From Candidatus Nomurabacteria bacterium (GTDB lineage: Bacteria > Patescibacteriota > Minisyncoccia > Phycocordibacterales > UBA9973), in contig JAHFNO010000018.1 of assembly GCA_023267275.1 (NCBI GenBank), forward strand, positions 1-32,571: a stretch of 32,571 bases of DNA. Direction: 5' to 3'. How positions within the stretch are numbered: the stretch's first letter is position 1; each line of letters opens with the position of its first letter. Positions 1 through 32,571 of this stretch are shown here, in pieces. The translations under genes were made by a program, and so were the position numbers. Under the pieces are notes generated by a model. That model had not been told where the DNA came from. It did not search any database and saw only the letters and a list, made by a program, of their open reading frames with translations.

Positions 1-1
1 C

Positions 2-57
2 TCCTGTGGCTTGTTCATTCCATCATCGTATCATGACGAGGTGAACAAGATACAGGA
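2..57. repeat. Long imperfect inverted repeat at window edge
   Basis: Arms 2-17 and 42-57 match at 14 of 16 positions (TCCTGTggCTTGTTCA against its partner). A second hairpin follows at 71-88 (CGCGACC-TTAC-GGTCGCG, perfect 7-bp stem). The left arm resembles the GTTCTTGTG-type low-complexity tracts found after several genes in this window (5097-5133, 16380-16460, 23960-24000). Function unknown. Confidence 0.5.
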
Positions 58-110
58 ACTCGCTGCATCACGCGACCTTACGGTCGCGGTATTGGTTGGA
101 AGCCCGGGCG

Positions 111-149
111 TAATAAAAAAGCACACTCTTTATTTTAAGGTGTGCTTTT
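111..149 (-). terminator. Terminator of the receiver-like gene
   Basis: Perfect 10-bp stem AAAAGCACAC (117-126) / GTGTGCTTTT (140-149). On the minus strand it is followed by a T-rich run, and it lies about 30 nt past the stop of the minus-strand gene ending at 181. The A/T-rich arms let it work in both directions. Confidence 0.7.
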
Positions 150-180
150 GTGAAAAATTATTTTTTCTGAGCTAATACAA

Positions 181-867
181 TCATGGTGCAACCGACAACT
201 CTTTCAGAAAGTTTACTAATTCTGAAAAATCATTCTTTTTCGATATTACCCCGGCAAAATAGGTACTTCCTTTTGTCAGCATGAATTGTTCCGAATACAG
301 TTCATCTGAAAATAAATACACTTTTTTATCATGCTCGGTAACTTTGCTGTTTAACTTCGTACTTTGTGCAACTGCGTAACCACCTTCACCAGTGGAATCT
401 GAATCATCATATTCCTTATCGGTAATGATTACATCCGGCTGCCAATCACGCATCTTTTTGGTTACTGCTAATATTGAATGAACAACATATTCGATTTCAA
501 GATTCAAATCAAGAAACTTAACAATCAACTGTATTTTTGCAATGTCAGCGTAAGTTTTCTGGCCGATAAGTACTTTTTTTGTCTTGCCCATACTTTTTGC
601 AAAATAACCTGCATGAACAAAAGAATCATCATAGTTAGCAAGTCCGAATCCTTTCTTTTCAAGAATCAGTTTCATTGTTGTATCGCAATATCTTCCTGGA
701 ATAACGTCGTCACTGCGCCGTTCCTCGAAAGTTCCGTTATCAAGTAATAATTGAAGATTTTTTGGATCTTCCGGACCAAATTCTTCAACTGATCCGATAT
801 CAACGCATATCCTTCCGTCTGAATGACGGGAAATAATAAGTAAACTACAACTGGTAATTGTTTGCAT
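181..867 (-). CDS. Receiver-like (CheY-fold) domain protein, degenerate
   Basis: The protein is 228 aa if it starts at the ATG at 867. The frame stays open to a TTG at 1005, but those extra 46 codons look non-coding and contain a 34-bp palindrome, so the shorter form is preferred; neither start has a good ribosome-binding site. The C-terminal half alternates strand and helix like a response-regulator receiver: VLIGQK, then QPDVIITDKE with an Asp in the phospho-acceptor position (about residue 150), a VYLFSDE strand, a Lys (MLTKGS), and a final amphipathic helix. The acidic pair that normally follows strand 1 is absent (IGQKT instead), so phosphorylation is doubtful. The N-terminal 90 residues match nothing I know. 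No kinase is nearby. The fold call is inference; membership in an unrelated Rossmann-like family is possible. Confidence 0.5.
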   Translation of the reverse strand: MQTITSCSLLIISRHSDGRICVDIGSVEEFGPEDPKNLQLLLDNGTFEERRSDDVIPGRYCDTTMKLILEKKGFGLANYDDSFVHAGYFAKSMGKTKKVLIGQKTYADIAKIQLIVKFLDLNLEIEYVVHSILAVTKKMRDWQPDVIITDKEYDDSDSTGEGGYAVAQSTKLNSKVTEHDKKVYLFSDELYSEQFMLTKGSTYFAGVISKKNDFSELVNFLKELSVAP

Positions 868-940
868 TTTGGTTATTTTTTTGTGAATGAACGATGATCT
901 TTCTCTGCCAAACAACGAATCATTCGCGGTCTGGATGGAG

Positions 941-974
941 AGGGTAAATGTACACTTGTGTATACATTTACCCT
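941..974. promoter_or_regulatory. 34-bp palindrome upstream of receiver-like gene, probable operator
   Basis: Arms of 15 nt (941-955 and 960-974) match at 14 positions around a TTGT centre. The core ACACTTGTGTATAC at 952-965 differs by one base from ACACATTGTGTATAC in the operator of toxin-antitoxin module 1 (8350-8364). It lies 74-107 nt before the preferred start of the minus-strand gene. An operator is more likely than a terminator because no T-run follows on either strand. Confidence 0.45.
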
Positions 975-1312
975 GATTGATTTTTACTTTCTTCAACACA
1001 CTCAAGTGTATTCCATGAAAAGAGGGTGTTATACTCCTTAACAGTTTTACCCGTCAGTTTTTATACTGGATGATCGCCAGATCCATTTCATTAGGTAGAA
1101 ATCTCATGCTCTACTTGTACTTCGAGGTGGATTTCTTTTGATGGGAATAAAATGGCACAATGGACTATTTTTGTAATCCAAAGTATTTCACCTAAATCAA
1201 TGTACCTTTGATTCCTGTATATACTACCACTATTTTTATATAAAGTCAATAAATACTTAACTAATTAAATACCTATTTTATAAGGATATTAGTTATAATT
1301 TTATATAAAGTG
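975..1312. other. Intergenic, no gene seen
   Basis: Divergent spacer between the receiver-like gene and the first TrmB gene. It has no convincing ORF. The right third (about 1200-1312) is very AT-rich with several TATAAA/TATAAT-like strings and probably holds promoters for both directions. Confidence 0.5.
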
Positions 1313-1341
1313 TTGACAAATTTTCGACAAAATGAGAGAAT
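1313..1341 (+). promoter_or_regulatory. Promoter of TrmB-type regulator 1
   Basis: TTGACA at 1313-1318, 17-nt spacer, GAGAAT at 1336-1341. The consensus -35 is followed by a TTTTCGACA block (1321-1329). In reverse complement this gives TGTCGAAAA, and GTCGAAAA also occurs in front of the second TrmB gene (13781-13788), so it may be an autoregulatory site. Confidence 0.5.
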
Positions 1342-1348
1342 CAATACT

Positions 1349-1374
1349 GGATCCTGAAATAAATTCAGGATGAC
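1349..1374. repeat. Dispersed quasi-palindrome, copy 1
   Basis: Perfect 8-bp arms ATCCTGAA (1351-1358) and TTCAGGAT (1364-1371) with an AT loop, flanked by GG and GAC as in the other copies (5828-5852, 6150-6174, 9959-9983, 22747-22797). It lies in the 5' untranslated region of the TrmB-type gene, between promoter and ATG. Confidence 0.75.
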
Positions 1375-1397
1375 CCCCAAAACTTATACATACCTCT

Positions 1398-2168
1398 ATG
1401 TTTGAAGAACTGCTGAAAAAATTGGATTTGAATGAAAAGGAACGCCTGGTATATCAGACGATCATTGAAAATGGGAAGCTTTCAACTGCCCGCATATCTA
1501 GAACAACCAAAATCAATCGCACTACAGTCTATAGTGTATGCAGCGAACTCAAAAAGAAAGGATTGATTCATGAAGGTATCGGGGAAAAGATCGCCTATTG
1601 GAGCCCGCAAGAGGGGAGCGATCTTGACCGAGTGGTGGCGCGCGAGCGCGAAGCGCTCGCGCAAAAAGAAGAAACCATCAAAGACCTCCAAGAAGCGTTG
1701 AAAAACATGCCGGGTTCAAAAACATTTTCGATTCCCAAAATTCGTTATATAGAAGAAGATGAATTGGAATCATATCTGCATGAAGCCAGTCCAAAATGGA
1801 ACGAGAGTCTGCTCGGAAGTAAAGAAACAACCTGGTGGGGATTCCAATCGCATGAATTTGTAGAACACTATGAAAAATGGATTGTTTGGTATTGGAAACA
1901 CACTCCAAAGACTATTGACTTGAAACTTTTTTCCAATGACTCGACGATCGAAAAGCACATGATTGAGCAAAAGCTCGCTCGAAGAAATATTCGATTCTGG
2001 GAGAGCGGTAAAGACGGGAAACATGATTTCACCGGCACTCTTTGGGTCACCGGCGATTACATCACCATGATTCAAACAGCTGAGCGCCCATTCTATCTGG
2101 TAGAAATTCATGATGCCGTACTCGCGCACAATATGCGCGAAGTGTTTCGAAAATTGTGGGGTGAATAA
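1398..2168 (+). CDS. TrmB-family winged-helix transcriptional regulator 1
   Basis: 256 aa. The N-terminal 70 residues form a winged helix: LNEKERLVYQTIIENGKLST, then ARISRTTKINRTTVYSVCSELKKKG as helix-turn-helix, then a wing (IAYWSPQ). A charged coiled-coil linker follows (about 76-105). The C-terminal half (about 115-256) resembles the effector-sensing region of TrmB-like proteins common in archaea and Patescibacteria. It probably binds DNA as a dimer, with a small-molecule signal I cannot name. The linker carries a perfect 10-bp GC hairpin at 1640-1662. It is monocistronic: its own promoter is at 1313 and a terminator follows the stop directly. A second TrmB-type gene is at 13814. The DNA-binding call is solid; targets are unknown. 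Confidence 0.8.
   Translation: MFEELLKKLDLNEKERLVYQTIIENGKLSTARISRTTKINRTTVYSVCSELKKKGLIHEGIGEKIAYWSPQEGSDLDRVVAREREALAQKEETIKDLQEALKNMPGSKTFSIPKIRYIEEDELESYLHEASPKWNESLLGSKETTWWGFQSHEFVEHYEKWIVWYWKHTPKTIDLKLFSNDSTIEKHMIEQKLARRNIRFWESGKDGKHDFTGTLWVTGDYITMIQTAERPFYLVEIHDAVLAHNMREVFRKLWGE
1640..1662. repeat. GC-rich hairpin inside TrmB-type gene 1
   Basis: GCGCGAGCGC (1640-1649), loop GAA, GCGCTCGCGC (1653-1662): a perfect 10-bp stem. It encodes AREREALA at the junction between the winged helix and the coiled coil. It is far more GC-rich than its surroundings. Confidence 0.8.
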
Positions 2169-2169
2169 T

Positions 2170-2193
2170 AAAACTCTCCATCTGGAGAGTTTT
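2170..2193. terminator. Bidirectional terminator between TrmB-type gene 1 and RhuM-Doc gene
   Basis: Perfect 10-bp stem AAAACTCTCC (2170-2179) / GGAGAGTTTT (2184-2193), loop ATCT. It starts 2 nt after the TrmB-type stop and ends 2 nt before the stop of the convergent minus-strand gene, so it can serve both. Confidence 0.85.
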
Positions 2194-2194
2194 A

Positions 2195-3190
2195 TTATTT
2201 TATCAACTGCGTTACGAGTGCGATCATCTGATCTTTTTCCTTCGGATCACTTGCGGCAATGAGAAGGGCGAGGGCAGTCAGCGCGTTGTCGTTGATTTTC
2301 TTTTCGCCGTTCTTTTTCATGAGTGCTTTATGCTTTTTGAGAAAGAGAATAAACAGAAATGCGGCAGTACGTTTGTTGCCATCGATGAGTGGGTGATCTT
2401 TGATGACAAAATAGAGGAGGTGTGCCGCACGTTCTTCAACACTCTTGTACAGAGCATGTCCGCCAAATGACTGATGAATGTTTCCAATAACACCACGTAA
2501 GCCATTTTCTCGTTCAACTCCAAACAGTTCGCTGGCATCACCGTGCCTCATAAGATCATTTTTAAGAAGGGTGATTGATTCAATGACTTCTTCGTAAGTA
2601 AATGAAACGAGGCGCGCAGTTCCGCTTGCAAGCGGAACTGCGCCCGAATCAAATTCATTAAGCAAGGCAAAAGAATTCGCATAATCACGAATGATAGAGA
2701 GTAAGCTTGCCATTTCATCCTGTTCCAAGTATTTGCGTGAAGCGACAGATTGAATAAATCCGACAGTTTTTTCCAATTCTTTAAGCGTGTTATATTTTGA
2801 TTCTGCAAGCGCCTTACGATTAAGAACATACCCATGCAGTAAATAATCACGGAGTGTTTCTGTCGCCCAGATACGGAAGGCAGTGGCTTGCTTGGAATTG
2901 ACGCGGTAACCGACAGACAGAATGACATCTAGATCGTAGTAATTAACGGGTTTATCTGAATTTGCAATGTGCATTTTTTGCACATTGCTTTTTTGTTTTA
3001 ATTCACCAGAATCAAAAATATTCTTTAAATGCTTGGTTATTACAGAACGTTCCACGCCAAAAAGCATAGCCATTTCAGCCTGTGTCGCCCACATGGTCTC
3101 ACGCTCAAATTGTGCGCGGAGCTTGACCACACCTTTTGGCCCGCGATAGATTACGAGTTCTTGTTCATTTTTTTCTAAATTATTTTTCAC
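2195..3190 (-). CDS. RhuM-Doc fusion protein (Fic/Doc superfamily)
   Basis: 331 aa. Residues about 10-180 match the RhuM-type (virulence protein RhuM family) region: FERETMWATQAEMAMLFGVERSVITKHLKNIF is helix-turn-helix-like, followed by YYDLDVILSVGYRVNS and FRIWATETLRDYLLHGYVLN. Residues about 200-331 are a Fic/Doc fold with the signature HPLIDGNKR (H266, D270, N272, K273, R274). Doc-type loops with Lys before Arg are known as kinases of EF-Tu, while Fic loops with Gly transfer AMP; the Lys here favours the Doc reading (inference). No separate antitoxin gene adjoins it, so the HTH half may restrain or regulate the toxin half. A 30-bp perfect palindrome (2614-2643) encodes the linker between the halves. 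Confidence 0.85.
   Translation of the reverse strand: MKNNLEKNEQELVIYRGPKGVVKLRAQFERETMWATQAEMAMLFGVERSVITKHLKNIFDSGELKQKSNVQKMHIANSDKPVNYYDLDVILSVGYRVNSKQATAFRIWATETLRDYLLHGYVLNRKALAESKYNTLKELEKTVGFIQSVASRKYLEQDEMASLLSIIRDYANSFALLNEFDSGAVPLASGTARLVSFTYEEVIESITLLKNDLMRHGDASELFGVERENGLRGVIGNIHQSFGGHALYKSVEERAAHLLYFVIKDHPLIDGNKRTAAFLFILFLKKHKALMKKNGEKKINDNALTALALLIAASDPKEKDQMIALVTQLIK
2614..2643. repeat. 30-bp perfect palindrome in RhuM-Doc linker
   Basis: Arms 2614-2628 and 2629-2643 are exact reverse complements (15 bp, no spacer). On the coding strand it specifies residues about 183-192 (GAVPLASGTA), exactly between the RhuM and Doc domains. Confidence 0.85.
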
Positions 3191-3223
3191 AAATAAAGTA
3201 TATCACGCAAGCACTAGCAAATA

Positions 3224-3253
3224 AAAAAGCCGCATTGTATGATGTGGCTTTTT
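3224..3253 (-). terminator. Terminator after the small unknown gene (3268-3603)
   Basis: Stem 3224-3235 / 3242-3253 with one mismatch (AAAAAGCCGCAT against ATGTGGCTTTTT). On the minus strand it ends in TTTTTTAT. It lies 15 nt past the stop at 3268 and upstream of the RhuM-Doc start at 3190, so it separates the two transcripts. Confidence 0.75.
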
Positions 3254-3267
3254 GTTTTTTTACAAAC

Positions 3268-3603
3268 TTAGATTAATTTTTCCTTTTTCTCGTGAAGCTC
3301 CTTTATTATTGGATGTTTTTTAGGAAAAACCTGGATTGCAATTGGTAATAGTTGTTCTATATCCTTCGCTTTTTGAGCATTCCTTATTTGCTCTTTGAAA
3401 GCACGTACAAGGCGAAAGCATGTTGTATCTCGAACTTTACCAACTTCAAAATGATTCACTTGATCTTCTTTAACTTCTTCGAGAAGTTTATTTACTCGAT
3501 CAAGCTGAGCTGCTACATCGTGAGGTGAAAAATTTGCTTGAGTTTGTTCTTCGACATCCCTAAGGATATCAAGGTGCTGACTTGAAAGAAATTTGAGGCT
3601 CAT
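3268..3603 (-). CDS. Uncharacterised small acidic/helical protein
   Basis: 111 aa, not recognised. Predominantly helical and charged: HLDILRDVEEQTQANFSPHDVAAQLDRVNKLLEEVKEDQ at the N-terminus, a Cys-containing middle (DTTCFRLVRAFKEQI), and a basic end (KKHPIIKELHEKKEKLI). No signal peptide or membrane segment. It has its own terminator and lies 62 nt downstream of the exonuclease III stop, so it may be read from the xth promoter. Coding is supported by full-length openness and normal amino-acid composition. Confidence 0.6.
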   Translation of the reverse strand: MSLKFLSSQHLDILRDVEEQTQANFSPHDVAAQLDRVNKLLEEVKEDQVNHFEVGKVRDTTCFRLVRAFKEQIRNAQKAKDIEQLLPIAIQVFPKKHPIIKELHEKKEKLI

Positions 3604-3664
3604 TGCATATTGTTTTAAGCTTGAGACAAAATGAGTTTGTTTAATTAAAAGCCTAACAGAAAAG

Positions 3665-4432
3665 CTATTTCAATACAATAGAGATAGGGCAGTGGTCGGA
3701 GCCGTACCAATCAGAAAGAATTTTTGTACTTTGCACGCGAGGCATGAGTTTTGCTGAAGCAAGAAAATAATCGATGCGCCAGCCTACGTTTCGTTCGCGC
3801 GCATGTGTGAATTGATCCCAATACGTATACGCATCGGTTTGTGTAGGGTAAAAGTGACGAAAGACATCAGTAAATCCATGTGCGAGAAATTCATCGAGCC
3901 ATGCACGTTCCACTGGCAAAAATCCAACGTGCTTACTATTTTCTTTTGGGCGAGCGAGATCGATTTCTTCGTGAGCCACGTTTACATCACCACAAACAAG
4001 CACCGGAACTTTTTTTGCGAGCTTATCAGTAAATTCCAAAAATGCATCATAGAAATCAAGTTTGTACTGCAATTTTTCTGGAGCGCCACCGCCATTGGGG
4101 AAGTAGCAATTGATGAATACAAAATCTTTGAAATGGAGTACAAGTGTGCGACCCTGTTCGTCGAATCGAGGAATTCCCAGTCCGTATTCCACTTTGAGTG
4201 GTTCTTCTTTTGTGTACACTGCAACACCGCTGTAACCCTTTTTGTATGTTGAGATAGCAAAATAAGAATAGTAGCCGGAAATATGCACTGCATTGTCGGG
4301 CAATTGCGACGGGTCACACTTGGTTTCTTGAAAAGCTAAAATATCAGGTTTCTCCTTTTCAAAAAGAGGGAAGAATAGATTGTCGCGCAATGTTGCACGC
4401 AAGCCGTTCGTATTCCAAGAAATGATTTTCAT
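3665..4432 (-). CDS. xth: Exodeoxyribonuclease III (AP endonuclease, EEP family)
   Basis: 255 aa, the usual size for ExoIII. It cleaves DNA 5' to abasic sites and has 3'-5' exonuclease activity in base-excision repair. The EEP-fold catalytic set is all visible: N7 (SWNTNGLRA), E36 (QETK), Y110 (CYFPNG), D149 and N151 (GDVNVAH), D221 (WRIDY), and D246/H247 (GSDHCP). The start is the ATG at 4432, because homologous proteins begin at MKIISWNxNG; the 16 upstream in-frame codons (to 4480) are the promoter region. There is no Shine-Dalgarno site. TATACT sits 6 nt before the ATG, which fits a leaderless mRNA. Three GTATAC sites lie just upstream. Confidence 0.95.
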   Translation of the reverse strand: MKIISWNTNGLRATLRDNLFFPLFEKEKPDILAFQETKCDPSQLPDNAVHISGYYSYFAISTYKKGYSGVAVYTKEEPLKVEYGLGIPRFDEQGRTLVLHFKDFVFINCYFPNGGGAPEKLQYKLDFYDAFLEFTDKLAKKVPVLVCGDVNVAHEEIDLARPKENSKHVGFLPVERAWLDEFLAHGFTDVFRHFYPTQTDAYTYWDQFTHARERNVGWRIDYFLASAKLMPRVQSTKILSDWYGSDHCPISIVLK

Positions 4433-4439
4433 AGAGAAA

Positions 4440-4466
4440 GTATACAGTATTTTGTATACGGTATAC
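4440..4466 (-). promoter_or_regulatory. Promoter/operator region of xth with three GTATAC sites
   Basis: GTATAC occurs at 4440-4445, 4454-4459 and 4461-4466. Read on the minus strand, the first gives TATACT 6 nt before the ATG, a -10 box for a leaderless transcript; no good -35 is visible. GTATAC half sites also form the operators at 8346-8364 and 941-974, so a shared repressor is possible. Confidence 0.4.
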
Positions 4467-4483
4467 AGTATGAATTTCAAATA

Positions 4484-4512
4484 TTGACAATTAATTCAAA
4501 CAAACCTATAGT
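4484..4512 (+). promoter_or_regulatory. Strong consensus promoter of putative RNA gene
   Basis: TTGACA at 4484-4489, 17-nt spacer, TATAGT at 4507-4512. It points away from xth into a region with no credible protein gene. The expected start is near 4519. Confidence 0.65.
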
Positions 4513-4518
4513 CAATGC

Positions 4519-4835
4519 AATAAATTCTGATCTTTGACTTACTGGGAATGTAATTACAGAATATGTGCTAAAAAACACCATAGAAATGGTGGTGTGTCAT
4601 GTAACACGGTTTGCTGGTATATACACGATATGTACCTTTCTCTCTGAGAAAAAAAGCATTTGTCGGTTATCATTAAGACACTGTAACAACAAAAAACGTA
4701 GCTGTAATTACCTCCGGAAAATTGTTTTCCGGTTCGCGCCATTTGCAGGATCTCCACTGCAAAAAAATGGCACGCTTGTTAAAAGATTCGCTTTATTTGG
4801 CACCCCGGGGTTCACTAGGGGTGCCTTTTTTATTG
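4519..4835 (+). ncRNA. Putative structured non-coding RNA, about 317 nt
   Basis: It runs from a consensus promoter to a strong intrinsic terminator and contains no believable ORF. A 92-codon frame crosses it but runs through the terminator and has odd composition. Hairpins visible: ACACCAT/ATGGTGGTGT near 4575-4597, a perfect 8-bp CCGGAAAA-TTG-TTTTCCGG near 4714-4732, and a nested GCCATTT...AAATGGC stem near 4738-4773. It lacks the hallmarks I know for tmRNA (no tRNA-like ends), RNase P RNA and SRP RNA. The length suits a housekeeping RNA, so a divergent member of a known class is possible. Confidence 0.45.
4799..4835 (+). terminator. Intrinsic terminator of the 4519 transcript
   Basis: Perfect 8-bp stem GGCACCCC (4799-4806) / GGGGTGCC (4818-4825) followed by TTTTTTATT. 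Confidence 0.85.
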
Positions 4836-4840
4836 TAAAA

Positions 4841-4910
4841 TAAGGATATTTTTGAATTCTAAAAAAGAATTTTGAAAAATACTTGACAAAATTTTTATAG
4901 GGTGTATAGT
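4841..4910 (+). promoter_or_regulatory. Duplicated promoter module, copy A
   Basis: TTGACA at 4883-4888, 16-nt spacer, TATAGT at 4905-4910. The 51 bp from 4841 to 4891 match 8951-9001 at 45 positions without gaps, including an A/T-rich stretch that could act as an UP element. Copy B likewise drives a transcript without a clear gene. Confidence 0.7.
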
Positions 4911-4928
4911 ACTTTCAAATCTTCGAAC

Positions 4929-5039
4929 ATGAAAAAACGGTTCCCGCCACCAAAGAGTGGCCACAAACAGCAGCTCTGCGGAGCAAACAATAATTTATTT
5001 ATCATCGCCGGTAACCAGAAAAACCTGCTGAAAACGTAA
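4929..5039 (+). CDS. Possible 36-aa microprotein (or small RNA)
   Basis: The ATG at 4929 lies about 12 nt past the predicted start of the promoter-A transcript. The ORF has 36 codons, starts MKKRFPPPKSGHKQQL, is basic and Gln/Asn-rich, and stops 30 nt before a strong terminator. There is no Shine-Dalgarno site. The transcript would be about 180 nt and also folds locally (GCTC-TGCG-GAGC, GTGGCCAC), so a small RNA is just as likely. The leader 12-mer ATCTTCGAACAT (4919-4930) recurs at 19515-19526, directly after another -10 box. Confidence 0.35.
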   Translation: MKKRFPPPKSGHKQQLCGANNNLFIIAGNQKNLLKT

Positions 5040-5068
5040 AGAGGCCAGGCCAAAAAAAGATCAAAATT

Positions 5069-5096
5069 GAGCATCCAGATGGATGCTCTTTTTTCT
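5069..5096 (+). terminator. Intrinsic terminator of the promoter-A transcript
   Basis: Perfect 8-bp stem GAGCATCC (5069-5076) / GGATGCTC (5081-5088), loop AGAT, then TTTTTTC. Confidence 0.85.
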
Positions 5097-5134
5097 TGTT
5101 TATTGTTCTGGTGATTTAGTGTTCTTGTGGCTCC

Positions 5135-5791
5135 CTATTTCTTCTTCAAAAGCACTACGGCAAAATCGGTACTGTCCGGACCAAATGGTGTGTCGTGGTC
5201 GATGTGACGAATTTCAAAATCTTTTTCAAACAGCGATTGCAATTCTTTGTCAGAGAAAAAATGATAGTACACTCCGTCGCGTTCATATTCTCCCGAATCC
5301 ACCTCATTCGGATGCCAGGAAAAATAATTCTTTGTATTTTTTGAAAGGACGACAAGAAAAAAGAATCCTTCTTGCTTGAGCACGCATGCAGTTTCTAAAA
5401 CATATTTTGTAAAATCAGCAGGGAGGAGGTGGTGCAACAATCCAATATCTACAACTGCATCGAAACTTTGATCTTCAAGCGGAATATCGAGCACGCTTCC
5501 ATCTACAAAACGAAGTTCTTTTTCAAGACCTTTTTCGAGAATTTCATTGTTACCACGAATCACAAGTTCGGGGTTGTTTTCTAAACCAACTCCGCGAAAT
5601 CCCATTTCAGCAAGTTCGTACAAAAGTCGTCCACGGCCCGCACCCAAATCGAGAACAAGTGATCCATGGGGAAGATACAGACCGAGCTCGTGCGCACGTC
5701 GTGCAAACGGAATATTTGTCCACTGATCGGTGCCAGTGCGATATGCTTGTGCAAAAAAATTTTCTTGAGACTGATACATAGTCAAATACAT
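5135..5791 (-). CDS. Class I SAM-dependent methyltransferase
   Basis: 218 aa. Motif I is VLDLGAGRGRLLYEL (residues 46-60), binding S-adenosylmethionine. The acidic end of strand 2 is GVGLENN (about E74), motif II is FVDGSVLDIPLEDQSFDAVVDIGLLHHL, and a strand with LETACVLKQEGFFFLVV follows. This is the methyltransferase-11/25 fold; the substrate cannot be told. Two in-frame ATGs (5791 and 5779) are possible; the second (MYQSQENFF) is equally plausible, with no ribosome-binding site to decide. The gene is last in a minus-strand series after xerC/D-like and GIY-YIG genes, but the GIY-YIG repeats separate it from them. A GTTCTTGTG-type low-complexity tract lies at its 3' side. Confidence 0.85.
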   Translation of the reverse strand: MYLTMYQSQENFFAQAYRTGTDQWTNIPFARRAHELGLYLPHGSLVLDLGAGRGRLLYELAEMGFRGVGLENNPELVIRGNNEILEKGLEKELRFVDGSVLDIPLEDQSFDAVVDIGLLHHLLPADFTKYVLETACVLKQEGFFFLVVLSKNTKNYFSWHPNEVDSGEYERDGVYYHFFSDKELQSLFEKDFEIRHIDHDTPFGPDSTDFAVVLLKKK

Positions 5792-5827
5792 TTTACTACA
5801 AAAAATATATTCGTGATATGTATTCGG

Positions 5828-5852
5828 GTCATCCTGAACTTGTTTCAGGATC
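5828..5852. repeat. Dispersed quasi-palindrome, copy 2 (left end of GIY-YIG cassette)
   Basis: Arms ATCCTGAA and TTCAGGAT around a CTTGT centre, flanked by GTC and C. Exact reverse complement of 6150-6174. It overlaps the final codons (DPETSSG-stop) of the GIY-YIG gene. Confidence 0.85.
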
Positions 5853-6140
5853 TAATTCTAAATATAAATCTTTCCATTCAGGATTTTTTTCTTCAATTAA
5901 ATTTGTTTTCCAATTTCTATGCCATGTCTTTAACTGTTTTTCTCGCGAAATAGCTGCATACGCATTTTCACCTTCTTCAAAATATACAAGATTGTGAAGA
6001 TTGTATTTTTTAGTAAAACCCTCAACTAATCCTTGTTTATGCTCTTGTACTCGGCGCATCAAATTATTTGTAACCCCAATATAAAGAACTCCTCGTTTAT
6101 TGTTCGACATAATATAAACATAAAAATGTTTCTCATTCAT
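5829..6140 (-). CDS. Single-domain GIY-YIG endonuclease
   Basis: 103 aa, the standalone GIY-YIG (UPF0213/YhbQ-like) size. The motif is present: YVYIMSNNKRGVLYIGVTNN gives the Y...Y-I-G elements, LMRRVQEHK the catalytic Arg helix, KYNLHNLVYFE the third strand, and SREKQLKTWHRNWK a helix with the metal-binding Glu. The domain ends with NPEWKDLYLE; the final residues LDPETSSG are translated from the repeat at the cassette end. The start ATG at 6140 is 10 nt downstream of the other repeat copy. Members cleave DNA, but targets are mostly unknown. The tight bracketing by inverted repeats suggests a selfish element rather than a repair gene. Confidence 0.9.
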   Translation of the reverse strand: MNEKHFYVYIMSNNKRGVLYIGVTNNLMRRVQEHKQGLVEGFTKKYNLHNLVYFEEGENAYAAISREKQLKTWHRNWKTNLIEEKNPEWKDLYLELDPETSSG

Positions 6141-6149
6141 ACAATACTA

Positions 6150-6174
6150 GATCCTGAAACAAGTTCAGGATGAC
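6150..6174. repeat. Dispersed quasi-palindrome, copy 3 (right end of GIY-YIG cassette)
   Basis: Same 25-bp element as copy 2 in opposite orientation, upstream of the GIY-YIG start and 8 nt from the stop of the recombinase gene at 6182. Identical to copy 4 (9959-9983). Confidence 0.85.
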
Positions 6175-6181
6175 ACACCGA

Positions 6182-7132
6182 TTATTTCTTGCTATGAAAT
6201 TTCCTATGTATCTCTTTTAGGGCTTTATCGGTTACATGGGTATATATTTGTGTGGTTTGAATATTCGCATGGCCAAGCATCACTTGCACACTACGAATAT
6301 CGGCACCGTTTTCCAAAAGATCTGTCGCAAAACTGTGACGCAAAATATGCGGAGTAACTTTACGAGAAATACCAGCCTTGATTGCATATTCTTTTACAAT
6401 GCGTTCAATGGAGCGCGGCGTTAGCCGCGCTCCGTCTTTGAGCTTTGAACTTTGAACTTTTGGCTTATTTCTTGAAACCTGAAGGAAAAGTGGCTCATCC
6501 ATATCTCTGCGTGCAGCAAGATATTTTTTGATTGCATCTTTTGCGCTGTCAGACAGAAACACGACGCGTACTTTTTCTCCTTTACCACGAATAGAAAATT
6601 CATCTTTCGACAAATCAAGATCACGATTGAGCGAACACAGTTCGGCGAGACGCAGTCCGGTCGAGAAAAATAATTCGAGAATTGCTTTATCGCGCAAATT
6701 TTTTACTTCGCCACTTTTTTCTCCAGTCGTCGGCGCGTTTAAGAGACGCGAGAGTTCGGTGCTCGTCATAAGTTCGAGTTGACGTTGACCAACCTTGGCG
6801 AGCTCGATGCGATCGGGGGAGAGCGAGGTGACACCACGCTTCATCATGTATTTCAAAAAACGTCGGAGTGCAATGAGGTGATAATTCTGTGTATTCTTTT
6901 TCATTGTTGCGCGTGACTGACCTTTTACAAACACGCCGGCAGAACGGTTGAGATTGAGACGAAATTCACGCACTACGTCGTCGGTAATGTCTTTCGGTGA
7001 ATCAATTTTTGAAAAAGTAATGAGACGAGTGATATAGCGGTCATAATTTGCCACGGTTTTTAGACTCGAACCACGTTCGATTTCCATATATTCCAAAAAT
7101 TCGCGCTTGTATCGTTCAATATCTGATGCCAT
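6182..7132 (-). CDS. Tyrosine recombinase, XerC/XerD type
   Basis: 316 aa from the ATG at 7132 (MASDIERYKRE). An upstream in-frame ATA/ATG at 7150 adds six residues but lies in the promoter. The N-terminal SAM-like core-binding domain spans about 1-105. The catalytic domain has all residues: R161 (STGLRLAELCSL), K184 (IRGKGEKVRVV), H262 and R265 (TPHILRHSFAT), H288 (LGHANIQTT) and nucleophile Y297 (QIYTHV). It cuts and rejoins DNA, probably resolving chromosome dimers at a dif site; a role in integration cannot be excluded. Between the catalytic Lys strand and RLTPRSIER there is an odd insert KVQSSKLK, encoded by a low-complexity tract (6436-6465) next to a perfect 10-bp hairpin (6410-6433). 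TATACT lies 8 nt before the ATG. Confidence 0.92.
   Translation of the reverse strand: MASDIERYKREFLEYMEIERGSSLKTVANYDRYITRLITFSKIDSPKDITDDVVREFRLNLNRSAGVFVKGQSRATMKKNTQNYHLIALRRFLKYMMKRGVTSLSPDRIELAKVGQRQLELMTSTELSRLLNAPTTGEKSGEVKNLRDKAILELFFSTGLRLAELCSLNRDLDLSKDEFSIRGKGEKVRVVFLSDSAKDAIKKYLAARRDMDEPLFLQVSRNKPKVQSSKLKDGARLTPRSIERIVKEYAIKAGISRKVTPHILRHSFATDLLENGADIRSVQVMLGHANIQTTQIYTHVTDKALKEIHRKFHSKK
6410..6465. repeat. Hairpin plus low-complexity insert inside recombinase gene
   Basis: GGAGCGCGGC (6410-6419) and GCCGCGCTCC (6424-6433) form a perfect 10-bp stem with loop GTTA. Directly beside it, 6436-6465 is a CTTTGAACTTTGAA-type tandem, like the intergenic tract before comM. It encodes KVQSSKLK, absent from ordinary Xer proteins. 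Confidence 0.75.
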
Positions 7133-7204
7133 ACACTGTAAGTATATCAAAGATGAGCGTCGGAAAATAATAACTGGGCAAAAAGGTTATACTGTATAGC
7201 TCTC

Positions 7205-7233
7205 TTGCAATCTTTTTAATTCCATGCTACTAT
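7205..7233 (+). promoter_or_regulatory. Promoter of rpsO
   Basis: TTGCAA (7205-7210), 17-nt spacer, TACTAT (7228-7233). The expected start is about 3 nt before the ATG at 7243, so the mRNA would be essentially leaderless. Confidence 0.5.
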
Positions 7234-7242
7234 CACAGGGCT

Positions 7243-7506
7243 ATGTTAAAGACAAAAAAGAAAGCAGTCGTCATCAAAAAACACCAAGTACACGCTTCTG
7301 ACACCGGTTCAACCAAGGTTCAGGTAGCGATTCTTTCTACTCGTATTGATGAGCTTGCAAAACATCTTAAAACTCACAAGAAAGACAATCACTCACGCCG
7401 TGGTCTTCTCAAAATGGTTGCAGACCGTCGCACACACCTCAAATATCTTGAACGAAAAGACAAAGCTGGTCACGCAGACCTCCTTAAAAAACTTGATCTG
7501 AAATAA
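7243..7506 (+). CDS. rpsO: Ribosomal protein S15
   Basis: 87 aa, near the usual 88-89. S15 binds 16S rRNA early in assembly of the 30S platform. The family core is plain: HASDTGSTKVQVAILSTRI, HLKTHKKDNHSRRGLLKMVADRRTHLKYL with the conserved H-x-x-D-x-x-S-R-R-G, and a basic C-terminus. The start ATG at 7243 is the only fit. There is no Shine-Dalgarno site. In many bacteria rpsO directly precedes pnp; here pnp is 2.7 kb further on, behind five other transcription units, and rpsO has its own terminator. Confidence 0.97.
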   Translation: MLKTKKKAVVIKKHQVHASDTGSTKVQVAILSTRIDELAKHLKTHKKDNHSRRGLLKMVADRRTHLKYLERKDKAGHADLLKKLDLK

Positions 7507-7513
7507 AGCTCCG

Positions 7514-7609
7514 CAAAACACACTCTTGTGATACACGAAAATCCCCTGCTGGGGATTTTCTCCTTTCAGCGCCGTCGCGCTCGCAGAGGTATCACAAGAG
7601 TATGTTTTG
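7514..7609 (+). terminator. rpsO terminator nested inside a 21-bp stem
   Basis: The inner hairpin GAAAATCCCC (7537-7546) / GGGGATTTTC (7551-7560) is a perfect 10-bp stem with a T-rich 3' arm. It is enclosed by long arms 7514-7534 and 7589-7609 that pair at 20 of 21 positions. The whole 96-nt element could form a rod after rpsO and may act in termination, mRNA stability or RNase III processing. Confidence 0.7.
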
Positions 7610-7783
7610 ACTCCGCGGGAGTTGCTCACCCAAATACGAATTCGTGATACACTTGTATTGTTCTCTTTTTCATAAGTCGTGCTTCATTTTTAATAATATT
7701 AATATTAGAAAATTAGGCTCTAGGCACTAGCGAAAGCAAATTCGTATAACCCTAATGCCTAATGCCTATTGCCTTGCATTTTT
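7610..7783. other. Low-complexity intergenic tract
   Basis: No ORF. It contains an AT palindrome (AATAATATTAATATT, about 7696-7711) and a CCTAATGCCTAATGCCT-type tandem (about 7751-7772) just before the NYN gene, similar in style to tracts at 12361 and 18494. Confidence 0.5.
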
Positions 7784-8302
7784 ATGTCCATCATCAAACA
7801 TCCAGATCAGCGCGTCGCTGTTTTTATCGACACGCAAAATATCTATCACAGTGCCCGCAATCTTTATAAATCATACGTAAACTTCGGCAATGTTCTCAAA
7901 GAAGCAGTTGCCGGCCGCAAACTCATTCGCGCCGTTGCCTACGTCATTACCTCTGAAGCAGGGGATGAAAAAGCGTTTTTCGATGCGCTTACCAAGTTTG
8001 GCATCGAAACCAAAACCAAAGACCTACAAATTTTTTCCAGTGGAGCCAAGAAAGCCGACTGGGATGTGGGTCTTGCCGTAGATGCAATCAAAATGTCTCA
8101 CAAAGTGGACACCGTTATCATCATTTCTGGTGACGGCGACTTTATTCCGCTTGTCGAATATCTTCAGATGAATGGCGGTACGCAAGTGGAAGTAGTGGCC
8201 TTCGGAAAATCTACATCGATGAATCTCAAAGAAGCCTGCGATGACTTCCTTGACCTCTCAGAAAATCCAAACAAATACCTCATGCGAGCAGGGAGAAGAT
8301 AA
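7784..8302 (+). CDS. NYN-domain protein, LabA/DUF88 family (PIN-like RNase)
   Basis: 172 aa from the ATG at 7784 (MSIIKHPDQRV). A TTG five codons earlier lies in low-complexity DNA and is rejected. The NYN fold is clear: VAVFIDTQNIYHSARNLY (strand 1 with the metal-binding Asp), AVAYVITSEAGDEKAFFDAL, KKADWDVGLAVDAIKM (second Asp pair), and DTVIIISGDGDFIPLVEYLQ (third acidic cluster), ending in VVAFGKSTSMNLKEACDDFLDL. These acidic residues usually hold Mg2+ in a PIN-like nuclease, so it probably degrades or processes RNA. It is alone between rpsO and a toxin-antitoxin pair; a link to RNA turnover with pnp is only suggestive. Confidence 0.88.
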   Translation: MSIIKHPDQRVAVFIDTQNIYHSARNLYKSYVNFGNVLKEAVAGRKLIRAVAYVITSEAGDEKAFFDALTKFGIETKTKDLQIFSSGAKKADWDVGLAVDAIKMSHKVDTVIIISGDGDFIPLVEYLQMNGGTQVEVVAFGKSTSMNLKEACDDFLDLSENPNKYLMRAGRR

Positions 8303-8337
8303 AGAATCATACATCATAAAAAATAAAACATGAAACA

Positions 8338-8365
8338 TTGACACTGTATACACATTGTGTATACT
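8338..8365 (+). promoter_or_regulatory. Promoter and operator of toxin-antitoxin module 1
   Basis: TTGACA (8338-8343), 16-nt spacer, TATACT (8360-8365). A perfect inverted repeat GTATACAC-ATT-GTGTATAC (8346-8364) fills the spacer and -10 box, the expected place for autorepression by the antitoxin complex. The predicted start coincides with the ATG at 8372, so the mRNA looks leaderless. Confidence 0.75.
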
Positions 8366-8371
8366 CATTGT

Positions 8372-8638
8372 ATGGATACAACAGTAAATTTTCGAACTAA
8401 AAAAAGTACACGTGATCGCGCCAAAAAGATTTTTGACAGAATGGGTCTTTCAACTTCGGCAGGTATCAATATATTCCTCGAACAAGTCATCGAAGACGAG
8501 GGTATTCCTTTTATTCCAAGTACTAACGCAAAAAAAATGAGAGAACGAATGGACAAAGAAGTTGCTTGGGCACTCAAACACCAAAAAGGATACGCTTCAA
8601 CAAAAAAAATGCTAGATGATATTCTGTCGGGGAAATAA
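8372..8638 (+). CDS. DinJ/RelB-family antitoxin (module 1)
   Basis: 88 aa. The N-terminus has the ribbon-helix-helix pattern of DinJ: VNFRTKKSTRDRAKKIFDRMGLSTSAGINIFLEQVIEDEGIPF. The C-terminal part (NAKKMRERMDKEVAWALKHQKGYASTKKMLDDIL) should wrap around and block the toxin. It binds its own promoter as a dimer in known systems. The start is the ATG at 8372 rather than the GTG at 8357, because the latter lies inside the -10/operator. The toxin gene follows after 19 nt. Confidence 0.9.
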   Translation: MDTTVNFRTKKSTRDRAKKIFDRMGLSTSAGINIFLEQVIEDEGIPFIPSTNAKKMRERMDKEVAWALKHQKGYASTKKMLDDILSGK

Positions 8639-8657
8639 TCTCTTTTTGAGAAACGAA

Positions 8658-8936
8658 ATGTATTATCGTCATTACACAAAAAAGTTTCAAAAATCACTTA
8701 TCAAAGTGATTCATTCGGGAAAAATTAAAAGACAAGAAATTGATAGAATGATTACGCTTCTCGCGTCAGGTAATACTCTTGATCCAATCTATAGAGATCA
8801 TCAACTAAAGGGCGAATGGGCAAAATATCGTGAATGCCATGTCAAAGGCGATTTACTTCTTGTCTATCGCATCGAAAAAGAACGACTGGTGCTTGTCTTG
8901 GCTGAAATCGGCACGCATTCATATTTGGATTTGTAA
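8658..8936 (+). CDS. YafQ-family mRNA interferase toxin (module 1)
   Basis: 92 aa from the ATG at 8658 (MYYRHYTKKFQKSL); the frame is open further upstream but overlaps the antitoxin end. RelE/ParE-superfamily fold, YafQ branch: DHQLKGEWAKYRECHVKGDLLLVYRIE and EIGTHSYL. Residues in the catalytic positions of E. coli YafQ are kept: H48, H61, D65, H87. It should cut mRNA in the ribosome A site when the antitoxin is lost. It is 50% identical over 92 ungapped positions to the module 2 toxin. Confidence 0.9.
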   Translation: MYYRHYTKKFQKSLIKVIHSGKIKRQEIDRMITLLASGNTLDPIYRDHQLKGEWAKYRECHVKGDLLLVYRIEKERLVLVLAEIGTHSYLDL

Positions 8937-8950
8937 AATACCTTTAGAAA

Positions 8951-9021
8951 TAAGAGTATTTTTGGATTTTGAAAAAGAATCTTGAAAAATACTTGACAAA
9001 AATGAATAGGGGTGCTATCAT
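8951..9021 (+). promoter_or_regulatory. Duplicated promoter module, copy B
   Basis: TTGACA (8993-8998), 17-nt spacer, TATCAT (9016-9021). Matches copy A (4841-4891) at 45 of 51 positions over 8951-9001. It starts 14 nt after the module 1 toxin stop. Confidence 0.7.
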
Positions 9022-9105
9022 ATTATTCGAGATTCGTTCTTTGTAATGGTTCTTCAATTTTGGAGCTACGCGCCGAAGTTGCTTCGCAGGCCAACGGCTT
9101 GCCTT

Positions 9106-9273
9106 TCAACCTCCTATCAATTTCTTGTCAGCAGCATTGCCGAGGTTTTCCGGGGTTAAAAACCCGATTGTTGTAGGAACTGCATGTTCCAAAGTTGTAT
9201 CTGCTTCCTTTGCGAAGTAGAAATAACTATTTTTTTGATTTGTTTGCCGGCGAATACGTTTGGCATTCAACAT
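9106..9273 (-). CDS. Possible 55-aa protein antisense to orphan transcript
   Basis: The ATG at 9273 is preceded by GGGAAAGGAAA, one of the few purine-rich ribosome-binding candidates in the window. The product is basic at the N-terminus (MLNAKRIRRQTNQKNSYFYF) and then reads naturally (FAKEADTTLEHAVPTTIGFL, then a short charged end). Not recognised. It conflicts with the + strand transcript predicted from promoter B; both could exist as an antisense pair. Confidence 0.35.
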   Translation of the reverse strand: MLNAKRIRRQTNQKNSYFYFAKEADTTLEHAVPTTIGFLTPENLGNAADKKLIGG

Positions 9274-9442
9274 TTTCCTTTCCCGTAAAAACGAGGATTG
9301 GAATTCCTTTGAGAAGGTGCACGGCAGTTTCATAAAAAATTACGAAAGAAAACGTGGGCGTAGCACACGAAGTCGCAATACAATGATGAAACCGATGGCC
9401 AGTATAATGCCATCCACCAGTAAGCCTAGAGTAAAATTAAAC

Positions 9443-9480
9443 GAGCCAGTAACAGATGTTACTGGCTCTATTGCTTTTTT
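9443..9480 (+). terminator. Terminator of the promoter-B transcript
   Basis: Perfect 11-bp stem GAGCCAGTAAC (9443-9453) / GTTACTGGCTC (9458-9468), loop AGAT, tail TATTGCTTTTTT. Confidence 0.85.
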
Positions 9481-9481
9481 G

Positions 9482-9510
9482 TTGACAGACATTGTTTATA
9501 ATGCTATGAT
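9482..9510 (+). promoter_or_regulatory. Promoter of the 93-aa gene
   Basis: TTGACA (9482-9487), 17-nt spacer, TATGAT (9505-9510), immediately after the preceding terminator's T-run. Predicted start about 10 nt before the ATG at 9527. Confidence 0.75.
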
Positions 9511-9526
9511 CTAAAAAATTTTCAAC

Positions 9527-9808
9527 ATGGCAACTGATAAAAGCTTTAAAAATGCAATACCGCTAAATGAAAAACTTTCTATTGCGGACGCGATAGAGAA
9601 ACTCGCGACATTCCACGGAGTTACCGCCGAAAGGATAAAAGAAGTATTCAGTGGATTAAATACAACTGAAGGAACTGTTACCTTCAACGAAAGCGTGAAC
9701 AGTAGTGCTCCATGCATACGCATGGAAATTTATAAGCCTGACGGTTCACCTGCGGGCTCACACGTAATGAATATCTCAACAGGGAATTCTGAAATGCGTT
9801 GCGGATAA
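9527..9808 (+). CDS. Uncharacterised 93-aa protein
   Basis: Not recognised. The N-terminal half is helical (MATDKSFKNAIPLNEKLSIADAIEKLATFHGVTAERIKEVFSGL) and the C-terminal half strand-rich (GTVTFNESVNSSAPCIRMEI, then a Gly/Pro turn and SHVMNIST). No signal peptide or membrane segment. The gene is a self-contained unit with a near-consensus promoter 17 nt upstream and a terminator 17 nt downstream, which suggests high expression. The strand CIRMEIYKPDG faintly resembles LHLEICEPNG in the 145-aa protein at 19594, too short to prove kinship. Confidence 0.7.
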   Translation: MATDKSFKNAIPLNEKLSIADAIEKLATFHGVTAERIKEVFSGLNTTEGTVTFNESVNSSAPCIRMEIYKPDGSPAGSHVMNISTGNSEMRCG

Positions 9809-9824
9809 AAAATATTTGTTGAAT

Positions 9825-9856
9825 AAAGCTGTATCATTGTGATACAGCTTTTCTTT
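9825..9856 (+). terminator. Terminator of the 93-aa gene
   Basis: Perfect 12-bp stem 9825-9836 / 9840-9851 (AAAGCTGTATCA / TGATACAGCTTT), loop TTG, then TCTTTTT. Confidence 0.85.
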
Positions 9857-9895
9857 TTGATTGAAAAGTGTAGAATCGAAAGAGTTGTCATTCTT

Positions 9896-9983
9896 CCCCT
9901 CCTTTACTAAGGAGGGGTGGCTTGTACTCAAGACGGGGTGGTTCTTTAATCCAACCGAGATCCTGAAACAAGTTCAGGATGAC
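9896..9983. repeat. Two dispersed palindromes before pnp
   Basis: CCCCTCCTT (9896-9904) / AAGGAGGGG (9909-9917) is a perfect 9-bp hairpin followed by a GACGGGGTGG string. At 9959-9983 is copy 4 of the 25-bp quasi-palindrome, identical to 6150-6174. Both look like small non-coding mobile or REP-like elements stacked together. Confidence 0.7.
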
Positions 9984-10007
9984 ACAGGGCGACATTATTA
10001 CATAATT

Positions 10008-10066
10008 GTTCGCGTTCGGACGTATAGAATTGGGCTAGACGCCAATTTTACGGTCCGAACACGAAC
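10008..10066. repeat. 59-bp inverted repeat upstream of pnp
   Basis: Arms 10008-10021 and 10053-10066 pair at 13 of 14 positions (GTTCGCGTTCGGAC against its partner). Inside, GAATTGG (10027-10033) can pair with CCAATTT (10042-10048). It is either an element of its own or the first domain of the pnp leader. Confidence 0.6.
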
Positions 10067-10081
10067 GACAGAGAAGTGGGT

Positions 10082-10165
10082 GACTATAGATATTACCCTA
10101 GTGAAATCCGCTACAGCGATTCTCGACAAGTCGAGAAATTTCACAGGGTGATGATTTATATAGTC
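10082..10165 (+). promoter_or_regulatory. Folded leader of pnp mRNA
   Basis: A long imperfect stem pairs 10082-10107 with 10138-10165 (GACTATA...GTGAAAT against ATTTCAC...TATAGTC) and is capped by the perfect hairpin TCTCGAC-AA-GTCGAGA (10121-10136). It ends 23 nt before the pnp start. In enterobacteria a long pnp leader hairpin is cut by RNase III and then destabilised by PNPase (autoregulation); a similar role here is inference. Confidence 0.5.
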
Positions 10166-10188
10166 GCTTCGCTTCTTATAAATCAATC

Positions 10189-12360
10189 ATGCATTCTAAA
10201 GAATACACACTCGAAGTAGGTGGTCATACCATGACTGCGGTTTTTTCTGATCTTGCGGACCAAGCAAATGGATCAGTGATTTTGAAATGTGAGGACACCA
10301 TCGTCCTCGCCACAGCTGTTATTAGCAAGAGCGACAAAAACAATCCAGGCTTTTTCAACCTCACCGTTGAATACCTTGAAAAGTTTTATGCTGCCGGTCT
10401 CATTCTCGGGGGGCAGTACAACAAACGCGAAGGTCGTCCTTCAGATGAAGCGATTCTCTCAGCACGTATTATCGACCGCACCATTCGTCCGCTTTTTGCA
10501 CATCACATCAAAAATGCAGTGCAAGTTGTGGCAACAGTACTCTCTGTCGGTCGCATGGATCCAGGTGTCATGGCAGTAAATGCTTGTTCGCTCGCACTCG
10601 CAACTTCAGATATTCCATGGGCAGGTCCAGTGGGCGCAGTGCTCGTTTCAAAACCAAAAAGTGGTGGTGAGATGAAAGTGGATCAATATATTCCAAACAC
10701 AGGCGAATCAAATTATGAACTCGACCTGACCGTGTGTGGAAAGGATGGCAATGTTGTCATGATTGAATCGATGGCATACGAATATGATGAAGCAACAATG
10801 GGTGCTGCACTCGATATGGCAATGCCAGAAATCGCAAAACTCGAAAAGTGGCAACGTGATATCGCAGCAGAAATCGGTAAACAGAAAAAAGATATGCCAG
10901 CTCCGGTGATGCCCGAAGAAGTGAAAGCGCTCTTCGCATCTACCGTTGGACCAAAATTGCCAACAATTTTCGGCGCAGATTCAAAAAAGACTTTGTACGC
11001 ACTTGAAGACGAATGGAAAACTATCGTTGCAGAAAAATATCCGACCGAGGCTGATGAAAAAACAGCTGAACTCGCCGAAGATTATTTCAGTGAAATGGTG
11101 GATGAACTTTTGCATGAGAAAGCACTCAAGGAAAACGCGCGCGCCGATGGACGCGCGCTCGATGAAGTCCGCGCTCTCTACGCAAAGGCTGGAGGATTTT
11201 CTCCAGTGCTTCACGGAACAGGAATTTTCTACCGCGGAGAAACACACGTACTTTCAGTACTCACACTCGGTGGCCCTGAAACAGCAACAACAATCGAGGG
11301 AATGGAAATTCGTGGAACAAAACGCTTCACCCATCACTACAATTTCCCTGGATATTCAGTAGGTGAGACAGGTCGCTTTGGTGGAATCAATCGTCGCGAA
11401 ATGGGACATGGATTCCTCGCAGAAAAAGCACTCTACCCAATGATTCCAGAGAAGATGGATTTTCCGTACACAATTCGTTTGGTTTCTGAATCGACTGCTT
11501 CAAACGGTTCAACATCGCAAGCTTCTATTTGTGCCGCAACACTCGCACTCATGGATGGTGGTGTGCCAATGAAGCGTCCAGTTGCCGGACTCGCAATGGG
11601 ACTCATTCTCGATACTCAAATCTCAAATCTCAAATCAGGAACCGAGATACAAGAACCGAGATACAAGATTCTTTCTGACATCCAAGGACCAGAAGATCAT
11701 CATGGTGATATGGATTTCAAAGTAGCAGGAACACGAAATGGTATTACCGCAATTCAGCTCGATATCAAAGTGGGTGGTGTGCCAGTACAAGCACTCAAGG
11801 ATGCAATGGTACAAGCAAAAGCTGGACGTCTCCAAATCCTTGATGTAATCGAAAAAGAAATCGCCGCGCCACGCGCAGATATTTCACCAAGTGCTCCGAA
11901 AATTCTTGTACTTAAAATTCGTCCTGATCAAATCGGTGGAGTCATTGGAAGTGGCGGAAAGACCATCAAGGCAATCCGTGAAAAGACCGGTGCAGAAATT
12001 ACTATCGAAGATGACGGAACAGTATATGTCACTGGAAAAAATGGTGCCGCAGATGCAGCACTCGTCATCGTGCAAGAAATGACACACGAATATAAAGTGG
12101 GAGAAGAAATGGAAGGGGAAGTGGTAAAAATTCTCGAGGTGGGAGCAATTGTGAAAATCAGTTCTTCAGCCGATGGCATGGTGCACATTTCCGAACTCGC
12201 TCCATGGCGCGTAAACAAAGTGACTGATTTGGTAAAAGAAGGAATGAAAGTGCCAGTGAAAGTAGTGGGTGTCGATCTCGAACGCGGACGCATCTCGCTT
12301 TCAATCAAAGCAGCGAAGCCTGACTTTTTCCCAAAGCCAGTTGAAGCACCAAAGGCATAA
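10189..12360 (+). CDS. pnp: Polyribonucleotide nucleotidyltransferase (PNPase)
   Basis: 723 aa, full length. It degrades RNA 3'-5' phosphorolytically and can add tails. Two RNase PH domains are clear: the first with KFYAAGLILGGQYNKREGRPSDEAILSARIIDR, the second from about 320 with RADGRALDEVRAL, HGTGIFYRGETHVL and the active-site stretch GDMDFKVAGTRNGITAIQLDIK. A KH domain has IGGVIGSGGKTIKAI (about 580-595), and an S1 domain runs from about 642 (EGEVVKILEVGAIVKI...GMVHISEL). An insert of about 13 residues (ISNLKSGTEIQEPRYK) between GL and LSDIQG is encoded by tandem low-complexity DNA (11615-11666) and is absent from ordinary PNPases. The leader is strongly folded. Confidence 0.98.
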   Translation: MHSKEYTLEVGGHTMTAVFSDLADQANGSVILKCEDTIVLATAVISKSDKNNPGFFNLTVEYLEKFYAAGLILGGQYNKREGRPSDEAILSARIIDRTIRPLFAHHIKNAVQVVATVLSVGRMDPGVMAVNACSLALATSDIPWAGPVGAVLVSKPKSGGEMKVDQYIPNTGESNYELDLTVCGKDGNVVMIESMAYEYDEATMGAALDMAMPEIAKLEKWQRDIAAEIGKQKKDMPAPVMPEEVKALFASTVGPKLPTIFGADSKKTLYALEDEWKTIVAEKYPTEADEKTAELAEDYFSEMVDELLHEKALKENARADGRALDEVRALYAKAGGFSPVLHGTGIFYRGETHVLSVLTLGGPETATTIEGMEIRGTKRFTHHYNFPGYSVGETGRFGGINRREMGHGFLAEKALYPMIPEKMDFPYTIRLVSESTASNGSTSQASICAATLALMDGGVPMKRPVAGLAMGLILDTQISNLKSGTEIQEPRYKILSDIQGPEDHHGDMDFKVAGTRNGITAIQLDIKVGGVPVQALKDAMVQAKAGRLQILDVIEKEIAAPRADISPSAPKILVLKIRPDQIGGVIGSGGKTIKAIREKTGAEITIEDDGTVYVTGKNGAADAALVIVQEMTHEYKVGEEMEGEVVKILEVGAIVKISSSADGMVHISELAPWRVNKVTDLVKEGMKVPVKVVGVDLERGRISLSIKAAKPDFFPKPVEAPKA
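11615..11666. repeat. Tandem low-complexity insert inside pnp
   Basis: CTCAAAT is repeated three times at 11615-11635, then a 14-bp unit (GAACCGAGATACAA) is present twice at 11639-11652 and 11653-11666. The reading frame is kept. It encodes an extra surface segment just before the second-domain active-site region LSDIQG. Confidence 0.85.
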
Positions 12361-12463
12361 GGCTAGGTTTTTGGTGTTAGGTGTTTGGTGTTAGGTGTTT
12401 GGTTTTAGGTTATAGAATATACAAATACCAATCCTCCACTTTAGTTAACTAAAGTGGAGGATT
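12361..12463. terminator. pnp 3' region: low-complexity tract and 34-bp palindrome
   Basis: 12361-12410 is a TTTGGTGTTAGGTG-type tandem. 12430-12463 is a perfect 34-bp palindrome (17-bp arms, AATCCTCCACTTTAGTT and its complement). The T-run is poor, so it may act as an mRNA 3' stabiliser or weak terminator for pnp. Confidence 0.6.
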
Positions 12464-12467
12464 GTGT

Positions 12468-12499
12468 GTATTGACAATGTCATTACACAAGAATATACT
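12468..12499 (+). promoter_or_regulatory. Promoter and operator of toxin-antitoxin module 2
   Basis: TTGACA (12471-12476), 17-nt spacer, TATACT (12494-12499). A near-palindrome GTAtTGACAaTGTCAtTAC (12468-12486) covers the -35 box, fitting autorepression. Its sequence differs from the module 1 operator, so cross-repression is unlikely. The predicted start is at the ATG (12506): leaderless. Confidence 0.75.
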
Positions 12500-12505
12500 G
12501 GCAAT

Positions 12506-12775
12506 ATGAATACAACATTGCAAATTCGCATCGACAAAAAATCCAAAGAATCGGCTCAAAAAACGTTCAAGGCGCTTGGTATAGATATGTCCACTGGAGT
12601 AAAAATGTTTCTCAAGCAAGTAGAGACCGACCAGTGTTTCCCTTTTGTTCCAAGCACAAAAAAAACCCGGGCGATTCGCAAACAATGGGACAAAGAAGTC
12701 GCGTGGACACTCAAACACGGGAAAAAATTCGCTTCCATAAAAGAAATGTTCGACAATTTAGAAAAAGGCGTCTAA
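12506..12775 (+). CDS. DinJ/RelB-family antitoxin (module 2)
   Basis: 89 aa. Ribbon-helix-helix N-terminus: TTLQIRIDKKSKESAQKTFKALGIDMSTGVKMFLKQVETDQCFPF. C-terminal toxin-binding part: IRKQWDKEVAWTLKHGKKFASIKEMFDNL; it shares KEVAW-LKH-K-AS with the module 1 antitoxin. The start is the ATG at 12506; the earlier frame start at 12464 lies within the promoter. The toxin gene follows after 6 nt. Confidence 0.9.
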   Translation: MNTTLQIRIDKKSKESAQKTFKALGIDMSTGVKMFLKQVETDQCFPFVPSTKKTRAIRKQWDKEVAWTLKHGKKFASIKEMFDNLEKGV

Positions 12776-12781
12776 CGAATA

Positions 12782-13060
12782 ATGTATACTCCTTTTTATT
12801 CAAAAAAATTTGGAAAATCATACCAAAAAATCCGCCGTAGCGGAAAACTTTTACGAGGAGAAGTTGAGCCAATAATTGAAATACTTTCTTCTGGTAAAAA
12901 ACTCGGTGCAGAATATCAAGACCATGCACTTCATGGAGAATATAACGGTTACCGCGAATGCCATGTTCGAGGGAATATATTACTGATATATAAAATAGAA
13001 GGAATGATTCTCGTATTGATATTATTCGATATTGGAACCCATGCTCAACTGTTTGAATAA
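12782..13060 (+). CDS. YafQ-family toxin (module 2), Asp-to-Asn at a catalytic position
   Basis: 92 aa. YafQ-type RelE fold with DHALHGEYNGYRECHVRGNILLIYKIE and DIGTHAQLFE. H48, H61 and H87 are kept, but the residue matching D65 of the module 1 toxin (and the catalytic Asp of E. coli YafQ) is Asn (HVRGN). Activity may be weakened or the specificity changed. 46 of 92 residues are identical to the module 1 toxin, so the two modules are diverged paralogues or separate arrivals. Confidence 0.88.
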   Translation: MYTPFYSKKFGKSYQKIRRSGKLLRGEVEPIIEILSSGKKLGAEYQDHALHGEYNGYRECHVRGNILLIYKIEGMILVLILFDIGTHAQLFE

Positions 13061-13151
13061 TTTAAAACAGCGCGGACGCATTTTGCTTTTGATGCAGAGC
13101 TAGCTTTTTGGTTTTTGCTGTTTGCTTTTAGCTTAAATACAGATGCATAAG

Positions 13152-13178
13152 AAAAGCCACTCCTTCGGAGTGGCTTTT
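13152..13178. terminator. Bidirectional terminator after toxin-antitoxin module 2
   Basis: Perfect 12-bp stem AAAAGCCACTCC (13152-13163) / GGAGTGGCTTTT (13167-13178), loop TTC, T-tail. It also lies just past the stop of the convergent gene at 13195. The DNA between toxin and terminator (13085-13135) is another GGTTTTTGCTGTTTGC-type low-complexity tract. Confidence 0.85.
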
Positions 13179-13194
13179 TTAACCCAATTTTTCA

Positions 13195-13707
13195 TTACTT
13201 ATCGAGAATCTTAAGATAAGATTCGATAAGTTCTTGTACCGCTATATATAATTCAGGAATCGTCATTTCGCTTTCCATATAATAGTTGGCGAATTTTTGT
13301 TTTTTAAAATACTTTTCTTCCCAATTCTTATATATCTCGGAAACATCACTGTCATTCCTATTGCCACTTTGGCAAGATGTATAGTAGTCGACAACTGATT
13401 TTTTTAATCCTACATCCAAAACTGCCACCTCGCAGTTATCTTTCCGGGTAAGAAAATAACTATGTGTGGGAATATCCAATTCGAATAAACGGTTTGGATC
13501 TTCATTCTCTGTGTACAATTCTGCCTTAACACCCGGTAAGGAATTAAAACTAGCTAAGATTTCTTTTACTCGCTCTCCAGCTTTTAAAAATTTGTCTTTA
13601 AGCCTTTTTGTTAACAATGGGTTGACTTCTTCCTTAAGATTGGGAACTTGAAGTAGTGCATCCACAACTTCACTAATAAATTGGCTGTTTAATCCTGATT
13701 TTTTCAT
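13195..13707 (-). CDS. Uncharacterised 170-aa protein
   Basis: Not recognised. Mostly helical and acidic; FISEVVDALLQVPNLKEEVNPLL at the start, a predicted strand region with Cys residues in the middle (DNCEVAVLDVGLKKSVVDYYTSCQ), and a helical end (MTIPELYIAVQELIESYLKIL). No signal peptide or membrane segment. It is divergent from the second TrmB-type gene and could share a regulatory region (13708-13813) with it. Coding is judged from the long open frame and natural composition. Confidence 0.65.
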   Translation of the reverse strand: MKKSGLNSQFISEVVDALLQVPNLKEEVNPLLTKRLKDKFLKAGERVKEILASFNSLPGVKAELYTENEDPNRLFELDIPTHSYFLTRKDNCEVAVLDVGLKKSVVDYYTSCQSGNRNDSDVSEIYKNWEEKYFKKQKFANYYMESEMTIPELYIAVQELIESYLKILDK

Positions 13708-13732
13708 ATGCTTTTTTTAAAGAGGTGAATAA

Positions 13733-13796
13733 TTGACTTTTCAAAATTATATAGTATATTATATATATTGTCAGTTTGTTGTCGAAAAGCGACAAC
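13733..13796 (+). promoter_or_regulatory. Promoter and hairpin operator of TrmB-type regulator 2
   Basis: TTGACT (13733-13738), 16-nt spacer, TATATT (13755-13760). A perfect inverted repeat GTTGTCG-AAAAG-CGACAAC (13778-13796) lies 18 nt before the ATG. GTCGAAAA recurs in reverse before the first TrmB-type gene, suggesting a common operator type. Confidence 0.5.
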
Positions 13797-13813
13797 TATA
13801 GTAAAATAACCCT

Positions 13814-14575
13814 ATGGATATAAGCGCAATTCTCAAAATCATCAATATAACAGGCACTCCACAAAGAGTGCTTCTGGAACTGCTAGAAAACGGTCCCCAA
13901 GGAGCCGGATATTTGGCAAAGAAACTATCGCTTCCTCGACCGAGCATCTATGACGCGCTTCATACACTGGAAGAACGGGGTCTTGTTGTTTCTCAGGAAG
14001 AAAATGGAAAAAGTGTTTTTTCGGCAAATCATCCGGATAGAATTGCGGAAATTATTGATACATCTCGGGAAAAATTAGAAACGGCAAAAGAAGAATTTTC
14101 AACCCTCGTCCCGAAACTGCTCAAATCTCCAAGAATAACTGAACCCAAGATCCAGATGTTCACCGGCAAGGAGGGTTGTCAGCAGGTTATGCGGGATATT
14201 TTGTGGTATGAAGATATTGAAACCTACACGCTTTGGCCGGTAGAAAAAATGCTTGATGTTCTAACGCCAGAATTTATGGAGTGGCACAACAAAAAACGAG
14301 TGAAGCAGGGGATGAGTTTAAAATCCCTACGAAAAGCAGCCGATAAAACAATTGTAGAAAAATATCCATTTATGGACACAAAACCCGAAGATTTGCGCGA
14401 AGTTCGATTTCTTCCAAGGAAAATTGATTTTTCAATGTCATATTGGATCTATGGAGATAAAGTTGCATTTGTTTCCGCAGGAAAAGAACTGTATGGTTTT
14501 ATTGTACAAAGTAAAGAATTTGTTGAAATGATGAAAATCCATTTCAACATCCTTTGGGAACAGGCAAATAGTTAG
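13814..14575 (+). CDS. TrmB-family winged-helix transcriptional regulator 2
   Basis: 253 aa. N-terminal winged helix: PQRVLLELLENGPQGAGYLA, KKLSLPRPSIYDALHTLEERGLVV, and wing EENGKSVFSANHP. A helical linker (about 75-105) follows, then an effector domain with TEPKIQMFTGKEGCQQVMRDIL, which matches the PLD-like TrmB C-terminal pattern. It resembles the first regulator (1398) in layout but little in sequence. The next gene, an exported membrane protein, has its own promoter starting 2 nt after this stop; it could be a target, which is inference. Confidence 0.82.
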   Translation: MDISAILKIINITGTPQRVLLELLENGPQGAGYLAKKLSLPRPSIYDALHTLEERGLVVSQEENGKSVFSANHPDRIAEIIDTSREKLETAKEEFSTLVPKLLKSPRITEPKIQMFTGKEGCQQVMRDILWYEDIETYTLWPVEKMLDVLTPEFMEWHNKKRVKQGMSLKSLRKAADKTIVEKYPFMDTKPEDLREVRFLPRKIDFSMSYWIYGDKVAFVSAGKELYGFIVQSKEFVEMMKIHFNILWEQANS

Positions 14576-14577
14576 TG

Positions 14578-14605
14578 TTGACAGAAGGATCAAATACTGT
14601 AGAGT
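14578..14605 (+). promoter_or_regulatory. Promoter of the 237-aa membrane protein gene
   Basis: TTGACA (14578-14583), 16-nt spacer, TAGAGT (14600-14605), starting 2 nt after the TrmB-type stop. Confidence 0.5.
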
Positions 14606-14640
14606 TAAGAAAAATTTCGTAACCTTAAAAAACATAAAAT

Positions 14641-15354
14641 ATGAAGCAACTACTAATATTGCTCGTCCTTCTGCCAATGCTCACGGTGGCACAAACACCT
14701 CCTCCGATTTGGAGAGCGGGAAAAATTTATGAATTTCACCCCGGAAAAAATGGCGGGGTGATAAAAATATTGAAAGATAATCCTACTATTGAATCTGATA
14801 CCTTACGCATTGTAACGTATACCATATTGAATAAGATTGTATACAGGGAAAATAATTTCACTGCACAAAATCATCCGGATTATAATCAAATGGTTTCTAT
14901 GATAGAAAAACCAGATTCTGAGTTTTTTATCAAGGAAACCTGGAGTATCAAAAAAATGAATTCATTTGCAGAATTCTTCAAGCCTCAGGCTTTCAAGATC
15001 ACAGCGAATACTGTGTATAATGCGAAGCAAAATGAAATTGTGCCTCTGATAAAAACTGAGGAGAAATTTATGTTGAACTGGTATTTAATCGGATTACTGA
15101 TTTGCATACCACTCTTGTGGTTATCAAGAGAATTTCACAACAAAGGTGAAGACGATACTGTAATTGATATCCTAGGCATAGGATGTTTGGTCTGTGGAAC
15201 GACCATATCGCTTTGGTTTGCTGGTATAGAATGGTGGATTTTTATTCCTGTTGGGGTGCTATCAATTTTTTTTAGTTTTATATATATATTGAAACCCAAA
15301 ATCGATACAAAAAGAAATCCATTCGGTTTTGGAGGAGTTACTCACTCAACTTGA
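14641..15354 (+). CDS. Exported protein with signal peptide and three C-terminal membrane segments
   Basis: 237 aa, family not recognised. MKQLLILLVLLPMLTVAQT is a Sec signal peptide, probably cut between A17 and Q18. Residues about 20-140 form an extracytoplasmic, strand-rich part. Hydrophobic segments lie at about 146-161, 176-194 and 197-217, followed by a short basic cytoplasmic-type tail. Gln at the +1 position is a habit described for Bacteroidota signal peptides and is shared with the protein at 28885. There is no Shine-Dalgarno site; the leader is A-rich. The gene ends with its own terminator. Confidence 0.75.
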   Translation: MKQLLILLVLLPMLTVAQTPPPIWRAGKIYEFHPGKNGGVIKILKDNPTIESDTLRIVTYTILNKIVYRENNFTAQNHPDYNQMVSMIEKPDSEFFIKETWSIKKMNSFAEFFKPQAFKITANTVYNAKQNEIVPLIKTEEKFMLNWYLIGLLICIPLLWLSREFHNKGEDDTVIDILGIGCLVCGTTISLWFAGIEWWIFIPVGVLSIFFSFIYILKPKIDTKRNPFGFGGVTHST

Positions 15355-15373
15355 TAATTCAAGACAAAATAGT

Positions 15374-15405
15374 AAAGCAGTTTTCACTTTTGTGAAAACT
15401 GCTTT
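15374..15405 (+). terminator. Terminator of the 237-aa membrane protein gene
   Basis: Perfect 14-bp stem AAAGCAGTTTTCAC (15374-15387) / GTGAAAACTGCTTT (15392-15405), T-rich tail. Confidence 0.85.
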
Positions 15406-15428
15406 TTCTTTATGCTATTATTATTCGT

Positions 15429-16355
15429 ATGGAACCGATTGATATCAACGCACCGACAACTCCAAAAATTACGCCTGATTTAGCAAAATCACCTACTGGG
15501 CCACTTCGAGTGGACAATTATGTCTCGAATGAAAAAACACACTTACAACCAGTGCGTACTTTTTCTACCGATCTTGCAAATGCCGTACGAGAAAAAGGCG
15601 GATCGATTGCACGCATTGCCATCGCCGAAGACGAAAAAAATCGCCGAGAAAAAGAAGAGACATCGATCAGTTCTCGTAAAAATATTCTCTTCACTTCCAT
15701 CGGCATTATTCTTTTTGCGACAGCAGTCGGCGCAATCATTTGGTCATACCTCTACACAAAACAGGCGAGTGTTGTTGCACCGGTACAACAGACAGCTCCA
15801 TCATCTATCGTCTACACTGAGAACAATCAAACAATCGATGCCACTGGCATGGATGCGCCGGCGATTGTTTCTACAATCAATGCGATTGTTACAGCACCAA
15901 ACATTCAATCGGGGACAATGAAAAATATTGTCATCACACAATCATCTGTGCGTATTCCTGGATCACAATTTCTCACCGCTATCGGAGCCATTCATGCACC
16001 GGATGATTTTCTCCGTTCGCTCGCACCGGAGTACATGCTCGGCACCTATCTCTACAATCAAGATTCACTCTTCCTTGTTATTCGTGGCACAGCGCACGAC
16101 TTTCTTCTCTCTGGAATGATTTCTTGGGAGCCATTTCTTTTGAAAGATCTCGCACCATTGTTTGCCATCGATACGGCAACCAATCCATCAATCCTAAATG
16201 CAAAATGGAATGATACCTTTATTGAAAATCGCAACGCTCGCGCAATCGTTGATGCAAACAACAAACCAATTCTTTTTTATTCATTCCTCGACCAAAACAC
16301 CATTCTCTTTGCCACCGATCCAAAAGCACTCACTGCAGTCGTTGCGCGCTTCTAG
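15429..16355 (+). CDS. Uncharacterised bitopic membrane protein
   Basis: 308 aa. A proline/threonine-rich cytoplasmic N-terminus (1-84) ends in a basic stretch (NRREKEE...SSRKN). One membrane helix lies at about 85-108 (ILFTSIGIILFATAVGAIIW). An extracytoplasmic domain of about 200 residues follows, with alternating strands and helices (IVSTINAIVTAP, KNIVITQSSVRIPGSQFLTA, TYLYNQDSLFLVIRG, NTILFATDPKALTAVVARF). It recalls cell-envelope proteins common in Parcubacteria, but I cannot name the family. TATTAT lies a few nt before the ATG, hinting at leaderless expression. The DksA-like gene follows after 112 nt of low-complexity DNA. Confidence 0.75.
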   Translation: MEPIDINAPTTPKITPDLAKSPTGPLRVDNYVSNEKTHLQPVRTFSTDLANAVREKGGSIARIAIAEDEKNRREKEETSISSRKNILFTSIGIILFATAVGAIIWSYLYTKQASVVAPVQQTAPSSIVYTENNQTIDATGMDAPAIVSTINAIVTAPNIQSGTMKNIVITQSSVRIPGSQFLTAIGAIHAPDDFLRSLAPEYMLGTYLYNQDSLFLVIRGTAHDFLLSGMISWEPFLLKDLAPLFAIDTATNPSILNAKWNDTFIENRNARAIVDANNKPILFYSFLDQNTILFATDPKALTAVVARF

Positions 16356-16467
16356 TCAATAAACATAAAACCATGAGAACACAAGAACAGAGAGTACGGA
16401 TTTATGTTTTTTTGTCCTCGCGATCTTATGATTTAATGTTCTTGTGATTTCGTGTTATATTGTCCAC
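16356..16467. other. Low-complexity spacer of the GTTCTTGTG family
   Basis: Contains CACAAGAACAGAG and GTTCTTGTGATTTCGTG strings, similar to tracts at 5097-5133, 22690-22740 and 23945-24000. TATATT at about 16456-16461 lies 6 nt before the ATG at 16468 and may be the -10 of the DksA-like gene. Confidence 0.45.
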
Positions 16468-16818
16468 ATGAATACAGAATACAAACACAAACTTGAAGAA
16501 GAGCGTCAGATTCTTCTCGGTGAGCTCAAGAGTCTTGGCAATCGTGATACAAAAAGTCATGAATGGGAGGCAACGATTGAAGAGGCAAGTACTGAAAATG
16601 CAGACATGAATAGTTCTGCTGATCGCTTTGAAGACTTTGAAGAAAAAAGTGCGCTCATCACTCCACTCGAAGCAAAGCTCAATCAGGTAGAAAGCGCTCT
16701 CGCTCGAATCGAAAATAGCACCTATGGAAAATGCCGAGTATGCCATGGACCCATCGAAGAGGCTCGACTCCATGCAAACCCCGCAGCCGAAACCTGCATC
16801 GCACACCTTGAGAAGTAA
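16468..16818 (+). CDS. DksA/TraR-family zinc-finger protein
   Basis: 116 aa from the ATG at 16468; the frame start at 16444 lies in the spacer. A coiled-coil hairpin (EYKHKLEEERQILLGELKSL ... ITPLEAKLNQVESALARIE) is followed by the zinc finger YGKCRVCHGPIEEARLHANPAAETCIAH. Ligands would be C89, C92, C110 and H113; the usual fourth Cys is His. DksA-type proteins insert the coiled coil into the RNA polymerase secondary channel and modulate initiation, often with ppGpp. The shorter size and ExxE-rich finger resemble the general TraR/YbiI-like branch, so the exact role is open. The last codons double as the left arm of the terminator. Confidence 0.85.
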   Translation: MNTEYKHKLEEERQILLGELKSLGNRDTKSHEWEATIEEASTENADMNSSADRFEDFEEKSALITPLEAKLNQVESALARIENSTYGKCRVCHGPIEEARLHANPAAETCIAHLEK

Positions 16819-16833
16819 TTCTCAAGGTGTGCG
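16800..16833 (+). terminator. Terminator overlapping the end of the DksA-like gene
   Basis: Perfect 15-bp stem 16800-16814 / 16819-16833 with the stop codon in its 4-nt loop (GTAA). The tail is ATTTAGTTT, weaker than usual. Confidence 0.75.
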
Positions 16834-16841
16834 ATTTAGTT

Positions 16842-16927
16842 TAAAGTGTAAAGTTGAAAGTCAAAAGTCGATTCAAAATACACTTCACTATTTAGTGCTT
16901 TACACTTTATACTTTACACTTTGTACT
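16842..16927 (+). promoter_or_regulatory. Low-complexity tract containing the comM promoter
   Basis: 16842-16926 repeats GTTTAAAGTG/ACTTTACACTTTATACTTT motifs. Within it, TTTACA (16899-16904), a 17-nt spacer and TGTACT (16922-16927) form a promoter 5 nt before the comM ATG (16933). The repeat thus appears to supply the promoter. Confidence 0.5.
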
Positions 16928-16932
16928 AATCC

Positions 16933-18489
16933 ATGTCTTTCGCACGAGTATATTCAGCACAAACAGAACTTCTCTCCGGAAGGATTGTTTCAGTCGAAAT
17001 CGATACTTCGCGTGGAATGAATAATTTTTCGATAGTTGGGCTTGGCGATCGAGCAGTAGATGAGGCACGCGACCGCGTGGGTTCTGCACTTAAGAATTCT
17101 GGTTTTGAATCGCCAAAAACAAAAAACCAAAAAACAGTTGTTTCACTGTCACCGGCCGATTTAAAGAAAGAAGGTTCGCATTTTGACCTTTCCATCGCAC
17201 TCGGCTACCTCATTGCCGAGGGATTACAGACGGAAAATCTTGAAAAATCTCTTTTTGTGGGTGAGCTTGCACTCGATGGATCGGTTCGACCAGTCCGTGG
17301 AATCTTGGCGATTGCCGTCACAGCGGCGCGCGAGGGTTTCACAACAATTTATGTACCAAAAGAAAATGCACTCGAAGCTGCACTCGTCTCGAGCATGCAA
17401 GTATTTCCCGTCTCCAATTTACGTGAGTTGGTAAACCATCTGACTAAACATAAAAATCCAAATTCAACTGGTAAAAAAATTGTGCCTTTTTCTGATGAAA
17501 AAGGCACAATTGCATTTTCAAAACCTGAAACAGATTTTGGAGACATCATCGGACAAGAAAGTGCAAAGCGAGGGCTCTTGATTGCAGCAGCTGGCGGACA
17601 CAACATCATCATGTATGGACCACCAGGTTCTGGAAAAACGATGCTCGCCCGCGCACTCGCAGGAATACTGCCTCCACTCACCAATGCTGACGCCATGGAA
17701 GTCACGGCGATTCACTCAATCGCCGGTGGCAAAACAATTTCCGGATTGCAAAGCACTCCGCCGTTTCGCGCACCACATCATACTTCATCATATGTTTCCG
17801 TTATTGGTGGTGGCACGTTTCCAAAACCAGGGGAGATAACACTCGCACATCGCGGTGTATTGTTCTGCGATGAATTTCCCGAATTCGATCGACGCGTTGT
17901 CGAGAGTTTGCGTGAACCGCTTGAAGAACATTTTGTTTCTATTTCTCGATCAAAAGGCACGGCGATTTTTCCGGCGCAATTTCTGTTTGTCGCGGCAATG
18001 AATCCTTGTCCATGCGGATTTAAAGGATCCAAAACAAAACCGTGTTCATGCACTGCGGCCGATCTTGTGCGCTATCGCCGAAAACTTTCCGGGCCACTTC
18101 TCGACCGTATCGATATTGCACTGTATGTTGGAGAAATAGGATATGAAAAACTTGCGCAAGGTGGCGGAGAGGCACAGTCAGAAAAAATTCGTGCAGTGGT
18201 AGTGCAAGCGCGCGAACGTGCCTTTGCACGTTCGCGCGCACTCGACCTGCCTCCAAAACAAAACGGAGAACTCAAAGGAAAAGATTTGCCGGCAGTCGCA
18301 CCGCTTTCGCCGGAAGTAGAAAAAGTATTGAATGATTCAGCCACACGACTCGGACTCTCAGCACGCGCATATCACCGCACACAAAAACTTGCTCGCACTA
18401 TCGCCGACCTCGACGGAAGCGAACACATCACTCGCGATCACATTCTCGAAGCGATTCGCTATCGACCGCAAATCGAAAACATCGCATAG
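16933..18489 (+). CDS. comM: ComM/YifB-family Mg-chelatase-like AAA+ ATPase
   Basis: 518 aa, full length. An N-terminal ChlI-type S5-like domain (about 1-170; RIVSVEIDTSRGMNNFSIVGLGDRAVDEARDRV, VNLSPADLKKEG-like VSLSPADLKKEG) is followed by an AAA+ domain: Walker A GPPGSGKTML (229-238), Walker B GVLFCDEFPEF (308-318), Cys cluster NPCPCGFKGSKTKPCSC (about 357-373), arginine-finger region SGPLLDRIDI, and a C-terminal lid (RLGLSARAYHRTQKLARTIADL). ComM is a helicase that drives branch migration of single strands taken up during natural transformation; Patescibacteria commonly encode competence genes. Two perfect 14-bp hairpins lie inside: 17478-17511, at the domain linker, and 18208-18239. Confidence 0.95.
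   Translation: MSFARVYSAQTELLSGRIVSVEIDTSRGMNNFSIVGLGDRAVDEARDRVGSALKNSGFESPKTKNQKTVVSLSPADLKKEGSHFDLSIALGYLIAEGLQTENLEKSLFVGELALDGSVRPVRGILAIAVTAAREGFTTIYVPKENALEAALVSSMQVFPVSNLRELVNHLTKHKNPNSTGKKIVPFSDEKGTIAFSKPETDFGDIIGQESAKRGLLIAAAGGHNIIMYGPPGSGKTMLARALAGILPPLTNADAMEVTAIHSIAGGKTISGLQSTPPFRAPHHTSSYVSVIGGGTFPKPGEITLAHRGVLFCDEFPEFDRRVVESLREPLEEHFVSISRSKGTAIFPAQFLFVAAMNPCPCGFKGSKTKPCSCTAADLVRYRRKLSGPLLDRIDIALYVGEIGYEKLAQGGGEAQSEKIRAVVVQARERAFARSRALDLPPKQNGELKGKDLPAVAPLSPEVEKVLNDSATRLGLSARAYHRTQKLARTIADLDGSEHITRDHILEAIRYRPQIENIA
17478..17511. repeat. Perfect 14-bp hairpin in comM interdomain linker
   Basis: Arms 17478-17491 (AATTGTGCCTTTTT) and 17498-17511, loop CTGATG. It encodes about residues 182-193, between the ChlI-like and AAA+ domains. 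Confidence 0.85.
18208..18239. repeat. Perfect 14-bp GC hairpin in comM C-terminal part
   Basis: GCGCGCGAACGTGC (18208-18221), loop CTTT, GCACGTTCGCGCGC (18226-18239). It encodes ARERAFARSRA, about residues 426-436, in a helix where ComM proteins vary. Confidence 0.85.
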
Positions 18490-18541
18490 AACCCAGGTGC
18501 TTGGTTTTTGGTGTTTGCTGTTAGTTAAATACTAGAAAATC

Positions 18542-18581
18542 AATATAGCACTCGTGTCCGTACGGACACGAGTGCTATATT
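18542..18581. terminator. Bidirectional terminator between comM and the winged-helix gene
   Basis: A 40-bp perfect palindrome (20-bp arms, 18542-18561 and 18562-18581) with A-rich and T-rich ends. It lies between convergent genes and ends 1 nt before the stop codon of the gene at 18583. Confidence 0.85.
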
Positions 18582-18582
18582 T

Positions 18583-19413
18583 TTAAATCAAGAAATATTC
18601 TTTAAACATTCGCTTCACTTGATCGGCCTTTCTTTTATTGCGGGTGATGATTAATTTATTTTTTCCTCTCTTTTTAATTATCTCCAAAATTTTCGCTTTT
18701 ATATTTTCGTCGAATATCTTCGTATGTTTGTAGACGTAATCAATTTCAGCAGAGACCTTTGGATCAAGCCATACTTCAATCAAAAAATCATCAAGTACGT
18801 TTAAGTAATAATTATTTTTTAAAAACAATGCTTTTGGCGAGGCATAGTAATTTTTCTTTTCGCCATCAAAAAACTTCGACACATACATGTCGAGCGGGTC
18901 ATTGTTTCCAATCATAAGAAACATTTTTCTTCCATTTTTTACCGTGTGATCAAAAAGATATATCTCACTTTCTGGACGAGCAAGCAAAAACCATTCATGC
19001 GGGTTGTATAAAAAGATGGGAGAGGTCTGCATTGTTACATCTGCCAAAACATCGAAAGCATGTGCCCAAAACATATCAGTGGCCTCAAACGTTTTGAAGG
19101 TATAGGAAATTTTCTCTCCCTGCTTGAGGCCGAGGAAATTAGTACTTGGCCGTTCTTTTTGCTTGTAATTGAGCTCGGCTTTTTCTGTAAAATCCGCGAG
19201 TCGTTTGAGCCAGACGCTTGAAAGAGAAACCTCTTCTCGGCTCTGTACGATTGTCTCGTTTGCCTTGAGCACTCGTAGAGCCTGATAGACGGCTTGTTTA
19301 GTTGTTTGTGGGCGCTTCTCTCTAATCTTGTCTATCAAGGCAAGTGTGCTTTGCTGACCATCGCTCAAGACATCCAATATAAGGTCTTCAATTTTTGGAT
19401 CCTTGGAGAACAT
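18583..19413 (-). CDS. Winged-helix DNA-binding protein of unknown function
   Basis: 276 aa. Residues about 1-65 form a winged helix (IEDLILDVLSDGQQSTLALIDKIREKRPQTTKQAVYQALRVLKANETIVQSREEVSLSSVWL split into recognition helix and wing). The remainder (about 75-276) is an effector-like domain with aromatic-rich strands (FWAHAFDVLADV, SPIFLYNPHEWFLLARPESEIYLF) and a basic helical end (IIKKRGKNKLIITRNKRKADQVKRMF). The architecture resembles transcription regulators recurrent in Parcubacteria, distinct from the TrmB pair. The start ATG at 19413 faces the divergent gene at 19594 across 180 bp of AT-rich DNA, which it may control. Confidence 0.65.
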   Translation of the reverse strand: MFSKDPKIEDLILDVLSDGQQSTLALIDKIREKRPQTTKQAVYQALRVLKANETIVQSREEVSLSSVWLKRLADFTEKAELNYKQKERPSTNFLGLKQGEKISYTFKTFEATDMFWAHAFDVLADVTMQTSPIFLYNPHEWFLLARPESEIYLFDHTVKNGRKMFLMIGNNDPLDMYVSKFFDGEKKNYYASPKALFLKNNYYLNVLDDFLIEVWLDPKVSAEIDYVYKHTKIFDENIKAKILEIIKKRGKNKLIITRNKRKADQVKRMFKEYFLI

Positions 19414-19485
19414 GGGCTTATTCTAGCAGAAAGGGTATATAAAGTAAACAAATTATTTACTATATGCCTATTTATAAAGGTTTAA

Positions 19486-19526
19486 TTGACATTTATCTAA
19501 ATAATATGTATTATATCTTCGAACAT
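19486..19526 (+). promoter_or_regulatory. Promoter and conserved leader start of the 145-aa gene
   Basis: TTGACA (19486-19491), 17-nt spacer, TATTAT (19509-19514), directly followed by ATCTTCGAACAT (19515-19526). The same 12-mer follows promoter A (4919-4930). The 5' UTR is about 70 nt. Confidence 0.7.
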
Positions 19527-19593
19527 TCTTTACAAATCACCTATTAGTTTCTGATTATATTGCCATTGCTTGACCCAGTCTTGAAAATAAATT

Positions 19594-20031
19594 ATGGGAA
19601 GCAACAAGCAAAATCCGTCGACCGATAACGTAGGAGGCGGTGCCCGTCAGAAAGATGAGGCTGCATATTTACATCTTGAAATATGTGAACCAAATGGTTT
19701 GCATCAATCCATCATTGGTTGGAAGTTTGAACCGAGCGCATGTAAGTTCAATGAAAAAGGAGAAGCGAGACGACTCACGATGATTAAGTATAACGGATAC
19801 TATGAGACCGTGATTGGTCTACATTCCGAAGATGGACGCTTTGTAAAAGCTTCCAAAATTATTGTGAAAACCGCTTCTACTCGGCCATGGGACATATTCG
19901 GCTTTATGCATTTGAACATCCGAGCGATGTGCAAATGCGTAAACATACTGAAATATCTGCATGATGAAAAGGTTATTCATCTTACGGATCATCAGATACG
20001 TGCTGTGAGCGAACGATGGTTGTGGATTTGA
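19594..20031 (+). CDS. Uncharacterised 145-aa protein
   Basis: Not recognised. A polar, disordered start (MGSNKQNPSTDNVGGGARQK) is followed by a strand-rich region (YLHLEICEPNGLHQSIIGWKFEPSACKF, RLTMIKYNGYYETVIGLHSEDGRFVKASKIIVKTA) and a helical end with Cys residues (NIRAMCKCVNILKYLHDEKVIHL). Soluble; no signal or membrane segment. Served by a near-consensus promoter with a 70-nt leader and followed by a hairpin at 20053. It might be a small SH3/OB-like fold, but that is a guess. Confidence 0.65.
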   Translation: MGSNKQNPSTDNVGGGARQKDEAAYLHLEICEPNGLHQSIIGWKFEPSACKFNEKGEARRLTMIKYNGYYETVIGLHSEDGRFVKASKIIVKTASTRPWDIFGFMHLNIRAMCKCVNILKYLHDEKVIHLTDHQIRAVSERWLWI

Positions 20032-20052
20032 AAGTATGTTAATAACACAATT

Positions 20053-20108
20053 GGGCGAGTTCTCTCGCCCTGATTTTAGAGAACAGAAAGAAGTTTGTGT
20101 TCTCTAAA
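20053..20108 (+). terminator. Two hairpins after the 145-aa gene
   Basis: GGGCGA (20053-20058) / TCGCCC (20065-20070), with TGATTTT after it, is a weak terminator. A second perfect 11-bp stem TTTAGAGAACA (20075-20085) / TGTTCTCTAAA (20098-20108) follows. Confidence 0.6.
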
Positions 20109-20128
20109 TGAAAGTTCATTTACAAACA

Positions 20129-20180
20129 TTATTTGAGTTATCACAGATTATATCCGTGTTGTTTGTGATAACTCAAATAA
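20129..20180 (+). promoter_or_regulatory. 17-bp inverted repeat abutting the start of the 161-aa gene
   Basis: Arms 20129-20145 (TTATTTGAGTTATCACA) and 20164-20180 are exact complements with an 18-nt loop. Only 7 nt (TCAAACT) separate it from the ATG at 20188, and no Shine-Dalgarno site fits there. It could be an operator or an mRNA hairpin controlling translation. Confidence 0.6.
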
Positions 20181-20187
20181 TCAAACT

Positions 20188-20673
20188 ATGTCTACCACAA
20201 CAACAGTTCCTGCATCAAGCGCAGTAAAAAACAAGTCAAAACAATATAAAACAAAACTGAAGGAATGGATCAATTTATTCAAAAAGATTTCTTCTTTGAG
20301 AATATATACTACTGTTTCTTCCATGAAAGCATACTTATTCGGATCTGAAGAGGACTGGGTTGAGGAATTATTCGTTGTTCACCACAGAATAAAACAGGAA
20401 AAACGAGAAGTGGGGCCGGATGTAATCGGTTATTTTAAAAATGGAAACAGGTGCACGCTTCAATATGATAGTGAATTCAATATTCAATCTCTTAATGCTC
20501 AACCATATTTTATGCGAGCCATTGAATCACGCAGTGGAAATACTTCCATAAATAAGGACATTGATACTTTTGAGACTGACTGGGAAACAGGTTATTACAT
20601 AATAAAGAATTATGTAAGTTCAGTAGCAAGTATTGATGCATTATTGTTGCCACCTCCATGGGGAATTAAATAG
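20188..20673 (+). CDS. Uncharacterised 161-aa protein
   Basis: Not recognised. A Thr/Ser-rich start (MSTTTTVPASSAVKNKSKQY) is followed by a basic helix (KTKLKEWINLFKKISSLRIY) and a mixed alpha/beta part (DWVEELFVVHHRIKQEKREV, GYFKNGNRCTLQYDSEFNI, DWETGYYIIKNYVSSVASIDALLL). Soluble. A long hairpin lies just before the ATG and a strong terminator just after the stop, so it is a single-gene unit. It follows the 145-aa gene in the same direction; both may belong to a set of small, separately controlled orphan genes. Confidence 0.65.
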   Translation: MSTTTTVPASSAVKNKSKQYKTKLKEWINLFKKISSLRIYTTVSSMKAYLFGSEEDWVEELFVVHHRIKQEKREVGPDVIGYFKNGNRCTLQYDSEFNIQSLNAQPYFMRAIESRSGNTSINKDIDTFETDWETGYYIIKNYVSSVASIDALLLPPPWGIK

Positions 20674-20681
20674 ACCAACAC

Positions 20682-20713
20682 AAACGTATATTCGGTAAAT
20701 CGAATATACGTTT
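20682..20713 (+). terminator. Terminator of the 161-aa gene
   Basis: Perfect 13-bp stem AAACGTATATTCG (20682-20694) / CGAATATACGTTT (20701-20713), loop GTAAAT, then TTAATTT. Confidence 0.85.
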
Positions 20714-20738
20714 TTAATTTACCCATTACCGAGTTATA

Positions 20739-20766
20739 TTGACAAGAAAAAAATAAAATGTAGTAT
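20739..20766 (+). promoter_or_regulatory. Promoter of the 101-aa gene
   Basis: TTGACA (20739-20744), 16-nt spacer, TAGTAT (20761-20766). Confidence 0.55.
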
Positions 20767-20804
20767 CTAAATTAGAAAATTTCTTTCACCCAAAAATTCT
20801 TTTT

Positions 20805-21110
20805 ATGCATTTTGATATTGTAATCGCAAATCCCAACAAATTACGTACAAGAAAAATTGCTGAGCGAATACTGAAAAAATTACAACCGCTTGGCAAACGA
20901 TTCGAATTTGAAATTGATCCAATCGGACTCTCCCGAAATGGAGATTTGATTAGAATCGACGCGATGTCAAAAAAGGGCGAAACTATCATTGTCGCTCTTG
21001 ATGTAAACCGCGAAAACGGATATGGAATTGATGGCGAAGTTCGTATTCCAAATGGGGCTCATTTTGGTGATATTTTATTTCACCGACTCCGCCAAAGTTG
21101 CTTAAATTAG
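20805..21110 (+). CDS. Uncharacterised 101-aa protein
   Basis: Not recognised. Alpha/beta pattern: FDIVIANPNK, helix LRTRKIAERILKKLQPLG, strand RFEFEIDPIGL, DLIRIDAMSKKGETIIVALDV, and an end GEVRIPNGAHFGDILFHRL. Basic and soluble. It has its own promoter and a strong terminator. The helix-strand order and length would allow a small ferredoxin-like fold, but no motif proves a function. Confidence 0.65.
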   Translation: MHFDIVIANPNKLRTRKIAERILKKLQPLGKRFEFEIDPIGLSRNGDLIRIDAMSKKGETIIVALDVNRENGYGIDGEVRIPNGAHFGDILFHRLRQSCLN

Positions 21111-21121
21111 CCTTTTAAAAA

Positions 21122-21153
21122 AATCCCGCGTTGCTTTTCGCAAACGCGGGATT
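21122..21153. terminator. Bidirectional terminator before GNAT-like gene end
   Basis: Perfect 11-bp stem AATCCCGCGTT (21122-21132) / AACGCGGGATT (21143-21153), A-run before and ATTGTTTTT after. It lies between the stops of convergent genes (21110 and 21168). Confidence 0.85.
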
Positions 21154-21167
21154 ATTGTTTTTACATT

Positions 21168-21776
21168 TTACACTGCGATTTTTTCGGGAATATAATTTTG
21201 AATTCGCACCATATCTGGATGACGTTTGAATGTTTCAGGAACAACACGCACATGACAGGGGAGTTCCCATTCATCTTCAATTGGATTCCAATTGTCACCA
21301 CTCCAGGCAAGCCGACACGAAGTGAGCGCATTGTCACTTCCTGTTTTTTTGCGAGAACAAATACATGTTCCCACCAACGCTTCCTCTGGTAGAGAATTTC
21401 TTTTGACTGTAATAAAGCCAAGTTTCTTTCCAATGTGAAGAGATACGGCATTTGTTGTCGTCGCCAAAATATTTTTCTCTTGATGATGCGCGAGCAAAAT
21501 ATGATACATCGTGATATTTATTTTTTTCTCACGATTTGAAGGACACACAAATGTGGATCCTGTTTCATACCAGTTGTGCGCGATTGGCCAAAGTGTTGCA
21601 TGTCCAACAATCTGTCCGTTTTCAATTGCCACAACAGAGCGGTCATTCTCCAATTGAGCAATCAAGTCTTCTGGTTTTTGCGGAAGCAAATGCTTCTCCT
21701 TGCTCATTCTTTCAACGAGGCAGGCAACCATTGCGTTCCATTCGTAGCCGGGGAGTAATTCGTTTGTGTATATCAT
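21168..21776 (-). CDS. GNAT-like N-acetyltransferase domain protein
   Basis: 202 aa. The order of elements suits a GNAT fold: helix MVACLVERMSKEKHLLPQKPEDLIAQLEND, strands SVVAIENGQIVGHATLWPI and WYETGSTFVCPSNR, helix NITMYHILLAHHQ, strand NILATTTN, helix AVSLHIGKKLGF, strand ITVKRNSL. The usual acetyl-CoA loop (R/Q-x-x-G-x-G/A) is not clear; PSNREKKI occupies its place. The C-terminal 60 residues carry several Cys (GTCICSRKK, LTSCRLAW). It may have lost activity or bind another acyl donor. The start ATG at 21776 (MIYTNELLPGYEW) is the first in frame. Confidence 0.6.
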   Translation of the reverse strand: MIYTNELLPGYEWNAMVACLVERMSKEKHLLPQKPEDLIAQLENDRSVVAIENGQIVGHATLWPIAHNWYETGSTFVCPSNREKKINITMYHILLAHHQEKNILATTTNAVSLHIGKKLGFITVKRNSLPEEALVGTCICSRKKTGSDNALTSCRLAWSGDNWNPIEDEWELPCHVRVVPETFKRHPDMVRIQNYIPEKIAV

Positions 21777-22040
21777 AGCTGTGAATTTTTAAGGTATATT
21801 TCAGAGCATAGTACAGAATCGCTTGCAAAATATGAAGTTTTTGAACAAATTTTTATATTTATTCAATTTATGTTATATTTATAACATCCGGAATGACATA
21901 GTTAGTGCATTTCTTTGTTGTTTCGCTCGTTTGCTCCCGCAGAGTATATTTATACACCTTGGTCGCAAGCCTCACTCACACCTGAATCAGCAGATTCACT
22001 TACGTGTCGAACTGCATCTAACTATGCTATTCCGAACTTT
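21777..22040. other. Spacer before ACT-like gene; open frame without coding character
   Basis: Holds a 16-bp perfect palindrome TGTTATATTTATAACA (21871-21886) and an AT-rich stretch likely to contain divergent promoters. A frame open from 21915 joins the next gene, but its 42 extra codons look unlike protein and are not counted as coding. Confidence 0.45.
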
Positions 22041-22709
22041 ATGATATCGATTCAAACCGTCGTCGAAGAAATACTCTATTCCGATGAGGAGGCGCTCTTT
22101 GCGCTCTCCCATGAATACATGAATTTGTCTGCGTATGCCAAGCGGATTCAAAAAGCATGCGAGCACAAAGCGAAGAAACAAGTACAAATGCCTAGCATTA
22201 TCATGGCCTTGTCTCGCTTGCAAAAAACAGTACAGAAATCACACCCACTCGTGCGACACATCGCACTCGATTCTATCACTACAAAACTTCCGCTCGCCGA
22301 GATTTCTTACAACAAAAGTCCGTCGCTCATGCGCGAACTCAAATCACTCTATGAACACGTCTCCACTGATACTGATGATTTTTTGAGCATGACACTTTCC
22401 ACGCGCGAGATTACCATCATTTGTTCGGAGCGACTCGTAAATGAAACACTGCAGAAATTTAAAGAGGAACCTAAAAAAATTGAGCGAGGTCTTGCCGGTA
22501 TCAGTCTTTCGTTCGACGAAAAATATTACAACGAACCAAACGTGACATTCTCATTGTTGCGAAAATTTGCAGTAGAAAAAATTTCACTCGCGGAAACAAT
22601 TTCGAGTTACACTGAAGTCATTTTTGTATTCAACGAAAAACATCTCGCACGAGTCGTGGAGATGTTTTCCAAAGATCTGAGTACGAGAACCAAGGAACAT
22701 AGATCATAA
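22041..22709 (+). CDS. ACT-like domain protein with helical N-terminus
   Basis: 222 aa from the ATG at 22041 (MISIQTVVEEIL). The N-terminal half is helical (ALSHEYMNLSAYAKRIQKACEHKA, MPSIIMALSRLQKTVQ), the pattern of a small HTH-like module frequent in archaeal/Patescibacterial ACT proteins. The C-terminal half (about 118-222) looks like ACT repeats: TREITIICSERLVNETLQKF and TFSLLRKFAVEKISLAETISSYTEVIFVFNEKHLARVVEML-type strands. ACT domains usually bind amino acids, so it may sense one; no catalytic domain is attached. Single gene, followed by a repeat-rich spacer. Confidence 0.6.
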   Translation: MISIQTVVEEILYSDEEALFALSHEYMNLSAYAKRIQKACEHKAKKQVQMPSIIMALSRLQKTVQKSHPLVRHIALDSITTKLPLAEISYNKSPSLMRELKSLYEHVSTDTDDFLSMTLSTREITIICSERLVNETLQKFKEEPKKIERGLAGISLSFDEKYYNEPNVTFSLLRKFAVEKISLAETISSYTEVIFVFNEKHLARVVEMFSKDLSTRTKEHRS

Positions 22710-22746
22710 AAACACGAGAACAAAAAAACAAAAACTATTTCATGCA

Positions 22747-22797
22747 GATCCTGAAACAGTAGCCTCCAAGAGGTGATTCTGCTGAATCAAGGATGAC
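22747..22797. repeat. Diverged, expanded copy 5 of the dispersed quasi-palindrome
   Basis: Starts GATCCTGAAACAG and ends CTGAATCAAGGATGAC, like the ends of the 25-bp element, but about 22 extra bases with their own CTCCAAGAGG hairpin separate the halves. Preceded by a GAGAACAAAAAAAC-type low-complexity stretch. Confidence 0.55.
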
Positions 22798-22809
22798 ACA
22801 ATGCAAATA

Positions 22810-23883
22810 CTAGTGAATGTTTGTACACAATTCGATCACCACACCGGTGATGGTGAGCAAATCTTTTTCTGAAATTGTTTCATCCTTTGTATGCGTAAAC
22901 ATTGCGCCGGAAGCAATGTTGATCATATAGAGTCCGCGTGCATGAAATACATTTGCGTCTGACACTCCATAATCTTTGATGAGAGTGATATCTGCAACAC
23001 CATTTTTCTTGAGTGCGCGGGTTATATCGGCAAGCCAAGTGTCATCTTCGGCAATAGTGTACCCGCCGTTGATAAACGTGTCAGTAAAATCGATTCCGTC
23101 GGCATCAAAATCGGTTACGATTTTTTTGATTGATTGAATTGTTTCCTCGTGTGACTCTTTACTGAACGAACGAATTTCTCCATGCAAACTAAATTTTGGT
23201 GTCACGGTGTTGCGTCCAGTTCCACCAGCGATTGTTGACCAGTTGATATTGGTCGAAGCATTTACAACTCCGTGGGGAAGTAAGCCGAGAAGTGCAACCA
23301 GTTTGCTCCACGCGGTTTTTTCATCGAGCGCCAAATCTTTTGTGTGGTGTATTGGACCTACAATTTCAATATCAAGATTTGAGTAATACGGACTCTGTGT
23401 GATGATGCCACCGATAGGTTTTGCCGAGTCCACAATGAGTCCGCGTTTTGCAGACAGGTGAGTAAGATCTACTTTTTCTGCGCCCATGCTCGTCGTCTCT
23501 TCCGCAACCGTAAAAATAAATTCAAGCGGACGATGCGGGGTGCCAGATTTTTCCAAGCAGGAGAGAGCTTCCATATAGCAGGCGATGGTAGATTTGTTGT
23601 CGATGCCAAGCACGCACGGCTTTGTATTTTTTAGATATCCATTTTCTGTTGTTACAGAAATCTGGTCTGAAGGATCGACAACATCCATGTGTGCAGAAAA
23701 CAATACTGGTTCGCCGACTCCTGGAATCGTTACACTCACATTTCCAGCCGAATCAACTTCGGCACCATATTTTGCAAAATGATTTTTCAAAAAAAGTGCG
23801 CACGCTGTTTCAGCACCTGAAGGCGAGTGAATTTCAAGTAGATTTTTGAGATATTGAGTGAGGCGCGTAATATTTGGTTGCAT
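22810..23883 (-). CDS. M20-family metallopeptidase (PepT/ArgE-like)
   Basis: 357 aa. Zn ligands and catalytic residues are in place: H65 and D67 (LFSAHMDVVDP), D95 (VLGIDNKSTIAC; the usual GADDK-type loop), E128/E129 (TVAEETTSMGA), D152 (LIVDSAKPIGG) and H331 (MFTHTKDE). The middle (about 170-275) is the dimerisation/lid domain with HGEIRSF. Family members remove N-terminal residues from small peptides or deacylate amino acids in the cytoplasm; the layout is closest to PepT-like tripeptidases. This suits an organism living on imported peptides. A strong bidirectional hairpin lies just upstream (23899-23935). Confidence 0.9.
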   Translation of the reverse strand: MQPNITRLTQYLKNLLEIHSPSGAETACALFLKNHFAKYGAEVDSAGNVSVTIPGVGEPVLFSAHMDVVDPSDQISVTTENGYLKNTKPCVLGIDNKSTIACYMEALSCLEKSGTPHRPLEFIFTVAEETTSMGAEKVDLTHLSAKRGLIVDSAKPIGGIITQSPYYSNLDIEIVGPIHHTKDLALDEKTAWSKLVALLGLLPHGVVNASTNINWSTIAGGTGRNTVTPKFSLHGEIRSFSKESHEETIQSIKKIVTDFDADGIDFTDTFINGGYTIAEDDTWLADITRALKKNGVADITLIKDYGVSDANVFHARGLYMINIASGAMFTHTKDETISEKDLLTITGVVIELCTNIH

Positions 23884-23898
23884 ACCAATAGAGTATAC

Positions 23899-23935
23899 AG
23901 AAAAATCGCCTCCCGCAAAGGGAGGCGATTTTTCT
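23899..23935 (-). terminator. Terminator between M23 and M20 peptidase genes
   Basis: Perfect 16-bp stem (23899-23914 / 23920-23935; AGAAAAATCGCCTCCC and its complement), loop GCAAA. It probably ends the M23 transcript (stop at 24000) on the minus strand. 23945-24000 is a GTTCTTGTG-type low-complexity tract reaching the stop codon of the M23 gene. Confidence 0.8.
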
Positions 23936-23999
23936 GATATCTTTGTATTGTATTTTGTTTTTTTGTTCTCGTGTTTTTATGGTTTATTGTTCTTGTGGC

Positions 24000-25076
24000 T
24001 TACAGTCCGTAACTTGGATTGTTGTGGAAAGGATTTTCTGCACCGTTTACTTCAAAGTGTAAGTGAGATCCTGTAGCACGACCTGTTTTTCCGACAAGAC
24101 CAATCACTTGCCCGCGAGCAACGGTGTCTCCAACATTCACTGAAACTTTTGACATGTGTGCGTACACAGTCTGAATTGTATGACCACCGACATTGTGGTT
24201 GATTACCACAAACTCTCCGTAGCCGGTATTGTAACCAGTGCGTTGCGCAACAATAACTGTTCCACCGGCAGCTGCCATAATTGGCGTGCCGACTGGAGCT
24301 GCAAGGTCGATACCTGTGTGACGAGCTCCGTGCAAATCTTGTGTCATGCGACCGGTAGCAACCGGACGAAGCCAGAAGTTTTCAAGATCCATATCTCCTC
24401 GAGTAAATACTGGAATACGAATACTGCCACCCTTTGTTCCTGAACCCTGTCCGGTTGTAGGTTTTGTTGTTGGCTTTTCTGTAGTGTCAGGAATAATGAG
24501 CGTATCACCAATTGTCAGATCATCATCAGGAGAAAGATCGTTTGTATATGCAATATCACCCACATCTACTTTAAATTTCTTAGCGAGTGACTGAATTGTT
24601 TCACCCTTTGCCACAGTGTGCATAAAACCAGAAATAGGGAGGATTGTAAGAACAGTACCTTCTTTTAAGGTAGTTGTACCGGCGGGGATGTCATTAAACG
24701 CACTAATAGTTGAACGAGTCACGCCGAACATTTTTGCCACAGAGGCAAGTGTATCGCCTTTGTGCACCACGTATACGGAAATTTGGTTTGAAGCATCCGG
24801 AGATGTGTCATCGATAGCGCTTTCGTTTCCTACAAGTCCAATACTTGGAGCAAGCGCGGCATCGTTTATATTTACATCACTTACAGATTTACTTGAACCA
24901 GAAAGAGAGTCTGGACCGATAGTAGCCATTGCAAGTGGCATGTTCTGTGAATTTGCAGAAAGAGGAGCACTTTGAATCGAAGGAGTGGAGTCGGCTTGAG
25001 CAGAACGGGTAAAAACAGAGAACACCGAGGCCGAAACCGAGAGAGGCAAGAGGGTTGTTCCCATCATGAGTGCCAT
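24000..25076 (-). CDS. Exported LysM-M23 peptidoglycan endopeptidase
   Basis: 358 aa from the ATG at 25076. Two LysM modules (about 102-146, YVVHKGDTLASVAKMFGV; about 151-196, HTVAKGETIQSLAKKFKV) bind peptidoglycan. A linker rich in Thr/Pro/Gly leads to an M23 lysostaphin-type domain with the Zn set H253/D257 (HTGIDLAAP), H307 (VYAHM) and H338/H340 (GSHLHFE). It cuts peptide cross-links in the wall during growth or division. The annotated N-terminus is hydrophobic (MALMMGTTLLPLSVSASVF) but lacks basic residues; the frame stays open 49 codons upstream with a basic stretch right before it, so a non-ATG start is likely. Confidence 0.92.
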   Translation of the reverse strand: MALMMGTTLLPLSVSASVFSVFTRSAQADSTPSIQSAPLSANSQNMPLAMATIGPDSLSGSSKSVSDVNINDAALAPSIGLVGNESAIDDTSPDASNQISVYVVHKGDTLASVAKMFGVTRSTISAFNDIPAGTTTLKEGTVLTILPISGFMHTVAKGETIQSLAKKFKVDVGDIAYTNDLSPDDDLTIGDTLIIPDTTEKPTTKPTTGQGSGTKGGSIRIPVFTRGDMDLENFWLRPVATGRMTQDLHGARHTGIDLAAPVGTPIMAAAGGTVIVAQRTGYNTGYGEFVVINHNVGGHTIQTVYAHMSKVSVNVGDTVARGQVIGLVGKTGRATGSHLHFEVNGAENPFHNNPSYGL

Positions 25077-25223
25077 AGCAAAAAATGACCATTTTTGAGG
25101 TTTTGACGAGAAACTATGTCCTTTCGCGTGTAAAATCCTTGTTTTACAAGGCGAAAATCTTGTATGAGTGGGTTTAATAAGCCTAAAATGGGTGACCCGA
25201 GAGTAAGAGTGCCAAAATAATCT
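25077..25223 (-). other. Likely N-terminal extension of the M23 gene without a standard start codon
   Basis: In frame with the M23 gene there are 49 open codons between its ATG and a TAA at 25224-25226, with no ATG, GTG or TTG. The last 20 (HAKGHSFSSKPQKWSFFA) give the basic n-region that a signal peptide needs, running straight into the hydrophobic segment. ATT codons at 25134-25136 and 25176-25178 are candidate starts. A CCTTGT-TTT-ACAAGG hairpin (25137-25151) lies beside the first. Confidence 0.4.
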
Positions 25224-25297
25224 TTACTGTTAGGGTCGTTACTGTCGTACGGGAGGTCTAAACAACTGTTTAAACATATAGCCTTTCGGGAAATAGA

Positions 25298-25347
25298 GTA
25301 CTATAATAGATACATATCTATATAGAGTACCCTGCCTAATAAGGGTA
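25298..25347. promoter_or_regulatory. Structured divergent region between M23 and 1115-aa genes
   Basis: Long stem 25298-25312 / 25315-25330 (GTACTATAATAGATA against its near-complement) followed by TACCCT (25328-25333) / AGGGTA (25342-25347). It could be a leader structure of the M23 transcript, an operator, or a riboswitch-like element; no class was recognised with confidence. Confidence 0.4.
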
Positions 25348-25396
25348 GCTCTATGCCCCGACTGAGTCAACAGCCTTTTTATAGAAAGACACAATG

Positions 25397-25425
25397 TTGA
25401 CATTCTGTATACTTTATTACTTAAT
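25397..25425 (+). promoter_or_regulatory. Promoter of the 1115-aa gene
   Basis: TTGACA (25397-25402), 17-nt spacer, CTTAAT (25420-25425), about 9 nt before the ATG at 25435. Confidence 0.45.
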
Positions 25426-25434
25426 CAATACATT

Positions 25435-28400
25435 ATGCGAGAAAAACTCTCAAAAGAGACAAAACAACAAGTGCAAGCGATTGAGCAAATCGAGTATTAT
25501 GCCAAACGCCGAGAACAATCAGAGCTCGCTCGTGGAGCCACCGGTAATGATGTAGCAGATTCGATGATTGCTTCATACGAAGCCGAGATGCGAAAAATTG
25601 CCGACAAAAATGGTCTTGATTTGGAAAAAGTTTTGACTGGACTAGAAAACAAAGATACTGTCAAAAAGCACGGGAGTAGCGAACAGGCCAAAAAGGAGGC
25701 ACTGTCCGAGCTCAAAAAGCTTGAAACAAAATACGGTAAAACCAAAGCCGTACTCTATAGTTCGTACGACTATCATCACCAAGCCTTGATGCAGGGGATT
25801 CTTGATACGATTCAGGAAGAAGTAAAAGGTATCACCAAAGAACAGGGAATTACTGATCCCGAGCTATTTAAAAAATTTGATTTGCCAGACCCAGAAAAAG
25901 TAAAAGAGGGACATGCGAAACTCGACCAACTCGAAATTGAAAAAAAGAACCTGGAAATAGACGCTATCAAAAAGAGTCTTGAAAAAAGCCCCGAATCTCT
26001 GCTTGGACTCGTTCGCTTACGAGAGGAGGCAGAAAAAATAATCAAGGAATACAAACTCAATCCATCACATTTGAGTCGTTTTGCCGTGCCAGAAATTCCC
26101 GAAGAAAAAGTAGAGGTAATCGAAGAAAAAATCTCAGCACAAAAAGAAGAGCCAGAAAATCTTGATTACAAAAATGGAAAGAAAGTGAGTTGGTTTAAAC
26201 TCATGCTCGGCTTGGAAGACAAGGAGGAAAAAGATAAAAAACGATATGAAGCAGAACGCAAGCAGGTGCTTGAGGCAATCAAGCGTGCCGATCAAAAAAT
26301 AAATGAATTGCGCGACCACATGCCAAAAGACCCTTCTTCTCCGTTTGCAAAAGATCTGGCAAAAAACATCGAGAAACTTGAGCAAAGTAAAATTGAAGCC
26401 AACATGCGACTCAAGCCAGAAGATCGTAATCCTTCACTCATTGTTTCAGGAATAGAAAAAAATACACCCCCTCTCAATCTCCCCCTGAATACAGAGGGAG
26501 AAGTAATTCCAGAATCAAACTGGGAAAAACTAAAACGTGTTGGAAGAAAATTGTTTACCGGAGCACTGTTTACGGCAAGCACTCTCTCGCCAAAATCAAC
26601 AACTGATTCACATCTTCCTCCACAAGAAGGGAAGCGAGTTGTATATGAAAATACCGTACAACAAAAAACACCTGAACAAAAAAATGAAAGAACAATCGAA
26701 TACAAAACGCCAGATACAAAATCTGAAATACAAAAAATACAGCCCGAGACTCCAATCAAAAAAGAAGTAACCCCAACAACAGAAGTTCGACAAAAAATTG
26801 AAATTGGCAAAATTACTCCTGCAACCTTGCATGAAATAGAAACTCCAGTAATGGCAGAGATGATCAATCAAATACAGCTTGATACTGCAGGCACTATTGA
26901 TACGACTGTCGCTCAAACACCAAAATCCGATACAGCAGAAACGGTTGTATTTGCACCGGTCAAACAATCGGTTGAAAAAATTACACCGGCTGGGTTAAAA
27001 ACAATAGAGATTGAATCACAAAAACCACAAACCCTGAAAGAGCTCATTCAAAAAATTGACTCCGCAGAAAAACACGCACCGCAAGTAAAAAAATTGAAAC
27101 AGAAAATCAATATTGAAAAAATAAATCCTATTGAAATTAAACAAACGATTAAAGAGAATCTCCCTCCAGTTGCAAAAGAAGCAATTGTACCTGAAATACA
27201 TATTCCAGAGAATGTTGTAAGAAAAGATGCGATTGAAAAAATTACACCGACTGGGTTAAAAACAATAGAGATTAAATCAACAACACCAGAAACATTGAAA
27301 GAATTGGTGCAAAAAATTGATTTAGAAGAAAAACATCGGGTTGATATCAAAAAAATTACACCGGCACCACTTATTACTCAAGAAAATACAATTTCATCAG
27401 AGGCTCCAAAAGTAAGAAAAATTATTGAGGATCAAAAACCAGCAATCAAGGCTACAGATATTATTTCCCAATACGAAGAAGGTGCAGATACAATAAAATA
27501 CGAAGAACCAAAAACGGGTACTCCTGGAATTAAGATCGGATACCTCGATGAGAAAGGAAACAAACTTGATACAAATGCTATTCAAAGAACCCGAACTGTT
27601 TTACCTTCATCTCGAGAAGAAATACCAATGATTGCACCAACAAAAATGGATACTGTGAGAGTGCCTACCGTAACCATTCGACCGGCAACCGAAACAAGTG
27701 TTATACGAACAGAAAATGAAAACGGTGTACTAGAAAATACAATTATCACTCCAGGCCCAATCGGTCTTGCAATATCCCCGGAAATCACCAGAGATACACC
27801 GTCGGCAAGGATTGATACACTCGAATCTACAGAACCTCGTATTCTTGAAATACGAAACCGGCAATTAAACAGTGCTGGCGGAGTGAAGTGGGACTGGAAT
27901 ATTATGGAATCATCTTCAGGCTATGAATTAGACCCTATTGAAACTCCAACCGCCAGTCAATTGCAAGGAACAGAATTTCAAATAATTGACCCCGAAATAA
28001 TTCGTGCTGAAGGTGGGTATATCATTCCGCATTTTTTGTGGGAACGAATGGATCCGGCTATTTGGCATGCACTCCAAGAAAATCCTGGGGCACTTGAAAT
28101 CTATCTGACAAACAGTAAGAACCAAGGAACCCATGATCCTTATACAATCCAGGTTTGGAACGGCGACACAGGCATGGAATACCTCATTTCTTCAAACAAC
28201 ATGCTTATAAAAATGGAGTCACGATCTCGCTCAAACGAGGCATTGTTCGGCCGATTTATGACAGCAGTGGAAGAATCAGTAAACGGGTACAAACTTTCTA
28301 TCAACAACATTGATATTAATAAATATGAAAGATTGAGCGAAGCACAAAAAACATTACTTGCAAAAGCTTGTTTAAAAAATGACAAAAAAACATTTGTTAC

Positions 28401-28782
28401 TTATTCAATAGACAGTAGAACGCTTGCGGACGGATCAATAAAAAAATTCAACATGAGAACTGCTGAAATGGAAACCGCTCAACCAGAAGAAATAAAAAGA
28501 GAAATACAAGACATGATTGATTTTGTTCGAACAAATGACCGGGTTACTGAAAAACTGCTTATTGTCGGAAAAAATAACAAAGAACAAGGCTGGAAAAGAA
28601 TGTACTCAAAACGTCCAACTGGTCAGATAAAAGAAATACATACGCAAGAGAAAAGGATAGAAAAGAAAAAGACATTTATTCGCAAAATATTAAAAAAAGC
28701 GAATCGTCCAAAAACAAAAAAGAATAAACAAAAAAGAGAAAGTGCTGAAACCCTTCAATATACTGATTATTCAACACAATAA
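25435..28782 (+). CDS. Very long Lys/Glu-rich coiled-coil repeat protein
   Basis: 1115 aa, family not recognised. Residues 1-340 are strongly helical and charged with probable coiled coils. A low-complexity block (about 340-355, TPPLNLPLNTEGE) looks like a translated palindromic element. The middle (about 400-780) is Thr/Pro/Lys-rich and carries a repeated K-I-[TN]-P motif at about 457, 513, 560, 600 and 638. Two 35-codon copies (26971-27075, 27232-27336) are nearly identical in DNA. The end (about 860-1080) looks globular (EIYLTNSKNQGTHDPYTIQV, NGYKLSINNIDINKYERL), followed by a very basic tail. No clear signal peptide or membrane helix. Probably a structural or scaffold protein, first of a right-hand cluster of similar style. 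Confidence 0.75.
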   Translation: MREKLSKETKQQVQAIEQIEYYAKRREQSELARGATGNDVADSMIASYEAEMRKIADKNGLDLEKVLTGLENKDTVKKHGSSEQAKKEALSELKKLETKYGKTKAVLYSSYDYHHQALMQGILDTIQEEVKGITKEQGITDPELFKKFDLPDPEKVKEGHAKLDQLEIEKKNLEIDAIKKSLEKSPESLLGLVRLREEAEKIIKEYKLNPSHLSRFAVPEIPEEKVEVIEEKISAQKEEPENLDYKNGKKVSWFKLMLGLEDKEEKDKKRYEAERKQVLEAIKRADQKINELRDHMPKDPSSPFAKDLAKNIEKLEQSKIEANMRLKPEDRNPSLIVSGIEKNTPPLNLPLNTEGEVIPESNWEKLKRVGRKLFTGALFTASTLSPKSTTDSHLPPQEGKRVVYENTVQQKTPEQKNERTIEYKTPDTKSEIQKIQPETPIKKEVTPTTEVRQKIEIGKITPATLHEIETPVMAEMINQIQLDTAGTIDTTVAQTPKSDTAETVVFAPVKQSVEKITPAGLKTIEIESQKPQTLKELIQKIDSAEKHAPQVKKLKQKINIEKINPIEIKQTIKENLPPVAKEAIVPEIHIPENVVRKDAIEKITPTGLKTIEIKSTTPETLKELVQKIDLEEKHRVDIKKITPAPLITQENTISSEAPKVRKIIEDQKPAIKATDIISQYEEGADTIKYEEPKTGTPGIKIGYLDEKGNKLDTNAIQRTRTVLPSSREEIPMIAPTKMDTVRVPTVTIRPATETSVIRTENENGVLENTIITPGPIGLAISPEITRDTPSARIDTLESTEPRILEIRNRQLNSAGGVKWDWNIMESSSGYELDPIETPTASQLQGTEFQIIDPEIIRAEGGYIIPHFLWERMDPAIWHALQENPGALEIYLTNSKNQGTHDPYTIQVWNGDTGMEYLISSNNMLIKMESRSRSNEALFGRFMTAVEESVNGYKLSINNIDINKYERLSEAQKTLLAKACLKNDKKTFVTYSIDSRTLADGSIKKFNMRTAEMETAQPEEIKREIQDMIDFVRTNDRVTEKLLIVGKNNKEQGWKRMYSKRPTGQIKEIHTQEKRIEKKKTFIRKILKKANRPKTKKNKQKRESAETLQYTDYSTQ
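26478..26501. repeat. Palindromic element translated within the 1115-aa gene
   Basis: TCTCCCCCTG (26478-26487) / CAGAGGGAGA (26492-26501), 9 of 10 pairs, preceded by CACCCCCTCTC. It gives the TPPLNLPLNTEGE segment, unlike the neighbouring Lys/Glu-rich sequence, and resembles the CCCCTCCTT element at 9896. Confidence 0.6.
26971..27336 (+). repeat. Tandem 35-codon repeats in the 1115-aa gene
   Basis: 26971-27075 and 27232-27336, 261 bp apart. The first 48 bp differ at only three positions (all G/A), so the duplication is recent. Weaker copies of the same I-x-K-I-T-P start lie at about 26803, 27112 and 27346. Confidence 0.85.
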
Positions 28783-28800
28783 AGAAGAAATTTCTTCTCA

Positions 28801-28840
28801 ACCCACTATATTGACAATATAGTGGGTTTTGTGTTAATAT
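28801..28840 (+). promoter_or_regulatory. Overlapping terminator and promoter
   Basis: A perfect 13-bp inverted repeat (28801-28813 / 28815-28827; ACCCACTATATTG and its complement) plus TTTT ends the 1115-aa gene. Its centre contains TTGACA (28811-28816), which with an 18-nt spacer and TAATAT (28835-28840) forms the promoter of the next gene. Confidence 0.65.
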
Positions 28841-28884
28841 GAACTTAAACAAAAAAAGATTCCAAACACTTTAAAAAAAATTGT

Positions 28885-29517
28885 ATGAAGAAAATCATCG
28901 TATTACTGGCGCTGTGCGCAGTTGCCCTTTCCTTGAGCGCGAATGCTCAGGATGAATTTAGCCCAAAAGCCAAAAACATTTTTATTGGCAAAGTGGTGAA
29001 AAAAACTCACAGCCTTGCCGAAAATATTTCTGAGAACAAGGAACTCTATGGGCAACTGGACACATTGTCCTTGCCAGCACTTACCGCTGAGTATCGTGCA
29101 ATTGCGCGTGTGCTCAGTGGAAGAAACAAACGTTTTCTCTTCTGGAAAAGAGGTTTTCAGAAAAGGGGTGAGGCAATGCTCGCCGATATAAAATCGGCTA
29201 TTGAAAGGCGTGGGGTCAAAAAATACAACCTTGAAGAAGCAGCGAAAGAATACCACCGCAATGACTCCCTAATGAGAGAGCTTGCTGTAGTAAAAAATGA
29301 TTTACGCGAAAGCATTAATAGGGAAAATGTATTAAGAGGAACTATTGAGGATCTTAAAAAAGAAAAAAATCCTGCCTTACAAAAAGCAAACCAGGAGTGC
29401 GCTCAGCTAAGGAGTGAAAATGCCATGTTAAAGAAAAAGCTCAGTGAAAATAATGAGCAAACACCAGGTGGTGGAACATCAACACCACCAAAAACAACAA
29501 TAAAAACAAAAAAGTAG
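28885..29517 (+). CDS. Secreted or periplasm-facing coiled-coil protein
   Basis: 210 aa. MKKIIVLLALCAVALSLSANAQ is a clear Sec signal peptide, cut probably between A21 and Q22. A basic helical region follows (YRAIARVLSGRNKRFLFWKRGFQKRGEAMLADIKSAIERR split over two helices), then a coiled coil (about 120-185, REL...VVKNDLRESINRENVLRGTIEDLKKEK), and a Thr/Pro/Lys tail. No lipobox despite the Cys at 11. Function unknown; structure suggests an envelope-associated oligomer. Gln at +1 is shared with the protein at 14641. The promoter lies within the terminator of the previous gene, and a strong terminator follows. Confidence 0.75.
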   Translation: MKKIIVLLALCAVALSLSANAQDEFSPKAKNIFIGKVVKKTHSLAENISENKELYGQLDTLSLPALTAEYRAIARVLSGRNKRFLFWKRGFQKRGEAMLADIKSAIERRGVKKYNLEEAAKEYHRNDSLMRELAVVKNDLRESINRENVLRGTIEDLKKEKNPALQKANQECAQLRSENAMLKKKLSENNEQTPGGGTSTPPKTTIKTKK

Positions 29518-29521
29518 AATG

Positions 29522-29562
29522 TCCCTGTAGTATCACATATGTGTACTACAGGGATTTTTTTT
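29522..29562 (+). terminator. Terminator after the secreted coiled-coil gene
   Basis: Perfect 11-bp stem TCCCTGTAGTA (29522-29532) / TACTACAGGGA (29544-29554), inner CACATATGTG palindrome, T8 tail. Confidence 0.9.
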
Positions 29563-29612
29563 ATGAACAGAACAAGAATTATTTGCTATACTTATGATAG
29601 CTACCACTTACC

Positions 29613-31121
29613 ATGAAACCAGGAAATCCCATGGAAAAAAAACCACACTCACCAAGCCTCGAAAAACAGAAGGCTCCTTCTGATGTGGCAATCGACAAAA
29701 TACTTATTGAAAAGGAGAGTTATACGGAAATCCGTGATGGGTTGTATTCGCTGGACCCTCAGCTTGAAGCTGAGCAAAAAACACTCCTTGCAGAAATTGC
29801 GGAGCTCGAGGCACAACTTAAATCCAAAAAAACTCCTGACAATCAAAATATAAAAATAACACCAGAAATGTACGCTTCAATGTCCGTATCGGAAAAAAAG
29901 AATCTGCAACAAAAAATGATGGGGGAGGCATTAGAAATAATGAAAAAAGGAGTTGATCGTATTGTAATACATGGAGGAACAACGGAATTCACAGAAGAAC
30001 ATGCAAACTCGCCATTTACAAAATCGCTCCCAGAGAAAGAAAGACGATGGAAAGCTGGAGAAAAAGCAACAATTACACAGCCCGATGTAGATGTACGTGC
30101 ATCACTATATCTTTTACATCTGTTGAAAGACACGGACGGTAATCCTGCACTTGTTACCTACAATGAAGGTGCGTATACCGAATCCGTACCAAAAGGATCA
30201 AAAAAAATCGAAGACACAAAAAAGGGTGCGGTTATTATTCATATAGATACTGGTGGTGAACGGTTTTGGGTAGAAAAAGACGGAGAAATCACCGAGGTAT
30301 TCATTGACCACCACAATAGCGAACGGGATTGGCAAACCTCTGCAACTCAAATTATGGCTGGTATTTTATCGATAAATCCGGAATTTAAAGCAATGTTAGA
30401 TGAAAATCCATGGTTGAAGAAACTCATTTCATTCACGACAAATATAGACAATTTGAAGTATGTTGATGAAAAGTGGGATAACGGAACAAAAAAATTCAAT
30501 GAAAATTCTTTTACCAATGTTTGGCCAAAATCTCTCCATTCTTTGGCAAGCTTGATGCCATTTGAATGTCTGACTCAAGCAATCCAAGAGGGAAGAGATC
30601 CATGGAATCCATATACCGAAAAAGAAATTGTTGAAGGAATTGAATACACAGACATACATAGGGGAAAGAAAATATTTAATATTGGTGAAAAAATAGATGA
30701 TCAAAAAAAGGCATCAAAGGGGGTATTGGCGGGAGTAGAGAGAGCTAGAAAATATACAAAAACAATTGGCTTGCCAGAAGAAACTCCCGAGCTGGGCAAG
30801 ATTATATATCACAATTTTCCAAAAATTGATGATTACAAGAGAAAGGGTAAAAAAATTACAAACAAAATAGATAATGGTCTTGGCTTTATTGCCACAAAAG
30901 CTGTTGGTTGTGATACGTATGTTGTGTTTAACAAATCAAAAAATAGTTTTTTTATCAATTCCACAACACACGACCTACAACCAGTATTTGAACGACTACA
31001 AAAACTCTATCCGGGGACGACTCTGGTGCGCGGAGTCATGATCTTTGCACCAAAAGGGGAGGATGTATTAAAAGAAATCGATGAGGAAGAATTTTTGAAA
31101 GCGGTGGGTATGAAAAAATAA
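29613..31121 (+). CDS. DHH-type phosphoesterase-like protein with coiled-coil N-terminus
   Basis: 502 aa. After a charged, coiled-coil-prone start (about 1-110), a DHH-superfamily pattern appears: motif I PDVDVRASLYLL (D158, D160), motif II IIHIDTGGERF (D212), motif III VFIDHHNSERDWQTSATQIM (D232, H233, H234), and motif IV TNIDN (D279). These residues bind two metal ions in RecJ, NrnA, pyrophosphatases and GdpP. The C-terminal part (about 430-502, GLGFIATKAVGCDTYVVFNK ... TTLVRGVMIF) sits where DHHA1 would be. Possible jobs are nano-RNA, cyclic dinucleotide or exonuclease chemistry; I cannot choose. It starts at the ATG at 29613; a second Met lies six codons on. The next gene follows after 6 nt and is probably co-transcribed. 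Confidence 0.65.
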   Translation: MKPGNPMEKKPHSPSLEKQKAPSDVAIDKILIEKESYTEIRDGLYSLDPQLEAEQKTLLAEIAELEAQLKSKKTPDNQNIKITPEMYASMSVSEKKNLQQKMMGEALEIMKKGVDRIVIHGGTTEFTEEHANSPFTKSLPEKERRWKAGEKATITQPDVDVRASLYLLHLLKDTDGNPALVTYNEGAYTESVPKGSKKIEDTKKGAVIIHIDTGGERFWVEKDGEITEVFIDHHNSERDWQTSATQIMAGILSINPEFKAMLDENPWLKKLISFTTNIDNLKYVDEKWDNGTKKFNENSFTNVWPKSLHSLASLMPFECLTQAIQEGRDPWNPYTEKEIVEGIEYTDIHRGKKIFNIGEKIDDQKKASKGVLAGVERARKYTKTIGLPEETPELGKIIYHNFPKIDDYKRKGKKITNKIDNGLGFIATKAVGCDTYVVFNKSKNSFFINSTTHDLQPVFERLQKLYPGTTLVRGVMIFAPKGEDVLKEIDEEEFLKAVGMKK

Positions 31122-31127
31122 CAATAT

Positions 31128-32571
31128 ATGGATGCACTAGAAAAAAATACAATTGAAAAAAAGCTCGCGGAAGCACAAAAGAAGCTTCGTATTGTTACTG
31201 CATCCCGAGAAAGAATTGCCACTTATACCAAAGAAGGGGACAAGGCTAAAAAAGCTGTTGTAGAAAGCTTGAGTAAAAAAGAAAAACTCGAAGCTGAAAT
31301 TGCACCGCTTGATGCAAAAATCAAAGAACTCAATCAAGAAATCGTAACTCTTGAAGAAAAAATAAAGACTGAAAAAGCGCCGGCAAAAAACTGGGGTGAT
31401 ATTTTTGATGCTTACGTTGATGAATATACAAAACTTAACAAGGAACTTGATAAACTCCAGAAGAAAGCAAAAAGTAGATATGCTGACCGTATTTTAGAGA
31501 TAGAAAAAAAACTTAATGCTCTTTCTGAGCTTATAAAAAACCTGGAGTTTTCTACAGAAGAATGGAAAGACCGAAAAAATAAAGAGAATATTCTGAAATG
31601 GATTAATGCAGAAGATTTTTCCGAAAAAACAAAAAAAATTATTGGTCTGAAATATTTAAACAATAAAAATGAGGATTTTTTAATAAGAGACATGGGCAGC
31701 TTTTATGAAAGCAAGCACATGAATGATGAAAACGATTTTGTTGATTCATATACTGCTAACGGAATACAAATCCAGCTTATTAATAATCGAAATGCCTTCA
31801 TCAAGGGCGGTAAACCTCCTATAAAACATCCTGGCCAAGATAAGTACCCCAAACATGCCCGCTTTTCTGTTCTTGGACCGGACGGCAAAGTAATAGACAA
31901 TGAGGTCGGATACAATCTTTCTTACAGAGACGCAGAGGATTTTGCCTTGGAAGCCGCACTAAATCGCCAAGAAAAAATTGTGGGGGATTTCAATAATATT
32001 GAAGATAAGGAAGCCTGGAATAATGAAAAAATAAAAAAACTGGAGGAGTATATTACTAATCAAATTGACTCATATGAAAAAGAATTGGGTGAAAATCATC
32101 ATGATGATGCAATAAAAAATAAAGAACTAGAAAAAAATACTGCACTTCTTGAGGCAAAGAAAAAAGAACTTGAACAAAAGAAAATCGAGCTCGCGCCAAT
32201 TGCTTCAGAACTTGCAACACTCGAACGAGAAATTGGCACACTCACTGCGCTATACAAATTCAAGCCAGCAGATTTTGTTGAACCCGTAAAACCAACGGCG
32301 TTTTCAACAGTTGCTGAATCAAAAATTGGCGTGCCAGAAACAAAAACTGTATTTCCTAAAAAAGGCGAGGGTCTTGGGCTTAAAACATCAGAGGGTATAA
32401 AAATGCCTGCAAAAAAAATCAGATCAATTCCGGAGTCAATAAAAATTCCAACCTCTCCGATTACAGAAAAGAGTGCGCTCATACTAACAACTGCTACACC
32501 AACACCAGGAGCAGGAATTTTAAGCTCGACTGGCGAACTAATTACAAAGCCTGACTCTGCTTCAACAGAAA
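31128..32571 (+). CDS. Long coiled-coil protein, 3'-truncated by window end
   Basis: Open from the ATG at 31128 to the last base: 481 codons, no stop. Residues about 1-165 are coiled coil (TIEKKLAEAQKKLRIVTASR, KKEKLEAEIAPLDAKIKELN). The middle (about 175-270) is less repetitive and may be a small domain (NDFVDSYTANGIQIQLINNR-like, then FIKGGKPPIKHPGQDKYPKHARFSVLGPDGKVI split by a turn). A second coiled coil (about 285-385) and a Thr/Pro/Lys-rich tail follow. No signal peptide. It sits 6 nt after the DHH-like gene, so likely one operon. In style it resembles the 1115-aa protein at 25435, suggesting a related structural role. Confidence 0.75.
   Translation, partial: MDALEKNTIEKKLAEAQKKLRIVTASRERIATYTKEGDKAKKAVVESLSKKEKLEAEIAPLDAKIKELNQEIVTLEEKIKTEKAPAKNWGDIFDAYVDEYTKLNKELDKLQKKAKSRYADRILEIEKKLNALSELIKNLEFSTEEWKDRKNKENILKWINAEDFSEKTKKIIGLKYLNNKNEDFLIRDMGSFYESKHMNDENDFVDSYTANGIQIQLINNRNAFIKGGKPPIKHPGQDKYPKHARFSVLGPDGKVIDNEVGYNLSYRDAEDFALEAALNRQEKIVGDFNNIEDKEAWNNEKIKKLEEYITNQIDSYEKELGENHHDDAIKNKELEKNTALLEAKKKELEQKKIELAPIASELATLEREIGTLTALYKFKPADFVEPVKPTAFSTVAESKIGVPETKTVFPKKGEGLGLKTSEGIKMPAKKIRSIPESIKIPTSPITEKSALILTTATPTPGAGILSSTGELITKPDSASTE

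Follow-up and report, generated by a model that had tools for sequence, protein, structure and literature searches.

In E. coli, pcnB starts at AUU and its product is kept scarce. According to a published report (PMC5472188), experimentally characterised bacterial genes with non-canonical starts are very few, and IF3 has been reported to repress the non-canonical starts of infC and of Streptomyces sigR. The same report covers 34 genomes, all of one genus, in which the sigR start is GTC in 32 and GTT in the other 2, behind a strong ribosome-binding site, AGGAGGTG (PMC5472188). In chloroplasts, U at position -1 favours initiation by extended anticodon-loop pairing, as set out in PMC4587860.

The window, that is, the whole 32,571-nucleotide stretch of DNA that was analysed, comes from a draft assembly of 33 contigs and carries on its minus strand a gene for a LysM-M23 peptidase whose translation very probably begins at AUU 25178. 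The gene is unrelated to pcnB but resembles it in its AUU start and in a product that may be scarce. Starts helped by U at -1 through an extended codon-anticodon interaction were reportedly described by Esposito et al. 2003, and the M23 start resembles them in that U stands directly before AUH (AUU, AUA or AUC) in 111/115 loci, the pairing being putative in these bacteria. The likeness to infC (PMC5472188) lies in an AUH start that departs from AUG in the third base, on a gene with regulated output; on the other hand, the gene here encodes a wall hydrolase and not IF3, and it lacks a Shine-Dalgarno sequence. With sigR, as described there (PMC5472188), it shares a non-canonical start outside infC that is kept in orthologues and misannotated, whereas the M23 start is AUU, AUA or AUC, spans 44 of the 46 families sampled in one order and lacks Shine-Dalgarno pairing, and IF3 control, shown for sigR, would hold for M23 by analogy. 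An AUH start of M23 appeared in no title or abstract among the matches listed for these bacteria and start codons, in a literature search whose scope left preprints and most subscription journals outside.

Results

The open frame and its product

The minus-strand frame of the peptidase runs from stop to stop over 25223..24003, and its first canonical codon (ATG, GTG or TTG), the 50th of the open frame, is ATG 25076..25074. A sequence-only reading of the window had counted 49 open codons without ATG, GTG or TTG upstream of this ATG, a count that is exactly right, and had described a basic stretch before the hydrophobic segment, where KGHSFSSKPQKW is indeed found. It had also named ATT codons as start candidates; the stretch holds two, 25178..25176 and 25136..25134, of which the first falls in the column that is conserved among relatives. 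The small hairpin that it had placed beside an ATT exists (CCTTG-TAAAA-CAAGG), but the ATT in question is the second, whose column is not conserved and which we do not take as the start, and not 25178. This hairpin was set aside as a candidate element, since its region is no more stably folded than shuffled sequence (z -0.6 and -0.7) and it is not conserved.

Read from the ATT at 25176..25178 (minus strand), which would be decoded as fMet, the precursor frame 24003..25178 comprises 392 codons; an in-frame TAA (25224..25226) closes the frame upstream, 15 codons separating it from the AUU. The precursor would consist of a basic n-region, a signal-peptide-like hydrophobic segment, two LysM stretches and an M23 peptidase domain, and its profile matches are those of a LysM-M23 protein (PF01551, 5e-30, 104 bits against a curated cut-off of 28.7; PF01476, 7.4e-20, 71.1 bits against 20.9). 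H283, D291, H341, H372 and H374 are invariant among 23 aligned sequences, and we take them to include the metal and catalytic residues of the domain. With AUU read as Met, the n-region (25089..25178) is 30 residues long and ends in ...SSKPQKW; all of it would be lost if the gene started at ATG 25074..25076, which lies within the hydrophobic segment. A divergent neighbour on the plus strand (25435..28782) encodes a protein of 1115 residues in which EKITPAGLKTIEI-like segments recur. In the M23 paralogue of the same genome (L002), ATG codons stand at the 5' end of the gene; this paralogue was excluded from the comparison of loci.

A conserved AUH column in orthologous loci

M23-type matches were present in 96/100 near genomes (E <= 0.001) and in 265/297 genomes across the order (E <= 1e-30). 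The 133 orthologous loci compared are the best or family-wide M23 matches among those listed and not a random draw, with family and genus labels transcribed by hand; among the named relatives that a protein alignment brought up are Kaiserbacteria, Nomurabacteria, Vogelbacteria and Zambryskibacteria, which we take to be Paceibacteria of the Patescibacteria. The stop-to-stop proteins of these loci were aligned blind to codons. The alignment column that contains Ile 25178 has ATT in 76, ATA in 27 and ATC in 12 rows, so that the comparison of orthologous N termini that the earlier reading had suggested gave AUH at one column in 115 of 130 rows, three further rows being gapped. The runner-up ATH column reached 29/120 and the best canonical column, in the same region of the alignment, 29/133, and the column immediately 3' of AUH is canonical in 12/130 rows. 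AUH is present in 44/46 sampled families and in 76/84 genera of the order, and its third base varies within genera; for example, the window's own genus has ATT in three loci, ATA in two and GTT in one (L027), the last with an ATG 8 codons upstream of the site as a usable canonical codon. The earlier suggestion of a rare start codon of the infC type is thus very probably correct, with AUU 25178 as that codon.

The other 15 rows carry GTA (5), GTT (2), TTA (2), CTC (2), TTT (2), CTT (1) and ATG (1), and part of them are offset by one or two codons, such as TCT ATT TTA GTA in L056 and L073 or CTT ATG in L036. ATG stands clearly at the site in 2/133 loci, L036 and L128, which belong to two different families and share CTT-ATG. 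A canonical codon directly follows AUH in 10 of the 115 AUH loci (ATG in L021, L029, L085 and L123), so a few loci may start there instead. In family f6, GTA and GTT occupy the column in L079 and L086; in L079 an in-frame stop directly precedes CTT GTA, and the start there may therefore be GUA.

Nucleotide context and reading frame at the site

Context and frame statistics were computed on the 115 AUH rows alone. The conserved context directly 5' of the start, TAGGCTT in the window (25179..25185, minus strand), shows T-1 at 97%, T-2 at 80%, C-3 at 66%, G-4 at 61%, G-5 at 66%, A-6 at 56% and T-7 at 72%, and GGCTT immediately precedes AUH in 56/115 loci. T-1 is found in 111/115 loci, against 34% at other leader ATH triplets and 41% at internal Ile codons, and the codon to which it belongs encodes Leu in 71, Phe in 18 and other residues in 26 (Thr, Tyr, Pro, Cys and others). 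Because T-1 is fixed while the preceding amino acid varies, the constraint acts on nucleotides and not on a peptide. A weight matrix built from the 115 sites was scanned over 250 nt, in all frames, of 40 held-out loci, which were further listed M23 matches from the order-wide search; its best site lay in the M23 frame in 29/40 (chance expectation 13.3), and in 27/40 it also fell inside the open stretch, 26 of these at ATH. The 13/40 held-out loci without an in-frame open site indicate that in some lineages the site is gone or has diverged too far for the matrix to recognise. A genome-wide habit of AUH starts was considered and rejected, as GGCTT-ATH within the first 60 codons of long ORFs in 352 kb of the genome occurs, apart from M23, once, inside a membrane-type protein.

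In-frame stops persist at background density up to about three codons before AUH. Frame-0 stops make up 62 of 805 codons at -10..-3, compared with 28 and 60 in the other frames; the gap from stop to AUH is at most 3 codons in 27/115 loci and at most 1 codon in 7/115, and there is no canonical codon between stop and AUH in 87/115, the lack of stops downstream of AUH being a product of construction and not counted as evidence. From AUH to the hydrophobic stretch there are on average 29 residues with a mean net charge of +4.2 (113 loci). The pN/pS ratio of this n-region is 0.71, compared with 0.88 in the upstream control and 0.34 in the body, and only three of 13 close groups look clearly coding by this measure (0.31, 0.36 and 0.39); the difference between 0.71 and 0.88 was judged too weak for proof of coding, and it suggests that the n-region is weakly constrained. 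A short peptide motif, approximately (start)-L-P--QDP(G/D)S, follows AUH in many relatives (e.g. L006, L009, L016, L017), and AK(N/K)PLF often stands just before the membrane segment in many relatives, with the rest of the n-region variable. Overall, support for the AUU start is about as strong as comparison of sequences can provide.

Upstream elements and other readings of the site

A promoter-like element, TTGACT-16..18-TATAAT (at least 10 of 12 matches), lies upstream in 67/130 loci, with 4.3 expected from shuffles, and most often ends near -93 relative to AUH. A DnaA-box-like TTATCCACA with at most one mismatch occurs 60-350 nt upstream in 85/130 loci (0.14 expected per stretch). A leader hairpin, [AU]GGCUYAACARAGCC[AU], is present at about -60 to -38 in 44/115 AUH loci; for these 44, picked by a GGC...GCC pattern, 85.6% of cells are paired and 6/9 pairs changed on both sides. 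A covariance model of the leader matched 71/148 genomes at E <= 0.05. Among its matches at E < 1e-3, 51/54 adjoin an M23 gene, many of these 51 having belonged to the model's own training set and Infernal's stricter filters having been used; one reads such a leader from the other strand, and the remaining two (G191 and G174) have no adjoining M23 ORF. With 51/54 matches at M23 genes, the idea of other genes sharing the leader was rejected. Membership in a known Rfam family was likewise dropped, the eight loci searched having given two matches, both far below gathering. The DnaA-box-like sites lie upstream of the M23 promoter in loci between L003 and L132, for example at -146 in L013, -145 in L061 and -208 in L120, and beyond them, in several loci inspected by eye, a divergent gene resembles a UvrD-type helicase and may encode one.

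These elements bear on the reading that survives best beside a start kept weak for its own sake, namely that AUH is the start but the conserved element is a binding site for a regulator (UAGGCUUAUUUUA, acting in mRNA or DNA), with the weak codon a by-product and nothing special about IF3. Conservation that extends out to -7 and, more weakly, to +8, the hairpin, and the promoter and DnaA-box-like site further upstream in many loci would all suit such a site. On the other hand, the leader model has no match in the window's own genome (G000), so its locus shares the start and not the hairpin, yet AUU is kept there; and a third base that moves between U, A and C within genera is near-cognate behaviour, whereas a binding site would rather fix the base. 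We therefore consider this reading unlikely. The window's locus also has no DnaA box within one mismatch.

Entry from a small upstream ORF, by frameshifting or by stop-coupled reinitiation at the conserved site, seems very improbable. A point in its favour is that TAGG often gives a TAG in another frame just before the site (stops at 47/345 codons of one other frame at -3..-1), but no ORF with a canonical start runs into the site in any frame in 35/115 loci, and no ATG-started one does in 83/115. A control site 90 nt upstream behaves similarly, with 27/115 loci lacking such an ORF; since the AUH site is not richer in incoming ORFs than the control, a conserved upstream ORF is not evident.

That the gene simply starts at ATG 25076, with the upstream frame open by chance, is scarcely credible, although this ATG, as the first canonical codon, is the one that a gene finder limited to ATG, GTG and TTG would pick. 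Long start-free runs are not rare in this genome: among 326 ORFs of at least 110 codons in 352 kb of it, a set that includes the M23 gene and is not all real genes, such runs reach at least 30 codons in 23 and at least 40 codons in 11. The 49-codon run is thus only mildly unusual taken alone, and relatives were needed to settle the question; it becomes compelling only once orthologues are added. Over the 133 loci, the run between the stop and the first canonical codon has a mean length of 24.8 codons, whereas a null sampled from upstream DNA gives 7.7, and it is at least 20 codons long in 77/133 loci against 9.2% in the null from the same DNA. Every canonical codon is absent up to the hydrophobic segment in 39/133 loci, so most single loci need the alignment to exclude a downstream start. 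In that alignment the ATG column is canonical in 9/129 loci, against 115/130 for AUH, the opposite of the pattern that the earlier reading had named as its refutation, in which orthologues would start at the downstream Met and lack conservation 5' of it; and a start at this ATG would leave the signal peptide without its basic n-region. As for a sequencing or assembly indel that removed the true start, which the earlier reading had raised and which a draft assembly might invite, its likelihood is negligible, because a like codon at a like place in 44/46 sampled families excludes it.

Discussion

Our results suggest that the conserved weak AUH start limits the amount of wall-cutting enzyme that is made. 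Translation from AUU 25178 would yield the 392-residue precursor with its 30-residue basic n-region, signal peptide, LysM repeats and M23 domain. The usual initiator tRNA, with anticodon CAU, would read the AUH codon despite a third-base mismatch, and the conserved U-1 and U-2 could extend the codon-anticodon helix to A37 and A38, a longer helix that would make the mismatch tolerable without Shine-Dalgarno pairing and leave the start possible but weak. Selection may then hold the codon at AUU, AUA or AUC, off AUG, so that the hydrolase stays scarce, with IF3 as the likeliest discriminating factor, as in infC. The throttle is suggested by the avoidance of AUG at the site (2/133 loci, and four with ATG directly after AUH). 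Taken jointly, the AUU start, mismatch reading by the initiator tRNA, help from U-1 and U-2 and selection for scarce hydrolase through IF3 form a reading that we hold to be likely. IF3 control of the M23 start is, by analogy, the likeliest form of discrimination, and tight control of a wall hydrolase by a rare start, as the sequence-only reading had proposed, fits this picture.

Several features of these genomes are relevant to such a mechanism. Shine-Dalgarno use is not apparent in the window's own genome: among 189 probable ATG genes, drawn from the window and from L322-L341 of the same genome, Shine-Dalgarno-like motifs precede 3%, against 5% in a control stretch, and T stands directly before ATG in 63%. 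Before AUH, such motifs at -16..-5 are depleted (2/115 loci against 19/115 in the control stretch), and a strong Shine-Dalgarno sequence like that reported for sigR was accordingly not found ahead of AUH. An IF3 gene, matched by PF05198, is present in the window's own genome and in 140/148 genomes of the order. A pattern search did not find the initiator tRNA or the 16S 3' end of the own genome; the tRNA-Met of a same-family genome (G018), the sole match to a strict pattern in 41 genomes, has the anticodon arm GGGCTCATAACCC, with which U-2 U-1 A U could pair through A38 A37 U36 A35.

The comparison extended to outgroups. Among nine class-level outgroup loci (L228-L232 and L313-L316), the membrane segment is preceded by no canonical codon in L230 and L313, the first canonical codon comes only at codon 31 in L228 and codon 57 in L231, and in the remaining five one occurs sooner in the open frame or well ahead of the membrane segment. 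Further out in the phylum (L233-L245), 13/13 loci show a canonical codon by codon 30 of the open frame. In L231 and L232, from other orders of the class, CGCAAGAGR-ATTTT is common to both ahead of the first ATG.

From an evolutionary point of view, a bolder reading is that an entire order of Patescibacteria, and possibly the rest of its class, uses the AUH start of this wall hydrolase as a dedicated throttle on translation without Shine-Dalgarno pairing, with the DnaA-box-like site, TTGACT-TATAAT promoter, hairpin and UAGGCUU-AUH forming one control unit in many families; we put this forward tentatively and consider it rather doubtful as a whole. If true, few non-canonical bacterial starts other than that of infC would be conserved as deeply as the M23 start, and wall cutting would be tied to replication through DnaA and to the fidelity of initiation through IF3. 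Retention of such a start across dozens of families would show that selection can act over the long term on start-codon weakness itself, and the M23 start would offer a clean system for start choice without Shine-Dalgarno pairing, with U-1 and U-2 in its place. In practical terms, gene finders limited to ATG, GTG and TTG would lose the n-region or call a wrong start for M23 in many of these genomes.

The infC gene itself was inspected, unaligned, in 31 loci of the same order (L135 and L276-L305, i.e. the own genome and the 30 best of 140 genomes). ATG, GTG or TTG, mostly TTG, stands near the expected start in 29/31 and none does in 2/31; infC was thus rejected as a companion AUU gene, no recurring AUU being evident among these loci. 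The two infC loci that lack ATG, GTG and TTG (L294 and L300) have CTG instead, which is likely to be the start, and some infC loci are nearly leaderless in appearance, with a TATAAT-like box just upstream. In genus g54 (L007 and L052), the gene immediately downstream of M23, in the same orientation, is infC.
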